Position numbers and translations under genes: made by a program. From a virus, in IMG/VR virus record IMGVR_UViG_3300035183_000460, positions 1-64,000 of that record: DNA of 64,000 nucleotides; one strand, 5' to 3'. Shown here in pieces: positions 1 to 64,000 of the stretch. The notes under the pieces were generated by a model, which did not search any database, was not told the DNA's origin, and was given only the letters and a program-made list of their open reading frames with translations. How positions within the stretch are numbered: position 1 is the first letter of the stretch; every line of letters begins with the position of its first letter.

Positions 1-1
1 G

Positions 2-496
2 CGTAAATTAAAGAGCTTGAGCGGTTATGAGAAGAGGTTTAGTTTGGATACTAATCATAAGATCGCAAAGCAGTTAGTAGGTATGCCATATGATATTTTT
101 GTGCTTGAAGACTTGAAAGGTATTCGAAAACAAAAATCAAAAGGCAAGATATTAAATAAGTGGTTATCAAATTGGAGCTTTTTACAATTAGAACAGTTAA
201 TTACTTACAAGGCGCAAGCTTTAGGTAAATCAATTGTTAAAGTAGATGCTCGATATACCAGTCAGAAATGTTCTAACTGTGGAGAGATTGAAAAGAAAAA
301 TAGAAATGGATCGCATTACGCATGCGATCGTTGTGGATACAGAGATCATGCCGATGTGAATTCTGCAAAGAATATCCGCAATAACTTCATCTCTGCTGCT
401 GCGAAAACGCAGAAGGCAGAGCAGGCTGTGTGTCAATCAGCCAAATGTCTCGGAGAACCAGAGACAAGCCACCAGCCTTGTGCTGGTGGTAATTGA
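2..496 (+). CDS. tnpB: TnpB, RNA-guided nuclease of IS605 family (C-terminal part)
   Basis: The reading frame is open to the left edge, so this is the C-terminal ~165 residues of TnpB. VLEDLKG carries the RuvC-II glutamate; a zinc ribbon follows (CSNCG then CDRCG), and DHADVNSAKNI carries the RuvC-III aspartate. TnpB proteins are RNA-guided DNA nucleases that help IS200/IS605 elements persist at their sites. The last codons (SHQPCAGGN) encode the right-end hairpin itself, so coding sequence and transposon end overlap; the guide RNA of such elements normally derives from this region. No lesion is visible in the part present. A decayed second copy of the same tail is at 1654-1884. Confidence 0.9.
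   Translation, partial: RKLKSLSGYEKRFSLDTNHKIAKQLVGMPYDIFVLEDLKGIRKQKSKGKILNKWLSNWSFLQLEQLITYKAQALGKSIVKVDARYTSQKCSNCGEIEKKNRNGSHYACDRCGYRDHADVNSAKNIRNNFISAAAKTQKAEQAVCQSAKCLGEPETSHQPCAGGN
469..489 (+). repeat. IS right-end hairpin, copy 1
   Basis: Inverted repeat with 8-bp arms CCACCAGC/GCTGGTGG and loop CTTGT. The same hairpin occurs at 1462-1482 (loop CTCGT), 1857-1877, 40031-40051 (last arm base changed) and 47748-47768. Confidence 0.9.
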
Positions 497-560
497 CAAT
501 GCAGTTGTTAGGTTCATTATAGGAAAAATTTGTTGTAAAACAAACAATTTTATTATATAA

Positions 561-1349
561 ATGTCAAGTTTAAAATTAAAAGATCGTATAGCTTTATATG
601 AAAATGCAACTGATTATAAATTATTAGGTAGAGTTCCTATAATCATTTGTATTAATGGAAGATCTTTCTCAAAAATTACTTCTATTATTGATAAACCATA
701 TTGTGAAAAATTTGCTGAGTGTATGTACTCTACGGCGCTTAGATTAGCTATGGAAGTAGAAGGTTCAGTATTTTCTTATTGTTTTTGTGATGAAATTGTG
801 ATTGTCGCAAGAAATGATCAGTCAATAGAAACGAATTTTTGGTACGATAATAGAATACAAAAGATATCTTCAGTTACAGCTTCAATTGCTACACTTCATT
901 TTAATAATTGTGCAACGGCTTTAGATTTAAATTTAATTGGAGATGCAGTTTTCATATCAAATACATTTGTTGTACCAAACATAACTGAAGCAATTAATGT
1001 TATTGTTTCAAAACAACAATTATCTTTTCAAAAGTCTTTACATTTTGCATGTCTTTATGAGTTATTAAAAAAACAATATGATAAAAATGACATTAAAGAG
1101 ATGATTCAAGGTACATCATCAGATGACAAAATAAATCTATTGCAACAAGAATGTAATATAGATTACAATAATTACCCTATAGCATATAGAAGAGGTATTG
1201 CATGTTATCGTCAGCCAAAATTAATTGATGGAAAATTAAAACATAAATGGTCAATTAATATGGAAATTCCTATATTTACGAAAGAACAATCATTTTTATT
1301 TAATATATTTCATGGTGGAACCGATATTATTCGTTATAATAATTTTTGA
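561..1349 (+). CDS. Thg1-like tRNA 5'-end (3'-5') polymerase family protein
   Basis: Thg1 and Thg1-like proteins add nucleotides in the 3'-5' direction to tRNA 5' ends (tRNA-His guanylation or 5'-end repair). The fold signatures are visible: PIIICINGRSF (residues 26-36) matches the family's IDGRxF motif, FCDEIVIV (75-82) matches the SDE motif, and NRIQKISSVTASIATLHFN (97-115) matches the conserved helix after it. The C-terminal half has the YRRG element. Oddity: the first metal-binding aspartate is Asn32 here, while Asp77 and Glu78 are kept. Length (262) is normal for the family. It sits 64 bases after the IS copy, with a tmRNA gene 0.5 kb downstream. The family call is firm; activity is uncertain. 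Confidence 0.85.
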   Translation: MSSLKLKDRIALYENATDYKLLGRVPIIICINGRSFSKITSIIDKPYCEKFAECMYSTALRLAMEVEGSVFSYCFCDEIVIVARNDQSIETNFWYDNRIQKISSVTASIATLHFNNCATALDLNLIGDAVFISNTFVVPNITEAINVIVSKQQLSFQKSLHFACLYELLKKQYDKNDIKEMIQGTSSDDKINLLQQECNIDYNNYPIAYRRGIACYRQPKLIDGKLKHKWSINMEIPIFTKEQSFLFNIFHGGTDIIRYNNF

Positions 1350-1461
1350 CAAATTTAATTCATAATGTACTGTAAATGTTTGAAAATTAATTATATATTA
1401 TAATTATTTTTAATTAATATATTAATAATTAATTATTATTTATGATCTTATGCCAAGAAAA

Positions 1462-1482
1462 CCACCAGCCTCGTGCTGGTGG
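1462..1482. repeat. IS left-end hairpin
   Basis: Arms CCACCAGC/GCTGGTGG, loop CTCGT. Followed by ATGAATTGGCGATCG, which also follows the hairpin at 40031 and so marks the left-end version. Confidence 0.85.
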
Positions 1483-1497
1483 ATGAATTGGCGATCG

Positions 1498-1640
1498 TTA
1501 TTGGTGTGATTGTTGATCTTCAATATATTTCTTGACCGTCTCTTCCGAAACATGTCCATGCTTCTTGATCACAATCCACTGCCCCAGAATTTCTTGGCTT
1601 TTAGTTTTGTAAAGATAAATGCTGTATTGATATATAACCA
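1498..1640 (-). pseudogene. tnpA: tnpA (Y1 transposase) C-terminal remnant
   Basis: Read on the - strand, the last ~20 residues (GHVSEETVKKYIEDQ) match the typical C-terminal helix of IS200/IS605 TnpA. The HUH motif and the region of the catalytic tyrosine are absent, so it cannot be active. The related remnant at 40071-40250 preserves a little more of the same tail, including an LWSRS stretch typical of TnpA. Confidence 0.75.
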
Positions 1641-1653
1641 GACATAGACACAA

Positions 1654-1884
1654 ATGCAGAGAACTAGCGGAGAAATTGAAAAGAAAAATATAAATGGATC
1701 GCATTACGCATGCGTTCATTGTGGATACAGAGATCATGCCGATGTGAATTCTGCAAAGAATATCCGCAATAACTTTATCTCTGTTGCTGCGGAAACGCAG
1801 AAGGCAGAGCAGGCTGTGTGTCAATCAGCCAAATGTCTCGGAGATCCAGAGACAAGCCACCAGCCTTGTGCTGGTGGTAATTGA
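1654..1884 (+). pseudogene. tnpB: tnpB C-terminal remnant
   Basis: From GEIEKKN onward this is nearly identical to the tnpB tail at 283-496: half of the zinc ribbon (CVHCG), DHADVNSAKNI and the same SHQPCAGGN end over the hairpin. Everything upstream, including the first zinc-ribbon cysteine pair and the RuvC-II glutamate, is gone. Not a functional nuclease; it could still contribute guide-RNA scaffold sequence. Confidence 0.8.
1857..1877. repeat. IS right-end hairpin, copy 2
   Basis: Arms CCACCAGC/GCTGGTGG, loop CTTGT, followed by TAATTGAC (1878-1885). Identical to 469-497. Confidence 0.9.
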
Positions 1885-1892
1885 CAAAACAT

Positions 1893-2245
1893 GGGGATGA
1901 AATAGGTTCGACTAGGTATGAAACATTTAAAATGCAGGTTCTGGATGATTGCAACCAGATAAAAAGCAATCAAAACGTTAAATGCCAACGATAATGGTAT
2001 TTCTCAATTAGCATTAGCTGCTTAATTGAGTGTTTTTAGACGAGATTTCTTTGGTACTCTAAAAGCATTAACCCACTAAAGATAGCAATTAATCGTTCTA
2101 CGGATAAAATTGCGAAATAAACAGTAGATAGCTGATTAGGCGAATCTAATCGAATGTTGCTACTACATTAAGCTAGCTAAGCCTGTGAAAGAATTTTAAT
2201 GTGGATTATTTAGGACCCGCCTGGCAGAGGGCGGCATCTCCACCA
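1893..2245 (+). ncRNA. ssrA: tmRNA (transfer-messenger RNA), complete, with encoded CCA
   Basis: The 5' end GGGGATG pairs with CATCTCC (2235-2241) in a full 7-bp acceptor stem including one G-U pair, followed by ACCA. The D-loop-like AGGTTCGACTAGG follows the 5' strand as in bacterial tmRNA. A tag reading frame (1984-2025) ends in LALAA and stops with TAA. The T-arm stem is CCGCC/GGCGG (2217-2221 with 2230-2234), but the loop is TGGCAGAG: eight bases and no TTC-type core. tmRNA rescues stalled ribosomes together with SmpB and tags the product for ClpXP-type proteases. No promoter is obvious in the 7 bases between it and the IS relic, so it is probably processed from a longer transcript. No tRNA gene was seen in the window. 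Confidence 0.93.
1984..2025 (+). other. tmRNA proteolysis-tag reading frame
   Basis: Resume codon GCC at 1984, then a tag reading ANDNGISQLALAA and TAA at 2023-2025. The AND start and LAA end match bacterial tags (compare the AND...ALAA form); the C-terminal LAA is the degron read by ClpX and similar unfoldases. The resume codon is inferred from alignment with the usual tag start. Confidence 0.88.
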
Positions 2246-2456
2246 TTCAAATATACAAAAATAACTATCGTATTATTTATCGAGATTACTACGTGGTATT
2301 CACAACAATTATATAATTTATTTGATTGTTTTTTTTCTTTTAAGTAATGTTTATATATATGTTATGACCGATACGTAACTAATATCAAATATTGTAATTA
2401 AAATAATATAAATAAAAAACGACTAAATAAAAACTATAATATTGAGTTTAATCGAA

Positions 2457-2936
2457 ATGATTGATATAATAACGGGAGATTTATTTGACGCTACTGAAAA
2501 GTATTTAGTTCATCAATGCAATTGTGTGACTAATAAGGCTGCTCATTTGGCTTCTGATATGTTTAAGAGGTTTTCTTACTCAGATATATATACCTCACGT
2601 ATTAAACCAGATAAGCCAGGACATATAATCATTCGTGGTAATGGTAAAGACCAAAGATATGTTATCGCACTTTTGGGTCAATACTATCCAGGACGATCTA
2701 AATATCCATTATCAACTTTAGATGGTCTAGCGGCTCGTGAGAAATACTTTTATCACGGATTGTTGCGTATAGCTAAGATAGAAATGTTAGAAAGTATAGC
2801 ATTTCCGTGGAGAATAGGATGCGGTAGTGCTGGTGGTGATTGGCAACATTACATTGGTATGTTGCGTAATTTCGCCCAATATGTCGGTCAAAAAGGTGTA
2901 AAAGTTAGAATTTATCGACGTGAAGTAGATAAATAA
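2457..2936 (+). CDS. Macro-domain protein (ADP-ribose-type hydrolase)
   Basis: A single macro domain of ~159 residues. IDIITGDLFD at the N-terminus is the first strand and loop; VHQCNCVTN is the adenine/ribose-binding strand with the family's conserved Asn; AFPWRIGCGSAGGDW is the glycine-rich loop that holds the distal phosphate. Such proteins remove or bind ADP-ribose or its phosphate. Start: ATG at 2457 puts MIDIITGDLF at the N-terminus as usual for the fold; a TTG at 2442 would add five residues. In a phage it might undo host ADP-ribosylation defence or recycle NAD-derived products; that role is inference. Confidence 0.88.
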   Translation: MIDIITGDLFDATEKYLVHQCNCVTNKAAHLASDMFKRFSYSDIYTSRIKPDKPGHIIIRGNGKDQRYVIALLGQYYPGRSKYPLSTLDGLAAREKYFYHGLLRIAKIEMLESIAFPWRIGCGSAGGDWQHYIGMLRNFAQYVGQKGVKVRIYRREVDK

Positions 2937-2997
2937 TGTGTGATAAAAAAAATCTTATATGTACTACAACTTTGCTAAGTTTTTACTAATTGCATTA

Positions 2998-3810
2998 TCA
3001 TTGTTTTTTGTCATTCATTTTTTGACGACGTTTAGTTCTACTGTTTGAATTAAGTTTCATTTCTTTTTTCCATTCAGGATATGATGCTCCAAATATACTT
3101 CTTTCAGAAGTTGCATCTCTAATAATAACATATCCACCACTAGTCATAGTAAATGGTTTGGTTAATTTTCCTAACCAATCAAACTTTGAACCAGCAGGAG
3201 GACAAGGATCAAACCAAGCTGGAAGTACAAAGTTAGAAACTTCAACAGTAGTACCAGATATATCTACAGTATAATAATCACTTTCAACCGGATCAGCTAT
3301 CTCTAAAGCATAACTGGTTTTTTCTGGCCAATTATCGACCCAATAATTGGCTTGTGGATCTATCATAGTTTCAAGCACTTCATGTGATAAAACACTAGAC
3401 ACTGATAGTTTATTTTGTTGTGTAATCTTAACAAAAACACGTCCATAAGGAAGTCCATCTGGACCATCAGCATGGTATCCTAAAGCACCAGCCGTATCGG
3501 CATCATCAAAGAGTACAATCTTCCAGGCACCTTGTTCAGTAGTATCTTCTGATGCGCGATATACAACCTTAGGAGGTTTAATGTCCCAAGCTACAGCAGC
3601 TTGTTCTCTGGCTTGTTTGGCTACTCCACGAGTCCATAATTTGACCTGATCATTAGAAACTAAGGTTGATTTATTTATAATTGCGATTAGCATGTTTCCA
3701 TCACATTCTGACGTAAGTTCGTCATTATCGGATACAGTGGTATTGATAGCCACCGAGACATTATTTGAAGATTTCCCGATAAGCCAATTCCAAAAATTTT
3801 TAAAGCACAT
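2998..3810 (-). CDS. Zincin-like metallopeptidase-type protein
   Basis: A 270-residue protein whose centre reads SVLSHEVLETMIDP followed ~25 residues later by YALEIADPVESDYYTV. This SHE..E...DP...EI.D arrangement is seen in a group of bacterial and phage proteins of zincin-like pattern, where His and Glu/Asp would bind zinc. The N-terminus (CFKNFWNWLIG) is hydrophobic but too short to be a convincing signal peptide; the C-terminus is strongly basic. It is the first of three consecutive - strand genes with the hydrolase at 4127-4933. The substrate is unknown, and a non-enzymatic virion role is possible. Confidence 0.5.
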   Translation of the reverse strand: MCFKNFWNWLIGKSSNNVSVAINTTVSDNDELTSECDGNMLIAIINKSTLVSNDQVKLWTRGVAKQAREQAAVAWDIKPPKVVYRASEDTTEQGAWKIVLFDDADTAGALGYHADGPDGLPYGRVFVKITQQNKLSVSSVLSHEVLETMIDPQANYWVDNWPEKTSYALEIADPVESDYYTVDISGTTVEVSNFVLPAWFDPCPPAGSKFDWLGKLTKPFTMTSGGYVIIRDATSERSIFGASYPEWKKEMKLNSNSRTKRRQKMNDKKQ

Positions 3811-4126
3811 ATGTTATCCAATTTTTTATTTATTAACATGATTGACAGGTAGGCAATCTGATTTATTATTAATTAGTCAGTATTATAACCACGTATGGTA
3901 GGTATTTACATTTCATAATATTGCTATATTGTAATCAATTGTAATCATCTCTAGACGTTGTGCTAATAATACATCTATTCTCACACCATATTATGATTTC
4001 GTCTATTTGTAATATTCATAATAAATATATTATCTCTACTGCTGAAAATAATATAAAGCATGATATGTGTTAGATAACCTAACATTTAGTAAAGCAAGAG
4101 ATGAGCTACCAATGTTGTAATTAACT
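3811..4126. other. Intergenic stretch, nothing recognised
   Basis: 316 AT-rich bases between two - strand genes. No tRNA, strong hairpin or credible small gene seen. It presumably holds the promoter for 2998-3810, but no clear -35/-10 pair stands out. Confidence 0.4.
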
Positions 4127-4933
4127 TTATTTTTTTACAAATAGTGATACTATCCAGTTTATAAATTTGATCCATGGAGCACGAGCTAAAATATTATAAA
4201 TTATTCCTTGCCACCCTCGCACAACCAATTTATCAGGTTGGTTCTGTGTAACAGACTCTGTCTGAGTAGATTGGTTCTGTGTAACAGACTCTGTCTGAGT
4301 AGATTGGTTCTGTGTAACAGACTCTGTCTGAGTATACGATGTTATATTATTTGATGCTTCATTTTGATTAGATACTGAATATAATTGTAATGATTTTATT
4401 GCAGACTCATAATCCTTAGATTTCATATATGAATTAAAATAATAATTCATACCTTTGACATAATCTGCCTCTGGTGCCGTATAATAACCTTGAACCTTTA
4501 ATAAATGAGCAAAATCTTTAACGCTACCAGATTCTACAGCAGACCATGCTACTTTATATCTTTTATTTTTTAAAAAATTTAAATGATATTCAACGCCATC
4601 AGCTAAAGTATCGAACGCCCTAAACCAAGTGGCAGGATGCGGAGGTTGAAATACAACACGTTTTCCATTTACTATCTCCCAAATGTTTGACAACATACAG
4701 TATTTTACTGTTGGAGGATCTGTAGGATTACTTATGTATTTGATGTTTCCTATATTATTGTTCCACATTGACTTAGAAAGTCCAGTTTCAATTGCATTTT
4801 GTGCAAACAAAACACCAATAGATTCTTTTTTTGGAATAGTTTTAAATAATTTAAACCAACCCTCAACTAAACCATTAACTAACTGAGAAGGTGTATAAGT
4901 GGTTCTAGTAGCTGGAACTAATGTAGCAGGCAT
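4127..4933 (-). CDS. Peptidoglycan hydrolase (glucosaminidase/lysozyme-like) with repeat linker and hydrophobic tail
   Basis: Residues ~15-175 form a lysozyme-like domain: LFAQNAIETGLSKSMWNNNIGNIK (43-66) resembles the glucosaminidase pattern with the likely catalytic Glu49, followed by FRAFDTLADGVEYHLNFL and a YYTAPEADYVKGM end. A linker with three TESVTQNQS-type repeats (DNA 4238-4334) leads to a hydrophobic C-terminus (GWQGIIYNILARAPWIKFI, then a basic end) that could sit in or on a membrane. No signal peptide is evident. A clear paralogue begins at 63772. Likely roles are host lysis or cell-wall penetration by the virion. RBS-like GGAGC lies just upstream of the ATG on the - strand. Confidence 0.72.
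   Translation of the reverse strand: MPATLVPATRTTYTPSQLVNGLVEGWFKLFKTIPKKESIGVLFAQNAIETGLSKSMWNNNIGNIKYISNPTDPPTVKYCMLSNIWEIVNGKRVVFQPPHPATWFRAFDTLADGVEYHLNFLKNKRYKVAWSAVESGSVKDFAHLLKVQGYYTAPEADYVKGMNYYFNSYMKSKDYESAIKSLQLYSVSNQNEASNNITSYTQTESVTQNQSTQTESVTQNQSTQTESVTQNQPDKLVVRGWQGIIYNILARAPWIKFINWIVSLFVKK
4238..4334 (-). repeat. 33-base tandem repeat, three copies, in frame
   Basis: Units at 4238-4270, 4271-4303 and 4304-4334, almost identical, encoding an 11-residue Thr/Gln/Ser-rich linker unit (TESVTQNQSTQ). Copy-number change would lengthen or shorten the linker without frameshift. Confidence 0.92.
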
Positions 4934-5018
4934 AATTTTGCTCCTTCAATTATTAATATCAAATTTATGCATCATATTTATAACACTATATAAATGTAGC
5001 GTTTTAAGGTTTATAATG

Positions 5019-5351
5019 TTAAATATCTAAATCTTTTATAATAGAATCAGTTAAATTAGCAGCTAATTCTTCAATAATTTCAGCTTTAATACCATCATTG
5101 TCTGCTGGATTATTATCCATATTTGTATCTTTAAATCCGCCACCATGTTGGAATGAGGCTAAAACGTTTTTATATAATATTTTACCAAGTTCATTAATAT
5201 CTTCTTGTGAGGCAGATTCTTTTGCACTAATATAAAAACTATTTACTGCATTTTCTGCAATATTTTTAGCGCATTTGTTATTTACATGTAATCCTGAAAA
5301 TTTAGCCATTGTTTCATAGTAAGCTGCATATAAAAGTATATTTTCTATCAT
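5019..5351 (-). CDS. Hypothetical protein, 110 aa
   Basis: Not recognised. Mostly helical-looking (MIENILLYAAYYETMAKF..., ...IIEELAANLTDSIIKDLDI), acidic, with a short HGGGF segment and an Asn/Asp-rich linker in the middle. It is upstream of the hydrolase on the same strand and could share its transcript. Confidence 0.6.
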   Translation of the reverse strand: MIENILLYAAYYETMAKFSGLHVNNKCAKNIAENAVNSFYISAKESASQEDINELGKILYKNVLASFQHGGGFKDTNMDNNPADNDGIKAEIIEELAANLTDSIIKDLDI

Positions 5352-5409
5352 AATAATATCCTCGATAAAGATATGGAAAATTATTCACATATTGATATAT
5401 ACAAAAAAT

Positions 5410-6144
5410 ATGAAGATAAATAAAGGAATTATTTTAGCTGGTGGCTTTGGAACCAGATTAGCCCCATTAACTAATTTATTTAATAAACATATGGTTCCAT
5501 TATATAACAAATTTATTATAGATTATCCAATTAATACACTAAAATCAATTGGCGTAGAAAACTTAACTGTTGTTTTAGGCGGAGCTCATTATGGTCAAGT
5601 AGTATCTTACTTAGAGGATGGCTCAAAATTTGGTATGGATATTAATTATGTTTATCAAAACAAACCAGAGGGAATAGCTCAAGCTATCAATATTTGTAAA
5701 AATTCTATTGGCAATAATAGATTTTGCGTTGTATTAGGGGATAATATTTTTGAAAATAAAATAAATTTTCAAGATTCTGAAAAGGCTCAGATTGTTCTTT
5801 CTACACATCATAATTTAAATAGATTTGGTGTGGCAACAATTTACAATAATCAAATTATAAAAATTGAAGAAAAACCAAAAGAAATCAGCTGGGAAAATGG
5901 TTTACAAAATTATGCAATAACTGGATGTTATTTATTTGATAATAATTTTTTTGAATATTTTAAAGAATTAAATCCAAGTTCTCGTGGAGAATATGAGATA
6001 ACTGATATTATCAATATGTATAATAAAGACAATAATCTTAGCTATACATTTGTTGATGGATTGTGGAGTGATGCTGGAACTCATGAATCAGTAAACTTTT
6101 TAAACAATTTCTTCTATTACAAAAATAGAAAAACTTCGTTATAA
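5410..6144 (+). CDS. Sugar-1-phosphate nucleotidyltransferase (RmlA-like)
   Basis: KGIILAGGFGTRLAPLT is the nucleotide-binding signature of glucose-1-phosphate thymidylyltransferases; VVLGDNIF and GEYEITDIIN are further family motifs, and WSDAGTHES matches the C-terminal catalytic segment. At ~244 residues it is shorter than classical RmlA (~290), lacking the last helices. It should join a sugar-1-phosphate to dTTP or another NTP. ATG 5410 is chosen because the domain begins at once; an upstream in-frame ATT at 5392 is less likely. It is paired with the RmlD-like gene at 6434, so the two may make an activated sugar for glycosylating virion proteins, DNA or the host surface (inference). Confidence 0.85.
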   Translation: MKINKGIILAGGFGTRLAPLTNLFNKHMVPLYNKFIIDYPINTLKSIGVENLTVVLGGAHYGQVVSYLEDGSKFGMDINYVYQNKPEGIAQAINICKNSIGNNRFCVVLGDNIFENKINFQDSEKAQIVLSTHHNLNRFGVATIYNNQIIKIEEKPKEISWENGLQNYAITGCYLFDNNFFEYFKELNPSSRGEYEITDIINMYNKDNNLSYTFVDGLWSDAGTHESVNFLNNFFYYKNRKTSL

Positions 6145-6214
6145 TACAACTATAATTTATTATTATCATTATTCATGATTATCGTATGTTTTCTTTATCA
6201 TATTGATATATAAT

Positions 6215-6328
6215 ATGCAAAGAACTACAAAACAAAATATAGATTTACAAACAGAGTTTTTCAGTTATACATCTAAAAATATTCTCAATAATATAATATT
6301 TTCTACTGCTAAAACACAAAATATGTAA
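6215..6328 (+). CDS. Possible small ORF, 37 aa
   Basis: ATG at 6215 runs to TAA at 6326-6328 (begins MQRTTKQNIDLQ). No clear ribosome-binding site and no recognisable family. It lies in the 289-base gap between the two sugar-nucleotide genes; otherwise that gap shows nothing. Confidence 0.2.
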   Translation: MQRTTKQNIDLQTEFFSYTSKNILNNIIFSTAKTQNM

Positions 6329-6433
6329 TTTAATATTTTTAATGAACCTATTGTAGTATTAAAAATTATGTCTAACAATAACAAAGCGCACATTACACAA
6401 TTATGATGTATAGTAATTGACTTAGGAGTTTAT

Positions 6434-7282
6434 ATGAAAATATTAACACTTGGTAAAGGATTTATTGCAGAACATCTACCTTATCCAATTATTAGTGATA
6501 GATTAGAAATAAGTGAAAAATATATAGAGACTATACTTGGATTGTATCAACCCGATGTAATTATAAATTGCATAGGTAAAACAGGAAGACCTAATATTGA
6601 TTGGTGTGAAAGTCATAAAGAAGAAACTGCATGTATAAACACATCATTACCAATAGTATTAGCTACTGTTTGTGAAAAGAAAGCAATACATTTTATTCAT
6701 ATTGGATCTGGTTGCATATTTTTTGGAGAATCTCCAAACACTATATTAATTCAAAATGGTAATGATACATATAAACAAGATTTGGGGTGGAAAGAAAACG
6801 ATTTTGCTAATCCAAAATCTTTTTATTCCAGGACAAAATATGCTGCAGATTTGGTATTAAGCGAAATGAAAAATGTTGCTGTTCTTAGAATTAGAATGCC
6901 TATTTCTGATAGAAACACTCAAAGAAATTTTATTAATAAAATTCGTGGATACAATAAATTAATTGATATTCCAAATTCTGTTACTTTTATGGATGATTTA
7001 GTAAAAATGATTGATTGGACCATTACAAAACAAAAAACAGGCATTTATCATGTTGTTAATCCTCAACCTCTAAGTGCTGTAAGAATAATGAATGAATTTA
7101 AAAAATATATACCTGATCATTCATTTGAAATTATAGACGAGAAGGCTTTAGATAACTTAACTATAGCAAAAAGATCTAATTGTATTTTGAATGGATATAA
7201 ATTACGTGATGAAGGTTTTTTCATGACTCCTTCAGAAGAAGCTTTAAAGAATTGTATGGAGAGATATGTTAAAAATATTTAA
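6434..7282 (+). CDS. NAD(P)-dependent sugar-nucleotide reductase/epimerase (RmlD-like)
   Basis: Extended short-chain dehydrogenase fold: an N-terminal strand with GKGFIAEHL standing for the dinucleotide-binding glycine loop, VIINCIGKTG..DWCE as in RmlD (NC...D.CE), IGSGCIFFG in the place of the RmlD STDYVF segment, and YSRTKYAAD with the catalytic Tyr-x3-Lys. AGGAG lies 8 bases before the ATG. RmlD reduces dTDP-4-keto-rhamnose; the glycine loop is atypical, so the exact substrate is uncertain. It works logically with the RmlA-like enzyme upstream. The intermediate RmlB/RmlC enzymes are not in this window and may come from the host. Confidence 0.8.
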   Translation: MKILTLGKGFIAEHLPYPIISDRLEISEKYIETILGLYQPDVIINCIGKTGRPNIDWCESHKEETACINTSLPIVLATVCEKKAIHFIHIGSGCIFFGESPNTILIQNGNDTYKQDLGWKENDFANPKSFYSRTKYAADLVLSEMKNVAVLRIRMPISDRNTQRNFINKIRGYNKLIDIPNSVTFMDDLVKMIDWTITKQKTGIYHVVNPQPLSAVRIMNEFKKYIPDHSFEIIDEKALDNLTIAKRSNCILNGYKLRDEGFFMTPSEEALKNCMERYVKNI

Positions 7283-7299
7283 TATTTGGAGAGTGACAA

Positions 7300-7494
7300 A
7301 TGTCTAGCAAAAATTTAATGATAGATTTAAAAGCAAAAAAAGATATTGATAAAAGAACATTTTATGTTGGTAAACTTAAATTTCCAGGAACAATTGATTG
7401 TTCGAAAGGTGTTGCATTTTTAATATTTATTTCTGACGTAGGCGAAGAACAATTACAAATTGCTCCAATAGATACAAAAGACGAAGACGATTAA
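7300..7494 (+). CDS. Hypothetical protein, 64 aa
   Basis: Not recognised. Short beta-rich sequence with an acidic end (DTKDEDD). GGAG is 9 bases before the ATG and the gene starts 17 bases after the RmlD-like gene, so it is likely cotranscribed. Confidence 0.6.
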   Translation: MSSKNLMIDLKAKKDIDKRTFYVGKLKFPGTIDCSKGVAFLIFISDVGEEQLQIAPIDTKDEDD

Positions 7495-7495
7495 T

Positions 7496-7801
7496 ATGTC
7501 TAAGCATTTTGAAAATTTATGGGAAGAATCGGAATGTTGTTATAAAGAAACTATTGATAGTACTACGTATGATTCTATAATTGATGAATTACAATATAAA
7601 CTTGATTTGTATAAAAGCATTGCTAATAGTGATATCAAAAATATAAAAGATGAAGAAAAGCAAAAAATAAAATCTCACGTATTTGGTGAGATTTTAATGA
7701 CTTTAACTCAATTATCTTTGAAAGATAGTATTAATGCTTACAAAGCACTTCAATTAGCAATATATTATAAAAATATAGATACTTTATCTAAAAAGTATTA
7801 A
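7496..7801 (+). CDS. Hypothetical protein, 101 aa
   Basis: Not recognised. Helical and acidic; starts one base after the previous stop and ends overlapping, tail to tail, the - strand gene 7798-8136. Confidence 0.6.
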   Translation: MSKHFENLWEESECCYKETIDSTTYDSIIDELQYKLDLYKSIANSDIKNIKDEEKQKIKSHVFGEILMTLTQLSLKDSINAYKALQLAIYYKNIDTLSKKY

Positions 7802-8136
7802 ACTACTACTCTTATATTATAACTTTGCTGATGAAGTACATTTGATTTCTGTAATTCTTTTACAGTATTCATCAAACTATCATATGCTGCCTGCGTAGCC
7901 TTACCTTTATGAAATTGAACTTCAATATCCGAACCAATAACTTTTAACTTTGCAACTGATGATTTTGCAGGTTCTTTTAAAGCATTCAAAATTACATCTG
8001 CTTCATTTTTTGTTATCTTAACTGGCTCTAAGTGTTGTGGCGGTGGTTCATGTGATGTTTGAGCCATTTTTTTAATAACATTTTGTTGTTTTTCTAAAAT
8101 CGCCACTACTTTTTTCATAAATTCTTTTTGATTCAT
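7798..8136 (-). CDS. Hypothetical protein, 112 aa
   Basis: Not recognised. N-terminal coiled-coil-like segment (MNQKEFMKKVVAILEKQQNVIKKM), a proline-rich bend, then a compact alpha/beta-looking C-terminal half. Same strand and close to the Dps-like gene 8158-8601, so probably one transcript with it and 8659-9264. Confidence 0.6.
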   Translation of the reverse strand: MNQKEFMKKVVAILEKQQNVIKKMAQTSHEPPPQHLEPVKITKNEADVILNALKEPAKSSVAKLKVIGSDIEVQFHKGKATQAAYDSLMNTVKELQKSNVLHQQSYNIRVVV

Positions 8137-8157
8137 ATTACCCTCTAATTATTCTAG

Positions 8158-8601
8158 TTATTTTTTATTAATTTGTTGTAGTAAATAGACAGATTCTTCC
8201 CTATTGCTTGCTATCGACATAATCATGTCATCAAGTCCTAATGTCATTACACCTTCCTTCTTAAATAAATTATAAGCATCCTCAGATAATTTAAGAAATT
8301 CTTTCTCAATGGCAAGCGACATCGCAATTGGATTTTTGCTCAAGCTTTTATATCTATTTATAATTTTATTAAACAATTCTGTTTGAAAAGATAATTCAAT
8401 ACCATCTTCGCCAAATAATCCTATAAATTTTTCGGCTGCCAAATCTGCATTATTTTGTGCAGATTCGTATAATCTTTGAAATAGCAAGTGATTTCCATAA
8501 AAATTTTGTCCTTTAGCAAGCCAATGATTTTGTTGATGTATAAAATATATGGCTCTTAAAGTAGCTAAATATAATCCTGCAATTTTACAACATTTTTCCA
8601 T
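8158..8601 (-). CDS. Dps-like ferritin-family protein
   Basis: The sequence NHWLAKGQNFYGNHLLFQRLYE...NADLAAEKF matches the Dps core. The four ferroxidase positions are present with the Dps spacing: His26, His38 (+12), Asp53 (+15), Glu57 (+4), as in the family's H-12-H-15-D-4-E pattern. Length 147 is close to usual Dps (~165). Dps dodecamers store iron, remove peroxide and can coat DNA. There is no Lys-rich N-terminal tail of the E. coli kind, so DNA binding by that route is not expected. A phage copy could protect DNA from oxidative damage during infection (inference). Confidence 0.82.
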   Translation of the reverse strand: MEKCCKIAGLYLATLRAIYFIHQQNHWLAKGQNFYGNHLLFQRLYESAQNNADLAAEKFIGLFGEDGIELSFQTELFNKIINRYKSLSKNPIAMSLAIEKEFLKLSEDAYNLFKKEGVMTLGLDDMIMSIASNREESVYLLQQINKK

Positions 8602-8658
8602 GTTAACCTACTAACATTACTTTATTAATATATTTTACTATATTATATCTTATTATTA

Positions 8659-9264
8659 TTAGATAATATAAAAATCTTGTAATCCAAATTTATTATATTC
8701 CTGTATAAACAATTTATTTGTTTTATAAGCCAAATTGTCAATTGTACATGAAAAATTATAGTATTGTATATTTTCTTTAATATGTGGTAAAGCAGATATT
8801 ACATATCCAAATAATCCATTATATGTATGATGCCAATCTTGATTTTCAATCTTAGACACAAAACTACTTTCAAAAGTTTTTAATTTATCCCAACTATTAA
8901 TGTTTGGTGAAATTCCTCCATGAACTATTGTTAGTACAATTGAAGAACTAAATATAAAAGAAACATAATTAAATTGTTTATTAAGCCATGTAAAAGAGAA
9001 TTCGTCCAATTTATTATTCAATAAATATAATAAATCTTGTTTTCCTATTATATAATAACCATCATTTTTATCTAAAAAATGCTGAATTTTATTAATTCTT
9101 TCATGAATTTTATTGTCATTTGGAAAAAATAAATTTCCTAAAAATACAAATATTGTATTATTATCTGACATTTCATTTAATTTTTCTAATTTATCTATTT
9201 TGTCATATATTGGAGCAACTACCAGAACTTTTTTGTTACAAACATTTAGTGATTGTTTATTCAT
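8659..9264 (-). CDS. Degenerate calcineurin-like (PPP/ApaH-type) phosphatase
   Basis: The order of motifs follows the PPP-type phosphatases but key residues are altered: GNLFFPNDN stands where GDxxDRG is expected, IIGKQDLLYLL where GNHE/D is expected, and TIVHGGISPN keeps the HGG motif. The first GDxH motif is not recognisable. It may be a non-catalytic relative or have an altered metal site. Start: ATG at 9264 (MNKQSLN...) begins close to the domain. An in-frame ATG at 9336 would add 24 residues but places the start inside the direct repeat 9314-9363, so the shorter form is preferred. Confidence 0.6.
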   Translation of the reverse strand: MNKQSLNVCNKKVLVVAPIYDKIDKLEKLNEMSDNNTIFVFLGNLFFPNDNKIHERINKIQHFLDKNDGYYIIGKQDLLYLLNNKLDEFSFTWLNKQFNYVSFIFSSSIVLTIVHGGISPNINSWDKLKTFESSFVSKIENQDWHHTYNGLFGYVISALPHIKENIQYYNFSCTIDNLAYKTNKLFIQEYNKFGLQDFYII

Positions 9265-9313
9265 TTTCAATACATATAATATATCTATACCTATTAAAAT
9301 GTTATTTTTTATC

Positions 9314-9363
9314 GAACTAGTTCTCGACAAACTCACGGAGGATATTAAATAGGAGGAGTATAG
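9314..9363. repeat. Direct repeat, left copy (~50 bases)
   Basis: Begins GAACTAGTTC and contains GGAGGATAT and AGGAGGAGTATAG. The first 32 bases are identical to 9713-9744; the copies then differ by a small length change before AGGAGGAGTATAG. Confidence 0.9.
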
Positions 9364-9712
9364 CTATACTAGCCTTACTAATCCTACTAATCATATTTTG
9401 AAAAATTAAAAAACTCAAAAACTAAAACAACAACAACTCAAACCATACCTAAAACCATATACAGTTTAATTTTAAATATTCTATAGAGCTCTTTTAGAGC
9501 TTAGTTGAAGCTTTCCCCATAGGTAAGTCAATAAGAATTTTATAAATTATATATAGATATTTATCAGATAAGTAGATCACACTATCTGACAGAATATGGT
9601 AAATTACTATTTGATTGTACCTAAAATTGTGACTAAAAATGTGACTAAAAACTAAAAACAATGAAATAAAATATTATTAAATTAATTAAATTAGTAAATT
9701 ATACAAAATTGT

Positions 9713-9761
9713 GAACTAGTTCTCGACAAACTCACGGAGGATATATATAGGAGGAGTATAG
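9713..9761. repeat. Direct repeat, right copy (49 bases)
   Basis: Second copy of 9314-9363, 399 bases away in the same orientation. Followed by a CTAG-rich tract to about 9810. Confidence 0.9.
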
Positions 9762-9837
9762 TATAATAGTAATACTAGATCTAGATCCTATGACTAGGAC
9801 GTACTAGACGTAATACAAATATTTATGTGATATAAGT

Positions 9838-10173
9838 ATGAAGAAAACTAAGGAAAATAAAATATATTATTTTAAAAATGATGAAGAGTTTATAAATTCA
9901 ATTAACAAAATTCCTATAAATCTTAGTGAACATCCAGATATAATTGATAGAATATACAAAAAGTATCCAATAATTGACAAAAAAGACATTAGTATTATTG
10001 TAAAGGTATCGTTAGAGGTTTTGAGAGAATTACTAATTTTAGGAAATATAATAAATTTCAATAAGATATTTTTTGATTTTAAGCTTTACATATTTAAATA
10101 TGTTCGTAATGGAGTTATATTTCCATCACTTAGGGTTAAGTTAACTACACCACCTAGAATAAAAAGAGGATAA
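9838..10173 (+). CDS. Hypothetical protein, 111 aa
   Basis: Not recognised. A Lys/Ile-rich protein with a basic C-terminus (RVKLTTPPRIKRG). First gene of the long + strand run after the control region; its end carries the AGAGGA that precedes the next start. Confidence 0.55.
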   Translation: MKKTKENKIYYFKNDEEFINSINKIPINLSEHPDIIDRIYKKYPIIDKKDISIIVKVSLEVLRELLILGNIINFNKIFFDFKLYIFKYVRNGVIFPSLRVKLTTPPRIKRG

Positions 10174-10174
10174 A

Positions 10175-10486
10175 ATGAATGACGATGAAAACATGAACGA
10201 TGATGAAAATGAAGAAATAATATCAGACGAAGAATTTATAAAAAATATAAATACATATAGTATTGAAAAATTATGTGATATAATCATTGCCAATAGATAC
10301 TTAGGCATGTTTAATAAATTGCACATTCCATGCATGGAAGAGTTGTCTCGTCGTAGAGCTTCAGGTGATATGTTTCCATTTGAAGATTATATTGAAAATA
10401 ATATAAAGGATCTTCCTAAGTTGGATTTTAAAATTACTGATATTGGAGACATGATTAATAGCATAAAAAAATATACAAAAATTTAA
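10175..10486 (+). CDS. Hypothetical protein, 103 aa
   Basis: Not recognised. An acidic N-terminus built from a short repeat (MNDDENMNDDENEE), then a helical domain. Starts one base after the previous stop with AGAGGA 8 bases upstream. Confidence 0.6.
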   Translation: MNDDENMNDDENEEIISDEEFIKNINTYSIEKLCDIIIANRYLGMFNKLHIPCMEELSRRRASGDMFPFEDYIENNIKDLPKLDFKITDIGDMINSIKKYTKI

Positions 10487-10487
10487 T

Positions 10488-11009
10488 ATGAATACTGAAC
10501 TAACTAAACAAATTGTAAAACACGTTTATACAAATCTTGGAATAATTTCTTCTTCCTCTTCTTATTCAAGTAAATATTATTCTTTATTTGATGATAAATT
10601 TTTATTGCCTGATACAATATATTTAACTGATGATAAAGGTAATATTCAAATAGAGAACAAATTATGGTGTAGTCAATTATCTTATGAAGATAAAACCATT
10701 ACTATTTTAGTAGCCAATTGTGGAATTGAAGAAGATGAATACTGTTTATTAGTTGCTTTGGATAATGTGGTTTCATATGGATGTTATTTATCTTACGATA
10801 ATTTAGAAGCAATAATTGGAGTATTTATTAATTCTCATTGGGAGGCTGCTTCTACCTTTTTACAAGCCAATTTTTTGGCTGGAATGGAACAACTGAGACA
10901 TATTTCTGGTGAATGGGTACCCTGCAAAGAGTTTTCTGAATTTAAGAAAAATATTATTTCTTTTATCGAATATTGTGATGGTCAGTTAGATGAGAGGAAG
11001 AAAGATTAA
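10488..11009 (+). CDS. Hypothetical protein, 173 aa
   Basis: Not recognised. Mixed alpha/beta, acidic, with a Ser-rich stretch near residues 20-30 (SSSSSYSS) and a Trp-containing helical middle. Starts one base after the previous stop; its end overlaps the next gene by 20 bases. Confidence 0.6.
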   Translation: MNTELTKQIVKHVYTNLGIISSSSSYSSKYYSLFDDKFLLPDTIYLTDDKGNIQIENKLWCSQLSYEDKTITILVANCGIEEDEYCLLVALDNVVSYGCYLSYDNLEAIIGVFINSHWEAASTFLQANFLAGMEQLRHISGEWVPCKEFSEFKKNIISFIEYCDGQLDERKKD

Positions 11010-11463
11010 TACAAATTTTGTATCTGATTTTATTTTAGAATGTAATAAAAAAGGGTTAAGTAATTCTGACGATATACTGCTCTACACTATAGAAGAGATA
11101 TCAAAAATAGATAATCAATTAAAGCAAATTGATCAGTTAAAAAAAAGAAGATCTGAATTATTTGATGTTAAATTGTTACTAGAAAAGAATAATAATAATA
11201 ATAATAATAATAATATAAATATAGATTTCTTTAAAGTAAGAGATAAAATGTTAGCAATTAATATTTTAAATTTATTTGAATCAAAAACGCAACACGAATC
11301 ATTTATACTAGATAAGTTATCTAACTTTAATAAAGAAGATATTATTAACTGTATTAATCAACTTAAAACTGCAAAAGTTATTTACAAACAGGATAATTAT
11401 AACATATTATATTTAGGTTCTGATTATAAAAAGTTTGTAAAATTTTTAAATGAGTATTATTGA
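10990..11463 (+). CDS. Hypothetical protein with poly-Asn tract and possible winged-helix end
   Basis: Three parts are visible: a helical N-terminal segment (QLKQIDQLKKRRSELFDVKLLLEK) that may be a coiled coil, an (AAT)n microsatellite at ~11190-11215 giving about nine Asn, and a C-terminal ~70 residues whose pattern (helix, helix, KAKVIYKQ-like wing) could be a winged helix. No family is recognised. Overlaps its upstream neighbour by 20 bases. Confidence 0.5.
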   Translation: MRGRKINTNFVSDFILECNKKGLSNSDDILLYTIEEISKIDNQLKQIDQLKKRRSELFDVKLLLEKNNNNNNNNNINIDFFKVRDKMLAINILNLFESKTQHESFILDKLSNFNKEDIINCINQLKTAKVIYKQDNYNILYLGSDYKKFVKFLNEYY

Positions 11464-11813
11464 TGATTAAATTTAAAAATATAGATAAACTACAATTTTG
11501 TAATATTATATATAATAGGATTAAACAATCAACATTAATAGATAAAAAAATAGATAAAAATCATATTGTTAGTATTGTATCAATATTATTTGAAGAAATG
11601 TTATTAGATCTTTCTAGTGGAAAGAAATTTAACATTGGAAATTTTGGAAAGTTTTTTATAAAAAAAATGAAACCAAGAAAATTTTTTAATGTTACACAAA
11701 TGAAGGTCACAGAATCGGTAGGTAATAAAATATTGAAATTTAAATTTTCACAACAAAATAGGAGAAAAATATTAGATTCTATTGATGTAGAGAAAACATT
11801 TGGAAATAAATGA
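11463..11813 (+). CDS. HU/IHF-like DNA-binding protein
   Basis: The centre, FEEMLLDLSSGKKFNIGNFGKFFIKKMKPRKFFN, follows the HU/IHF pattern: a helix, then l..G..v.i..fG.F.v..r..R...n, with the beta-arm region after it and a C-terminal SQQNRRKIL helix as in HU. The N-terminal helices are longer than in bacterial HU (90 aa). HU-like proteins bend and compact DNA. ATG 11463 overlaps the previous stop as TGATG; a TTG at 11460 is also possible. Confidence 0.68.
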   Translation: MIKFKNIDKLQFCNIIYNRIKQSTLIDKKIDKNHIVSIVSILFEEMLLDLSSGKKFNIGNFGKFFIKKMKPRKFFNVTQMKVTESVGNKILKFKFSQQNRRKILDSIDVEKTFGNK

Positions 11814-12169
11814 AAAAAAAACAATATTTTGTTTGCATTAATTATTATATTAAAAAGGATATTTGTATAGAAGCAGATTCTATGCAAGAAGCAGAGAAAA
11901 AATTTTTTGAGATTACTAAAGCTAGATCAAATAGTACTTATGGTCCGTTTTTTAAAAAACGTGGTTATTCAATTAAAAATGAACAAACTATTACGCTTAG
12001 TGGTAAACAAATTAGAGCTATTTATGATGACTGGTATGTAAAAGCACATTTATTATCTATACCTGCTAATTCTGCGTTATTATTCTTTGAAAAAAGAGTT
12101 GATGAACGAAAAATTGCACCGCCAAATGATAATTTGATAGTTAATATAGGAGAATTGACAATAATATGA
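11810..12169 (+). CDS. Hypothetical protein, 119 aa
   Basis: Not recognised. Starts as a beta strand (QYFVCINYYIKKDICIEADSMQEAEKKFFEI), a layout common in small alpha/beta phage proteins. Overlaps both neighbours by ATGA junctions, so it is translationally coupled to the HU-like and DksA-like genes. Confidence 0.6.
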   Translation: MKKKQYFVCINYYIKKDICIEADSMQEAEKKFFEITKARSNSTYGPFFKKRGYSIKNEQTITLSGKQIRAIYDDWYVKAHLLSIPANSALLFFEKRVDERKIAPPNDNLIVNIGELTII

Positions 12170-12504
12170 ACAAAACAAAGTTAAAAAAAATAAAATCTGC
12201 TTTGATTTCAGAGAAAGATAGAATTATTAAAACTTATTATCATAAATCTAATGATATAGATAATGATGGTGATGAGGTTGATGAAATACAAGCAAATCTA
12301 ATTAATTATATAAATAGTAATTTATCATCAAGAGATGCTTACAAAGTAAAACAAATAAACATTGCATTGCAGAAAATAGAAGATAATACTTTTGGAATTT
12401 GTGAAGACTGTGAAAATGAAATTCCTGAAAAGAGATTAATGATTAATCCGTGTTTTCCTACTTGTGTAGAATGTGCAGAAGATCGTGAAAAAAATAAAAA
12501 ATGA
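12166..12504 (+). CDS. DksA/TraR-family zinc-finger protein
   Basis: N-terminal helices, then the C-terminal signature: ALQKIEDNTFGICEDCENEIPEKRLMINPCFPTCVECAEDRE. The C-x2-C...C-x2-C zinc knuckle and the flanking GxCxxCxxxIxxxRL are typical of DksA/TraR. These proteins enter the RNA polymerase secondary channel and change promoter choice; phage members can replace host DksA or act without ppGpp. At 112 residues it lies between TraR (~73) and DksA (~151), so a coiled-coil tip may be present. A role in redirecting host transcription is inference. Confidence 0.85.
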   Translation: MNKTKLKKIKSALISEKDRIIKTYYHKSNDIDNDGDEVDEIQANLINYINSNLSSRDAYKVKQINIALQKIEDNTFGICEDCENEIPEKRLMINPCFPTCVECAEDREKNKK

Positions 12505-12516
12505 AGGAGTAATTAA

Positions 12517-13104
12517 TTGAATACATTTATATTAGAAGATAATAAAGATGTTATTATTAATGTATTTGAGAAATTGTCAAATGACAGAATATTATTCATA
12601 TCAGATTTCATAGACGACAATTTATCTTCATATATTGTAGCGTCTTTATTGTTAAAGAATTCCGAGGATTCTACAAGCAAAATATCTATTGTTATAAATT
12701 CTGAAGGTGGAGACATTAGAAATGTATTTATGATTTATGATATTATGAAAATGATTGACGCACCAATAGAAACTATATGTATAGGATGCGCAATGAATGA
12801 ATCGGTAATTTTATTAGCTTCTGGAACTCCTGGCATGAGATATGCAACAAAAAATTCTGTAATTTGTCCTAGCCAATTGATTCATGATAAATCTTATTAT
12901 TCAGATTTAACTGACGCTAAAACTACATTAGATCAGGTTAAAGATGATAATGATAAAAAAATGGAAATTTTGGCAAAATGTACTGGAAAAACATTTAAAC
13001 GTGTAATGCATGATTTTAATAGAAAAAAATTTATGACTCCAAAACAAGCTAAAGATTATGGAATTATAGATGGAATTGTTAATTACAACCATAAAAAATT
13101 ATGA
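12517..13104 (+). CDS. ClpP-like protein with altered catalytic residues
   Basis: Full-length ClpP fold: INSEGGDIRNVFMIYDIM is the oxyanion/processing segment, CIGCAMNESVILLASGTPG the nucleophile region, and FMTPKQAKDYGIIDGI the C-terminal motif. The serine position is Asn94 and the histidine position reads ICPS (Ser119), while Asp166 is kept. The enzyme should therefore be proteolytically dead. It starts at TTG 12517, supported by AAGGAG 8-9 bases upstream. It lies 40 bases before an intact ClpP (13145). Mixed active/inactive rings exist elsewhere (ClpP/ClpR in cyanobacteria and plastids), so a heteromeric ring is the leading idea. Confidence 0.82.
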   Translation: MNTFILEDNKDVIINVFEKLSNDRILFISDFIDDNLSSYIVASLLLKNSEDSTSKISIVINSEGGDIRNVFMIYDIMKMIDAPIETICIGCAMNESVILLASGTPGMRYATKNSVICPSQLIHDKSYYSDLTDAKTTLDQVKDDNDKKMEILAKCTGKTFKRVMHDFNRKKFMTPKQAKDYGIIDGIVNYNHKKL

Positions 13105-13144
13105 TTGTTTTATTATTAGTAAATCATAAAATATATAAAATAAC

Positions 13145-13744
13145 ATGAAAAATAAATTATATGAAGAAAATAGCGTAGAAAATGTAACAGCGAATTATGC
13201 TGATTTTATACAATCTGTATACATTACGCTATCTAAAAATAGAATAATATTTTTGAATGAAAAAATTACTAAAACAACTGCATCTGAAATGTGCGCTCTG
13301 TTATTATATTATGATAATCAAAATTCAGAAAAGGATATTGAAATTTATATTAATACTGATGGAGGTGATTCTTTAGCTTTATCACATATATATGATATAA
13401 TGCAAACTATTAAATCCCCTATTAAAACAATTTGTATAGGTAAAGCGTATTCTGCTGGCGCTATATTGTTAGCATCCGGCTCTCCTGGTAAAAGATGTAT
13501 TTTAAAACATGCAAAAGTTATGATTCATGGTATTCAGTGCGCTTTTCCTGTTATCGGAGATGTTGATCAGGAAGGATCACAAAATTATTTTAATTTTTTG
13601 AATTCTCATAACAATTCTATTATGAAAATTATTTCTAAACATACAGGACAACCTATTTCAAAGGTTATTAAAGATTGTAAAAGAGATGTATTTATGGATG
13701 CGAAAGAGGCTTTGTCGTATGGTTTAGTTGATTATATAATATAA
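13145..13744 (+). CDS. clpP: ClpP-family serine protease, apparently active
   Basis: INTDGGDSLALSHIYDIM, then CIGKAYSAGAILLASGSPGKR with Ser103, VMIHG with His128, and KDCKRDVFMDAKEALSYGLVDYI with Asp177: the complete Ser-His-Asp set in the ClpP context. Length (199) is normal. ClpP rings degrade unfolded proteins fed by a ClpX/ClpA-type unfoldase; none of those is in this window, so the host's unfoldase or a phage gene elsewhere would be needed. The phage's own tmRNA tag ends in LAA, a ClpXP degron. Possible other roles are capsid protein processing or removal of host factors. Confidence 0.88.
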   Translation: MKNKLYEENSVENVTANYADFIQSVYITLSKNRIIFLNEKITKTTASEMCALLLYYDNQNSEKDIEIYINTDGGDSLALSHIYDIMQTIKSPIKTICIGKAYSAGAILLASGSPGKRCILKHAKVMIHGIQCAFPVIGDVDQEGSQNYFNFLNSHNNSIMKIISKHTGQPISKVIKDCKRDVFMDAKEALSYGLVDYII

Positions 13745-13805
13745 CAAATTTATTATATTAAATATAAAACCTTGTATATTTTATTAATAAATATGTATAA
13801 TAATT

Positions 13806-14954
13806 ATGATAAAGGAATCTAGAAAAAAATCTAATGATCCTGTACAGGAAGCTCTAAGAACTAGAAAGGATAAATGGAATTTAGCAACAACAGAATTAAT
13901 TAGTAGAATTATTGCATTTAAAAGAGCATTAAATGGTCGTGGAGATAATAAATATTCTTTACCTCCATCAAAAATTCAGGACCCATTTCCCTCTGAAGTT
14001 ATATCTTTTTTAAATCAACTATCATCAAATTATGAGGCTGTTGCTAAAGAAGCATATAAAATTATTAGTGATCAAGCAGAATATTCAAAACAAAGGAAGA
14101 AGCCTAAAACTGCAAGTTTAATATCTAATGGCTCAAATAAATTAACTAGACTATTAACATATCTAAAAAGTCCATTTTTAAGTGGTGATGATCTTAAAAA
14201 AGTAAGAATTTCTCTTTTAAAAAAAATGGCAGAGATTTACTCATTATTAGACAAATTAGAGTATGAAATTTTATCCTCTTCTAAAGAATCAATATCTTTA
14301 TCGAAAAAGATGATAGATAATATAGATTCAAAAATAACAAATGCATTTAATATATATAAAAGTATTGTTGAATCGTGGTCAAAAGATATAGGATTAATAG
14401 ATTTTATAATTAAAGATTTTATATATGCGGTTAATATACCAAATTTTCAGCAGACAGATATTTATAAAAAAATATCTCCAACAATATCTAAATTAAATAA
14501 GTCAAAAAATAATTTACAATATGAGATAGCTAAAGATGAATTAATTAATCTTCACAATGAAGTTATTAATTATATTAATTCACTATATGATACTAATTTT
14601 AATTCTATTCAAGCTTTTTTAAAGAATCTTCAACATTTAAAATCAAAAAATGATAATATAAGTTTAAAATCAGAAAAAGATTTGAAGTCAGTAGCTACAA
14701 ATTTTATAACAAAATGGTTGAAAAAGCAAAAACATAATATTAATCCGTTAGATGTAACTTCTGCAAATAGGCTTAAGGCTTATGAAAAAATATTAACACT
14801 AAAAGAATCTGTTAATAAACTAATGGATGTGTTAGAGAATAATTTAGATGAACATTTAATTAAAGAGTATTTTAGAGAAATTAGTAAAAATATGTCAGAT
14901 GTTCATATTGTTTTTGAGCCTTTGTTGTATTTAGTTAATACAGAAAATAAATAA
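13806..14954 (+). CDS. Hypothetical protein, 382 aa, helical
   Basis: Not recognised. Long Lys/Ser/Ile-rich helices suggest coiled coils (for example TSANRLKAYEKILTLKESVNK). No signal peptide or membrane segment. Ends directly at the start codon of the DUF192 gene (TAA then ATG), so the two are cotranslated. A structural or internal-virion role is possible but unsupported. Confidence 0.6.
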   Translation: MIKESRKKSNDPVQEALRTRKDKWNLATTELISRIIAFKRALNGRGDNKYSLPPSKIQDPFPSEVISFLNQLSSNYEAVAKEAYKIISDQAEYSKQRKKPKTASLISNGSNKLTRLLTYLKSPFLSGDDLKKVRISLLKKMAEIYSLLDKLEYEILSSSKESISLSKKMIDNIDSKITNAFNIYKSIVESWSKDIGLIDFIIKDFIYAVNIPNFQQTDIYKKISPTISKLNKSKNNLQYEIAKDELINLHNEVINYINSLYDTNFNSIQAFLKNLQHLKSKNDNISLKSEKDLKSVATNFITKWLKKQKHNINPLDVTSANRLKAYEKILTLKESVNKLMDVLENNLDEHLIKEYFREISKNMSDVHIVFEPLLYLVNTENK

Positions 14955-15365
14955 ATGTTACAAGGATATCTTTATATTAAAGACTATATATTTTCTACTT
15001 TATTGGCTATTTCTGATGAAGAAAAAGAGAATGGTTTAATGTTTATTGAACCTCCGACACCTGTAATGTCTTTTATATATAGAATTCCACAGATTAATAA
15101 ATTTTGGATGAAAAATACACCTGCACCTTTGGATATTGTTTTTTGTTTAAATGGTAAAATAGATAAAATTTGTAATGGAACTCCATATTCTACAGAAATT
15201 ATTACAAATAATAATCTTAGTGATTTAGTAATAGAATTACCTGAAGGAACTTGTAAAAAGATGGGGTTTAAAGAGGGTGATCCTGCAGGTTTAGTTAAAC
15301 CTATAGATTACATTATAGATATTAATAGAATTAAAAATAATTTGTCATATAAACTTAATATTTAA
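14955..15365 (+). CDS. DUF192-family protein
   Basis: FWMKNTPAPLDIVFCLNGKIDKICNGTPYSTE is the DUF192 signature (fWMknt..pLDiiFi...g.i), followed by VIELPEGTCKKMGFKEGD, equivalent to the usual vLEl.aG...+.gi..Gd. Bacterial members are usually exported; no signal peptide is seen here. The molecular function of DUF192 is not established. Confidence 0.8.
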   Translation: MLQGYLYIKDYIFSTLLAISDEEKENGLMFIEPPTPVMSFIYRIPQINKFWMKNTPAPLDIVFCLNGKIDKICNGTPYSTEIITNNNLSDLVIELPEGTCKKMGFKEGDPAGLVKPIDYIIDINRIKNNLSYKLNI

Positions 15366-15411
15366 AAACAATTTGTTATTATTTTTTTTACAATTTATAG
15401 TATATATCAAG

Positions 15412-16401
15412 ATGGATAAAATACAGCAAATAAATTCTATATTTAGATCTTATAAAATTCTAGCATTATGTAAAGATTATAAAGAAATAAACAATTATTG
15501 TTATTATGATATTATTTTAGAGCCAACGGCGCGTGTTAAAGATATAGAGAAATTTTCTACTGAAATTGGTATTGCATTAAAAAAATATGGTAAACCTAGT
15601 ATCAGATTACTATCTGAGCTTGGTATAATAAGATTAGAGTTTTTTAATAATAATTCTTATATTATAAATATATTTGATTATTTCTATAAGATAAATCCTC
15701 CCCCTGGCAATTTACAGTGTTTATTAGGACAGAATATTCAAGGAGAACGTCTTTGGTTAGATTTAACTACATCTCCTCATATGATCGTATCTGGTACAAC
15801 AGGTTCTGGTAAGAGCACGATATTACACACTATTATTGCAAATTTGCTAAATTATTATGATACTCAAATTTTTTTAATGGATACTAAAAATATTGAATTT
15901 TGTGAATATCCTGAATTTATTAAAAGCAATTTATATTTTGCATCTACGTACAATCAATGTCTTTGTATGTTAAAAGATTTATGTTCAATTATGGAGTCAA
16001 GATATGAATTGTTAAGACAACAAAATATATACAATAATTTGCCGTATATAGTAGTAATTATAGATGAATTCGCAGATTTAATATTGCAAGATATTGATAA
16101 TGAATTCTATAATTTATTGTGCAAATTATCTCAGAAATGTCGTGCATCAAAAATTCATATAATTATATCTACACAGAGACCATCTGTAGATATTATATGT
16201 GGAACCATTAAGTCTAATTTTCCTGTTAGAATTGCTTGTAAAGTTGCTTCTCGTGCAGATTCTAAAGTAATATTAGATGTTGGTGGTGCTGAAAATTTAT
16301 TTGGTAATGGAGATTCTTTACTTAAAAATAATTTAGGAAAACTTGAGAGATTTCAATCGGCTTATACTTCACCAAAAGAAATAAGAAAATACTTTGAATA
16401 A
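15412..16401 (+). CDS. FtsK/SpoIIIE-type DNA translocase
   Basis: A RecA-like motor with Walker A GTTGSGKST, Walker B YIVVIIDEFADLI, and the family's STQRPSVDIICGTIKSNFPVRIACKVASRADSKVILDVGGAENLFGNGDSL region, typical of FtsK/SpoIIIE. A small N-terminal domain (~110 residues) precedes it. There are no N-terminal membrane helices and no gamma domain, so it is a soluble motor. ATG 15412 is used; an upstream TTG at 15373 would add a hydrophobic 13-residue extension that does not look like part of the domain. Possible roles: genome segregation, resolving concatemers, or moving DNA during infection. The packaging motor is separate (58370). Confidence 0.87.
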   Translation: MDKIQQINSIFRSYKILALCKDYKEINNYCYYDIILEPTARVKDIEKFSTEIGIALKKYGKPSIRLLSELGIIRLEFFNNNSYIINIFDYFYKINPPPGNLQCLLGQNIQGERLWLDLTTSPHMIVSGTTGSGKSTILHTIIANLLNYYDTQIFLMDTKNIEFCEYPEFIKSNLYFASTYNQCLCMLKDLCSIMESRYELLRQQNIYNNLPYIVVIIDEFADLILQDIDNEFYNLLCKLSQKCRASKIHIIISTQRPSVDIICGTIKSNFPVRIACKVASRADSKVILDVGGAENLFGNGDSLLKNNLGKLERFQSAYTSPKEIRKYFE

Positions 16402-16402
16402 T

Positions 16403-17053
16403 ATGAAATCTAAAAAGTATAATGATTATTTTTTGATTAAAAATAATATAAATTATTTAATTCAACAAGTAAATTATTCTAATATTGATTTTACCAAACA
16501 TCATAAAATCGCAGCATTAAAAGCGTTCAATGATGTACTAGACGTTCATACTGATGAAATGATAGATTATTTGATAAATCGTAAAAGGGGGTTGGGTATT
16601 CAAAATAAAATATTCAAAAAGTATGTATCTAATATAGAATCAAATATTCCATTTTCATTTAAGCGAGGAAAAAATATAATAAAAGTAAAGTCTGTATTTG
16701 ATTTGGGAATATTTTCAGGCATAAGTAAATTCAAATCTACAATAAATAATGGAATAATTTTAAACAAAACAGAAGATATTTATGTAGGAAGTAGATCTGC
16801 TTTTTATTGTAGACCTTATTATATTGGTAAGGTTCTTGATATCATTAATAATGATAAAATATCTATTATAGATAAGATGATAGATTATAATTTTAATAAA
16901 ATTTATATGGAAAAATATTTGTCTAATATTATGGTTACTGTAATTCATTTAATGGTTCCACCACATTATCAAGCTGGTGGTATGTCATATATTAATAGAG
17001 CTAGAAAACAGATTTCTAATTGCATATTGTCTTATGTAAATAAATACACTTAG
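16403..17053 (+). CDS. Hypothetical protein, 216 aa
   Basis: Not recognised. Basic, mostly helical, with GRKR-like patches (NRKRGLGIQNKIFKKYV) and a C-terminal segment with PPHYQAGGMSYINRARKQ. Starts one base after the FtsK-like stop and probably belongs to the same transcript. Confidence 0.6.
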   Translation: MKSKKYNDYFLIKNNINYLIQQVNYSNIDFTKHHKIAALKAFNDVLDVHTDEMIDYLINRKRGLGIQNKIFKKYVSNIESNIPFSFKRGKNIIKVKSVFDLGIFSGISKFKSTINNGIILNKTEDIYVGSRSAFYCRPYYIGKVLDIINNDKISIIDKMIDYNFNKIYMEKYLSNIMVTVIHLMVPPHYQAGGMSYINRARKQISNCILSYVNKYT

Positions 17054-17068
17054 AGTAGTTATAATATT

Positions 17069-17455
17069 ATGATTAATGCATCTTTTTCCTCAATTTATAC
17101 ATCCAGATGTAAATATTGTGCCGGTGTTCCAAAGAATTATTCTTTTAGAATAGATAAATTTTCATCTAAAAAAATTAAATTTATTTTATTTATTAAAAAT
17201 ACTTTCTTTATAAAAGAATATTTAAATTTTAAAGATGCAATAGTTTTTATTAATGGAAAAAGAAATAAATTTGTAACAACTGCATTTAATAAAATGGATG
17301 TATCAATGTTTAAAAACAACCATGATATTCTAGAAAATAGAATATCAAATTGTTTATCTTGTGATTGTGGTAAAACTATTTGGGCTTATTCTGAATCTCA
17401 TAATAGACGGCACATTATGAATAAACGATGTAAATATAATTATACTTTAAAGTAA
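17069..17455 (+). CDS. Hypothetical zinc-binding protein, 128 aa
   Basis: Not recognised as a family. It has cysteine pairs near both ends: RCKYC at the start and CLSCDCGKTIW...RCKYN at the end, plus a HNRRH segment, which could bind one or two zinc ions. The middle is Phe/Lys-rich and beta-like. Confidence 0.55.
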   Translation: MINASFSSIYTSRCKYCAGVPKNYSFRIDKFSSKKIKFILFIKNTFFIKEYLNFKDAIVFINGKRNKFVTTAFNKMDVSMFKNNHDILENRISNCLSCDCGKTIWAYSESHNRRHIMNKRCKYNYTLK

Positions 17456-17525
17456 AGTATTACTTGTTAGATGTAATTAAACTGTTTTAATTTAACACTA
17501 AATGAATAATAGTAATAGTGTTATA

Positions 17526-17924
17526 TTATGTTTTCAATAATTTTTTTACTTGGTTTTCTAAAAAAACAAAATTATCCGATAGTTCTTCAAATAATTTCCA
17601 TTGTTTTCTAATCAATGTATAACATGAATAATATGACATTCTTCCCAATGTTCTATAATAATTTTCGGAAGCATATGATAAAAATTTTGGATATAATGTT
17701 TTAGAGAAAAAAATCCAATCACCAATATTTTGGAATATTGAAAAGTCTTGTCTTTCTTTAGCAGATGCATATAATAAAGTAATGCTATCTTTAGATAAAT
17801 CTGTTTCTGAATTTATATATTTTGTATATATGCTTATAATATATGTTTTAGTATCGTATTCACATTGTAAATCTTTTAATTTTTCAGTAAAAAATTGATT
17901 TAAATTTGTAAAATCAGTAATCAT
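17526..17924 (-). CDS. Hypothetical protein, 132 aa
   Basis: Not recognised. Helical, Tyr/Phe-rich, no cysteine motif. One of only two - strand genes in the + strand block, between two convergent/divergent neighbours, with no obvious terminator hairpin. Confidence 0.5.
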   Translation of the reverse strand: MITDFTNLNQFFTEKLKDLQCEYDTKTYIISIYTKYINSETDLSKDSITLLYASAKERQDFSIFQNIGDWIFFSKTLYPKFLSYASENYYRTLGRMSYYSCYTLIRKQWKLFEELSDNFVFLENQVKKLLKT

Positions 17925-17957
17925 AAATAAAATATTTAATTATTGAAAGAAAAATGT

Positions 17958-19757
17958 ATGAAAACATTAATTATTGTAGAGTCTCCCACCAAAGCAGATA
18001 AAATACAAAAATTTCTTGATGACAATTATATTGTTTTGTCTAGTAAAGGGCATATAACGGACCTTATTAAGGGAGGTAATCATGGAATTGGAATTGATAT
18101 AGACAACAATTTTAAACCAAAATATGTATTATTACCAGATAAAGTGTCTATTTTAGATAAAATTATGAATATTGCAAAAGAGTGTGATCAAATTCTGATT
18201 GCTTCAGACCCAGATAGAGAGGGTGAGGCTATTGCTTGGCATTTAAAAAATCGTTTATATGATTTAGGTAAACCTATTAAAAGATTTACTTTTAATGAGA
18301 TAACAGAAAAAGCGGTAACACAATCATTAAATAATTTGAGGGATATTGATTTAAATTTATTTCATTCACAGGAAGCCAGAAGGATTTTAGATAGAATAGT
18401 TGGGTTTTCTGTATCATCATTTTTAATGTCAATATATGGACCAAAATTATCTGCTGGCAGAGTACAATCAGTAGTTGTAAGAATGATTATAGATAGAGAA
18501 ATGGAAATAGATTCTTTTAAGCCAGAAGAATTTTGGACTATCAAAGTAAATTTAACAAAAGATGGAAATATTTCTTTTGTTACTAAATATGATGGTAAGA
18601 TTTTAGATAAAAATACTGCAGATACAATAGCATCATCTTTATCTAATAAAGATTATATTGTATCAGATATTTTATCAGATGAAAATAAGAAATTCGCACC
18701 ACCACCATTAATAACTGCTACTTTACAGCAAACAATGTCTAAAATTTATGGTATTACAGCCGATAGAACTATGAGGGCTGCGCAATCATTATATGAAAAC
18801 GGATATTGTACTTATATTAGAACAGATTCTGTTAGAACAGAAGATGATGCTCTTAAAAATCTTAGAGAGTGGTTAAAAGAAAATAAATATGATGTATCTG
18901 AAAAAATAAATGTATTTAAAAATAAAGATTTGTCTCAAGATGCGCATGAATGTATTAGACCAACAGATCTAAATGTTAGACCAGATACTTATGAATTAGC
19001 AAATCCAGATGAAAAGAAAGTTTATGAAGCTATTTGGAAGCATTTTGTTGCAAGTCAAATGAAGCCAGCAGTCTTTAATACTTTAAAGATAGTTGCTCAT
19101 GTTAAAGATAATCCAAAATTAAAAGTTAAAGCGTCAGGAAAATCTTTAAAGGAACTTGGATATCTAAAAGTATTGGATTACAATATATATTCGTCAAAAA
19201 TAGACATACCAAATTTATCTGTTGGAGACAATTTAAAGTTATTTGGTAATAAACCTATTAAATCTGAAAGAAAATTCACACAGCCTCCTTCAAGATTTTC
19301 TGAGGCTGACTTAATAGAAGAATTAAAAAAACGAAGTATTGGTAGACCGGCTACATATGCAGATATTTTATCTAAAATTACATCTAGAAATTATGTTATT
19401 AAACATGGTAATGTATATCGTCCAACAGATTTGGGAAAAAAAATAGTTAAAACATTGATTGATTTCTTTACATTTATGGACTATAATTATACTGCAGATT
19501 TGGAAAAACAATTGGATCATATTGCAGAAAATAAAATGAAGCATATAGATATGCTAAGTTCATTTTATCAACAATTTAAATCTCAATTGTATAATGCTTA
19601 TATTAATTTTGGTTCAGAAATTTGTAAAAAATGTAATAGTCCAATGTTAATTAAAGAATCTAAAAATAAACAAAAATTTTGGGGATGCATAAACTATCCC
19701 AAATGTAATAGTTCTAAATCATATAATGTAAGTGATTATGTATTAAATAATGTATAA
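17958..19757 (+). CDS. topA: DNA topoisomerase I (type IA)
   Basis: LIIVESPTKADKIQKFL opens the TOPRIM domain and ASDPDREGEAIAWHL gives its acidic motif. GPKLSAGRVQSVVVRMIIDRE is a core type IA segment, and YCTYIRTDSVR carries the active-site tyrosine. The C-terminus has one zinc finger (CKKC...CINYPKC). At 599 residues it is shorter than E. coli TopA (865), with fewer zinc repeats. It relaxes negative supercoils through a 5'-phosphotyrosine link. ATG 17958 is used because the family starts MKTLIIVES; TTG at 17943 is possible. Confidence 0.95.
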   Translation: MKTLIIVESPTKADKIQKFLDDNYIVLSSKGHITDLIKGGNHGIGIDIDNNFKPKYVLLPDKVSILDKIMNIAKECDQILIASDPDREGEAIAWHLKNRLYDLGKPIKRFTFNEITEKAVTQSLNNLRDIDLNLFHSQEARRILDRIVGFSVSSFLMSIYGPKLSAGRVQSVVVRMIIDREMEIDSFKPEEFWTIKVNLTKDGNISFVTKYDGKILDKNTADTIASSLSNKDYIVSDILSDENKKFAPPPLITATLQQTMSKIYGITADRTMRAAQSLYENGYCTYIRTDSVRTEDDALKNLREWLKENKYDVSEKINVFKNKDLSQDAHECIRPTDLNVRPDTYELANPDEKKVYEAIWKHFVASQMKPAVFNTLKIVAHVKDNPKLKVKASGKSLKELGYLKVLDYNIYSSKIDIPNLSVGDNLKLFGNKPIKSERKFTQPPSRFSEADLIEELKKRSIGRPATYADILSKITSRNYVIKHGNVYRPTDLGKKIVKTLIDFFTFMDYNYTADLEKQLDHIAENKMKHIDMLSSFYQQFKSQLYNAYINFGSEICKKCNSPMLIKESKNKQKFWGCINYPKCNSSKSYNVSDYVLNNV

Positions 19758-20062
19758 ATTTAATAATTAAGATTTATTATATTAATATTGAATATAAAGT
19801 TTTTAAAACTATATAAATTGTATATGTATGTATCTTGCATGTGTCTTATAAGACTATTGAAGCAGCACTTTAGTTGTGTGAGTATACAATATATTGTTAT
19901 GCAGATCATTTAAATAAAATAATTTTGTATATAATAATTTTTATATAATAATTAAATGAAATAATATATAAAGTGTCTATGTTATAGATGAAAATAAACA
20001 GAGTATCGAAATATTATTAAATCTTTACAAACAAATTAATTTTAATTAGGATATACTATATT
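19758..20062. other. Intergenic stretch, nothing firm
   Basis: 305 AT-rich bases. A 12-base palindrome GTCTTATAAGAC lies near 19844-19855; no tRNA, terminator or convincing ORF seen. It may hold the promoter of the AAA ATPase gene. Confidence 0.35.
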
Positions 20063-21358
20063 ATGCAAAACAAATATTTATTTTTATCACCATTTGATCT
20101 TGAAAAACAAGAACATTTGAGTATTAATATAATTAAAAAATTACATCCAATAAAGTGTGTAGATTTATTAGATAGACCAAAAGAAAATTTAATAGATCTT
20201 ATTAAATGGGTTGAGATTAATTTTAAAGATAATTTATCTAAAAATGAAAATATTTGCACTTTGATCAATAATCAGATAATTATTGATGGTCAGTTTTTAA
20301 AATTTTGTGATATTAAAAATGTAAAAGTTTCCTGTTTAATACAGGATTCTATTGTATCTTGGAAAACGGATAACAATTTTGAAAAATTCTTTATGCAGGG
20401 AGTTTTCTTAATAAAAGGTAATGATTTTGAATTTTTACATGCAGCTTTATTTCATAAAGGTAATCAAAATGAAGATGAAATAAGCTTTTTCGTTTTGGTA
20501 GATGCTTGTAATTATGAAAAATATATTTCATTTAGAAATGAATTCCAATCTTGGACAATGCAAAGAGACAGAGAAAATTTGCATATTAGAGTAATAGATG
20601 GTAATGATATTAATTATACAAAAGACCATTCTTGGGATGATTTGTTTTTGAATAAATCAATTAAGTCAGATATTAAATTTTTAGTTGAGAGCTTTCTATC
20701 ATCTAAAGATTTTTATAATTCCAAGAGAATTCCTTGGAAACGTGGTGTTTTATTATATGGTCCACCAGGAAATGGAAAAACTTCTTTGATTAGAACAATA
20801 ATATCTAATTATAATTTTAAACCAGTTACAATTGCTCCATTGGCAAATGATGAAATGATTTGTGAGGCATTTTCATATGCTGAAGAACACAGCCCATCTT
20901 TGTTATATTTTGAGGATTTAGATTCTTTATTGGATAGGATTGATGTCTCATCATTTTTGAATTTAATGGATGGAGTTTCTGCTCCAAATGGAATGCTAAT
21001 TATAGCTACAGCAAATAATGTTAAAAAATTAAAACCTAATGTTATAAATAGACCTTCTAGATTTGATAGAAAATTTGAAATTCCACTACCAGATGAAAAC
21101 ATGTGTATATTGTTTTTGAAAAAGTGGTTTGGTAAAACAATTTCTTTACAAAAGATTAAACAATTGGCGAAACTATCTGTTAAAAATGAATTTTCTTATG
21201 CTTATTTAAAAGAATTGTACATTTCTTCCATGTTTGAAGCAATATCAAAAAATAGAGACAAACCATCATTGAATGATATAGATAAAGCATATAAAAATAT
21301 TGTTAAGGAAAAGAAATTTACTTTGGGTGACAAAATAAACACAGAAAAATATTTGTGA
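20063..21358 (+). CDS. AAA+ ATPase, BCS1/FtsH-like type
   Basis: N-terminal ~225 residues of unknown fold, then an AAA module: Walker A GPPGNGKTS, Walker B LLYFEDLDSLL, sensor-1 IIATANN, and the second region of homology RPSRFDRKFEIPLPD with an arginine finger candidate. The sequence around the module resembles BCS1-like AAA proteins. No membrane helix is visible. Substrate unknown; remodelling of a virion or replication complex, or partnership with the orphan M41-like peptidase at 35301, are both conceivable. Confidence 0.85.
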   Translation: MQNKYLFLSPFDLEKQEHLSINIIKKLHPIKCVDLLDRPKENLIDLIKWVEINFKDNLSKNENICTLINNQIIIDGQFLKFCDIKNVKVSCLIQDSIVSWKTDNNFEKFFMQGVFLIKGNDFEFLHAALFHKGNQNEDEISFFVLVDACNYEKYISFRNEFQSWTMQRDRENLHIRVIDGNDINYTKDHSWDDLFLNKSIKSDIKFLVESFLSSKDFYNSKRIPWKRGVLLYGPPGNGKTSLIRTIISNYNFKPVTIAPLANDEMICEAFSYAEEHSPSLLYFEDLDSLLDRIDVSSFLNLMDGVSAPNGMLIIATANNVKKLKPNVINRPSRFDRKFEIPLPDENMCILFLKKWFGKTISLQKIKQLAKLSVKNEFSYAYLKELYISSMFEAISKNRDKPSLNDIDKAYKNIVKEKKFTLGDKINTEKYL

Positions 21359-21681
21359 TATATTTTTAATATCACTAATATATTGTGATTGTAAATTTAT
21401 GTTCGATGGCTATAAATATAATTATATATAATTATACTTATTGATCGTTTATCATTATATACATCTTATTAATATTGTTTTTGTTGTTTTAACAACAATA
21501 TATTTATTATTAAAATAAATTATTTTACTGATATATTTAGATAAAAATGTAAGTGCAAAATAATATAATTTTTAATTTCTACAAAATATTAATATTCGGA
21601 ATGTAGAGTAGAAAATATAAATTTCATTAATGAAATTATATTAGTCATAATATTTATGGTAATTTACGATAGGATATAAAA
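21359..21681. other. Intergenic stretch with one hairpin
   Basis: 323 AT-rich bases before the bS21 gene. The only structure seen is the hairpin at 21481-21498. AGGA lies 8 bases before the next start codon. Confidence 0.4.
21481..21498 (+). terminator. Weak hairpin, possible terminator
   Basis: TTGTTG/CAACAA arms with loop TTTTAA, followed by an AT-rich tract rather than a clean T run. It could end the AAA ATPase transcript, but the stem is short and AT-rich. Confidence 0.3.
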
Positions 21682-22032
21682 ATGAAAAAGAAATTTTCAC
21701 ATAAAAATAAAAAATTTGATACACAATCTTCCAAATTTGATTATATTCAGCCCATTGAAGCAAAGCCATTAGAAGTTATAGTTTATGATAATTTCGATAA
21801 GGCTATGAAGGCTTTTAGAACTTTAGTTCAAAGAGAAAGGGTTTTATCTATTTATAAAGAAAAACAATATTATGAGAAACCATCAGATCGTAAAAGAAGG
21901 AAAAAAAATGAATATAAAAGAAAAATTATGGAGCTTGCTAATACAAAATTAATTAAACAAAAGAAGAAAAAAGATAAAGATAAAAGCAAAGAAAATAAAG
22001 AACTTCTTACAGAAGAGAACAATGATGTCTAA
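21682..22032 (+). CDS. rpsU: Ribosomal protein bS21 homologue
   Basis: Residues ~29-85 match bS21: LEVIVYDNFDKAMKAFRTLVQRERVLSIYKEKQYYEKPSDRKRRKKNEYKRK follows the family's iVrenE.fd.ALRRFKr...k.gil.e.r+re.YEKPs..Rkrk...a.rR pattern. A ~28-residue N-terminal and a Lys-rich C-terminal extension are added (116 vs ~70 residues). bS21 binds at the anti-Shine-Dalgarno region of the 30S subunit, so a phage copy could bias initiation toward phage mRNAs; phage bS21 genes are known from huge phages. AGGA is 8 bases upstream. Confidence 0.85.
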   Translation: MKKKFSHKNKKFDTQSSKFDYIQPIEAKPLEVIVYDNFDKAMKAFRTLVQRERVLSIYKEKQYYEKPSDRKRRKKNEYKRKIMELANTKLIKQKKKKDKDKSKENKELLTEENNDV

Positions 22033-22603
22033 ATATTCTAAAACAGAATATGTTCCATATGTACCTAATTATAAAAAAATGAACATAACTCCTACTACAC
22101 AAGATTGTAGTGTTGATTTTTCAAATTCGTCCATATCTTCTGAAGGAGATTTAGATAATCCACGAATACGAAAACCAAATGTCACTACATCTACAAACGT
22201 TCAGTATTCTGAATTTGTTGAAGTCGGTTCTAAAACAGAATATGTTCCTAATGTAGGAAATAATATTGAACATACTTGGGTAGGTATTGATGGAGATATT
22301 GTTGATGATTTAGGTATAAATGGCGATAGTGTAAAAAAATCACTGGAACATCAAGAATACAACGTTGTCACTGAAAATTATACGGATACTGTAAAAAATA
22401 CCTATAATACAACAAATATAGGAGAATATTTAATTATTTTTAATGGACAAATTATATCTACCGGAGATTTATCATCGGTACAAAATGATGTTAGATCTTT
22501 AATTTTTGGTGAGCACGAATTATGTAAAACAAACAATATTAATGTAGAAGATTTAATTGTTCTAAAAAGAATTCCAATTAAAATTGGAGTATTTATAGAG
22601 TGA
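22022..22603 (+). CDS. Hypothetical protein with repeated KTEYVP motif, 193 aa
   Basis: Not recognised. The motif SKTEYVP occurs twice (near residues 5-11 and 73-79). Thr/Asn/Ser-rich and acidic, as in many virion decoration or adhesin proteins. Overlaps the end of the bS21 gene; the start may be the ATG at 22022 or the next one at 22025. Confidence 0.55.
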   Translation: MMSKYSKTEYVPYVPNYKKMNITPTTQDCSVDFSNSSISSEGDLDNPRIRKPNVTTSTNVQYSEFVEVGSKTEYVPNVGNNIEHTWVGIDGDIVDDLGINGDSVKKSLEHQEYNVVTENYTDTVKNTYNTTNIGEYLIIFNGQIISTGDLSSVQNDVRSLIFGEHELCKTNNINVEDLIVLKRIPIKIGVFIE

Positions 22604-22610
22604 GGTCTTT

Positions 22611-23258
22611 TTGGAAAATTCTAGTAGAAAAGCTACAGATGTTTTATTATCTATTGAATCTAAAATAGATACCGTACTTTCATTATATAAGTCTTTATCT
22701 TTTGATATTAAAATATTATCAAATAAAGTTAATTATATTATTGAAAAACAACCACATGAGAAAATTTCCCAACAAATTAAGACAACAGATTTTTCTGTTG
22801 ATGATGATAATAATAATCTTGTTAATGTAAAAAAGGAAGATGCTTTACCTGTTACAGATTATCCAGTAGGATTTAGAAGAACATCTCGCCCAGAAACATA
22901 TGTTACTGATCAGACTGATACATTGATTACACATTCATCAGAACAGGATACAGATTTTAAAGATTATAAATCTAATTCTTTGTTGCCTGTTAATGTTGTA
23001 CAACGTATAGTAGACAAAAATGGAAAATCGTTATTCTTGGCAGAAGTAGAAATTATATCATCTAATAATCCTTCTGACGTCATAAAAACTAGGACAAATG
23101 CTGCTGGCAAGTGGCAAGCTCAACTTACTCCTGGAGAATATAAAGTTTTTATAAGAAAAAGAGAATCTGTAACAAAAAATAAAATTGAAACATTACAAAC
23201 AATTAATGTTGACGGAACAGAGTCATTACTTAATTTAGATATGTTGATCATAAAATAA
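22611..23258 (+). CDS. Protein with coiled coil and carboxypeptidase-regulatory-like (Ig-type) domain
   Basis: The N-terminal ~50 residues form a coiled coil (VLLSIESKIDTVLSLYKSLSFDIKIL). The C-terminal ~80 residues read QRIVDKNGKSLFLAEVEIIS...TRTNAAGKWQAQLTPGEYKVFIRKRE, the beta-sandwich pattern of CarboxypepD_reg-like repeats (G..l..v.V.i......t.Td..G.w...l.pG.Y.v...k). Such domains are common on phage surface proteins. The start is TTG at 22611, with GAGTGAGG just upstream. Confidence 0.65.
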   Translation: MENSSRKATDVLLSIESKIDTVLSLYKSLSFDIKILSNKVNYIIEKQPHEKISQQIKTTDFSVDDDNNNLVNVKKEDALPVTDYPVGFRRTSRPETYVTDQTDTLITHSSEQDTDFKDYKSNSLLPVNVVQRIVDKNGKSLFLAEVEIISSNNPSDVIKTRTNAAGKWQAQLTPGEYKVFIRKRESVTKNKIETLQTINVDGTESLLNLDMLIIK

Positions 23259-23290
23259 TATTATATTTTAAATAATATGTAACATAGATC

Positions 23291-23803
23291 ATGAAAATGA
23301 AAAAAACGCTACTTTTAGGTGCAACTTATGAGGTTTTAAACTTTATAGATTTTCGTAAAACAATTAAGCATTTAGTTAATGAGAAAGTAGAAATTATTTC
23401 GTATTGGGAAGATTATATCTCTTTTGGCAATGGTTTAATTAAACATCCATCAATTGTAAAATTAAAGAAACCTATAAAAAGACATTATTATGTAAATAAT
23501 TTTAGTAGGAAAGCTCTTGTTAAAAGAGATAGAAGTGTTTGCCAATATTGTAATAAAAAATTATCTGCAAATCAAATTACAATAGATCATGTAGTACCAA
23601 GATCACAAGGTGGTGTTACTTCATTTATTAATTGTGTTGTTGCTTGCCAATTATGTAATAGCAAAAAAGATAATAGAACTCCAGATCAAGCAGGAATGAG
23701 GCTTTTAAGGAGACCAACATTACCTTCTTTTCAATTAAGAAGAAATTATATAGATAATATAGATTATTGGCATCAAGATTGGGATAATTTTTTAATTATG
23801 TAA
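23291..23803 (+). CDS. HNH endonuclease
   Basis: RDRSVCQYCNKKLSANQITIDHVVPRSQGGVTSFINCVVACQLCNSKK is the HNH core: CxxC zinc pair, the DHVVPRS catalytic histidine segment, the Asn of SFINCV, and the second CxxC. N-terminal ~80 residues resemble the region that precedes HNH in several phage and bacterial proteins. It may be a free-standing homing endonuclease or act in packaging; no interrupted neighbour gene was identified. Confidence 0.88.
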   Translation: MKMKKTLLLGATYEVLNFIDFRKTIKHLVNEKVEIISYWEDYISFGNGLIKHPSIVKLKKPIKRHYYVNNFSRKALVKRDRSVCQYCNKKLSANQITIDHVVPRSQGGVTSFINCVVACQLCNSKKDNRTPDQAGMRLLRRPTLPSFQLRRNYIDNIDYWHQDWDNFLIM

Positions 23804-24009
23804 ATTATCACAATTATTGTATCATTTACATAAACATAATTCTATGCATGTTGTGTTTTAATGGTAGTAGACATTATGATATTAAGTTATTGATCTAATT
23901 TAAGAAAATATTAGCATATATCATAAAAAATGATGTAATTATAAAAATATACTATAAATTAAGTACAATTTAAGATAAAAAATAATAATCAATAATGATA
24001 TGTTAATTT

Positions 24010-24039
24010 AACCACCATTATTATAATGGTGGTTTTTTT
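24010..24039 (+). terminator. Rho-independent terminator
   Basis: An 11-bp stem AACCACCATTA/TAATGGTGGTT (24010-24020 with 24024-24034), loop TTA, then a run of T to 24039. It lies in the 264-base gap after the HNH gene and before 24068; the rest of that gap shows nothing. Confidence 0.88.
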
Positions 24040-24067
24040 GTATGTAATTATAAACATATAATGATAT

Positions 24068-24334
24068 ATGGAAGTTGAAGTTATTATGAATACAACACAA
24101 TCTTATAATTGTGTAATTTGTGCTGAAGAGTTTGTACCAGAATATTCAGATAATACTGTTTTATCTAAAATAAATATTACAAATTTTAAGATTTGTGAAT
24201 CTTGTGTTAATAAATGTGATCCATCTGAAGATTATCGTCAAGCAAAAGAAATTATTAATTCATATTTGAAATACTCAAATAATCCATATCTATTATTTAA
24301 AGATGCATTAGATATTTTATCTAATATTAAATAA
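24068..24334 (+). CDS. Hypothetical small zinc-finger protein, 88 aa
   Basis: Not recognised. CVICAEEFVP and CESCVNKC give four to five cysteines spaced as a zinc knuckle. Two possible starts, ATG 24068 and ATG 24086. First gene after the terminator. Confidence 0.55.
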   Translation: MEVEVIMNTTQSYNCVICAEEFVPEYSDNTVLSKINITNFKICESCVNKCDPSEDYRQAKEIINSYLKYSNNPYLLFKDALDILSNIK

Positions 24335-24337
24335 TAA

Positions 24338-24493
24338 TTATAGTTCTATTATAATAACTCTTTTTTCTTCTTTTAAATCCTCTTCTTTTTGTTTAGGTTT
24401 TTCAAATGGAATATATTCATCGTAAAGAGGTAATTGGGTTTCTTTATATGTTTCTTTTTCTATTTTATGAATAAAAGGAATATATTCTATCAT
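24338..24493 (-). CDS. Hypothetical small protein, 51 aa
   Basis: Not recognised. Glu/Lys/Pro-rich, with the motif EYIPF twice (MIEYIPFIHK and DEYIPFEKPK). ATG at 24493 has AGAGG 6-7 bases upstream on the - strand, which favours it over a longer form starting at 24541. Convergent with its left neighbour. Confidence 0.45.
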   Translation of the reverse strand: MIEYIPFIHKIEKETYKETQLPLYDEYIPFEKPKQKEEDLKEEKRVIIIEL

Positions 24494-24528
24494 ATTCTGC
24501 CTCTGTATATAATAATATATTATTGATA

Positions 24529-24729
24529 ATGTTTTGTTCAAATTGTTCTAAACTTAGCTATCAGTATACTACTAAACACTGTATTAAATGCAAGTCTTAT
24601 GTATATAATACTATATCTGTATTGTGCGATACATGTTCAGACAACGATTTAATATGTTCTGTATGTATAAAAAAAATTAATACTATTAAAAATAAATTAG
24701 GAGGCGGTTGTAATATGTGTGGAAGATGA
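24529..24729 (+). CDS. Hypothetical cysteine-rich zinc-ribbon protein, 66 aa
   Basis: Contains five CxxC pairs: CSNC, CIKC, CDTC, CSVC and CNMC, enough for two zinc sites. No family is recognised. Start ATG 24529; a TTG at 24523 is in frame. Ends 13 bases before the peptide deformylase gene. Confidence 0.6.
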   Translation: MFCSNCSKLSYQYTTKHCIKCKSYVYNTISVLCDTCSDNDLICSVCIKKINTIKNKLGGGCNMCGR

Positions 24730-24741
24730 TATAATCATAGT

Positions 24742-25260
24742 ATGATTATAACTAATAATGAAGAAGCACTAAGAGTAAAATGTTACAATGCTTCTCAAGA
24801 TGAAGTTGGTCATATAATTTCTTTATTGGAACAAGAATTACGCGAAAGTAATAGGCTTGGTAAATTTGGTATTGGTTTAGCTGCCCCGCAAATTGGAATA
24901 AATAAAAATGTTGCTATTGTTAGAATAGATAACAATTATCATGTTAATTTAGTAAATTGTAAAATACAAAAATCATTTGATCCAACTATTTTCAGAAATG
25001 AGGGCTGTTTATCTTTTCCTGGTAGAGTAGAAGACACAATGAGATATCAGGAAATATATGTAACAGATAATTTAGTATATCCACACTCTTTCATTGTAAC
25101 TGGATTAATGGCTGTTGTATGTCAACATGAAATTGGTCATTGGAATCAGGATTTATTTTTTGATCATATGATTGAAAAGCCAAACAATAAGAAAGTAAAA
25201 CCAAATGATCCATGTATTTGTGGGAAACCTAAAAAATATAAAAAATGTTGTGGTAAATAA
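24742..25260 (+). CDS. def: Peptide deformylase with C-terminal SEC-C motif
   Basis: All three deformylase motifs are present: GIGLAAPQIG (residues 43-52), EGCLSFPG with metal-binding Cys89, and QHEIGHWNQDLFFDH with His129, Glu130 and His133. The third motif reads HEIGH instead of the usual HExDH. The enzyme removes the formyl group from nascent proteins at the ribosome exit. After residue 150 comes NDPCICGKPKKYKKCCGK, a SEC-C zinc motif (CxC-x8-CC) like the one at the end of SecA and some other proteins. Phage deformylases are known, but a SEC-C fusion is unusual. See also bS21 and trigger factor. Confidence 0.92.
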   Translation: MIITNNEEALRVKCYNASQDEVGHIISLLEQELRESNRLGKFGIGLAAPQIGINKNVAIVRIDNNYHVNLVNCKIQKSFDPTIFRNEGCLSFPGRVEDTMRYQEIYVTDNLVYPHSFIVTGLMAVVCQHEIGHWNQDLFFDHMIEKPNNKKVKPNDPCICGKPKKYKKCCGK

Positions 25261-25261
25261 T

Positions 25262-25438
25262 ATGAATAATGAAAGTAAAGATATTAATTTAATTATAACA
25301 GAAATTTTAATTAGATTAACGTCCATAGAAAAACTTTTACTAGATAAAAAAATAATTAATGAAGAAGAATTGCTTAATCAAGTTAAGATATTATCTGAAT
25401 CTTTGGTTGAAACAATTAAAAAATATACAAATAATTAA
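25262..25438 (+). CDS. Hypothetical protein, 58 aa
   Basis: Not recognised. A short helical protein (NLIITEILIRLTSIEKLLLDKK...) likely to form a coiled coil. Start ATG 25262, one base after the deformylase stop; the longer frame starting at 25205 would overlap deformylase and is less likely. Confidence 0.55.
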   Translation: MNNESKDINLIITEILIRLTSIEKLLLDKKIINEEELLNQVKILSESLVETIKKYTNN

Positions 25439-25755
25439 TGATTCATATCATATCAGAGAAAGAAATTAATTTAATTAAATTAAATGCTTTAGTTTTTTGT
25501 GCTCCTTGGATGCCAACGTATAAAAGATATATTAATTTAATTTCTAGATTAGAAAATAGATATAAAAATATTAATTTTTTTGGAATAAATACTGATAAAT
25601 TACAAAATGTTTGCAAAATGTTTAATGTTATTTCAATACCTGAAATATTGGTATTTTATGATTCGCAAGAAATATGTAGAATAACAGGAATACCATCGCT
25701 TATTAAAAGCGTAACATCTAGTTTAGATGATATATATGAAAAATATAATATATGA
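25438..25755 (+). CDS. Thioredoxin-fold protein without the CxxC active site
   Basis: The order of elements is that of thioredoxin: ALVFCAPWMPTYKRYINLI stands for the strand and active-site helix, INFFGINTDKLQNVCKMFNVISIPEILVFYDSQE includes the D...C..f.V.siPt...f segment with the cis-proline. The WCGPC motif is replaced by WMPTY, so it cannot do dithiol exchange. Thioredoxin is a processivity factor or assembly partner in some phages, so a scaffold or binding role is plausible. Starts with a TAATG overlap. Confidence 0.72.
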   Translation: MIHIISEKEINLIKLNALVFCAPWMPTYKRYINLISRLENRYKNINFFGINTDKLQNVCKMFNVISIPEILVFYDSQEICRITGIPSLIKSVTSSLDDIYEKYNI

Positions 25756-25770
25756 TAATAGGAGATCAAA

Positions 25771-26064
25771 ATGGAAAATGTAAAAAAGGAAGTTGAACAG
25801 GTAGATCAAGATAAAAAAGTTGAAAAAAAAATTGTTAAAACTACTGCAGAGAAAATGTGGGATGAAATTAGATCTTTAGAATTATTAATGTTTTCTTTGC
25901 CTGGACAAACCGTAGAATTTCATTGTACTCCAGTTATTGTTGAACCAAATAGGTTATATCTTACGATTAAATCAGGTTCAGTACTTCCTGCGCTTGAAGA
26001 AACTTTAGGAAAAAATTATAATTTAGAAGTATCAGAAAAATATATAATAGTTTCTAAAAAATAG
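25771..26064 (+). CDS. Hypothetical protein, 97 aa
   Basis: Not recognised. A Lys/Glu/Val-rich N-terminus (VKKEVEQVDQDKKVEKK) then a compact beta-rich domain. GGAG lies 8-9 bases before the ATG. Confidence 0.6.
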   Translation: MENVKKEVEQVDQDKKVEKKIVKTTAEKMWDEIRSLELLMFSLPGQTVEFHCTPVIVEPNRLYLTIKSGSVLPALEETLGKNYNLEVSEKYIIVSKK

Positions 26065-26084
26065 GAATAAAATAGGAATAAGAA

Positions 26085-26561
26085 ATGCCTTTTGATGATG
26101 ATGATAAGTTGCCACAAACACCAAAAATTGGTATAAAATATCAAGGTAAATCTATATTTGATGATCTTCCTAAAAAACCATCATTAGATGAATTTACTAA
26201 AGAAGCTCAAGAGGTCAATAAAAAATTAGAAGGATATGGTAAGAGAGCCAGCGAATTAGTAGCACAATTTAAGAAATTGATGGATGATAAAACTCTTCCA
26301 CAAAACAAAAATCAATTTGCTTCTGAAATAGAAAAGGAAGTAATTTCTAATATGATTAATCTGGCTATAGAAATTAATTCAGATGAAAATGAAATAGAAG
26401 GAATGGGATCTGTTGGCTGGATTGCTTTAATACTAAAATATTTGTTAGTTCAAAAAGATAAGATTAATCAATTAGAATATTCTAATTTGACTTTAGAAAA
26501 TAAAATTAAAGAACAAAATACAATATTAAATTCAATTTTGAATAAACTTGACATTAAGTAA
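26085..26561 (+). CDS. Hypothetical protein, 158 aa
   Basis: Not recognised. Acidic, with an Asp-rich start (MPFDDDDKLP) and a C-terminal coiled coil (LVQKDKINQLEYSNLTLENKIKEQN). Upstream of the primase zinc-domain gene. Confidence 0.6.
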   Translation: MPFDDDDKLPQTPKIGIKYQGKSIFDDLPKKPSLDEFTKEAQEVNKKLEGYGKRASELVAQFKKLMDDKTLPQNKNQFASEIEKEVISNMINLAIEINSDENEIEGMGSVGWIALILKYLLVQKDKINQLEYSNLTLENKIKEQNTILNSILNKLDIK

Positions 26562-26565
26562 TTAT

Positions 26566-26763
26566 ATGAGTAAAATTATTATTCCGATAACTAAAGACTC
26601 CTTACTAAATATTGTAGCTGAAGAGAAAGAAAGATTTAGTAAATATTCACAATTATGCGCCCAATATCAGACACAAACAGATCAATTAATTATGGCGAGA
26701 CATCGTGGGAGGATGGAGATTTTACAGCGTCTTCTACAGGATCATTTCGGACTAAAAATTTAA
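26566..26763 (+). CDS. Hypothetical helical protein, 65 aa
   Basis: MSKIIIPITKDSLLNIVAEEKERF followed by a Gln/Arg-rich helix. It overlaps the first ~109 bases of the primase-zinc gene in another frame. Start ATG 26566 is used; no strong RBS. Confidence 0.5.
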   Translation: MSKIIIPITKDSLLNIVAEEKERFSKYSQLCAQYQTQTDQLIMARHRGRMEILQRLLQDHFGLKI

Positions 26764-27275
26764 TTAGGGCAGCTAATTCTGTACCAATAACAAAAGTATT
26801 TGAGCTTTATGGTATTAAAGCATCTGAACATAATAGAAAAATAACTTGTCCATTTAGCCATCATAAAGGTGGTAAGGAAAATACACCTTCATTAATGTAT
26901 TATCCAAATACAAATACTTTTTATTGTTTTGGTTGTAATTCTGGAAGTTCTGTTGTAGATTTTGTTGCATTTATGGATCATATAAATAAATATGATGCAG
27001 CTCTTAAAATTATAGAAATTTATTGTTCAGATATAACAGAAAACGAAATTATAAACTCTTCTTTAGAAGAAAGAAATATTATTTTATTTGAATTTTCTAA
27101 CTTTATAAGAAATTATTTAGAAATGTATTCTGATAATCCAGAATATTTTTCTTTAATAGAAAAACATTTGCTTGCATTTGATAGATCAAATGAAAAGTAT
27201 TATCTTGACACTGAAGCTCTTAAATTTTTAACTGATAAAGTTAAAAAAAGGATAGAAAGTTATTTATGTCTGTAA
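26655..27275 (+). CDS. DnaG-type primase zinc-binding domain protein
   Basis: RAANSVPITKVFELYGIKASEHNRKITCPFSHHKGGKENTPSLMYYPNTNTFYCFGCNSGSSVVDFVAFMDHINKYDAALKII is the CHC2-type zinc-binding domain found at the N-terminus of DnaG (C..H...C..C). The protein ends after ~206 residues with no TOPRIM catalytic core. The core is encoded separately at 46429, 19 kb away. ATG 26655 overlaps 26566-26763 by 109 bases; a later start is possible because the zinc domain begins near residue 38. Confidence 0.88.
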   Translation: MRPISDTNRSINYGETSWEDGDFTASSTGSFRTKNLIRAANSVPITKVFELYGIKASEHNRKITCPFSHHKGGKENTPSLMYYPNTNTFYCFGCNSGSSVVDFVAFMDHINKYDAALKIIEIYCSDITENEIINSSLEERNIILFEFSNFIRNYLEMYSDNPEYFSLIEKHLLAFDRSNEKYYLDTEALKFLTDKVKKRIESYLCL

Positions 27276-28456
27276 TTATACTTGGCGATGTTCATCTCGG
27301 TAAGGGATTAAATATTGGTAAAGGAGGTTTAGGAACACATTTAAATAGCCGTTTTGTTGATCAATTAAATTTACTTGATTGGACTTTAGATAGAGCTTTA
27401 GATAATTTAGTTAATGATATTATAATTACTGGTGATATTTTCGAAGATCCTAGACCATCATTCTTAATTATTACTCATTTTATTTCATGGTTAAAAAAAT
27501 GTCAGGCGAATGGAGTAAATATTCATTTAATAGCTGGAAATCATGATATCTTGAGAATGGGTAATTTTTATTTATCACCATTAGATATTATAATGGAAGC
27601 TGGAATAGATGGTGTTTATGTATATAAACATATAGATACAATATATATAAATAATTTGGCATTTACTCTTATTCCATTCAGAGACAGAAAATCTTTTAAT
27701 ACTGATTATAATGTTAATGCTCTTAAATTTTTACAAGAAAGTTTACAATATGAATTGTATAGTATACCATTAACTTGTAAAAAGATTGTTGTTGGACATC
27801 TTGCTATTGATGGCTCAATTCCAATTGGAGATGAAATTTGTGATATGACAAATGAATTATTTTGTCCTGTATCTATGTTTAATGGATATGATTATGTGTG
27901 GATGGGACATGTTCATAAACATCAAGTAATGCAAAATATTAATCCATATGTAGCTCATATAGGAAGTATGGATATATCTAATTTTGGAGAATCTGAACAA
28001 GAAAAAAAGATTGCAATTATAAATGATAAGAATGATAAGGATAGTTTTTTTCATTATGAAAAGCTTCCAACAAGAAATTTAAAAAAAATATCTATTGAAG
28101 TTCCTAAAGATGAAGATCCAAATATATTTATTATTAACGAAATTAATAAAATTCAAGATTTGAATGAATCTATTGTAAAGATAGATATTGGTTTATCTTA
28201 TAATGCAAATAAAATAAATAGATCATTAATAGAAAAATCTTTGAAAGATAAAGGTGTTTTTAACATTGCATCATTCTCAGAAACTAAAAAAACTAATTTA
28301 ATCAGTAATGATACATCAAATTCTATTGATAATAAAATGAACGTACTATCAGCAATTAAAAAATATTCTGATCTATTTATAGATAAGCAAAAGCAAAATG
28401 ATTTTATAAGCTTAGCGTCAGAGATATATAAAAAATTACATTCGGAGAATGTATAG
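27266..28456 (+). CDS. sbcD: SbcD/Mre11-like nuclease (gp47-type)
   Basis: Calcineurin-like nuclease motifs in order: GDVHLGKG, ITGDIFED, AGNHD, VVGHLAID and GHVHKHQ. The C-terminal ~130 residues form the capping domain. With SbcC downstream (overlap of one base at 28456) it forms the Mre11-Rad50-type complex that processes DNA ends; T4 gp46/gp47 uses it to start recombination-dependent replication. Overlaps the primase gene by 10 bases, so cotranslated. Confidence 0.93.
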   Translation: MSVIILGDVHLGKGLNIGKGGLGTHLNSRFVDQLNLLDWTLDRALDNLVNDIIITGDIFEDPRPSFLIITHFISWLKKCQANGVNIHLIAGNHDILRMGNFYLSPLDIIMEAGIDGVYVYKHIDTIYINNLAFTLIPFRDRKSFNTDYNVNALKFLQESLQYELYSIPLTCKKIVVGHLAIDGSIPIGDEICDMTNELFCPVSMFNGYDYVWMGHVHKHQVMQNINPYVAHIGSMDISNFGESEQEKKIAIINDKNDKDSFFHYEKLPTRNLKKISIEVPKDEDPNIFIINEINKIQDLNESIVKIDIGLSYNANKINRSLIEKSLKDKGVFNIASFSETKKTNLISNDTSNSIDNKMNVLSAIKKYSDLFIDKQKQNDFISLASEIYKKLHSENV

Positions 28457-30651
28457 TGATTCCAGTAAGATTAATTATAGAAGATTTTTTTTGTCATGGT
28501 AGAAGTGAAATCGATTTTACTCAATTTAATTCTGCATTAATTGTTGGAAAATTATTAGGAAATGATTCATATTCAAATGGTGTTGGTAAGAGCACTATTT
28601 TTAAAGCCATAGAATATGTATTATTTAACCAATCTGATTCTAATTTAGATAAAATAATTAGAGATGATGCATATTCATGCAAGGTTATTTTATATTTTAA
28701 CTCAGATAATAATTTTTATAGATTATCTAGGTCTAGAAATAAAAAAGGTATAAGTGACTTATCTTTACATATTCGTACAACAAATTTTGCATTAGATGAG
28801 AATATTTTTGTAGATACAGTAGATAAAGATTCTGTTGTTTGGAGAAATATTTCTGGTCGTAGAACGGCTGACACCGAGTTAGATCTTCAAAAGTTAATTA
28901 AGATAAATTATAAGATATTTAGAAATACATCTCATTTTGTGCAGAATGATATGGCTGGATTAGCCACATTAACTCCAGAAAGAAGAAAGTCATTATTAAA
29001 GGATGTTTTTCAATTATTAGTTTATTCTAAATTAGAAAAGATTGCAAAAGATGAGTGTGCTTTATTAGTTAAAGAGAATCAAAAAATTGATGTTATGTTG
29101 GAATCTCTCCAAAATCTTGAGAGTATTATTAATAATAATGACAAAGAATTAATTATAAATAAAAATTTGCTTGATTCTAAAAATAGAGAATTTGATTTGG
29201 CAAATTCTGATTTATCATTAATAAATGAAGATATTTTATCATTAGATAAACATATCAATTCCATTGAGTCTAAAAGCCAATTAATACAAGATAAAAAAAT
29301 ATCTTTAGTTAAAGAATTATCAAAAATAGAAAAAGATATACAAAATATTAGTATAAAGAAAAATGGTATATTATCTGAAGAAGATAGTATAATGAAGATA
29401 ATATGTGAAGCAAGAGAGTCTATTGATAAATTATCAGATAATAGTGATAAACTAAAAGAATTTGAGCAAAAATTATCTTTGATAAAAGAACAAATATTAT
29501 TACAACAAGTTAATATAAAAAATTATTTATCTGAAATTGAAGAACTTAAAATACCATTACCAAAAGATTCTATATGTAAATATTGTAGACAACCATTATC
29601 TGATGAATATAGAATATCGTGCCAGAAAGAGATTAACAATAAAATAATTTATTTAGAGACATTAATTAAAGAAGCAAAATCATTATCATTAGATTTAACT
29701 AGACAACAAAATTATATATATAATTCTATTATACAAATAGAGAAAGATAAAAAACAAATTTCATTGTTGAATGAAACAATTATTTCAAATGAAAAATTAT
29801 TAGAAACAAAAAAAACTTTATATGAAGAATACAATAATATTTTTCTAAAATATCAAAAAGATCTTGATAATAAAAAAGTTGAATTATCTGATATTGAACA
29901 ACAATTGTTGTTACTTAATTCATCTGAATTATTTAATCTTAAAAATAAGTTAAGTGATTTAAATTCTAAAAAAAATGAAATTTTAGCAAAAATTGCATCT
30001 CTAAATAAAGAGATAACACATATAAGCAATAATATTGCTGTCTTATCACACACATTAGATCAAAAGAAAGCAGATTTAATAAAACGTGATAATTTAATTA
30101 AATCTAAGAAAGAGTTATGTAATAAAATTGAAAATTATAATTTAGTTATTGAAGCTTTTTCATCTACAGGAATTCCAAATTTGATAGTGCACAATGTATT
30201 AGATGATTTACAAAATGAATGTAATGATTTGTTATCTAAAATTAGACCTGGATTACAACTTTCATTTATTATTGAAAAAGAGAGAGACAATGGAACACAA
30301 GATGATACTTTAGATATAAAGTATTACCTTAACAATCGAGAGCGAGACTTTGATCAATTATCTGGAGCACAAAAAATATCTGTTTCTTTTGCTCTTAAAT
30401 TAGGATTATCATTTTTATTACAAAAAATGTTTGATGTAGAAATTAAATTATTATTATTGGATGAAATAGATCAATCATTAGATAAAATTGGAGTTGATGC
30501 TTTTGCGGATATAGTTAATATCTTTAAAAAAGATTTTAAAATTCTGGTTATTACACATAATGATAGATTAAAAGATAAATTTAGTCATGCTATAATTGTA
30601 AATCAGGATAGTTCAGGTGTATCTTACGCAACCGTATCACCATCTTGGTAG
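28456..30651 (+). CDS. sbcC: SbcC/Rad50-like ATPase (gp46-type)
   Basis: Walker A GVGKSTIFKAIEYVL near residue 47, long coiled coils on both sides of a zinc hook CKYC (near residue 374), then the DQLSGAQKISVSFALKLG signature, Walker B LLLLDEIDQSLD and the ITHN switch. The GTG start at 28456 overlaps the SbcD stop. At 731 residues it is shorter than E. coli SbcC (1048), close to phage gp46-type proteins with shorter arms. Confidence 0.93.
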   Translation: MIPVRLIIEDFFCHGRSEIDFTQFNSALIVGKLLGNDSYSNGVGKSTIFKAIEYVLFNQSDSNLDKIIRDDAYSCKVILYFNSDNNFYRLSRSRNKKGISDLSLHIRTTNFALDENIFVDTVDKDSVVWRNISGRRTADTELDLQKLIKINYKIFRNTSHFVQNDMAGLATLTPERRKSLLKDVFQLLVYSKLEKIAKDECALLVKENQKIDVMLESLQNLESIINNNDKELIINKNLLDSKNREFDLANSDLSLINEDILSLDKHINSIESKSQLIQDKKISLVKELSKIEKDIQNISIKKNGILSEEDSIMKIICEARESIDKLSDNSDKLKEFEQKLSLIKEQILLQQVNIKNYLSEIEELKIPLPKDSICKYCRQPLSDEYRISCQKEINNKIIYLETLIKEAKSLSLDLTRQQNYIYNSIIQIEKDKKQISLLNETIISNEKLLETKKTLYEEYNNIFLKYQKDLDNKKVELSDIEQQLLLLNSSELFNLKNKLSDLNSKKNEILAKIASLNKEITHISNNIAVLSHTLDQKKADLIKRDNLIKSKKELCNKIENYNLVIEAFSSTGIPNLIVHNVLDDLQNECNDLLSKIRPGLQLSFIIEKERDNGTQDDTLDIKYYLNNRERDFDQLSGAQKISVSFALKLGLSFLLQKMFDVEIKLLLLDEIDQSLDKIGVDAFADIVNIFKKDFKILVITHNDRLKDKFSHAIIVNQDSSGVSYATVSPSW

Positions 30652-30658
30652 GAAATAA

Positions 30659-31270
30659 ATGTACAAAATAGCTTTATGCGGAAAAGCAAATACAGGTAAA
30701 AATACTACTGCTAATATTATAATTGAAGAGCTTAGAAAATATAATAATTGTATTTATTGTAAAAATATAGCTTTTGCAGATCCAATTAAGAAAATAGTGA
30801 GACTAATGTTTCCTTCAATTAAAAGGAAGTTTTTATTCGGACCATCTAAATTTAGAAATGAAATAATTGATGGCGCATATGATGATCTTGGTAATAAGTT
30901 AACTATTAGAAAAGCTTTATTAGATATTGGTACCAAAGTAGGAAGATCATATAAAGATACTGTGTGGTTGGATGTATTCGATCATAAATTTAATGAGGCA
31001 GTAAATAATGGTTACAATGCTGTAATTGTTCCAGATTTAAGATTTAACAATGAATATAACCATTTAAAGAATAAGGGATTTTTTATAATTAAAATCATTA
31101 GGAATAATGACGATGTTATTCAACATATTTCAGAGACTGAACAAGATATGATTCCGTTATCAAAATTTGATTGTGTGATAGATAACAATGGTTCTTTATA
31201 TGATCTTAGAAATACTATTAAAAATATGATTATTCCTAAAATAAAATTAGTTCAAAGCATTGAAAAATGA
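30659..31270 (+). CDS. P-loop kinase, deoxynucleoside-monophosphate-kinase-like
   Basis: GKANTGKNT near the N-terminus is a Walker A loop; IAFADPIKKIVRLMFP and KALLDIGTKVGR follow the layout of phage dNMP kinases (T4 gp1 type), with VIVPDLRFNNEYNHLKNKGFFIIKIIR as the second strand-helix unit. It would phosphorylate dNMPs for phage DNA synthesis. Starts 7 bases after sbcC. The exact substrate range is not shown by the sequence. Confidence 0.75.
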   Translation: MYKIALCGKANTGKNTTANIIIEELRKYNNCIYCKNIAFADPIKKIVRLMFPSIKRKFLFGPSKFRNEIIDGAYDDLGNKLTIRKALLDIGTKVGRSYKDTVWLDVFDHKFNEAVNNGYNAVIVPDLRFNNEYNHLKNKGFFIIKIIRNNDDVIQHISETEQDMIPLSKFDCVIDNNGSLYDLRNTIKNMIIPKIKLVQSIEK

Positions 31271-31293
31271 GTATATTTTAGTATATATTTAAT

Positions 31294-31593
31294 ATGTCCA
31301 ATGCATTTATAGAAAAATATAAAAAGGTTGGTGAACAAAAATTTTATAGATTTTTGCTTACCTATGCATTGAATAAGCTATTATTGGTAAATACAGGAGA
31401 ATCTAAAACAATAAGTCCAGAGTTAGAGTATTTGGAATACTACAATAGATTTATTATATTATATAGGCGTGATGGTGATGCTGTTAATTTAGAAATTGCA
31501 AAATGTTTTCGTAAAGCTGCCCACAAAATTTATAGAATTATGTTAAAAAAGAATATGATAGAAAAAAACTATAGCTTTTTAAATTTGGTATAA
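31294..31593 (+). CDS. Hypothetical protein, 99 aa
   Basis: Not recognised. Helical, basic, Tyr-rich (KFYRFLLTYALNKLL..., AAHKIYRIMLKKN). One base separates it from the next gene. Confidence 0.6.
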   Translation: MSNAFIEKYKKVGEQKFYRFLLTYALNKLLLVNTGESKTISPELEYLEYYNRFIILYRRDGDAVNLEIAKCFRKAAHKIYRIMLKKNMIEKNYSFLNLV

Positions 31594-31594
31594 A

Positions 31595-32578
31595 ATGGTA
31601 GTAATAAGTGTTTCTATTACTGAATCTTCTGATCAAATAATTTCTGGTATACCAAAATCAGTATCTATTTCTACCAATATTCCTGCAACAATTTTTTATA
31701 CATTAGATGGGTCAGATCCTACTATATATTCTTCTATTTATACCTCTGCAATAATAATGCCAACAGATCAATTGTCTGTAACTTTAAAAGTGTTTGCATC
31801 TAATGGTATAGATAATTCTGCAATAATAACAGAAACATATACTACAAATATATTAAATAATTTACGTGTACCACACGCAGCAACTACAGCAAATACAGGT
31901 GTTAGTTTATCTAATAAATATCCTTTTGGAACCAATCCAAATCAACCCCAATCAAATTATTTAAATCCTGGAGAAGCTGGTACTACTGTTAATGATTCAG
32001 CTTTACCTCGTGATGGAACAGCTTATGATGGAACTGGTAATAAAACTGCAGAAACTAATTTACCATATGTTCCTGAAAATTATGATATAGTGTATCCCAA
32101 AACAAATTCTATTGGTGAAGTTACTATTGGTGTAGGTGATATACCGTCAAAAATTAAAGTACAACCAACAATAGAAGCTCCACAATCATCAAATTCTTAT
32201 GATAAATTATTTGATCCAAGAGCATTTGTAATTTTTCAGGATGCATCAAAAGAAGATCCTACATTACCTCCAAATATAAATAGAATATCTTTTACGTTAG
32301 AAAATTCTGAGAGAGCAAGAACCGGAAATAATTTTTTTACGTCAGGCTTGGATTCTCAAGCAAATACTGGAACATTTTTACGTTCACATTTTAATCCAAG
32401 AGATAATACTATTACATATTATTATTTAGACAACATTTCTAATAAATGGATTATTTCCAAGATTCCATATCAGCCAAAAGGTGATGTTGGTAATCTTTAT
32501 AGTATTGTATTATCTAAAAATAAAGGAGCTGGAATGGTATTTCAGTGGTATCCATTTAACAGAAGAATATTATTTTAA
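31595..32578 (+). CDS. Virion-surface-like protein with chitobiase C-terminal-type domain
   Basis: Residues ~25-85 (ATIFYTLDGSDPTIYSSIYTSAIIMPTDQLSVTLKVFASNGIDNS) match the chitobiase/beta-hexosaminidase C-terminal domain (i.YT.DGs.Pt..s..Y...i.....t.ik..a.......s), a small Ig-like fold. The remaining ~230 residues are Asn/Thr/Pro-rich and contain no recognised catalytic site. Such domains occur on bacterial and phage surface proteins and may bind carbohydrate. Lying between a kinase and a nuclease it is out of place for a structural gene. Confidence 0.65.
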   Translation: MVVISVSITESSDQIISGIPKSVSISTNIPATIFYTLDGSDPTIYSSIYTSAIIMPTDQLSVTLKVFASNGIDNSAIITETYTTNILNNLRVPHAATTANTGVSLSNKYPFGTNPNQPQSNYLNPGEAGTTVNDSALPRDGTAYDGTGNKTAETNLPYVPENYDIVYPKTNSIGEVTIGVGDIPSKIKVQPTIEAPQSSNSYDKLFDPRAFVIFQDASKEDPTLPPNINRISFTLENSERARTGNNFFTSGLDSQANTGTFLRSHFNPRDNTITYYYLDNISNKWIISKIPYQPKGDVGNLYSIVLSKNKGAGMVFQWYPFNRRILF

Positions 32579-32642
32579 TTAAAATATAATCTTGGATATA
32601 TTATTGTTGTAATTTCTAAATTAAGTATAATAAGTATAGTTA

Positions 32643-33428
32643 ATGATAAATCATGATGAACAATTAAGATTGTCAGTGTCTAAAACTAAAACATTCTTGG
32701 ATTGTCAGAAAAAATATTATTTTGCGTATGTTCTAAAATTACCTAGAAAAGAATTTTCTTTTCATACTTTTGGTAAATTTTGTCATAAAGTACTTGAGGA
32801 TTTTCATTTAACATACATTAATGGTTCACAAGAACCTTATAATGAGGTTATGACACGTGTATTTAAATGCGCAATTCAGGAATATAAAAATAATATGACT
32901 AAAGAGATGCGAAAGGAATGTTGGGATATTATAAATCAGTATTTAAAAATTGTATATAGTTGTAATATTGTAAAAAATGTAATTGCTTGTGAAAAAAATT
33001 TTGAATTAAATATTGAAAATAAAATTATTTTAAATGGTATGATTGACAGGATACAATTAGATGACGATAATACATTGCATGTATGTGATTATAAAACTAC
33101 AAAAAATAAATCATATATAAAGGATGATTTTTTTCAATTATTAACATATGCTTATGTATTAATGTGTGAAGATCCTACAATTACAAAAGTCAGGGCTTCT
33201 TATATCTTATTAAGACATAACTTTGAGTTTATTACTAAAGAATTTAATAAAGATGAAATACTATCAGTTAAAGATAAATATATAAAATACGCTGATACAA
33301 TATTATCAGAAATTGAATTTAAACCTAATCCAACTGTATTATGTAACTATTGTGATTTTTTAGAAAATTGTGATGCCGGTAAGGCTAAAACAAATAAATT
33401 GGACGTTTTCGGTGAGATAAATTGGTAA
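32643..33428 (+). CDS. PD-(D/E)XK nuclease, RecB/Cas4-like, with Fe-S cysteines
   Basis: SVSKTKTFLDCQKKYYFAY opens the RecB-like domain, FGKFCHKVLEDF gives the first motif, LNGMIDRIQL and VCDYKTT the D and D-x-K catalytic motifs, and FFQLLTYAYVL the QxxxY motif. One cysteine near the N-terminus (LDCQ) and three near the C-terminus (CNYCDFLENC) match the 4Fe-4S arrangement of AddB and Cas4. No CRISPR array or other cas gene is present, so a repair or recombination nuclease is more likely than Cas4. Confidence 0.87.
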   Translation: MINHDEQLRLSVSKTKTFLDCQKKYYFAYVLKLPRKEFSFHTFGKFCHKVLEDFHLTYINGSQEPYNEVMTRVFKCAIQEYKNNMTKEMRKECWDIINQYLKIVYSCNIVKNVIACEKNFELNIENKIILNGMIDRIQLDDDNTLHVCDYKTTKNKSYIKDDFFQLLTYAYVLMCEDPTITKVRASYILLRHNFEFITKEFNKDEILSVKDKYIKYADTILSEIEFKPNPTVLCNYCDFLENCDAGKAKTNKLDVFGEINW

Positions 33429-33438
33429 AGGAAATAAC

Positions 33439-34683
33439 ATGCAAATAGAAGTTGATGAATTAGAATATTGTAAATTATCTGTAAATTATGAATCTTCTAC
33501 AGAAGAAATTGATAATAAACGAGAGGAAATTCTTTCAATTTTTAAGAAAGCGCCCGTACCTGGATTTAGACCAGGTAAGGCTAATATGGAAGCTATTAAA
33601 TTATATTATAAGTCTCAAATAAATGAATCCTTGAAAAGGGCGTTGGCAGAAGAAGCTTTTCATAATACTTTATTTGAAAAAAATATAAAGCCATTAGGAA
33701 GTCCAACATTTACTAATATGTTGTTAAAGGATGGCAAATTTATTTGTAATTTTATATTGAATGTTAAGCCAAAATTTGAATTGTTGCAGTATAAGGGGAT
33801 GGAAATTCCAAAACCACACTCTAAAACAATTAATGAAGTTGCTGAAGAAATGTTGCAACAACTTAGAATTAAGTTTGGAACTTCTTCTCCTTATGAAGAA
33901 GATGAATTTGTTATTGAAGGTGATAACATAATTATTAATTATACAGGATTTGTTGATGGAGAAAAATCAGATCAACTTTCTGCAGAAGGAGAATTACTAA
34001 CAGTAGGTTCTAGCGATTTAAAGGAATTTGATAGAAATTTATTAGGTATGAAATTAGGTGAAACTAGAAAATTTTCTATTTTAGTTCCTGAAAATAGTAT
34101 CCCCTCTTTAAGTGGTAAATCAGTTGATTTTGAAGTTACATTAGTTAATGGATCTAAAGTTTCTCCGTGTGCACTAGATGATGAATTAGCTAAAAAATTT
34201 AATAAATCAACTTTTGATGAACTTCATAAAAGTGTATTAGAAGCGGCATCTGTACGTGTAAATACTACTGTTAAAACACATATTTTATCTCAAATATCTA
34301 ATAAATTAATTTCTGAACATGATTTTAAGGTTCCAGATTGGTTGGTTTTATATGAAGCTAAATATTTAGCACAACAATCTAAATTGTCATGGGATTCTTT
34401 ATCGGATAAAGATAAAGAATATTATATGTCACACGCAACATCAAATGTCAAACTTTCTTTAATATTAGATGAAATTAGAGAAAAAGAGAGTGATGCACAA
34501 TTATCTGATCAAGAGGTTTTAGATATGATTAAAGATAATTTATCTAAAACAAATCCAGAAATTTCTACTGATGATGTTATAAAACAGATGTCAACTAACG
34601 GTTATTTACAAGTATTATTTATTAAGATTCGAGATGAATTTGTATTAGATTTTATAGCAAAACATGCTAAAATTATTGAATAA
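33439..34683 (+). CDS. tig: Trigger factor (ribosome-associated chaperone)
   Basis: Full-length layout of ~414 residues against 432 in E. coli. PVPGFRPGKAN (39-49) is the ribosome-docking loop with the GFRxGK signature. Residues ~150-240 form the FKBP-like domain (EGDNIIINYTGFVDGE...LVGSSDLKEFDRNLLGMKLGETRKF), and the C-terminal arm is helical. Trigger factor binds nascent chains at the tunnel exit. A complete phage-encoded trigger factor is unusual; with deformylase it would cover two exit-site functions. GGAAA lies upstream. Confidence 0.93.
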   Translation: MQIEVDELEYCKLSVNYESSTEEIDNKREEILSIFKKAPVPGFRPGKANMEAIKLYYKSQINESLKRALAEEAFHNTLFEKNIKPLGSPTFTNMLLKDGKFICNFILNVKPKFELLQYKGMEIPKPHSKTINEVAEEMLQQLRIKFGTSSPYEEDEFVIEGDNIIINYTGFVDGEKSDQLSAEGELLTVGSSDLKEFDRNLLGMKLGETRKFSILVPENSIPSLSGKSVDFEVTLVNGSKVSPCALDDELAKKFNKSTFDELHKSVLEAASVRVNTTVKTHILSQISNKLISEHDFKVPDWLVLYEAKYLAQQSKLSWDSLSDKDKEYYMSHATSNVKLSLILDEIREKESDAQLSDQEVLDMIKDNLSKTNPEISTDDVIKQMSTNGYLQVLFIKIRDEFVLDFIAKHAKIIE

Positions 34684-34697
34684 GGAGATAAATTGTT

Positions 34698-34988
34698 ATG
34701 TCAGATACACAATTTCCTGCAAAATGGCTTAAAAAATTGCCAATAGGTTTTGTAGATAATGTTGAGAGTATGTCAAATGAAGAAGTTAAAAAGATAATAT
34801 TAGAATCTGAAGCTAATATATACACTATAGAAAAAGAAAAAGAAAAAGATGTTAAACTAAATGGAGCAAAAGATTTAGTTAAAGAGTATTCTGCTTCATA
34901 TAATGAAGCTAAATCTACACAACAAGCTAAAATCAAATATTGTTTATTCTTGTTGGAAGGTAGAGGTATTGCATTAGACTCTAAATGA
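34698..34988 (+). CDS. Hypothetical protein, 96 aa
   Basis: Not recognised. Helical and charged (EKEKEKDVKLNGAKDLVKEYSASYNEAKSTQQAKIKY). AAGGAG is 10 bases before the ATG; probably cotranscribed with trigger factor. Confidence 0.6.
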   Translation: MSDTQFPAKWLKKLPIGFVDNVESMSNEEVKKIILESEANIYTIEKEKEKDVKLNGAKDLVKEYSASYNEAKSTQQAKIKYCLFLLEGRGIALDSK

Positions 34989-35278
34989 GTATAACAATCA
35001 TGAAAATAGATAGATTTATTACTAAGTCATGTTGTGGAAAAAGTTCAATTACATTAAAATTAGATAGACCAATTACAATTGATTTTTTAACATTGCTTGT
35101 AAGAAATGGTTTTTCTGAATTATCTAATTTTACTAAGTCTGGTATACTTTATGTTGAAAATGATTATATAATAGCTACAGGAGCTTTTGGTACAGATAAG
35201 TTACAAATTAGATGTAAAAAGTCAGATTGTCAAGAAAATATTAATAATTTTGAGGATATACTGAATAGTATAGTATGA
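34985..35278 (+). CDS. Hypothetical protein, 97 aa
   Basis: Not recognised. Small alpha/beta protein with CCGK near the N-terminus. ATGA overlap with its upstream neighbour. An internal ATG at 35000 is an alternative start. Confidence 0.6.
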   Translation: MSITIMKIDRFITKSCCGKSSITLKLDRPITIDFLTLLVRNGFSELSNFTKSGILYVENDYIIATGAFGTDKLQIRCKKSDCQENINNFEDILNSIV

Positions 35279-35300
35279 CAAATTATTATATAGTGATTTT

Positions 35301-35936
35301 ATGAAGATACTTTCTAGAAATGATTCAATGATTTTTACATGTTATCATGAAGCTGGACATATAATTGTTGGATCATTGATGTTTTTTAACATAACTTATG
35401 TAATTATTAAAACTTCTAGAGAGGGTGATACAAATTATGAGACAATTGATGATAATATAATTGATAATTGTGAATTGTTATATTATCATAATATTGCTCA
35501 TATTAATATGTATTATGCTGGAATTATTTCAGATAGAATTTTGTATAAAGATATTACAGGTGCAAATATTTTACCGAGATCATTAGAAAGGTGTGCTAAT
35601 TATGATATGCAGAATGTTTCTTTATTATTAAAGAATAAAAAATTGGTTAAATCAGGAACATCAACAGAAAATTTTAAAAAGAAAATTATTAATTTATTAA
35701 ATAAATTAATGCTTAAATATTGGTCTGATATAAAATTAATTGCACATGCTCTATATAATAATAGAAAATTGTATCATTACGATATAAGAAATATTCTTAC
35801 TAAAAAAAGTGTTAATAAAAAATTTTGGAAACAACATTTTAAATACATAAATTTTTATGTTTATAAAAAGAAAAAACTTAATCCTAATGATATTAAATTT
35901 TTAATTAAAAAATATAAAAGCTATGTAAAATCTTAA
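35301..35936 (+). CDS. FtsH-like (M41) peptidase-domain protein without AAA module
   Basis: FTCYHEAGHIIVGSLMFF (residues 12-29) is the FtsH zinc-binding helix (HEAGH: His16, Glu17, His20). MYYAGIISDRILY corresponds to the FtsH GGR.AE..iFG segment, and DITGANILPRSLERCANYDMQNVSLLL resembles TTGAs.Di..AT..A..MV. The third zinc ligand of FtsH (an Asp after TGAs.) is not clear here. The protein has no AAA module and no membrane helix. The C-terminal tail is strongly basic. It may be a free protease or pair with a separate ATPase such as 20063-21358. Confidence 0.7.
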   Translation: MKILSRNDSMIFTCYHEAGHIIVGSLMFFNITYVIIKTSREGDTNYETIDDNIIDNCELLYYHNIAHINMYYAGIISDRILYKDITGANILPRSLERCANYDMQNVSLLLKNKKLVKSGTSTENFKKKIINLLNKLMLKYWSDIKLIAHALYNNRKLYHYDIRNILTKKSVNKKFWKQHFKYINFYVYKKKKLNPNDIKFLIKKYKSYVKS

Positions 35937-36444
35937 ATATTTAAGTATTTATGATATTTTTTACGATAAAATGCCACGTTTTTATTTTTATGATTCATCA
36001 TGCAAATACCAAAATATTGTTTATTCTTTAACTTTTAAAGTAGTTAAATAAATGTATTAATTTAATTAAATATTTTTGAAATATGATACATTTATCATTT
36101 TCTTTCAGTTAAATATTATTTATACCATGATGGTATGTAATAGTACATAATAAGTTATGAGGTCAACAATAAATATAAAAATTAAAATGTTATCTGCATT
36201 TTAATATTATTTATCAACTTACTCTATATACAAATCATAATGTATACAATTGTTGATATATTGAAATGACTAACAAACGTGGATTACATAGTGTATGTGA
36301 TAATTGTGTATACGAAAATGGTATAGCAAATATAGTTAATAATATACTCAACATAAATCAATTACATTGTATCGTAATTCATTATCATTATAAGTAATCA
36401 TAAATGGTACTTTTGATAATTGAAAAATATGAACAGGAATATCT
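35937..36444. other. Intergenic stretch, no firm feature
   Basis: 508 AT-rich bases before dnaE. It has a short inverted repeat ATACCATGATGGTAT near 36122-36136 and one possible 43-codon ORF (36266-36397). No terminator with T run and no tRNA seen. Probably contains the promoter for the replication block. Confidence 0.4.
36266..36397 (+). CDS. Possible small ORF, 43 aa
   Basis: ATG 36266 to TAA 36395-36397, product beginning MTNKRGLHSVCDNC with one CxxC pair. No clear ribosome-binding site. Could be chance. Confidence 0.2.
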   Translation: MTNKRGLHSVCDNCVYENGIANIVNNILNINQLHCIVIHYHYK

Positions 36445-39400
36445 ATGTCTATAGAATTTGTTAATTTACATAATCATACACATTTTTCTATTTTAGATTC
36501 TTTAATTTCTCCTAAAGATTTATTTGAACGTGTCAAAGAGTTAAGACAAACTGCAGTAGCGATAACAGATCATGGCACTTTATCTGGTATCTGGGATGCC
36601 TATAAAGAATATAAAAATACTGGTGTTAAATTAATTGTTGGTTGTGAATTTTATTTCGTAGATTCTGTTCTTAATAAAGAAGAAAAGTTTCGTCATGTAG
36701 TGTTGCTAGCCAAAAATGCAGTTGGATATAGAAATATTCTAACTCTAAATAGACGTGGTTTTGATAATTATACTTTGCATGGCAACAGAGTTTATTCTTT
36801 AATTGATTGGGAATTATTAGAAAAACATTCAGATGGAATTATTTGTTTAACATCTTGTGGTAACGGCATTATAGGACAACTTTTAACAAATTCAAGATTT
36901 GAAGAAGCAGAGTCTGCTGTACTTAGATTGAAATCTATCTTTAATGAAGATCTTGGTTTAGAAATACAAGCAAATAATATGTCTAGAGCATCTAGTATAT
37001 ATAATGATAAAGTTGAACAAAATTTTATTAATCGTCGTATAATTAAGTTAGGTCAAAAACATAATATAAGAATTGTTCCTACAACAAATTCTCATTACTT
37101 AAAGAAAGAAGATGCGGATATTCATGATGTACTTCTATCTATTGGTGCACATCAATCAATTTATTCTAATTTTAGATTAAAATATCCTGTAAAAGATTTT
37201 TATGTTAAAAGTGGTCAAGAAGTATTTGATTTCTTTGCTAGGATTTTTGATGAATCTAAAGCAGCAGAATGGTGTGCAAATACTATTTATTTTGCTAATA
37301 AATGTGAGAACCCAGATTGGGTAGATCCAAAATATTCTAATCCTTCTGGTAAGGAATTACCAGAATTTCCAGTTAAATTAGAAGATGATTACCAAGATTT
37401 CTTAAATTGGCTTAATTTACAGGGTAATGATGTTAAAGCTCTTGAAGAGGACAAACAATATTTACGATATAAATGTTTTAAGGTTTTTGATAAAAAAGTG
37501 CCAATAGATAAAATAGATATTTATAAAGCCAGATTGAATGAGGAATTAGATGTAATTGAGTATCACGGTTTTTCTAGTTATATGTTAATTGTTGCAGATT
37601 ATATAAATTGGGCGCGTAAAAATAATATTTCTGTTGGCGAAGGTCGCGGTTCTGTTGGCGGCTCATTAATTGCATATTTATTAGATATTCACAGGGCTGA
37701 TCCTATAAAATATAATTTGATTTTTGCCAGGTTCCATAATAAAGAGAAATCTTCTTTTCCAGATATTGACACTGATTTTGCTCCTTCTGGAAGAGAAAAA
37801 GTTCAAAACTATATTAGAAATAAATATGGCGAAGATCATGTGGCTCACGTATCAAATTTTAATACAATTACTCCAAAAGTATATGTTAGAGATATTTGTA
37901 GATCATGTGAATTGGGTGGAAATAAAGAAACTGCAATTAAATTAGGTAATGATATTGCAGATTGCATACCAGCTAAAGATATTCATTCTATACATGATGC
38001 TTTAGAAAAGGTTCCATTGTTTTCAGAATATGCTAACAAATATCCTGAATTAAAAAAATATGCAGAAATAAATGGAAAATATCGTGCATGGTCTACCCAT
38101 GCTGGAGGTATTATTATTTCTAAAAGACCATTAACTGGATTAGTTCCACTTAGAAAAGATAAAGATGGAATAATTGCAATAGAATATGACAAAGAACGTG
38201 CTGAAGAAAATGGTCTTATTAAGATGGATACTTTAGGCTTATCAACACTCGATATTATAGATACAACATATAAATTAATAAAATCGGCTGGAAAAGAATT
38301 GCCACCAGATCCATTAAATTATGATGAATATGACAAAAAAACATACGATTTAATTTCTAAAGGCGATACATTTTGTGTATTTCAATTAGGAACTAGTGCA
38401 GGTACTATTGAATTGTGTAAGCAAATAAAACCAAAATCTATTGAGGATATTAGCCATATTAATTCATTGGCTCGTCCCTCAGCTAAGGATATTAGAAATT
38501 TATTTATTCAAACTAAAAATGGTAAAAGGTCTTATTCTTTATTACACCCATCGTTAAATAGAGCTTTTGGAAGTACTTTTGGTTTTGGTTTGTATGAAGA
38601 ATCTCTTATGTATTTAGCACAAGATGTAGCGGGCTGGAGTCTTAATGATGCAGATCGTTTAAGAAAATTAACTAAGGAAAAAGGTAAAAATGCAAAAAAA
38701 GTGAAACAATGGCGTGAAGAATTTATTTCTGATGCAGTCACTAAGAATAATATTAATGAAGAAATCGCTAGAAAAATTTGGGATGATGTAATAGATAAGT
38801 TCCAAGGTTATGGATTTAATATGAGTCACTCTATTCTTTATTCTATGTTATCATATAAAACAGCTTATTTGAAAGCACATTATCCTATTGAATTTTTATT
38901 AGCAAATTTAATGTCTGAACTAAATTCTAATAGCCCAGATGCTTCTAAAAATATTTCTAAAATTAAACAAGAATTACGTGATAGAAATGTTAAAATTATT
39001 CCGCCAGATATCAATAAATCACAGCTAACATATTCATTAGTTGAAAATAATGTATTGATTACTGGATTAGATGCTCTTAAATTTGTAAGCAAAGATGCAA
39101 TTGAGGATATTATCTCTAAGAGACCATTTACAAGTTTTTATGATTTTATGAAAAGAGTTGATTCTAGTAAAGTTAGATCAAATACAATACAAGCACTAAT
39201 TTCTAGTGGGTGCCTGGATTCGTTTAACATTCCTAGAAAATTAATGTTTCTATATTGTTCTGATTATAGAAAGAAACTTACTAGTTGGCTTAAAAAGCAT
39301 GATCCTGAACGAGAACAATTTGTATATCCATGGACTAATGAAGATGAATGGACAAAGCCAGAATTATATGCTTTAGAAAAATTCTACATTGGTGAATCTT

Positions 39401-39975
39401 TTAGTTGTTCAATTAGAGAAGCTTATGGTGATTTTTTCAATGATAGAAACAATAAATGTGAACTTATTTCAAATATTAAAAAAATGCAAGATAAAGATAA
39501 GATTAAGCAATGTAAAGCAATAATTAAAAGTTTTTTTGAATTTAAAATTAAAAAAGTAGATAGTAAATATTATGGTCAATCTATGATTAAAGCTGAAATA
39601 GAAGATATCTGTGGTGACAGATGCACTTTAACTATCTTCCCAGATCGTTGGGAAAAAGAAGTTTTGCCTGTGCTTAAAAGAAAATGTGGTAAATTATCTT
39701 CCCTTGATGAAGGGATTGGATTATTTTTCTCTGGAACTGTAAATATTTATGAAGGAGATGTTGGTATAGTATTAGATAATTTATATGATTGTGTTTCAGC
39801 TCCAAAATTACCTTCTGACTTGAAGGCAAGAAAAGTCTTATTAAAAGATATTAAATATAAAATAGATACACCTATTACATCTATCAATATAACTTCAGAC
39901 GAGATATTTGAAGACATTGAAGATTCATTATTTGATGCTGGACTTATTGATCTAGATAGAATTGATGATTGTTGA
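36445..39975 (+). CDS. dnaE: DNA polymerase III alpha subunit (DnaE-type, family C)
   Basis: N-terminal PHP domain (FVNLHNHTHFSILDS, AITDHGTLSG, VGCEFYF), then the family C core: GEGRGSVGGSLIAYLL and PDIDTDFAPSGREKVQNYI with the catalytic aspartates, THAGGIIIS, and later GFNMSHSILYSMLSYKTAYLKAHYPIEF. The C-terminal ~200 residues include an OB-fold-like segment. Length 1176 is close to bacterial DnaE (1160). AGGAA lies before the ATG. The last bases of the gene match the antisense of a tnpA tail (see finding). Confidence 0.96.
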   Translation: MSIEFVNLHNHTHFSILDSLISPKDLFERVKELRQTAVAITDHGTLSGIWDAYKEYKNTGVKLIVGCEFYFVDSVLNKEEKFRHVVLLAKNAVGYRNILTLNRRGFDNYTLHGNRVYSLIDWELLEKHSDGIICLTSCGNGIIGQLLTNSRFEEAESAVLRLKSIFNEDLGLEIQANNMSRASSIYNDKVEQNFINRRIIKLGQKHNIRIVPTTNSHYLKKEDADIHDVLLSIGAHQSIYSNFRLKYPVKDFYVKSGQEVFDFFARIFDESKAAEWCANTIYFANKCENPDWVDPKYSNPSGKELPEFPVKLEDDYQDFLNWLNLQGNDVKALEEDKQYLRYKCFKVFDKKVPIDKIDIYKARLNEELDVIEYHGFSSYMLIVADYINWARKNNISVGEGRGSVGGSLIAYLLDIHRADPIKYNLIFARFHNKEKSSFPDIDTDFAPSGREKVQNYIRNKYGEDHVAHVSNFNTITPKVYVRDICRSCELGGNKETAIKLGNDIADCIPAKDIHSIHDALEKVPLFSEYANKYPELKKYAEINGKYRAWSTHAGGIIISKRPLTGLVPLRKDKDGIIAIEYDKERAEENGLIKMDTLGLSTLDIIDTTYKLIKSAGKELPPDPLNYDEYDKKTYDLISKGDTFCVFQLGTSAGTIELCKQIKPKSIEDISHINSLARPSAKDIRNLFIQTKNGKRSYSLLHPSLNRAFGSTFGFGLYEESLMYLAQDVAGWSLNDADRLRKLTKEKGKNAKKVKQWREEFISDAVTKNNINEEIARKIWDDVIDKFQGYGFNMSHSILYSMLSYKTAYLKAHYPIEFLLANLMSELNSNSPDASKNISKIKQELRDRNVKIIPPDINKSQLTYSLVENNVLITGLDALKFVSKDAIEDIISKRPFTSFYDFMKRVDSSKVRSNTIQALISSGCLDSFNIPRKLMFLYCSDYRKKLTSWLKKHDPEREQFVYPWTNEDEWTKPELYALEKFYIGESFSCSIREAYGDFFNDRNNKCELISNIKKMQDKDKIKQCKAIIKSFFEFKIKKVDSKYYGQSMIKAEIEDICGDRCTLTIFPDRWEKEVLPVLKRKCGKLSSLDEGIGLFFSGTVNIYEGDVGIVLDNLYDCVSAPKLPSDLKARKVLLKDIKYKIDTPITSINITSDEIFEDIEDSLFDAGLIDLDRIDDC

Positions 39976-40007
39976 TCTTAAATATATTTCTTAATAATTT
40001 ATTGTGC

Positions 40008-40260
40008 TTTATGATCTTATGCCAAGAAAACCACCAGCCTTGTGCTGGTGTATGAATTGGCGATCGTTGTTAGTATTATTGTTGATCTTCAATATACTTC
40101 TTGACCGTCTCTTCCGAAACATGTACAACTACACCATAGTAGGTGCTTCTTGACCACAATACACTACCACATAATTTCTTTGCTTTTAGTTTTGGAAAGA
40201 TAGTGAATAGATAAATGCTGTATTGATATATAACCAGACATAGACATAAATGCAGAGAAC
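40008..40260. mobile_element. IS605-type left-end relic (253 bp)
   Basis: Begins TTTATGATCTTATGCC, then hairpin 40031-40051 (last right-arm base changed), then ATGAATTGGCGATCG as at 1483. It continues with ~180 bases of tnpA tail on the - strand and stops matching the 1439-1885 copy at GCAGAGAAC (40260). There is no right end, so it is immobile. It shows insertions relative to the other copy that restore a more complete TnpA tail. Confidence 0.8.
40071..40250 (-). pseudogene. tnpA: tnpA (Y1 transposase) C-terminal remnant
   Basis: On the - strand the frame reads ...IFPKLKAKKLCG, then SVLWSRSTYYGVVV and HVSEETVKKYIEDQQ, matching the C-terminal region of IS200/IS605 TnpA (FP.Lk.k.wg.hLWSRsYfv...SEETVKKYIE.Q). 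N-terminal HUH region absent. Confidence 0.75.
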
Positions 40261-40508
40261 GATAAACGTAAAAATTGATGTTGTTAGTATAGTTATACTA
40301 ACGCTAATAAATAATTATATAACGTATTAAGTATTAAATACTTAAATATGCTTTCTTATATTATTCAGTCTATTATAGATGTATCTTTAGAGAGTGTTAA
40401 AGCCTTTAAGTTAAAATTTAGAATTGTTTAATATGAAAACTTTATCACTTGCGTTATGATAAGAGAACAATTATTTTGATAGATGAATTAAAATAAAAGG
40501 AAATTAAT
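40261..40508. other. Intergenic stretch after the IS relic
   Basis: 248 AT-rich bases. An imperfect TTAGTATAGTTATACTAA inverted repeat lies near 40284-40301. AAAGGA precedes the next ATG. Nothing else recognised. Confidence 0.4.
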
Positions 40509-41273
40509 ATGAAATGTATGTCATGCCAATCAGATGTAAATCCTAAATGGAAATATGCTATAGATACCAATTTGTGTCCATGTTGTGGAAAAATTATTAT
40601 GCAGGAAGAAATTAAGAAATTATTAACTACATTGTCAGATAGTATAGAGGGATTATTAAAATATCCAGAATATTTAAATGATTGGTTATTTTTAAGATTT
40701 AATTTTGTTCCTGCATATAAAATTCAAATTCTTGAAAAACAAGTAGAGGAATTGAAATTAAAATTATCTGAAAATAGAATAACTGATAAAGATTGTATAG
40801 AATCAGTAGATAAAATAAATAATGAAGTTAATGAAGTTAATGAAGTTAATGAAGACTCTATAGATTCGGTAGATAAAAAGGAAGTTAATGAATCAACTTT
40901 AATTTCGGTGCAAAATGAAAAAATAACAAATGAATTCTTTAAACGTTCAAATGCTGATAAAATAGTTAAAAATTCTAAAAATATAAAAGATTTAGTATCA
41001 CGAATTAAAAATTCAAGTATTCAAGATACTATGGAAAATTCTTCAAATATTACAGAATATATTGAGCCTGAAATTACTTCATCTTTGGATACATCAGATG
41101 ATTTAGATCATATACCAGATTCAGTATTAGCATTTGCAAATGATGCAAAAGATTTTGTATCAAGCGGATACAACAAAAAAGATTTAGATAAGTTGCGAGA
41201 ATTGCAAGAAAAATCTAGAGGCGCACGTCAAAGAATGTTGTCAGGTGCAAATAAAGGAGGATTTTCGAGGTAA
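40509..41273 (+). CDS. Hypothetical protein with N-terminal zinc ribbon and acidic repeat, 254 aa
   Basis: MKCMSCQSDVNPKWKYAIDTNLCPCCGK is a zinc ribbon (CxxC...CxxC). A helix and a coiled coil (YKIQILEKQVEELKLKLSE) follow, then a 9-base tandem repeat giving NEVNEVNEVNE (near 40826-40855). The C-terminus (KLRELQEKSRGARQRMLSGANKGGFSR) is basic. It is first in the block that leads to the RecA-like and SSB genes, so a nucleic-acid role is likely, but no family is recognised. Confidence 0.6.
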   Translation: MKCMSCQSDVNPKWKYAIDTNLCPCCGKIIMQEEIKKLLTTLSDSIEGLLKYPEYLNDWLFLRFNFVPAYKIQILEKQVEELKLKLSENRITDKDCIESVDKINNEVNEVNEVNEDSIDSVDKKEVNESTLISVQNEKITNEFFKRSNADKIVKNSKNIKDLVSRIKNSSIQDTMENSSNITEYIEPEITSSLDTSDDLDHIPDSVLAFANDAKDFVSSGYNKKDLDKLRELQEKSRGARQRMLSGANKGGFSR

Positions 41274-41275
41274 AT

Positions 41276-41575
41276 ATGGCATTTAGAATTATTGATAATA
41301 AAAAAGTTGAAATGACCAATGATGAATGGATAATGTATGAGAATATTTGTAAATCATATGATGATGTTAATTTTAAAGGATCTGAATTATTTACTGGTTT
41401 ATTTGAAGTAGATGATAATGGAATTATAGTGTTTTTGAGACCGCCATCTACTAGAAAAACTAGTTTTGAAGTATTTTTGTTTCTTATGGCTTTGATGCAG
41501 AATCAACATTTAAGATTGATGCATAAACAAGTTGATGAATTATGTGCTGAAATTAGAAATAAAATTAAGGAATAG
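41276..41575 (+). CDS. Hypothetical protein, 99 aa
   Basis: Not recognised. Alpha/beta with a hydrophobic middle (SFEVFLFLMALMQNQHLRLM). Two bases after the previous stop. Confidence 0.6.
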   Translation: MAFRIIDNKKVEMTNDEWIMYENICKSYDDVNFKGSELFTGLFEVDDNGIIVFLRPPSTRKTSFEVFLFLMALMQNQHLRLMHKQVDELCAEIRNKIKE

Positions 41576-41577
41576 TT

Positions 41578-42000
41578 ATGATTGATTATTCAGATATTGA
41601 AGATCTTATTGGCGAATGCTTTGAACAGATGCAATCTGCTAGTAGAGAAAAATATGATTCTGAAAAGGCTGACAAAACAGCTGCATTATTCTTAATGGCA
41701 GAATTAAAGGTATCTCTATTAATTGAAGATATAGAGATGAAATCACGTGGAGCTAAAAACGAAATATCAAGAATTGAAGGTGAAAAATATTTTGAATATA
41801 AGACAAAAAATACGGATAAAAAAATAACTGAAAATATGATGTCTAGTTACTTATCAAAAGACGCTGATATAATATCAGCTAAAGCTGAATACGCAAAACA
41901 TGAATCTAATCTTAAAAAATGGAATTATATTTTAGACGTTTTAAAAGATGGTCATATATATTTTAGAAATATAGGAAAAAACAAAGTTTGGTCAGAATAA
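41578..42000 (+). CDS. Hypothetical protein, 140 aa
   Basis: Not recognised by name. Helical and charged. Its position directly before the recA-like gene and its size are consistent with a recombination or replication accessory factor, but no motif proves it. TAAGGA lies before the ATG. Confidence 0.55.
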   Translation: MIDYSDIEDLIGECFEQMQSASREKYDSEKADKTAALFLMAELKVSLLIEDIEMKSRGAKNEISRIEGEKYFEYKTKNTDKKITENMMSSYLSKDADIISAKAEYAKHESNLKKWNYILDVLKDGHIYFRNIGKNKVWSE

Positions 42001-42012
42001 AATAGAGGAAAT

Positions 42013-43008
42013 ATGACAGCAGAAGTTCAAAAAACAGATAAACATTCAAAACATATGGTTGCAGGTATAGATATCAATAAATTAGTTAAAAAAGCTCAAG
42101 AATCTTATAGTAAAAAAGAATCAGGCTTAGCTAAACAGCTGGTTACAGGAAAAACTATAGTTAGACCTAGTGATGATAAAGATTATATTGTGTGGACCAA
42201 TGGTAGTCATTGGTTTGAATTAACTCATTTAAAAGGATTACCATTTGGACGAATTATTCAAATTTCAGGTAAGCCTGATAGTGGTAAAAGTACGCATGCT
42301 ATGGCGTTCATGAAATTTGCTCAAGATCAGGGAGTATTAGTAATTCTTTGGGATAGTGAAAAAAAATTCTCTGCCAAGAGGTTTGATAATAAAATTGGCG
42401 GATGTTCCGATAATCTATTAATTGTAGATACTAATAACATTCTTAATGGCGCAAAAGCAGTTGCTCATTATGTCAATGCAGCAAAGGAAATGAACCCTGA
42501 TGTTAAAATACTTATTGTATGGGATTCTGTTGGCGCCAGTTTAAATTCAACCGAAGATCAGGATGATAGTGAAGATTATTCAAAACAACCTGGTGTAACA
42601 GCAAAAGAAAATGCTTATGCTATTAGAAAGTTTAACAAACTTGCCAATAAATATATGAATAGACAAACAGGTGAGGAAACTATTGCTACATTGATTATTA
42701 ATCAAACATATGCTAACCTTGGTTCAGTTGGTCAAACTGAGAAGGGTGGAGGAGAAATTTATTATCTTTCAAGTGTAATTATTCAATTATCAAGAAAACA
42801 AGACTTAGTGCGTACTAAAAATGGTGAAAAATATAAGTATGGTATTGTAACAAGAGCAAAAGTAAAAAAGAATCATTTGTTTGATGGTGACGAATGTATT
42901 TCTGAAATGGACTTAGTAGTTTCTGCAGAAGGTATCTTTTTAGCAAAAGATATTAAAAATTTTGATGATATTAAAGGCTGGAATGGCGAAGAAGATTTAG
43001 AAGAATAG
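42013..43008 (+). CDS. RecA/UvsX-like recombinase
   Basis: ISGKPDSGKSTHAMAFMKFAQDQGVLVILWDSEKKFS holds Walker A (GKPDSGKS) and the strand after it; VKILIVWDSVGASLN is the Walker B strand; ATLIINQTYANLGSVGQTEKGGGEIYYLSSVIIQLSRKQD matches the L1/L2 DNA-binding region with the Gln-containing segment. Length 331 is near RecA (353). It catalyses strand exchange; with SbcCD, SSB and RuvC it forms a recombination-dependent replication set. AGAGGA is 5 bases before the ATG. Confidence 0.9.
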   Translation: MTAEVQKTDKHSKHMVAGIDINKLVKKAQESYSKKESGLAKQLVTGKTIVRPSDDKDYIVWTNGSHWFELTHLKGLPFGRIIQISGKPDSGKSTHAMAFMKFAQDQGVLVILWDSEKKFSAKRFDNKIGGCSDNLLIVDTNNILNGAKAVAHYVNAAKEMNPDVKILIVWDSVGASLNSTEDQDDSEDYSKQPGVTAKENAYAIRKFNKLANKYMNRQTGEETIATLIINQTYANLGSVGQTEKGGGEIYYLSSVIIQLSRKQDLVRTKNGEKYKYGIVTRAKVKKNHLFDGDECISEMDLVVSAEGIFLAKDIKNFDDIKGWNGEEDLEE

Positions 43009-43019
43009 TTGGAGATGTT

Positions 43020-43322
43020 ATGTCAGATATTATTATACAACCAATAAATAAATCAACTATTAACGCTAATATTAATAGTAAACCAATATATGCTATTTTC
43101 TTTGAAGGAAAGTCAAAGAAAATATTTCTAACAGTAGATAAACCAGATTTACAAATTTCTTACGTTTCTGCTAGAGGTATTTTTATAGAAAAAACAGAGG
43201 AGGAAATATTAAATAATTTTACAGAAATATTGACAAACATTTCCAAAGATGATATAGTAGAAATGATGTTTCCTTGGACAAAAATTTGTTCAATTAGAAA
43301 CTTGGTTTTTAAATCTAAATAA
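43020..43322 (+). CDS. Hypothetical protein, 100 aa
   Basis: Not recognised. Beta-rich, with GGAG 7 bases before the ATG. Likely in the recombination operon. Confidence 0.6.
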   Translation: MSDIIIQPINKSTINANINSKPIYAIFFEGKSKKIFLTVDKPDLQISYVSARGIFIEKTEEEILNNFTEILTNISKDDIVEMMFPWTKICSIRNLVFKSK

Positions 43323-43381
43323 TTAATTTAAATAATATTTATAGTAAAATAAAACATAATAATAAAGAAAGAGGTACTAAA

Positions 43382-43684
43382 ATGGTTAATAAAATGGTTA
43401 ATAATAGTAAAGCAAATGATAATCAAAATAATGTTTTAGATTTGATATTTAAAGGAGTTTTAACAATTTTGAAAAGAAAGAATACATGGGTTGGCACTAT
43501 GACACAGTTAAATGACTCTCTTGTAAGAGTTTTGGGAAAAAGGGTTTCTACAAGTTTACCAAAATCTCCTAGCGCTTTACGAGTATCATTAAACAAAACA
43601 TTAAATCGTTTAAGAAATAGAAGTATTAGTGTTAAATTTAGTCGCACAAATAGTGCCCGTTATGTTAAGTTTGTTAGTCGATAA
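43382..43684 (+). CDS. Small basic winged-helix-like protein, 100 aa
   Basis: The C-terminal 70 residues (TWVGTMTQLNDSLVRVLGKRVSTSLPKSPSALRVSLNKTLNRLRNRSISVKFSRTNSARYVKF) follow the pattern of the winged-helix domain at the C-terminus of many phage and plasmid primase/helicase proteins (W.Gt...L...L....P.s...l...L..l...L...gi.v...r....R). Here it stands alone. Very basic, so probably DNA-binding. GAGG lies 9 bases upstream. Could be a third piece of a split primase or a repressor. Confidence 0.5.
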   Translation: MVNKMVNNSKANDNQNNVLDLIFKGVLTILKRKNTWVGTMTQLNDSLVRVLGKRVSTSLPKSPSALRVSLNKTLNRLRNRSISVKFSRTNSARYVKFVSR

Positions 43685-43732
43685 TCATATAGAGATAAGG
43701 TAATAAAAAGTTTTGTAAACTGGAGAAAAAAA

Positions 43733-44434
43733 ATGACTGTAATATATGGTGAAGTAGATTGGTCAGATGATAGTTTAGATTTTGGTGCAGATAGAAATTC
43801 TTTAAATAAAGATTTGTTTATGAGATTAAGTGATGGTGATAATGAACTTAGATTAATAACATCTCCATTTCAGTATTTGGTACATAAATATAAGAAAGAT
43901 CCAAACAATCCAAAAGATTATGGTAAGAAGATTATGTGTTCTTCTCCAGAAGGCAGGTGTCCATTATGTGAATTAGGTGATAAACAAAAACAAAGATGGT
44001 TTTTTGGAGTTATTGATAGAAAAACCAACACAACAAAAATTTTAGATGTTGGTCCAGGTGTTATGCAACATCTTAAGAAATTAGCTAGAAATCCAAAATT
44101 TGGAGATCCAACAAAATACGACATTAATATTGTCGTTGATGAAAAAGGTGGACCTGCCAATTACTATACTGTTCAAGCTTATCCTAAAGAACCTTTATCA
44201 GCTGAAGATCAACAAAAGAGAGATATGTTTAATGTTGATGATTTAAAGCGCAGAGTTACTCCACCATCTTATGAAAAAGTTAAAGAAATGCTTGATAAGA
44301 TTAATGCTGATTCTAATGTTTCCACTGTTCCACAATCACGTGAATTTCGTGCTAAATCACAAACATTAGCTTCTAGTGTAACTAATGATGATGATTTAGA
44401 TGAAGCTTTTCCTGCTTATAATGGAAACGCTTAA
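43733..44434 (+). CDS. Single-stranded DNA-binding protein (gp32-like)
   Basis: LFMRLSDGDNELRLITSPFQYLVHKYK begins an OB-fold as in phage SSBs. CSSPEGRCPLCELGDKQKQRWFFGVIDRKTNTTKILDVGPGVMQHLKKLARNPKFGDPTKYDINIVVDEKGG includes a Cys cluster and the gp32-type segment. The C-terminus is acidic and hydrophobic (NDDDLDEAFPAYNGNA), typical of SSB protein-interaction tails. It coats ssDNA for replication and recombination. A strong terminator follows at 44465. Confidence 0.82.
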   Translation: MTVIYGEVDWSDDSLDFGADRNSLNKDLFMRLSDGDNELRLITSPFQYLVHKYKKDPNNPKDYGKKIMCSSPEGRCPLCELGDKQKQRWFFGVIDRKTNTTKILDVGPGVMQHLKKLARNPKFGDPTKYDINIVVDEKGGPANYYTVQAYPKEPLSAEDQQKRDMFNVDDLKRRVTPPSYEKVKEMLDKINADSNVSTVPQSREFRAKSQTLASSVTNDDDLDEAFPAYNGNA

Positions 44435-44464
44435 TAATAATATATTTACCTTTACTTCCTTGTT

Positions 44465-44504
44465 AAGGACCAGAATTACATTGTTCTGGTCCTTTTGTTA
44501 TTTT
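44465..44504 (+). terminator. Rho-independent terminator after the SSB gene
   Basis: Perfect 11-bp stem AAGGACCAGAA/TTCTGGTCCTT (44465-44475 with 44484-44494), 8-base loop, then TTGTTATTTT. The most GC-rich hairpin of its kind in the window. Confidence 0.92.
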
Positions 44505-44560
44505 AACAAATACGTAAACATTAACTATAGTTAATAAATTAACTTTGATATATATCCAAT

Positions 44561-45124
44561 ATGATAAAAAGAATATTGGGTTTCGATGTATCAAGTACAA
44601 CTATAGGATATTGTACATTGGAATTAGATGAAAAAACAAATAATATTATATTTGTAAATTGTAATTTCATTAAACCAATTAAAAAAGGTTCTATAATTGA
44701 ACGAATAGTAGATACTAGGAATAAATTACAGAAAATTATTGAATCAATAGAGCCTGATTATATTGTAATTGAAGATATTATAAAATTCATGAAAGGTAAT
44801 AGTACTGCTCAAACTATTATAACACTAACTACGTTTAATAGAATGCTTTGTCTGTTGTCTTATGATTATCTAGGTAAATCTCCAAAATTGTTTAATGTTA
44901 TGTCTATTAGACATGGTATAAAAATAGATAAAATTTTGCCAAAAAAAGAACAAATACCAGAACTTGTATCCTATCATTTAGGAATTACATTTCCGTATAA
45001 ATATAATAAATTTGGTAAAATAAAAAATGAAAGCTATGATATGGCTGACGCAATTGCTGTTGCCTTATATTATGCTTTTATTTTATCTAAAAAAATAAAG
45101 GTGAAAAGAAATGAATTTATCTGA
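44561..45124 (+). CDS. RuvC-like Holliday-junction resolvase
   Basis: RILGFDVSSTTIGYC opens the RNase H-like fold with the first Asp; DYIVIEDI gives the catalytic Glu; ESYDMADAIAVALYYA gives the C-terminal Asp pair. This matches RuvC and poxvirus/phage-type resolvases. It would cut branched DNA from recombination or before packaging. Overlaps dnaJ by 14 bases. First gene after the terminator. Confidence 0.85.
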   Translation: MIKRILGFDVSSTTIGYCTLELDEKTNNIIFVNCNFIKPIKKGSIIERIVDTRNKLQKIIESIEPDYIVIEDIIKFMKGNSTAQTIITLTTFNRMLCLLSYDYLGKSPKLFNVMSIRHGIKIDKILPKKEQIPELVSYHLGITFPYKYNKFGKIKNESYDMADAIAVALYYAFILSKKIKVKRNEFI

Positions 45125-46103
45125 AGCTTATAAAACTCTTGGATTATCTAAAGATGCTTCTCCAGAAGAAGCAAAAAAAAGATATAGAGAATTAACTAAA
45201 AAATATCATCCAGATGTAAATAAAGAACCTGATGCTGAAGAAAAATTTAAAAAAATAAATGAAGCTTATGAAATAATTAAATCTGGAAAAGATGATACTG
45301 TTATTGATCCATATGGTCAACGTGCATATCAAGATGTTATTAATATTTCAGATGTTCTTAATATAAACAATATAAGAAGAAAACAATCAAAATCAAAAGG
45401 TGTTAGATATGAAACAGACATATCATTACATACTACAATATCATTTAAGGAATCTGTTTTAGGTTGTAAAAAGAATTTTACTTATAAAAGAAAACTAAAG
45501 TGTGATTTATGTGGTGGTGATGGTTCATCACCAATTCATAATGGATGTACACAATGTAATGGTACCGGATTTATTACATCTATATATGGTAATATGATTA
45601 GTCAATCAACATGTAATAAATGTATGGGAAGACAACAAACTGAGGATTGTAAAAAGTGTAATACTACAGGTTTTTTGGAAGTTGATACATCTATTTCTAT
45701 TTCTATTCCTGCTGGTATTTTGGATGGTCAAATATTAAGATTACGACATATGGGAAATTACGCAGGTTATATAAATAATCTATTTAATGAAACAGATATA
45801 TATACAAATGCAAATTTGTTAGTTAATGTTGAAAAAATATCAGGACTTAGTATTGAAAATGAAGACGTAGTATCAATGATTAACATTTCTCTATTAGAAG
45901 CATTAGAAGGATGCACAAAATCAATTGAAACTATAGACGGCAATGTTGATGTATCAATTCCACAAAAAACTAAAAATAAAGATGAAGTTATATTACCAAA
46001 ATTAGGAGTAAATAGGAAAGGAAATCATCGCGTTATAATAAATATTGAATATCCTTCAAATATAGATAATTTAATTAGTTACTTAAAAAGTGAAACTGTA
46101 TAA
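45111..46103 (+). CDS. dnaJ: DnaJ-family co-chaperone (Hsp40)
   Basis: N-terminal J-domain with YKTLGLSKDASPEEAKKRYRELTKKYHPDVNKE, HPD at residues 33-35, and KFKKINEAYEI. The zinc domain keeps CDLCGGDG, CTQCNGTG, CNKCMGRQ and CKKCNTTG, so two of the four repeats have lost the typical CxxCxGxG form. A C-terminal substrate domain follows; the Gly/Phe linker is short or missing. 330 residues vs 376 in E. coli. It would recruit host DnaK to phage proteins. Confidence 0.92.
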   Translation: MNLSEAYKTLGLSKDASPEEAKKRYRELTKKYHPDVNKEPDAEEKFKKINEAYEIIKSGKDDTVIDPYGQRAYQDVINISDVLNINNIRRKQSKSKGVRYETDISLHTTISFKESVLGCKKNFTYKRKLKCDLCGGDGSSPIHNGCTQCNGTGFITSIYGNMISQSTCNKCMGRQQTEDCKKCNTTGFLEVDTSISISIPAGILDGQILRLRHMGNYAGYINNLFNETDIYTNANLLVNVEKISGLSIENEDVVSMINISLLEALEGCTKSIETIDGNVDVSIPQKTKNKDEVILPKLGVNRKGNHRVIINIEYPSNIDNLISYLKSETV

Positions 46104-46428
46104 TGGGTATAATAATCAATTGTATTACTTGTAAGAAAAGTACAGAGCCAATATTGGATAAAATTACTAATAAGGTATATTGTTCTGTTTGTGATACTGA
46201 AATATCAGTCAGTCACTTTGTTAAAGTTCAACTTAAGGATTTAAAACAATATAGAAATAAAAAAAATCGTTTGCCGTTAAATGCTTGCACTGTAATAATG
46301 AAACAACACCTGTACAAATAGACAATGATATTCTATGCGGTGCTTGCAATAAGCCGTTATCAAATATTACTGCTATTTTTAAAAAAATGTTAATTGAAAA
46401 TTTAAATAAGTTAAAAGAAGATATTTAA
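46103..46428 (+). pseudogene. Zinc-ribbon protein, interrupted or frameshifted at an A8 run
   Basis: Frame 1 (46103-46321) begins MGIIINCITCKK, has CSVC, then shifts out of a sensible sequence after RNKKN. The -1 frame, entered at the A8 run 46259-46266, continues with KCLHCNNETTPVQIDNDILCGACNK and ends at TAA 46426-46428, directly before ATG 46429. Both halves are matching CxxC...CxxC ribbons with similar spacing. The joined product is ~108 residues. Either a programmed -1 frameshift on A_AAA_AAT, a real mutation, or a homopolymer sequencing error. If restored, it runs straight into the primase gene as expected for this operon. Confidence 0.7.
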
Positions 46429-47187
46429 ATGAATACATTTGACTCAATAGTTGAAAAATGTTCTTATTTATTAAATAATTGTGAAGTAGCATCAGAATAT
46501 CTAAGTTATTTGGATACAAGATTATCTAAGGAAAGTCAAGCTAAATTTAATTTTGGATATTTTCCAGATTCAAAACATTTGAATGTTTTGCTATCTTTGG
46601 TTAGCAAAGAACAATTACAAGATTTATCTCTTTTATATCTAAAAGAGATAAATGATACTCAATCATTTAGAAGTGTATTAGTATCCTACTTCGAACATCA
46701 TCAGTTAATTCTTCCTTATAGAGATGTTTATGGAAACATTATTGCTTTAGTTGGTAGAACATTATTAGATGATGATAGTAGAAAAGCATTAAATATAGCA
46801 AAATATAAAAATACTATATTTAAAAAATCGTATCATTTGTTTGGTCTGTATGAATCTAAGGAAAGTATTTTAAAGAACAATCATGTATATGTAGTTGAAG
46901 GACAGTTTGATGTAATTAAAGCGCATGAAAAGGGTTTGACAAATGTTGTTGCACTTGGAAGCTCCAATATGTCAGCATATCAATTTTCTCTTATATTAAG
47001 ATATACTAACAATATTATTCTATTATTAGATAATGATGAAGCAGGGTTGAATGGTAGAAAGAAAATTGTAGAAAAATTTGGAAAGTTTGCATCTATTAGA
47101 CAGTTTTATGTACCAAGTCAATTTAAAGATATAGATGAATATTGTAGTGATCCTAATTTTTCAAATTTTTCTTTTGATTTAAAATAA
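46429..47187 (+). CDS. DnaG-type primase catalytic (TOPRIM) protein
   Basis: FDSIVEKCSYLLNNCEVASEYLSYLDTRLSKESQAKFNFGYFPD matches the N-terminal helices of the DnaG core. HHQLILPYRDVYGNIIALVGRTL, YHLFGLYESKESI, VYVVEGQFDVIKAHEKGLTNVVALGSSNMSAYQ and IILLLDNDEAGLNGRKK are the core and TOPRIM motifs with the catalytic Glu and Asp pair. The zinc-binding domain is absent; it is encoded at 26655. No helicase-binding domain is seen. Confidence 0.9.
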   Translation: MNTFDSIVEKCSYLLNNCEVASEYLSYLDTRLSKESQAKFNFGYFPDSKHLNVLLSLVSKEQLQDLSLLYLKEINDTQSFRSVLVSYFEHHQLILPYRDVYGNIIALVGRTLLDDDSRKALNIAKYKNTIFKKSYHLFGLYESKESILKNNHVYVVEGQFDVIKAHEKGLTNVVALGSSNMSAYQFSLILRYTNNIILLLDNDEAGLNGRKKIVEKFGKFASIRQFYVPSQFKDIDEYCSDPNFSNFSFDLK

Positions 47188-47252
47188 GAATACATATATC
47201 ATTCTAATGATATATAATATTCTGATATATGATGATTATAAGAAATTGTTAA

Positions 47253-47693
47253 ATGGAAAAACGTAAAAATAGATCTGATAGTTATCAATACTTGTTATTA
47301 GAAACGGTTTGTTCCAATGATATGATGGAATCTTTTTGTAATGCAGATAGCATATCTGCAAGACTTAATCCGTTTCAATATAATGAAGATTTGATTGATT
47401 TGGAAGAACAGCTTAAGAAAGAATTCTGGAGAATAGTAGATAACCTATTGACTCCTCGTCAAAGAGAAGTAATTAGGTTGTATGCTGATGGCTATACTCA
47501 GATGGAAATAGCTAAAATTTTAAATGTTAATCAATCATCAATAACAAAATCATTAAACGGTAACGTTGATTACAAAAATGGTAAAAAAATATATGGTGGT
47601 GCCAGGAAAAAGATAAGGAAAATCATAGAGAATGATGAAAAGATTAAATCTATACTTAAGCAGATGGCTGAAGTTCGTGAAGAAAAATGGTAA
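47253..47693 (+). CDS. Sigma-70 region-4-like DNA-binding protein
   Basis: LEEQLKKEFWRIVDNLLTPRQREVIRLYADGYTQMEIAKILNVNQSSITKSLNG matches the sigma-factor region 4 helix-turn-helix (LtprqreVi.L.y..g.s..EIA..l..s.s.v...l). Regions 2 and 3 are absent; residues 1-60 are unrecognised. It could be a partial sigma factor for phage promoters or a transcription regulator of the same fold. Confidence 0.7.
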   Translation: MEKRKNRSDSYQYLLLETVCSNDMMESFCNADSISARLNPFQYNEDLIDLEEQLKKEFWRIVDNLLTPRQREVIRLYADGYTQMEIAKILNVNQSSITKSLNGNVDYKNGKKIYGGARKKIRKIIENDEKIKSILKQMAEVREEKW

Positions 47694-47724
47694 ATTAAAT
47701 AATATGTAATCAATTGTACACTGA

Positions 47725-47776
47725 TTTATGATCTTATGCCAAGAAAACCACCAGCCTTGTGCTGGTGGTAATTGAC
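47725..47776. mobile_element. IS605 single-hairpin scar (52 bp)
   Basis: The left end TTTATGATCTTATGCCAAG runs directly into one hairpin (47748-47768) and the right end TAATTGAC (47769-47776). Thus left and right ends share a single hairpin with everything between lost. Best explained by recombination between the two identical hairpins of an IS copy. It lies 37 bases before the GIY-YIG gene. Confidence 0.85.
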
Positions 47777-47813
47777 ATATTTAGTGTAGCATGTTGTTTA
47801 AATAGGAATACTG

Positions 47814-48692
47814 GTGACCGAAAGACTAGATAAATGTACTATTTATGTGCTTACTAATGAAGTTAATGGTAAAATATATATTGGACAAAGTTGGTACCCA
47901 TTAAATATACGTATGGGTAAATATGGTGAAAATTATAAACATTCTATTTATTTGTATAATGCTATTAAAAAATATGGAGCTGATAAGTTTAAGTATGATA
48001 TCTTAGATGTTTGTTATGATCAAGATACAGCTGATTTTTTAGAAAATTTTTATATTGAAAAATATAATAGTAGGGATCATAATATTGGTTATAATATAAA
48101 AACAGGCGGTAATGCAGGATGTCATTCTGAAGAGACTAAGGCAAAGATATCTGCCACATTAAAATACAAAGCGTCTTTATGGACACAAGAAGAATTAGCT
48201 AGAAGATCGGAATGTATTGCTGGTTGGTGGGCAGGTAAAAAGAGGGGTCCACATACAGAAAAACGTAAAGAAGAAAATTCAACGAGAATGAAAGAGTGGC
48301 ATGCCAATCATGTTCATCCAATGTTGGGTAAACATCATTCAGAAGAAGCTAAACTTAATATAAGTAAGAAAAATACTGGCAGAAAATTTGATCCTGAAGT
48401 TATTAACAAAAGAAGATTAAAGCTAATGATGAATTTTCACAGAGAACAAAAGATTGTTAACGCTTACAAAAATGGTAAAACTATTTCTGATATAGAAGAA
48501 GAATTTAATACATGTAGATCTAGTATCTATAGAATTATTAAACGAAATAATATACCTTGTAATAGTAAGCGTAATACTTGGGCTGGTAGAAAGCACTCTG
48601 AAGAAACTAAAAAGAAAATGTCTATAGCTAGAAAAAACTATTGGAAATATAAAAAAGGAGATTTAAATCAATCACCAGCAGAACAAGCCTAA
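47814..48692 (+). CDS. GIY-YIG homing endonuclease with NUMOD repeats
   Basis: CTIYVLTNEVNGKIYIGQSWYPLNIRMGKYG is the GIY-YIG core with the YIG motif and a catalytic Arg candidate; ENFYIEKYN carries the metal-binding Glu. Three NUMOD3-like motifs follow (HSEETKAKIS, HSEEAKLNIS, HSEETKKKMS), and KIVNAYKNGKTISDIEEEFNTCRSSIYRIIKRNNI is a helix-turn-helix. The start is GTG 47814 with AGGA upstream. The NUMOD and HTH parts bind DNA. No intron or intein was identified, so it is free-standing. Confidence 0.9.
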   Translation: MTERLDKCTIYVLTNEVNGKIYIGQSWYPLNIRMGKYGENYKHSIYLYNAIKKYGADKFKYDILDVCYDQDTADFLENFYIEKYNSRDHNIGYNIKTGGNAGCHSEETKAKISATLKYKASLWTQEELARRSECIAGWWAGKKRGPHTEKRKEENSTRMKEWHANHVHPMLGKHHSEEAKLNISKKNTGRKFDPEVINKRRLKLMMNFHREQKIVNAYKNGKTISDIEEEFNTCRSSIYRIIKRNNIPCNSKRNTWAGRKHSEETKKKMSIARKNYWKYKKGDLNQSPAEQA

Positions 48693-49035
48693 TAATTTGT
48701 AATTATCATCACTTACGATACTATTGGTTGATTTGTCTACTATAGTATAGATTAATATATAGATATATAAGTATAATTTTGAATATTATCTTAATTGTAT
48801 ATTAATTTGAGACATATATAAGTATATTTGTTGATCTTAAATAATAAATGAAGCAGTCAATATTTGTTATTGTTAATAAACAAATCGTAACAATTATAAG
48901 ATAAAGGTAGTATGTATAGTGCTAATTTACTGGTAATAAAATGGAATGTATGTATACTAAAATTATAAATAAAGTTAATATTATTATCAATATTACTTTA
49001 TCTAATATAGGGTATTTTCCATTTATGGAGATGTA
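48693..49035. other. Intergenic stretch, nothing firm
   Basis: 343 very AT-rich bases. The string TTGTTGATCTTAAATA near 48829-48844 resembles part of the tnpA-tail sequence seen at 39970, but it is short. No terminator, tRNA or ORF recognised. GGAG precedes the next ATG. Confidence 0.4.
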
Positions 49036-49506
49036 ATGTCAAAATTTTCTGTTGATTATAAATCAGTTGAGGACAAATTATATAAAAAAGTTTATAGGTT
49101 ATCAGAAGTTAATGATAAAATAGAAAAGGTGGCTTTTGATATAGTTAGATTTCGTGATGATGATAATGCTAGTAAGCTCTGGCAAATTCATAGTGCTGAT
49201 GATGGCGATTATATAGTTGCATTATATGATACAGAAGAGGATGTCGTTAAAACTGCAAGCGAAAAATCTAAATGGTCTGTAAGTATTAATAAAATATCAA
49301 AGGATTTAAATGTTTATTATAATGGAGATCCTATTGTTAGGCTATCTTCAGATTCTTTAGGTATTCCAGAATCAGAAATTCATTTAACAGCGCGTTATTT
49401 GCCGTCTAGATTATCAGAAAATAAGAAGTTAGTACGTGCTTTATTAAATAATTTGGATGAATTAACTAAAAAAGATGTATTAAGTAAATACCCAGAGTTG
49501 TTTTAA
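49036..49506 (+). CDS. Hypothetical protein, 156 aa
   Basis: Not recognised. Alpha/beta, acidic. First gene of the virion block; TATGGAGATG leader gives GGAG 6 bases before the ATG. Confidence 0.6.
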   Translation: MSKFSVDYKSVEDKLYKKVYRLSEVNDKIEKVAFDIVRFRDDDNASKLWQIHSADDGDYIVALYDTEEDVVKTASEKSKWSVSINKISKDLNVYYNGDPIVRLSSDSLGIPESEIHLTARYLPSRLSENKKLVRALLNNLDELTKKDVLSKYPELF

Positions 49507-49526
49507 GTTTTTGAAATAGGTGTGCA

Positions 49527-51143
49527 ATGGACATTGATAAAATCAATAAATTAACTGTTTCGCTGTCAAAGACAATCGAAGATAATCAAAAATTGGCTTT
49601 ACCTATTCTTTCAGCAAAGTTAAATAAATTAGCAAAATCATATCCCAACGATCAAACAATTTTAGCAATATCTAATATTGTTGATAAATTATCAGATAAA
49701 CAGTTTTTTATTACAAGAGCAGAATTAAAAAAGTTATACAATACACTTTATTCTAGAAATACAAAATTTGCAGAATTTTTTGTTGATGAATTAGGTAAAA
49801 TAGATAACGCACCTGCATCACCTACATTATATAAACGTGATTCTAGCTCTAATAATGAGCTAAATATATCTAAATTTGGAGATGCTGTTTTAGCATCTGC
49901 ATTAGAAAGTGTTTTTGATAAAACTATACCACTTAAAAATTATTCTAAAGATGCAGCTACAAAGGCAATAAAATCTGTTACATCTATTTTAGATTCTTGG
50001 AATTTAAAAGCCGCACATATTGATGTTGCGAATGGAAATGAAAAATTTTTAGTTGTTAGAGCAGAATATCATACACCTAAAGGTTCTACCAGCTTTTATA
50101 TACCAGTAGAGGTTAACAATAATGATATATCTGAACCAGATATATTCATGGGTAATACTGGACCTAAAACGTTAAATTATACAAATATTAAAGAATATTT
50201 AACGCAATTTGCTGGAGATAAGTTAAAGATCAAAGCTGATGAAATGTTAGATGTGTTAGTCTCTGTTGCATCTAGTAATAGAAAGATTTCGGATGCTGAA
50301 ATAGCACTTATTAAATTAAATGCTAATAAAAAATCTAGTTTGGGAGAATTTGGTAATCAAATAATTGGACAACGTGTAGAAGAAAAACCTGTCTCTGATA
50401 TTAAAACTGATAGATCTGAAGAATCATTCTGTTTTGAGAAAAAATTTAATTCTCCGTTTGGTATTGCATCTATTAATTTTGGACAAGATAAAGTTAAATT
50501 AGGCAGTGATTTGGTATCAAGACATTTGAAATCATTTGGTTACGATAATCATCGTATTACTGTAAATAGTTCTGACTCTAATACTATTTTTTATGGTGTA
50601 TCACTAGATTGTGGAAGAGTTGCATTTACCGTTCCGGTTAAAGTTGCCTCTAATAAGGTTTTTGAACCAACTGTATTATTGTGTGAAGGTTCAATTTCTC
50701 CATTTTCATCTAAAACAATTAATAAGTTATATATGGAAAATATTACTGATTCTAGGATTGCAGCAACCGCTTCTGCACAATATGGTCTAAAACCAAGTGA
50801 ACTTATTGATAATATAAGAAATGCTGTTAAAAATAATAATTTTGCTAGCGCAGAGGATTCTTTAAATGTGTTGAGAAATTATGGAGACGAAAAAGCTTAT
50901 GCTATTGGATTTAAAATTTATTCAAGTGCATTAGCTGGCAATATTCCATCTGGACCAGAAGAATCAGGATGTTCGCATACAATTAAATCTTCTAACAATC
51001 AGGTTCCAGTTTGTGTACATACTGGATTACCAATAAATAAAGTGTATCAAGATAAGTATGGAAATTGTCGTCCACTTTATCGTAAAGGTATGGATGAATC
51101 TTACGAAGGCGCTTACTTTATGAATCATAAGATTTTTGGATAA
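49527..51143 (+). CDS. Virion-block protein with internal duplication, 538 aa
   Basis: Not recognised. Two modules look alike: near residues 175-205 (TPKGSTSFYIPVEVNNNDISEPDIFMGNTGPKTLN) and 350-385 (DCGRVAFTVPVKVASNKVFEPTVLLCEGSISPFS). Both have F..PV.V..N.i.EP...., so the domain is repeated. The C-terminus (PVCVHTGLPINKVYQDKYGNCRPLYRKGMDESYEGAYFMNHKIFG) has a Cys/His pattern. Location before terminase suggests a virion protein. Confidence 0.6.
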   Translation: MDIDKINKLTVSLSKTIEDNQKLALPILSAKLNKLAKSYPNDQTILAISNIVDKLSDKQFFITRAELKKLYNTLYSRNTKFAEFFVDELGKIDNAPASPTLYKRDSSSNNELNISKFGDAVLASALESVFDKTIPLKNYSKDAATKAIKSVTSILDSWNLKAAHIDVANGNEKFLVVRAEYHTPKGSTSFYIPVEVNNNDISEPDIFMGNTGPKTLNYTNIKEYLTQFAGDKLKIKADEMLDVLVSVASSNRKISDAEIALIKLNANKKSSLGEFGNQIIGQRVEEKPVSDIKTDRSEESFCFEKKFNSPFGIASINFGQDKVKLGSDLVSRHLKSFGYDNHRITVNSSDSNTIFYGVSLDCGRVAFTVPVKVASNKVFEPTVLLCEGSISPFSSKTINKLYMENITDSRIAATASAQYGLKPSELIDNIRNAVKNNNFASAEDSLNVLRNYGDEKAYAIGFKIYSSALAGNIPSGPEESGCSHTIKSSNNQVPVCVHTGLPINKVYQDKYGNCRPLYRKGMDESYEGAYFMNHKIFG

Positions 51144-51146
51144 AAT

Positions 51147-51932
51147 ATGAAAACAGTTGTATTAGGAAGATTTTTTGAAAACAAATATTTTAGATCAAAC
51201 GCATCTTCTATAAGAGAAGTTATTTATGATATTAAAAAAGATCTAATTAATGCATATAAAAATTATGTATCTGGCAGCTCAGCAAAAGAACCTATATTAC
51301 AAATGTTAGCAGATGCTGGTGAGCCATTTAGTGTTTCATTTATTCATGAAATGGATAAAATGATTGCCAATATTGATACATTGGCAGAAACTCCATATTT
51401 ATTATTTAGACATTTAAATAAAATGTTGGAAATGATTACACAAGTTAAAGAGGATAATTCTGTAAGAGAATTTATACATAATGCAGTTCGTGTTACTAAA
51501 CAATCAGAAAAGAATTATAGAGAACATGTAAAATCTAAATTTGAGATGGTTTTAAGTAGGCTATCTTCTATATTAGAAAATAAAGCTAAAATTTTAAGAT
51601 CTTTTTTGTCAGAATCGGAGTCATTAAAGGGAGGTAGAACTTTACCAAAAAGAAAAGAATTAAGTCGTGATAAATTATTAATGTTTTCGTACACTCCTGC
51701 TGCAGAAAAATATGGACTAGATTCATTAGATGTTTTATCTAAATTATTAGAATATCCAGAAACTAAAGAAGCTTTGACAACTCTAATTAATGCTATAGAT
51801 AGAGGACACATTCCACGTGATGGAGCTAAAATTATGGAAGAAACGAAAGCTATTAGAGAAATGTTTGATACAATTAGTTCTAATAATGAAGATTTTTTGA
51901 AAAATCGTAATTTTACTATAAAAAACAACTAA
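51147..51932 (+). CDS. Hypothetical helical protein, 261 aa
   Basis: Not recognised. Mainly helical, basic at the centre (LRSFLSESESLKGGRTLPKRKELSRDK). Starts 3 bases after the previous stop. Probable virion or assembly component by location only. Confidence 0.6.
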   Translation: MKTVVLGRFFENKYFRSNASSIREVIYDIKKDLINAYKNYVSGSSAKEPILQMLADAGEPFSVSFIHEMDKMIANIDTLAETPYLLFRHLNKMLEMITQVKEDNSVREFIHNAVRVTKQSEKNYREHVKSKFEMVLSRLSSILENKAKILRSFLSESESLKGGRTLPKRKELSRDKLLMFSYTPAAEKYGLDSLDVLSKLLEYPETKEALTTLINAIDRGHIPRDGAKIMEETKAIREMFDTISSNNEDFLKNRNFTIKNN

Positions 51933-52063
51933 ATAAATTATAACAAGATATTAAAGATGTTTTTAAAAATATATGAAGAGGTAAACAATAATATATTGTA
52001 ATATTTGTATGCAGTTAATTATATAAAATTATATAATATATAAGTATTACTAAAGAGGTATTT

Positions 52064-52777
52064 ATGAGGATTTCTGAAATGTTATATACAATTGCTTCTT
52101 GGTTAGAAAGTCCAAATAATGAAGCTATATTACTTTCTGAATATGATGATGATTGTTTAAAAATTGTTGCCTCTTCTTGTGTTGAAGCTGCAGCTTGCTT
52201 ACGTAAAGCAGCTTTAGAAGTAGATAATATAGAGCCAGTTGAATCAACTAATTTAACTCCTGAATCATTAGATAGATTGGCTGATATAGCTACTGCTTTT
52301 GATGAATCTGGAGATCCAGAATTACAGAAGCAAGCATCTGCAATTGATGAATTATTATTTACAATTGCTTCACCTCCTAACTTAATGGAAAATAAAAAAA
52401 GAGCAGAAGATAATCGTTTAGAAGAATTGAAAAAAAAATATCATGATTCAGTAGAAGAATTAAAAAAAATTAATGATATAAATGAGTCTGAAAAAAAAAT
52501 TAAAGAGAGCGGATTAACTAAAGATTATAATATTTTAGAAGCTCCTTTGAGTTCACGTTGTTGTCCAGATCATCCAGGCGTTCAAATGGCTAGGGTTGGT
52601 GATGATATGTGGCAATGTTCTTTAGATAAGAAGATATATAATTATAGTACAGGTTATACATTACAAAATGGATCAAAGGTTCCTGGTGGAAGTGTAGCAA
52701 ATCAAACACAAACTTTGCAAAATTATCATGCAATTTTTGATACTAGAGAATCTCGTTTAGGTGGATTTAAACCTTAA
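52064..52777 (+). CDS. Hypothetical protein with C-terminal zinc-like site, 237 aa
   Basis: N-terminal helices with an Ala-rich stretch (SCVEAAACLRKAALEVD), a coiled coil in the middle, and a C-terminal segment SRCCPDHPGVQMARVGDDMWQCSLDKKIYNY with C-C-H...C spacing that could hold a metal. Leader GAGGTATTTATG is shared with 56751, giving GAGG 7 bases before the start. Confidence 0.6.
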   Translation: MRISEMLYTIASWLESPNNEAILLSEYDDDCLKIVASSCVEAAACLRKAALEVDNIEPVESTNLTPESLDRLADIATAFDESGDPELQKQASAIDELLFTIASPPNLMENKKRAEDNRLEELKKKYHDSVEELKKINDINESEKKIKESGLTKDYNILEAPLSSRCCPDHPGVQMARVGDDMWQCSLDKKIYNYSTGYTLQNGSKVPGGSVANQTQTLQNYHAIFDTRESRLGGFKP

Positions 52778-52806
52778 TTTTAAATGTTTAGTAAAAATGA
52801 ACCTTA

Positions 52807-53565
52807 ATGAACAAAACATCTTTAGAAAAAATATTACAACATCCAGATAAAGATGAAATTATTTCTAAACTTATTATCGGCATTTCGCCTAAAACTATTA
52901 CCGAATGGCTTAAAGGAAAGTATACAAATGTCGATGAGTCAAAATTTGTTATTTCAGAAAAAACAATAAAATCTTTTAAAGATAATTATTTAGATATTTA
53001 TAAAATATTAAAAGAAGATTTTGACAAAACTAAAAATGCATTAGCTACTAATGCAGAAGATCAGTTAATGCTTTCTGTTCAAAATAATCCAACTTATAAA
53101 AATAAAATGATTGAGTTGGCAAGCCAAGAAATAGATATTAAAAAAATGTTGGCTAATATGATTATTGCTATAGAAACAAGGGCTGCGCAAATATTTGATT
53201 CTATTCAAGAAGATCCAAGAAATATAAATTCTAGAAATGATAGAGTATTGCGAGAATGGTTTGATACTTTGGGAGCTAATTTAGAAAGATTTCATAAATT
53301 AGTAAATGGTGCACCTGATCAAATTATTCAACATAATATTACATTACAAGCAGTAGATCAGCATATTTCTGTATTTCATGATGTTATTAGAGACGTTTTA
53401 TCTAAAATGGATTTAGAAAGTTCAATGTATTTTATGGAATTATTTAATGAAAGAATGTCTAAACTCAAGCAACCTGATACAAATAACATGTCTACTGAAG
53501 AACGATTAGTTGAAGCAAAAATATTAAATGAAACAATTACTAAAAAAATAAATGAAACAGGATAA
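52807..53565 (+). CDS. Possible terminase small-subunit-like protein, 252 aa
   Basis: An N-terminal region with a helix-turn-helix look (DEIISKLIIGISPKTITEWLKGKYTN...ISEKTIKSFKDNYLDIY), then long helices (MIELASQEIDIKKMLANMIIAIETRAAQIF) that could oligomerise. This layout and position 5 kb before the large terminase fit a small terminase, but no decisive motif is seen. Overlaps the next gene by 14 bases. Confidence 0.45.
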   Translation: MNKTSLEKILQHPDKDEIISKLIIGISPKTITEWLKGKYTNVDESKFVISEKTIKSFKDNYLDIYKILKEDFDKTKNALATNAEDQLMLSVQNNPTYKNKMIELASQEIDIKKMLANMIIAIETRAAQIFDSIQEDPRNINSRNDRVLREWFDTLGANLERFHKLVNGAPDQIIQHNITLQAVDQHISVFHDVIRDVLSKMDLESSMYFMELFNERMSKLKQPDTNNMSTEERLVEAKILNETITKKINETG

Positions 53566-55282
53566 TAAATATTTATTAGATCAACAATATGAAATTGATT
53601 TTAATGACCCTTATGTCCAAAAACGGCTTAAGAGTATTAAAAAATTTTTTGATCAATATGATATTGATGTTGATGAAAAATTCGAGATTCCTAACTTAGA
53701 ACTAAAATCTAAGGCATATCCAAATTTTGAAAGTTATTTTCCCGTTTCATCTCCTAGAAATTTACAAAAATGGTTAAAAGCGATACAAGATATCTATAAT
53801 CTAGAAAATTCTGGGATTGGTAGAAATCAAGCATTATTTCGCATAATTGGTAGGTGGGATGATATGGAAAAATTAGATTTTATGCACTGGCTTAGATTTT
53901 ATGAAGAAGGTAATCATTTAAAATATAAAACTGCATCTAATTGGTATGAAGGTATTGCGCCAGGCTATATTTTGCCACTTGGAAATTCTAATACAGTAAC
54001 AGATTATCACAAATCACAAGATTCAGAAAACAGTGAATCTCTAGATAAGAGACAAATAATAGAGAAGCAACGTTCCAAAATTATTGGAAGGTTAGACTCT
54101 ACTGAAAAATTACTTAGATCACAAGAAGGACAATTATTTGCAGGTAAAGAATTTGAAACATTATTAGAGATAATTTATCAATTGAAAAAGAAAATTCAAA
54201 TGATAAATAAAAAAAGTGCTTCTACAAAGCTATATGAAGATATAATTATTAGAGAAGCTAATGTTTTGAAACGTGATGGCTTTGTTAAAGCTGCTGATTT
54301 TCTTTATACTATTGCACAAATGCCATCAGATATTAGCACAATTCCTGCTCCGATGCCTCCAGCATCGCCTACTGATGTATCTGGTTCACCAACTACTGTT
54401 CCTGCAGCCGCTATTGGTAATACACCACCGGATAATAATCCGCCTGATATTTTTAATAAAAAAGATGAACAAATTAATGAAGGAATTAGTGAATTTTTAA
54501 GTGGACTTAAAGGTGGAAATATATCTGGTGAGATTGATAAAGCTGATGATGCGCTAGAAATAAATGATTCAAATGATGAACTAGAAATAAATGATTCAAC
54601 TGATGAATTAGTTGTTGAAGCTCAAGTGGTCTCTAAAGATCAAGCAACTGTTTCATCGCCATCTGCTACAACACAACCAGTAAAAGCAGATGAAAAGACT
54701 AATATTAAATTAGAAGATAAGAGTAAAACTTTTGATAATTTAATTGATGCAGCATTTGCTAACATTAAAGTAGATGATGTAATTAATAAATTAGATGAGT
54801 TGTCTAAAATATTTAAGATTAGAGAGGTTCCTCGTCAACTGGCAATAGTAGATATGATGTTAGATACTTTAGGTCTATCGTCATTTTTCCCATCTTTAGC
54901 AGAGGCAACGAATAAATCATTAGAATCAAATCAATATATTCTTACACGTATAGAAGACGTTTTATCAAAATTGCGTGGAAGCCTTGAATCAATTCATAAA
55001 ATTGATATTTCTCCTGAAGATACAGAAAGATCTGATGTGAAAGAATTAAAGAAACAGTTACAGCAAAACATAGATAAAGAAAAAGCAAGAAAACAAATTA
55101 GAAAAGAGCTAGAAGATCAAGCTATTGAACAACAAGTTAAAGAAACGCCAGAAGTAAAAATTGAAGAGGATTTAGCAGCACCAACTACAATTTCTACACC
55201 AGAAGCAGTTCCAACTTCTAAACCAGCAACTTCTGTTCAAACACCTTCTCAAACAACACCTTCTAAAACACAAACTAAATAA
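53552..55282 (+). CDS. Large hypothetical virion-block protein, 576 aa
   Basis: Not recognised. The N-terminal ~180 residues contain a helical domain with ENSGIGRNQALFRIIGRWDDMEKLDFMHWLRFYEEGNHLKYKTA. The middle is low-complexity, Pro/Ala/Thr-rich, with a duplicated LEINDS(N/T)DEL segment (54555-54615). The C-terminal part is helical and Lys/Glu-rich, ending in a Pro/Thr/Ser tail. A scaffold or structural role is suggested by composition and location only. Confidence 0.6.
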   Translation: MKQDNKYLLDQQYEIDFNDPYVQKRLKSIKKFFDQYDIDVDEKFEIPNLELKSKAYPNFESYFPVSSPRNLQKWLKAIQDIYNLENSGIGRNQALFRIIGRWDDMEKLDFMHWLRFYEEGNHLKYKTASNWYEGIAPGYILPLGNSNTVTDYHKSQDSENSESLDKRQIIEKQRSKIIGRLDSTEKLLRSQEGQLFAGKEFETLLEIIYQLKKKIQMINKKSASTKLYEDIIIREANVLKRDGFVKAADFLYTIAQMPSDISTIPAPMPPASPTDVSGSPTTVPAAAIGNTPPDNNPPDIFNKKDEQINEGISEFLSGLKGGNISGEIDKADDALEINDSNDELEINDSTDELVVEAQVVSKDQATVSSPSATTQPVKADEKTNIKLEDKSKTFDNLIDAAFANIKVDDVINKLDELSKIFKIREVPRQLAIVDMMLDTLGLSSFFPSLAEATNKSLESNQYILTRIEDVLSKLRGSLESIHKIDISPEDTERSDVKELKKQLQQNIDKEKARKQIRKELEDQAIEQQVKETPEVKIEEDLAAPTTISTPEAVPTSKPATSVQTPSQTTPSKTQTK

Positions 55283-55423
55283 TACATAAGTATGAATAAA
55301 ATATAATATGTTTATGATTTTAAAGTAGTGTTTTTGTGTTAATTGTAGTTAATAAATATAAGAATAAACAATATTTTGTAAAATAAAATTAATTAAACAG
55401 TAAGTATATGATGGACATATTAA

Positions 55424-56182
55424 ATGAGATTAAAAGATTTATTAAATATAATGCAAAATATTGCAAAAGAAAAATTAATATCATCACCAATGATATGTGG
55501 TGGAACTCCAAGAGATAAATTATTAGGTCGTTTAGATATAGTTTCTGATTTGGATATTACAACTGGCGATAAAACTGTTAGTTATTTAGCAAAAGAATTA
55601 TCTATAATTTTATCAAAAAAATATAATATTATAACTAAAACAATGGATGATGGACATTCATCTATTTTTATAGGAAATCTAAAACTTGATTTTTCTTCTA
55701 ATTTTAATATTCCAAATATAGATAAAATATTGTATAATATAGGAATTAAAGATCCAACAAGTATGCAGAAAGAATTATATAGTAGAGATTTTACATGTAA
55801 CGCATTATTAATGTCTTTAGATTTAAAGAATATTTATGATATACTTGGTCGTGGAATAGATGATATTAAAAATAAAAAAATATCTACATGTTTGGATCCT
55901 TCTATTACCCTTACAGTTAATAAAAATAGAGTTATAAGATCTATTTATCTATCAGCAAAGTTAGATTTTGATATTGATTTAAATATTGTTAATTGGGTTT
56001 CTAAAAATCCAGAATCTATAAGATTTGCTTCGGAAAAATCTATGTCAGAAAAATTAAATAAGGCTATGGAATATAATCCAGAAAGAACATTATATTGGTT
56101 AAATAAAATGAATGTGTGGAATTATATTCCTATTACTGAATCTTTATACCCATATTATATTAAACATGTTAAAGGTAAATAA
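55424..56182 (+). CDS. CCA-adding/poly(A) polymerase-type nucleotidyltransferase
   Basis: [30 protein letters not shown] contains the class II nucleotidyltransferase motif GG.pRD.llgr...D.Di, with the DxD metal pair. [15 protein letters not shown] is the RRDFTiNA motif, and [20 protein letters not shown] matches the R..Ra.r.a..l.f.i motif. At 252 residues it has the head and neck but a short body/tail. It may finish tRNA 3' ends, act on the tmRNA or add other nucleotides. No phage tRNA is in this window. Confidence 0.85.
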
Positions 56183-56694
56183 TGTCAAACGGTAATGATT
56201 TAGGTCATATAAATTCTAGAAAATTATTCTTTAAGAATTATGATTTATATGATACTGATGGAACTGATAATTCTGACAAGAATGGTCCAGGTACTGGATT
56301 GTATCAAAATATGATTAAATATAAAAGTGTTTATGATTTTTTAAAACAAAAAAGAAAAAAAAGAATGAAAAATAGAAAAAATGCATTATTAAAGTTTTTG
56401 TGTGCATCGTATGATATCAATAGTATTGATTTTCCTTTGGATGAAAGTTCTAATACAATTATGTATGACAATACAGAATTATCAAATATTGGTTTACTTG
56501 ATGGTATTAATCCAGAACAAATTGATGATGAATGGCATACTGTTGGAAAGTTATATTATGGTACTAAAGATTCTCCTACTACAATTTTATATAATCCTTT
56601 AGGAATTCAAGATGGTAATAAAAGAGCCATTGATGAAGAGCCAGAAGAAATTAAGAATATTTATTATGGCATAAATAGAATGGGGCACCCCTAA
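56182..56694 (+). CDS. Hypothetical protein, 170 aa
   Basis: Not recognised. A Lys/Arg patch ([16 protein letters not shown]) in the middle may bind nucleic acid. TAATG-type overlap with the nucleotidyltransferase gene. Confidence 0.6.
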
Positions 56695-56750
56695 TATTTT
56701 ATCATTATTAATGTATATATATAATAAAATGGTATAATTTTGAGGTATTT

Positions 56751-57731
56751 ATGTCTTTGCAAACAACAGCACAAGAGCTAGAAGTAGTAGAAGAGACGCC
56801 ATCTGAATATGTAGTTTTACAGCCTGTATCTACTCAAATACAACCATCTATGATAACTGTACATACAACGGCTGAACCAACAACGTCTAAACCAACAATA
56901 TCTGAAGAATATGTTGAAAGTGTAAAGCCTGTTGAGTGTTTAGAACTTGTTGAATGTGTAGAACCTACAGATGAAATTGTTGTTGAAGATTTGGGAGAAA
57001 TACCTGGATTAAATGGTAAATTGGATCCGGTTAAAGAAAAAGTTCTTGAAGTATCAGAATCTGATTCTAATGAAGAAGATAAGTTAGATGTTAATGATAA
57101 TACCAAATCTAAAAAAGATGATCGTTGGGATTGGGAGTCTAAAGGTCCAGTAGGATTTGTAGCTTGGGTATATGATAGATTTGCATCTGTACCAAAACAT
57201 TCTGGATATGATTCTGCTGGAATAGAACGAGCAATTGCATTTTTAGAAAAATTAGATAATGAAATTTCTAGGGCTATGCGATTGGACCTAGATGGTGAAT
57301 TAGATTTTAATCAAATAGAAGATATTCGTTCCAAAATAGAAGATGGAATTGAAAGACTATATAATAGATTAGATAAAATTAAAAGCAAATCAAAAAAGAA
57401 ACGTAAAAAAGCTGATGAATCGTATGAGCTAATCAAAGAAGCTCAAAAAATTCCTGGTGTTTCTGGAATATATGTAACTGTTCCTTTATTAATTTCTAGA
57501 ATTGCTAGAGTTTGTATAAATGGTATGGTATCTGCAGGGCATGATATTGAAGATCTGTTTAATCGACAAGTTAAAAAATATAAACTTAATGATCGTGAAA
57601 AAGCAGAAACAATGCAATTATTATCAGATATGGGGTATCCATTAAGACAAGATCGTGGATTTTTGTTAGATGAAGATGTAGATACTCGTTCTTCTGATAA
57701 TTTTGATTGGAATGCAAACTATAAGGGATAA
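56751..57731 (+). CDS. Hypothetical protein with Val/Glu/Thr-rich N-terminus, 326 aa
   Basis: Not recognised. The first ~120 residues are Glu/Val/Thr/Pro-rich and repetitive (VESVKPVECLELVECVEPTDEIVVEDLGEIPG), probably unstructured. Residues ~125-326 are a helical domain with a very basic patch (KIKSKSKKKRKKADE). GAGGTATTTATG leader. Position directly before terminase suggests a virion or packaging protein. Confidence 0.6.
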   Translation: MSLQTTAQELEVVEETPSEYVVLQPVSTQIQPSMITVHTTAEPTTSKPTISEEYVESVKPVECLELVECVEPTDEIVVEDLGEIPGLNGKLDPVKEKVLEVSESDSNEEDKLDVNDNTKSKKDDRWDWESKGPVGFVAWVYDRFASVPKHSGYDSAGIERAIAFLEKLDNEISRAMRLDLDGELDFNQIEDIRSKIEDGIERLYNRLDKIKSKSKKKRKKADESYELIKEAQKIPGVSGIYVTVPLLISRIARVCINGMVSAGHDIEDLFNRQVKKYKLNDREKAETMQLLSDMGYPLRQDRGFLLDEDVDTRSSDNFDWNANYKG

Positions 57732-57732
57732 T

Positions 57733-58341
57733 ATGTCAAGAAATAGATATCAAAATATAATTTCTAGAGAATCTGATGCTTCAATTGTTGATGACTATTG
57801 GTTTAAACAATATCAAAAAATGTTAGATAAAAATGCCGTACAACCATTATCTAAGACAAAATCTATTTATGATCAAATATCTGCAATCATAAATAAAAAA
57901 TCTAAATTTCCTTCAGTAGAAGCTGCAGTTAAAGATATGCAAGAACGAAGTGGAATTATTGCTTATTGGGAAAAATTATCTAAAAAATCAAATGTTAATT
58001 TAAAAAAAGCTGATGTAGAGACTACAGAACCTGAAATATTAAAAAAATTTCCTAATATTAAAAAAACTTTAGAAAATTATATTCGTGATACTAAAGGTAA
58101 TTTAGATTTGCCTGCTATAATAGAGAAAGTTAAAACCATACATAAACTTGATGGTCCACAATCCAAAGATTGGGAAGATGAGAATTTCATTAGGTTTGTA
58201 TATAAAATGAATTTTGATGAGAAATCAAAATATGATCAAAATTCTTCTGATTTTGCAAATTTAGGAAAATTAGATCGCGATAATGATATTGATCCTGCAA
58301 ATACTGATGCATTTTTTGGATTGATGCCATATAAAATATAA
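57733..58341 (+). CDS. Hypothetical protein, 202 aa
   Basis: Not recognised. Helical and basic, with a short conserved-looking C-terminus (NDIDPANTDAFFGLMPYKI). ATG 57733 is one base after the previous stop; a longer frame from 57703 overlaps the upstream gene and is less likely. Confidence 0.6.
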   Translation: MSRNRYQNIISRESDASIVDDYWFKQYQKMLDKNAVQPLSKTKSIYDQISAIINKKSKFPSVEAAVKDMQERSGIIAYWEKLSKKSNVNLKKADVETTEPEILKKFPNIKKTLENYIRDTKGNLDLPAIIEKVKTIHKLDGPQSKDWEDENFIRFVYKMNFDEKSKYDQNSSDFANLGKLDRDNDIDPANTDAFFGLMPYKI

Positions 58342-58369
58342 TATATGTCAATATATTGTAATAGTTTAT

Positions 58370-60232
58370 ATGACAAGTAGCTCTAAAGAACTATTTGATA
58401 AATTAAGAATATCTTTATTAAATATTGATCCTGTAGCGTTTGTTGAATCCTATTTAACATTGGACGGACATCCATTTTCATTAACTAATAATGGATATAA
58501 ACCCTTTGCAGATATTTATAGATATGTTGGCATTAAAGCATTAGAACCAGATTCTAAACCTGTTATTTTAGTAAAAGGTCGTCAGGTAGGCGGTACAACA
58601 ATGGCAACCGCTTTGGAAATGTATTTTATGGGCAGCGGATTATTTGGTACAGGAAATAAGCCTCCAATTAGAATCATACACGCTTTTCCTCAATTGGAAG
58701 TTGCTGCAGCATATTCTAAAACTAAATTAAATCCAATGATTTCTGGGTCAGTTCGTAGAGACTCACATTCAAAAAAATCTGGAGAAAAAAACAAATCTTA
58801 TTTGCAATCATTATTAGATACTACAACAGATACAAATAATTCTTTACATTTTAAACAGTTTGTTGGTGGTAATCATATTTGGATTGAATCTACAGGTTTA
58901 GATGCTGACCGTCTTCGTGGTCGTACCGCAGATGTTATTTTTTTTGATGAATGTCAAGATATTCCAGATGTTGCAATTAACAATGCAACTAAAATGCTTT
59001 CACAGGCAAAATATGGTGCTATTGGATCTGGGGTTCAAATGTATTTTGGTACTCCTAAGAAAAAAGGATCTGGATATCACAAAATGTGGCTGGCATCCAA
59101 CCAACAATATTATTATCTTGGTTGTGAAAAATGTAAAAAACATTTTCCTTTATATACACCAGAATCAGATGATTGGGAGAAAATTTGGTTGTATGAATAC
59201 ATTGTAAGATGTACTCACTGCAATCATGAACAAGATAAAAGACAGGCTGCTGAGAGAGGTAAATGGGTAGCATCTACTAATACAGAAGACGCTATTTATA
59301 TAGGATTTCATATTAATCAATTATATATGCCTTTATTGAAAAAGGAGCATATTTTATCACAAAAACCTGGAGTACATCCAACTGCAACTGAAAGATCTTA
59401 TCGTAATGAAGTTTTAGGAGAATTTTTTCAAGGAGATGCAAGTCCTATTACTCCAGAAGAAATTAGAATTAATTGTGGTGATATTGAAAGGAAATTTAGA
59501 GCAAGAATACAACCAAATGAAGAAAAAATGGTTGTATTAGGAATTGACTATGGTGCTAGATCTGATTTAGAGCAATTAGCAAATCCAAATACATCTAAGA
59601 TTCAGGGACAATCATATAGTACTGCAGTTGTTTTATCAGTTAAAGGTCCCGGTCTATTATCTATAGAATTCGCTACAAAATTTAAAAGAAATGATATGGA
59701 TAGTAAAAAGGGAATTATTGATCAAATAATGAGGCAATATAGTGTAAATTTAGCAATTGGAGATATAGGATATTCAAATGATTTTTCTACTATGCTTCAT
59801 AACAGTTATGGTGACAGATATATCGTATCTAGAGCTCATAATAAAGTAAATAATCACATAAAGTATAATAAGGATTCATATCCTAAAGAATTAGTTTTTG
59901 AGAGAGATTTTTATATTAGCGAATTATTTGAAATTATGAAAAAAGGACAAATAAGGTTTCCATTAGGAGATTTTGAAAAAGTAGGATGGTTAATAAATCA
60001 TTGTTCTAGCATGGAAATTAAATCGTCTATATCTAGATCTGGAGATCCAACTGTTCATTATGTTAAAGGTAGTACACCTAATGATGGATTTATGGCATTA
60101 CTAAATGCTTATTTAGCATATAAGTTTTTATTAACTGACGGATTTACAAATTTTAACCCATTATTACAAAAACAAGAATTAAAAAATAATAAGCCTTTGG
60201 CTGTAATTGGATTTATTCCTCGTAGATTTTAA
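58370..60232 (+). CDS. terL: Terminase large subunit
   Basis: ILVKGRQVGGTTMATALEMYFM is the ATPase Walker A region (GRQVGGTT), VIFFDECQDIP the Walker B with catalytic Glu, and MYFGTPKKKGSGYHKMW the coupling motif. CEKCKKHF...CTHCNHEQ is a zinc-like insert. VVLGIDYGARSD starts the RNase H-like nuclease domain with its first Asp; LAIGDIGYSNDF supplies the second. It cuts and pumps DNA into the prohead. Length 620 is normal. No intein seen. Confidence 0.94.
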   Translation: MTSSSKELFDKLRISLLNIDPVAFVESYLTLDGHPFSLTNNGYKPFADIYRYVGIKALEPDSKPVILVKGRQVGGTTMATALEMYFMGSGLFGTGNKPPIRIIHAFPQLEVAAAYSKTKLNPMISGSVRRDSHSKKSGEKNKSYLQSLLDTTTDTNNSLHFKQFVGGNHIWIESTGLDADRLRGRTADVIFFDECQDIPDVAINNATKMLSQAKYGAIGSGVQMYFGTPKKKGSGYHKMWLASNQQYYYLGCEKCKKHFPLYTPESDDWEKIWLYEYIVRCTHCNHEQDKRQAAERGKWVASTNTEDAIYIGFHINQLYMPLLKKEHILSQKPGVHPTATERSYRNEVLGEFFQGDASPITPEEIRINCGDIERKFRARIQPNEEKMVVLGIDYGARSDLEQLANPNTSKIQGQSYSTAVVLSVKGPGLLSIEFATKFKRNDMDSKKGIIDQIMRQYSVNLAIGDIGYSNDFSTMLHNSYGDRYIVSRAHNKVNNHIKYNKDSYPKELVFERDFYISELFEIMKKGQIRFPLGDFEKVGWLINHCSSMEIKSSISRSGDPTVHYVKGSTPNDGFMALLNAYLAYKFLLTDGFTNFNPLLQKQELKNNKPLAVIGFIPRRF

Positions 60233-60539
60233 ATATTTAATTGTTTTATGCAAATAAAACAATAAGATTCGTTATAATGATCATTTACATATAATTTAAT
60301 GTATTGTTATATATTTTCACAATAGTATATGTTTTCATTATAACCAACTATTATACTGATATATCTAAAGATAGAATATACATTGAAAATAAATAAATAA
60401 CTTTATATATTTTGCTATGAAAACACAAAAAGTATAGACGTCAGAACATCAATAAGTCTATTTTACAGTATAAATAATGATAGTTACAAGATATCTACAT
60501 TATATTGTTAATAATTGACAGTCTACTATAAAAGGAAAT
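60233..60539. other. Intergenic stretch with a perfect hairpin
   Basis: 307 AT-rich bases between terminase and portal. It holds hairpin 60240-60263 and, near 60468, TATAAATA, which also arises by chance at this base composition. AAAGGA precedes the portal ATG. Confidence 0.45.
60240..60263 (+). terminator. Hairpin, possible terminator after terL
   Basis: 10-bp stem ATTGTTTTAT/ATAAAACAAT with loop GCAA, starting 7 bases after the stop codon. There is no T run after it, so it may instead be an RNA-stability or processing element. Confidence 0.4.
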
Positions 60540-62297
60540 ATGTCTTTTATTAAATCAAAATCAGAAAAGTTCTTAGAGCGTAGAGGAAATGTTCCTCAAA
60601 TTAGTGCTATAATGGCACAATCAGTATCAGAATATAGACGTGATATGTTAGCAAACGAAGTTGCTCACGGATTATTTTCAGATGGATCAGATAGAAATAT
60701 AAAAAATGAATTAACTGATGCTGGAAATGTTACATCATCAGTTGGCATTATTAAAAATGCACAGGTTACTACCACTAATTATCGTGGTAACAATGATACA
60801 GTAAAACAAACACCTGAAATTTATTCTCCTTTATGGTTAAATTCAAATCTTAATTTACCAAGAGATCGTGCAACTATTAATGCGTGGTGTCGTAGTTTTT
60901 ATGCATTAAATCCATTTGTTCATAATGCTATAAATCTTCATAGTACATATCCTATTAGCAAATTAAATATAAAATGTGCCAACAAGGAAGTTGAAAATTT
61001 CTTTAATGATATGATTGAAGAAATTGATTTGATGAATATTTGTGTTCAAATAGCACAAGAATTTTGGTTATTAGGAGAAGCTTTTGTTTATGCCGAATTA
61101 GATATTTCTAAGGGAAAATGGAGTAGGTTATTTATTCAAAATCCTGACTACATGATAGTTAAACGTACAGCAATAGCATCAGATCCTATAATAATGTTAA
61201 GACCTGATGAAAATTTGAAACGAATAGTATTTTCTAATAAGCCGTCAGATATTGAGCAAAGAAAGCAATTAAATAATCATATTATTGATTGTGTTAAGCG
61301 TGGAGAAAATATTCCTTTAGATGGATTCAATGTTTCTCATTTATCAAGAAAAATTAGCCCATATGAAATTCGTGGAACCGGTTTACCTGTATGTATTTTT
61401 CGTCAATTAATGCTTTTTGATAAACTTCGTGAAAGCAAATATGCTCAAGCCGATAATATGATTAATCCGCTAACATTAGTTAAAGTTGGTGGCGGTGATG
61501 GTGGATATAAGCCTACTTTTGCTGATCTTGAAAATTGGAGATCGATTTTTGAAGAAGCTCAATATGATAAAGATTTTAAAATATTTACTCATGAAGGTGT
61601 TACTATAGAGCGTATTGGTGCAGGTAGTGGCATATATGATATTTCTTCTGATATTACTCAATTAGTTAAAGAAATTTATACAGGTTTGCAAGTTCCATCA
61701 GTATTAATGGATGGCGGATCTGATACCACTTATGCAAACGGAGGGGTAGCTTTAGATGTATTAAGACAACGCTATATGCAGTTTAGAAATATGTTAGCAA
61801 TATGGCTAAAAAGAAAAATATTTGCTCCAATTTCTAAATTACAAGGATTTTATGAATATAAGGGTAATGGTAATAAATCTGAAAAGCAATTAATCGTGCC
61901 AGAAGTAGAATGGAATCATATGTCATTATTTGATGCTGGCGATTATATTCAAAATTTGATTAATTTAACTCAAGGAGAAGGTGAAGCAAAACGTGTATCA
62001 TTGACTACATTATATAAGTCGCTAGGACTAGAATGGGAAGATGAAATGCGTAAAATGCGTAAAGAGGCTATTTGTGCTGCTATTGCTAAAAAAGAAAAAG
62101 CAGCATTAGAGGCAATGGATTTGACAGCATTGAGATCTTTAAGTGATGATGATGAGATTATGGAGCCATCATCTACCAATGAATCTGCTGTACCTGGTGA
62201 ACCGTCTGGAGAAAAATCTGATTTAGGTACGTTACCAGGAATGGAATCACCAACTGCATCTCCATCTATGCCTCCTGCAACTCCACCTACATCATAA
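60540..62297 (+). CDS. Portal protein
   Basis: Position right after terminase and a portal-type layout: NAWCRSFYALNPFVHNAINLHSTYPISKLNIKC in the N-terminal wing, VQIAQEFWLLGEAFVYAELD, LPVCIFRQLMLFDKLRESKYAQADNMINPLTLVKVG in the clip/stem region, and VKEIYTGLQVPSVLMDGGSDTTYANGGVALDVLRQRYMQFRNMLAIWLKRKIFAPISK near the crown, typical of portal proteins. The C-terminal ~45 residues are Ser/Pro/Glu-rich and disordered. It forms the dodecameric ring for DNA entry and exit. Confidence 0.88.
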   Translation: MSFIKSKSEKFLERRGNVPQISAIMAQSVSEYRRDMLANEVAHGLFSDGSDRNIKNELTDAGNVTSSVGIIKNAQVTTTNYRGNNDTVKQTPEIYSPLWLNSNLNLPRDRATINAWCRSFYALNPFVHNAINLHSTYPISKLNIKCANKEVENFFNDMIEEIDLMNICVQIAQEFWLLGEAFVYAELDISKGKWSRLFIQNPDYMIVKRTAIASDPIIMLRPDENLKRIVFSNKPSDIEQRKQLNNHIIDCVKRGENIPLDGFNVSHLSRKISPYEIRGTGLPVCIFRQLMLFDKLRESKYAQADNMINPLTLVKVGGGDGGYKPTFADLENWRSIFEEAQYDKDFKIFTHEGVTIERIGAGSGIYDISSDITQLVKEIYTGLQVPSVLMDGGSDTTYANGGVALDVLRQRYMQFRNMLAIWLKRKIFAPISKLQGFYEYKGNGNKSEKQLIVPEVEWNHMSLFDAGDYIQNLINLTQGEGEAKRVSLTTLYKSLGLEWEDEMRKMRKEAICAAIAKKEKAALEAMDLTALRSLSDDDEIMEPSSTNESAVPGEPSGEKSDLGTLPGMESPTASPSMPPATPPTS

Positions 62298-62551
62298 TAT
62301 AGATTATAGGCGGCAAATAATCATTAGTTTATTATTGTTATTTTGATGTTATAATGTACTTATTAACATACATCACACTATATTTATAATTGTATTAATA
62401 ATTACATATTGAGCAACATGAGATATGTATCATAAGACTATACAAAGAAATCTTATAATCATACTATTTTGGTAGTCTGAATACATAAGACTATGTATAT
62501 TTAGGTATCAATTATGTTAAATATACTAGTTACATTAGTATTGGAGTATTT

Positions 62552-63772
62552 ATGAATAAAATAGCTCAGAGAAGAAGTCTACTCAGTAAATTGCGTGAAA
62601 AATTAGATATTGGTGGTCATGCTGCTGAAATGTTTAGTCCTACATTTGCTAAAATTATGGAAGATCTAAATAATATTGATGATTCTATTAGAGAAATATT
62701 ATTAGAATCTGATTTAAAGGGTTTACTTGCAGAGGCAAGATCTAATTTTAATCGTCGAGAATATATGTTATCAGTTTCAAAATTAAAAGATTTTCATACA
62801 ATATTAGATAAAATTTATAAGATTCTTAGTAATTTTAAAGCAGATGTTTCTCGTGTTCATGAAGAATTTTTATTTAAAGATTTAGATGAAGAAACAAAAC
62901 AAAGTTTGCTTGGATTAAAATCAAAATTTGATACAACTGCATCTTTATCTAATATCTTGTTTAAAGAAGCAGGCATTTTAGATTGGTGGTATACTATTAC
63001 TACTGATCGTGGTAAAGCTATGAGGGCTTGGGAAAAAAGATATCCTGATAAAATGAGACAATTAAAATCTCAAACAGATTTATTAATTTCTAGGTCTGAG
63101 CAGCTTTTTGATCTACTATTAAAAGAATTAAAAAATATGTCTTGGGCTCGCGCCAAAAGAAAAGTTGAAGACTATTTAAAATCATCTGAAAAATTCATTA
63201 AAAAATATGAAGAATATAATAAACAATTTAAACAATATTATGTAGATAATATTAAAAATTTTGTTGAAAAATTACAACTAGAAACATCTAAAAAAGTTGT
63301 AACTGATGACGATGAAGGTAAGCAATTAATTTCTTTGCCTAAGACAGAACCTATTAAGCCAAAGATACCTACCGAACAGGCTAAACAAGAATCTTTGAGT
63401 AAGTTAGACACTATTTATGGTCCTGATACAGAAACTGCTGAAAAAAGGCGCCAGAAAGCTGAATTAAGAAAAGAATTAGAGTATGCCGAACAACAGAAAA
63501 AAAAGCAACTTGCAGAGGAAAGTGCAAAAAATACAGTAGATAAAGATAAAGAAAAAAATACAGTAGATAAAGAAAAAGATAAAGATAACGATAAAAATGT
63601 AAAATCATCAAAATCTTCTCATCAGAGATTTCTAAATACTTTAGAGATATTAGCAAATGAGCATCCTATAATTTTAGCTAAAGAAATATATAAATACGCT
63701 AAATATATAGAAAATACAGACAAACAAACTAGTTTAAAACTTTTTAAAATTGTTGATGGTATTATAAAGTAA
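62552..63772 (+). CDS. Coiled-coil virion/assembly protein, 406 aa
   Basis: Not recognised. Long charged helices throughout, a KNTVDKDKEK/KNTVDKEKDK duplication near the C-terminus (63525-63600), and a final helical segment. Position after portal and composition resemble scaffold or internal head proteins. GGAG precedes the ATG. It overlaps the next gene as TAATG. The 254-base gap before it has two CATAAGACTAT copies (near 62430 and 62484) and nothing else. Confidence 0.6.
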   Translation: MNKIAQRRSLLSKLREKLDIGGHAAEMFSPTFAKIMEDLNNIDDSIREILLESDLKGLLAEARSNFNRREYMLSVSKLKDFHTILDKIYKILSNFKADVSRVHEEFLFKDLDEETKQSLLGLKSKFDTTASLSNILFKEAGILDWWYTITTDRGKAMRAWEKRYPDKMRQLKSQTDLLISRSEQLFDLLLKELKNMSWARAKRKVEDYLKSSEKFIKKYEEYNKQFKQYYVDNIKNFVEKLQLETSKKVVTDDDEGKQLISLPKTEPIKPKIPTEQAKQESLSKLDTIYGPDTETAEKRRQKAELRKELEYAEQQKKKQLAEESAKNTVDKDKEKNTVDKEKDKDNDKNVKSSKSSHQRFLNTLEILANEHPIILAKEIYKYAKYIENTDKQTSLKLFKIVDGIIK

Positions 63773-64000
63773 TGGGTCAAAGAGTTCCACGTATTAGAAC
63801 AGAAGTCTCTGAATCAGAACTGGTAAAAGCATTAATTGATGCTTGGCAGAAACTTTTTGGTTCTATGCCAACTAAAGAACAAATAGCTATGCTATTGGCA
63901 CAAAATGCTTTGGAAACTGGGCATAGAAGAAGTATGTGGAACTACAATATTGGTAATGTAACTACTGATGGCAAAGGAAAATACAATTATTTTGATGATC
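63772..64000 (+). CDS. Peptidoglycan hydrolase paralogue (N-terminal part, cut by window edge)
   Basis: The first 76 residues match the start of the 4127-4933 hydrolase: ELVKALIDAWQKLFGSMPTKEQIAMLLAQNALETGHRRSMWNYNIGNV against QLVNGLVEGWFKLFKTIPKKESIGVLFAQNAIETGLSKSMWNNNIGNI. The likely catalytic Glu48 is kept. Lying among head genes it may be a virion-associated enzyme, leaving the other copy for lysis (inference). The rest lies beyond the window. Confidence 0.8.
   Translation, partial: MGQRVPRIRTEVSESELVKALIDAWQKLFGSMPTKEQIAMLLAQNALETGHRRSMWNYNIGNVTTDGKGKYNYFDD

Follow-up and report, generated by a model that had tools for sequence, protein, structure and literature searches.

Coupled D-loop and T-loop changes in a one-piece phage tmRNA suggest an alternative elbow

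When the T-loop of a tmRNA has no UUC core, is the elbow contact with the D-loop lost, or is it made in another way? The question is raised by a gene at positions 1893–2245 (+ strand) of the window, the stretch of 64,000 nucleotides analyzed here, which belongs to a viral IMG/VR record of 112,562 bases (IMGVR_UViG_3300035183_000460). Rfam cmscan places an RF00023 match at exactly these positions (90.4 bits, E 8e-34; gathering score 47), covering model positions 1–374 of 374, and this 353-nt gene is the sole tmRNA of the record. The acceptor stem has 7 bp, formed by GGGGAUG (1893–1899) and CAUCUCC (2235–2241), and it contains the alanine identity pair G3-U70; the discriminator A and the encoded CCA complete the 3′ segment (2235–2245). 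The tag reading frame (1983–2024, +), GCC AAC GAT AAT ... GCT GCT TAA, translates to ANDNGISQLALAA, and its resume codon, hydrophobic-Ala-Ala ending and stop codon are all intact. The full-length match thus confirms the proposal of an earlier note, made from the letters alone, that this is a complete phage tmRNA with a 7-bp acceptor, an encoded CCA and an LAA-ending tag. The covariance-model search suggested there revealed no standard T-arm elsewhere in the molecule.

Other gene forms were considered. A permuted gene was rejected because RF04321 reached just 45.7 bits, below the cut-off of 47, and the two-piece form (RF01849) was rejected because the 5′ TLD strand precedes the T-arm, which is the one-piece order. 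The T-arm is an uninterrupted 18 bases with no group I intron in its loop, and the Rfam scan of the full window returned no intron families. A blastn search against cultured phages gave no real match, and the exact T-arm 14-mer produced 119 chance matches in viral contigs and no other tmRNA. A second contig spanning the exact tmRNA site was not found; a near-identical contig of 34,155 bases has no tmRNA match.

The usual elbow has G18 in contact with U55 and G19 paired with C56, and a U54/A58 pair shapes the loop. The T-arm of the window tmRNA (2217–2234, +) reads CCGCC-TGGCAGAG-GGCGG, and the perfect CCGCC/GGCGG stem, the 8-base loop UGGCAGAG and the absence of UUC are all as previously described. 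When the pentamer U54-U55-C56-R57-A58 is aligned to G54-G55-C56-A57-G58, C56 and R57 stay in place, and the loop is read as U-[GGCAG]-A-G. With TCGAC as the anchor for the D-loop AAATAGGTTCGAC (1900–1912, +), the invariant G19 is preceded by G in the standard form and by A in the window, so that A18 (1904) and G19 (1905) replace the usual G18-G19. From an alignment on the UUCGAC motif, we take these two positions to correspond to G13 and G14 in the tmRNA of E. coli. The window tmRNA therefore has neither the canonical UUCRA T-loop nor the G18-G19 D-loop. Both are typical of RF00023, but membership does not depend on them, as tmRNAs of alphaproteobacteria are without them too. The gene does have G55, A18, C56, R57 and G19, the bases that define an A18/G55 elbow class. 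The earlier note had supposed that the core needed for the elbow contact was missing; this holds for UUC itself, but not for the contact, because C56 and R57 are kept and the change at position 55 is accompanied by replacement of G18 with A18 in every classifiable tmRNA. As judged from the sequence, the elbow is rewired and compensated rather than lost.

We propose that the first elbow contact is formed by A18 and G55, that G19-C56 is retained, and that G54/G58 would take the place of the U54/A58 pair. The 18/55 swap alone leaves the 8-base loop unaccounted for. The extra base lies 5′ of the pentamer, both in the window (U-[GGCAG]-AG) and in the relatives L143 (C-[UUCGA]-UA) and L144 (U-[CUCGG]-AU). 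The first and last bases of the 8-base loops are U/G, A/G, G/A, C/A or U/U and probably form a mismatched sixth pair of the T-stem; in the window tmRNA, the U and the last G would stack in this manner. Its closing pair, C53-G61, also differs from the usual G53-C61. The suggestion that such a loop escapes T-loop modification was correct to the extent that m5U54 and pseudouridine-55 are impossible at those positions: U54 and U55 are absent, and TrmA and TruB are therefore unable to modify positions 54 and 55.

The compensation between the two loops is strict. G55 occurred with A18 in 47/47 cases and U55 with G18 in 27/27 among a first set of 74 tmRNAs; after 15 more were added, the counts were 54/54 and 35/35, with no exceptions among the 89 classifiable tmRNAs (phage one-piece, viral permuted, alphaproteobacterial two-piece, Symbiobacterium-group and other bacterial). 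A viral permuted tmRNA (L240) and its copy, with the loop UUCGCC and U18, are assignable to neither elbow state. The set includes UGCRA loops from Caulobacterales, Bosea, two Bacillota-type genomes and some phages, and because these follow the coupling too, it is position 55 that varies with position 18. Fisher tests on the coupling overstate its significance through relatedness, and repeated switching is the better argument. A full-text search for literature on tmRNA D-loop/T-loop covariation returned just one unrelated paper.

The wider occurrence of this elbow was followed by scanning viral contigs with the pattern GGAC-N6-GGCRG-N10-CTCCACCA. Many of the 24 stretches returned are tmRNA 3′ ends with the 8-base loops AGGCAGAG, AGGCGGTG, GGGCAGAA or GGGCAGTA, set on fully complementary stems (TCGGG/CCCGA, GTGGG/CCCAC, GGCGG/CCGCC, CTGGG/CCCAG, ACGAG/CTCGT and CGGGG/CCCCG). 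The loop AGGCAGAG is kept on the TCGGG, GTGGG, GGCGG and CTGGG stems. The CCGCC/GGCGG stem was accordingly rejected as a defining feature, since stems vary freely and the loop core is conserved. The same recurrence bears on a base error at 2217–2234, which is very unlikely because NGGCAGAG reappears on four or more unrelated stems and the D-loop shows the corresponding change; sequencing error as the cause of the odd T-loop is ruled out by recurrence and coupling. The initial judgment that this is a real variant and not decay is upheld. By Rfam, the gene order is one-piece in L438, L451 and L454 and permuted in L446, L449, L450, L452, L456 and L457. Permuted (two-piece) genes were noted in viral-classed contigs (L151/L154, L446, L449, L450, L456, L457 and L408), several of them with the 8-base GGCAG loop. 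A separate observation concerns a viral contig of 106,679 bases (L439): near positions 374–456 it seems to carry a mini tmRNA of some 82 bases that consists of the TLD only, with A18/G55 and a GGCAGTA loop, and that resembles phage DS6A in idea. A tag-motif scan of viral contigs gave mostly chance matches.

The elbow type is not unique to the window tmRNA and is known in part, because it is also the elbow of the alphaproteobacterial two-piece tmRNAs, which combine a GGCRGUA loop with A18; Symbiobacterium-group one-piece tmRNAs combine GGCAGCU with A18. Replacement of the T-loop uridines by G has been noted before, as GG in Reclinomonas mitochondria and UG in Caulobacter (PMC1168896). The exact 8-base NGGCAGAG form was found in 0/385 alphaproteobacterial genomes and in 0/150 genomes of the phylum of Symbiobacterium.

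Relatives of the window phage, found via terminase and the Thg1-like protein, show that the elbow switches within a single clade of huge phages. Eleven members have U55/G18, and nine, including the window, have G55/A18. Mapped onto a tree of the neighboring Thg1 proteins, the two elbow states require 7 changes, of which well-supported branches force at least 3; both loops were given one state vector, as they never differed, so this analysis counts switches and is not an independent test of the coupling. Both loops differ between L143 (UUCGA/G18) and L407 (GGCAG/A18), which are syntenic orthologues. Even where the elbow type is the same, T-arms evolve fast: between the close pair L511 and L515, the differences amount to 9/18 columns of the T-arm, 25/307 of the body and 0/13 of the D-loop. 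The tRNAs adjoining G55/A18 tmRNAs keep UUC or UUU in 19/20 cases, and therefore the change is largely tmRNA-specific. The exception is the tRNA-Thr of L516 (4106–4182), which carries UGCAA in place of UUCRA in its T-loop.

Taken together, we consider it probable that this is a functional one-piece phage tmRNA with an alternative A18/G55 elbow, serving trans-translation with host SmpB, and that switching most likely fits the host. It would be charged with alanine via G3-U70, bind host SmpB and enter stalled ribosomes, where ANDNGISQLALAA would be added to nascent chains for proteolysis; ordinary trans-translation of this kind is its likely function. SmpB was not found in 8 phage records, so host SmpB is probably used; most phage records are fragments, and the gene could therefore sit in the missing parts. 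SmpB binds the TLD elbow (PMC3968760). The repeated switches in related huge phages always involved both loops and most likely served to fit the elbow type of the host tmRNA machinery, and host matching would be the simplest reason for switching because hosts have both elbow types.

Had the T-loop fold been lost, the gene would encode a tmRNA in decay or of partial function, or a decoy that does no more than occupy SmpB. The missing UUC and the C53-G61 closing pair agree with such a loss, and the original promoter may have been lost to the tnpB fragment that adjoins the gene upstream. Decoys consisting of the TLD alone have been described (phage DS6A, PMC11915505), and the mini tmRNA of L439 looks like one with the A18/G55 elbow. 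However, the other TLD elements, the tag frame and the stop are all intact in the window tmRNA, its tag ends in LAA like active tags, and the loop type with its matching D-loop base is conserved across many unrelated tmRNAs. We regard loss of the fold as very improbable.

The elbow change might instead serve mainly as an escape from recognition of the standard T-loop or the 3′ end of the tmRNA by TrmA/TruB, by homing group I introns or by ssrA-attB integrases. All 883 known tmRNA introns lie in the T-loop (PMC11915505), and the T-arms of L511 and L515 change faster than the body, with identical D-loops. Escape alone, though, leaves unexplained both the concerted change of D-loop base and T-loop and the presence of this elbow in cellular alphaproteobacteria, and it is unlikely to be the main cause, if slightly less so than loss of the fold. 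Acquisition of the T-arm by recombination from the two-piece tmRNA gene of an alphaproteobacterial host would account for the GGCRG core and A18-G19 D-loop common to phage and alphaproteobacterial tmRNAs. Yet a change was needed in both loops, which are encoded at opposite ends of the gene, the phage T-stems (CCGCC, UCCGG, CAGGG and UAGGG) differ from the alphaproteobacterial CCGGG, and the 8-base form is absent from the alphaproteobacterial genomes searched. Such an origin seems as improbable as decay. A functional tmRNA with a compensated elbow remains our preferred reading.

The gene lies in a conserved block composed of a Thg1-like 3′-5′ polymerase, tRNA-Thr genes with up to four anticodons, and the tmRNA. 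The Thg1-like gene of the window (561–1349, +; PF04446 at 65.9 bits, PF14413) is upstream of the tmRNA on the same strand, as it is in G001, G016 and G108. The same arrangement was found at 18/20 further huge-phage loci, some of them duplicates, with tRNA genes between (the linkage loci being the window, L495–L497 and L501–L523). Nearly all of these intervening genes are tRNA-Thr, and the full set UGU, GGU, AGU and CGU is present in several phages (L503, L506, L511, L514 and L515). In the window, two 96% identical copies of a tnpB 3′ end, at 281–499 and at 1669–1887 (+), flank the Thg1-like gene, and the second copy ends 5 bases before the tmRNA, at the place of the relatives' tRNA-Thr; Rfam detected no tRNA-Thr remnant in 1300–1892 with E values up to 5. 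The tnpB relatives were uninformative as a host clue, all being below 60% identity. Thg1 is reported to occur sporadically in jumbo phages, with a role in restoring tRNA 5′ ends (PMC7824862), and the PARIS effector AriB cleaves tRNA-Thr (PMC12409363). No paper on a Thg1-tmRNA link in phages was found in the open-access literature.

The tRNA-Thr set suggests protection against a threat to threonine tRNAs, and the linked block points to a specific threat of this kind during infection. It is possible, and we offer this tentatively, that the whole island counters a defense that destroys tRNA-Thr and stalls ribosomes, with the tmRNA elbow toggled between its two compensated states to suit the SmpB or modification enzymes of the host. 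Near the block, pairs called as tRNA-Pyl with anticodon CUA (L497, 6382–6536; L521, 4404–4558) are possible amber suppressors. Directly downstream of the window tmRNA, a small protein (2442–2936) has a weak DarG-like (macrodomain) match (E 7e-4). The window phage also encodes ClpP (12517–13104) and trigger factor (33439–34683), according to Pfam, and by sequence a second ClpP-like protein (13145–13744), a peptide deformylase-like protein (24742–25260) and a DnaJ-like protein (45111–46103). These proteins fit tag-directed proteolysis and nascent-chain handling.

ARAGORN found no tmRNA in the window, and it detected 0/19 one-piece A18/G55 tmRNAs compared with 8/12 of the standard type. Surveys of phages and bacteria that depend on this program therefore undercount tmRNAs; a huge-phage survey relied on ARAGORN for these genes (PMC7162821). 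The perfect 18/55 coupling provides comparative evidence for the D-loop/T-loop contact in tmRNA, which can rarely be tested by covariation because it is otherwise almost invariant. The natural switches between relatives are ready-made pairs for probing the role of the elbow in SmpB binding. We consider four points to be new: an 18/55 compensation that holds strictly across lineages, the occurrence of this compensation together with 8-base loops in phage tmRNAs of the one-piece form, the repeated concerted switching of both loops, and the ARAGORN blind spot.

Standard one-piece tmRNAs are exemplified by E. coli SsrA and by the tmRNAs of phage Bxz1 and Bacillus phage G. The window tmRNA resembles the standard RF00023 form in its gene order, G3-U70 acceptor, encoded CCA, tag frame and full-length covariance match. 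It departs from that form in having GGCAG instead of UUCRA, A18 instead of G18, an 8-base loop and C53-G61, and in being missed by ARAGORN. With the alphaproteobacterial two-piece tmRNA (RF01849) it shares the GGCRG T-loop core and the A18-G19 D-loop; however, the window gene is one-piece in the standard order, whereas the alphaproteobacterial loops have 7 bases (GGCRGUA) and mostly sit on CCGGG/CCCGG stems. The Symbiobacterium-group tmRNAs (L484–L486) are, like that of the window, one-piece, with a GGCAG core, A18 and a T-stem starting CCGCC/GGCGG. In these, a sixth G-C pair closes the 7-base GGCAGCU loop, while the window has U and G at that place, with no Watson–Crick pair. The viral tmRNAs L446, L450 and L456, which carry the AGGCAGAG loop, share the 8-base NGGCAGAG loop and A18 of the window, and the D-loop and acceptor of L450 are the same as those of the window. 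Their genes are permuted, and that of the window is not.
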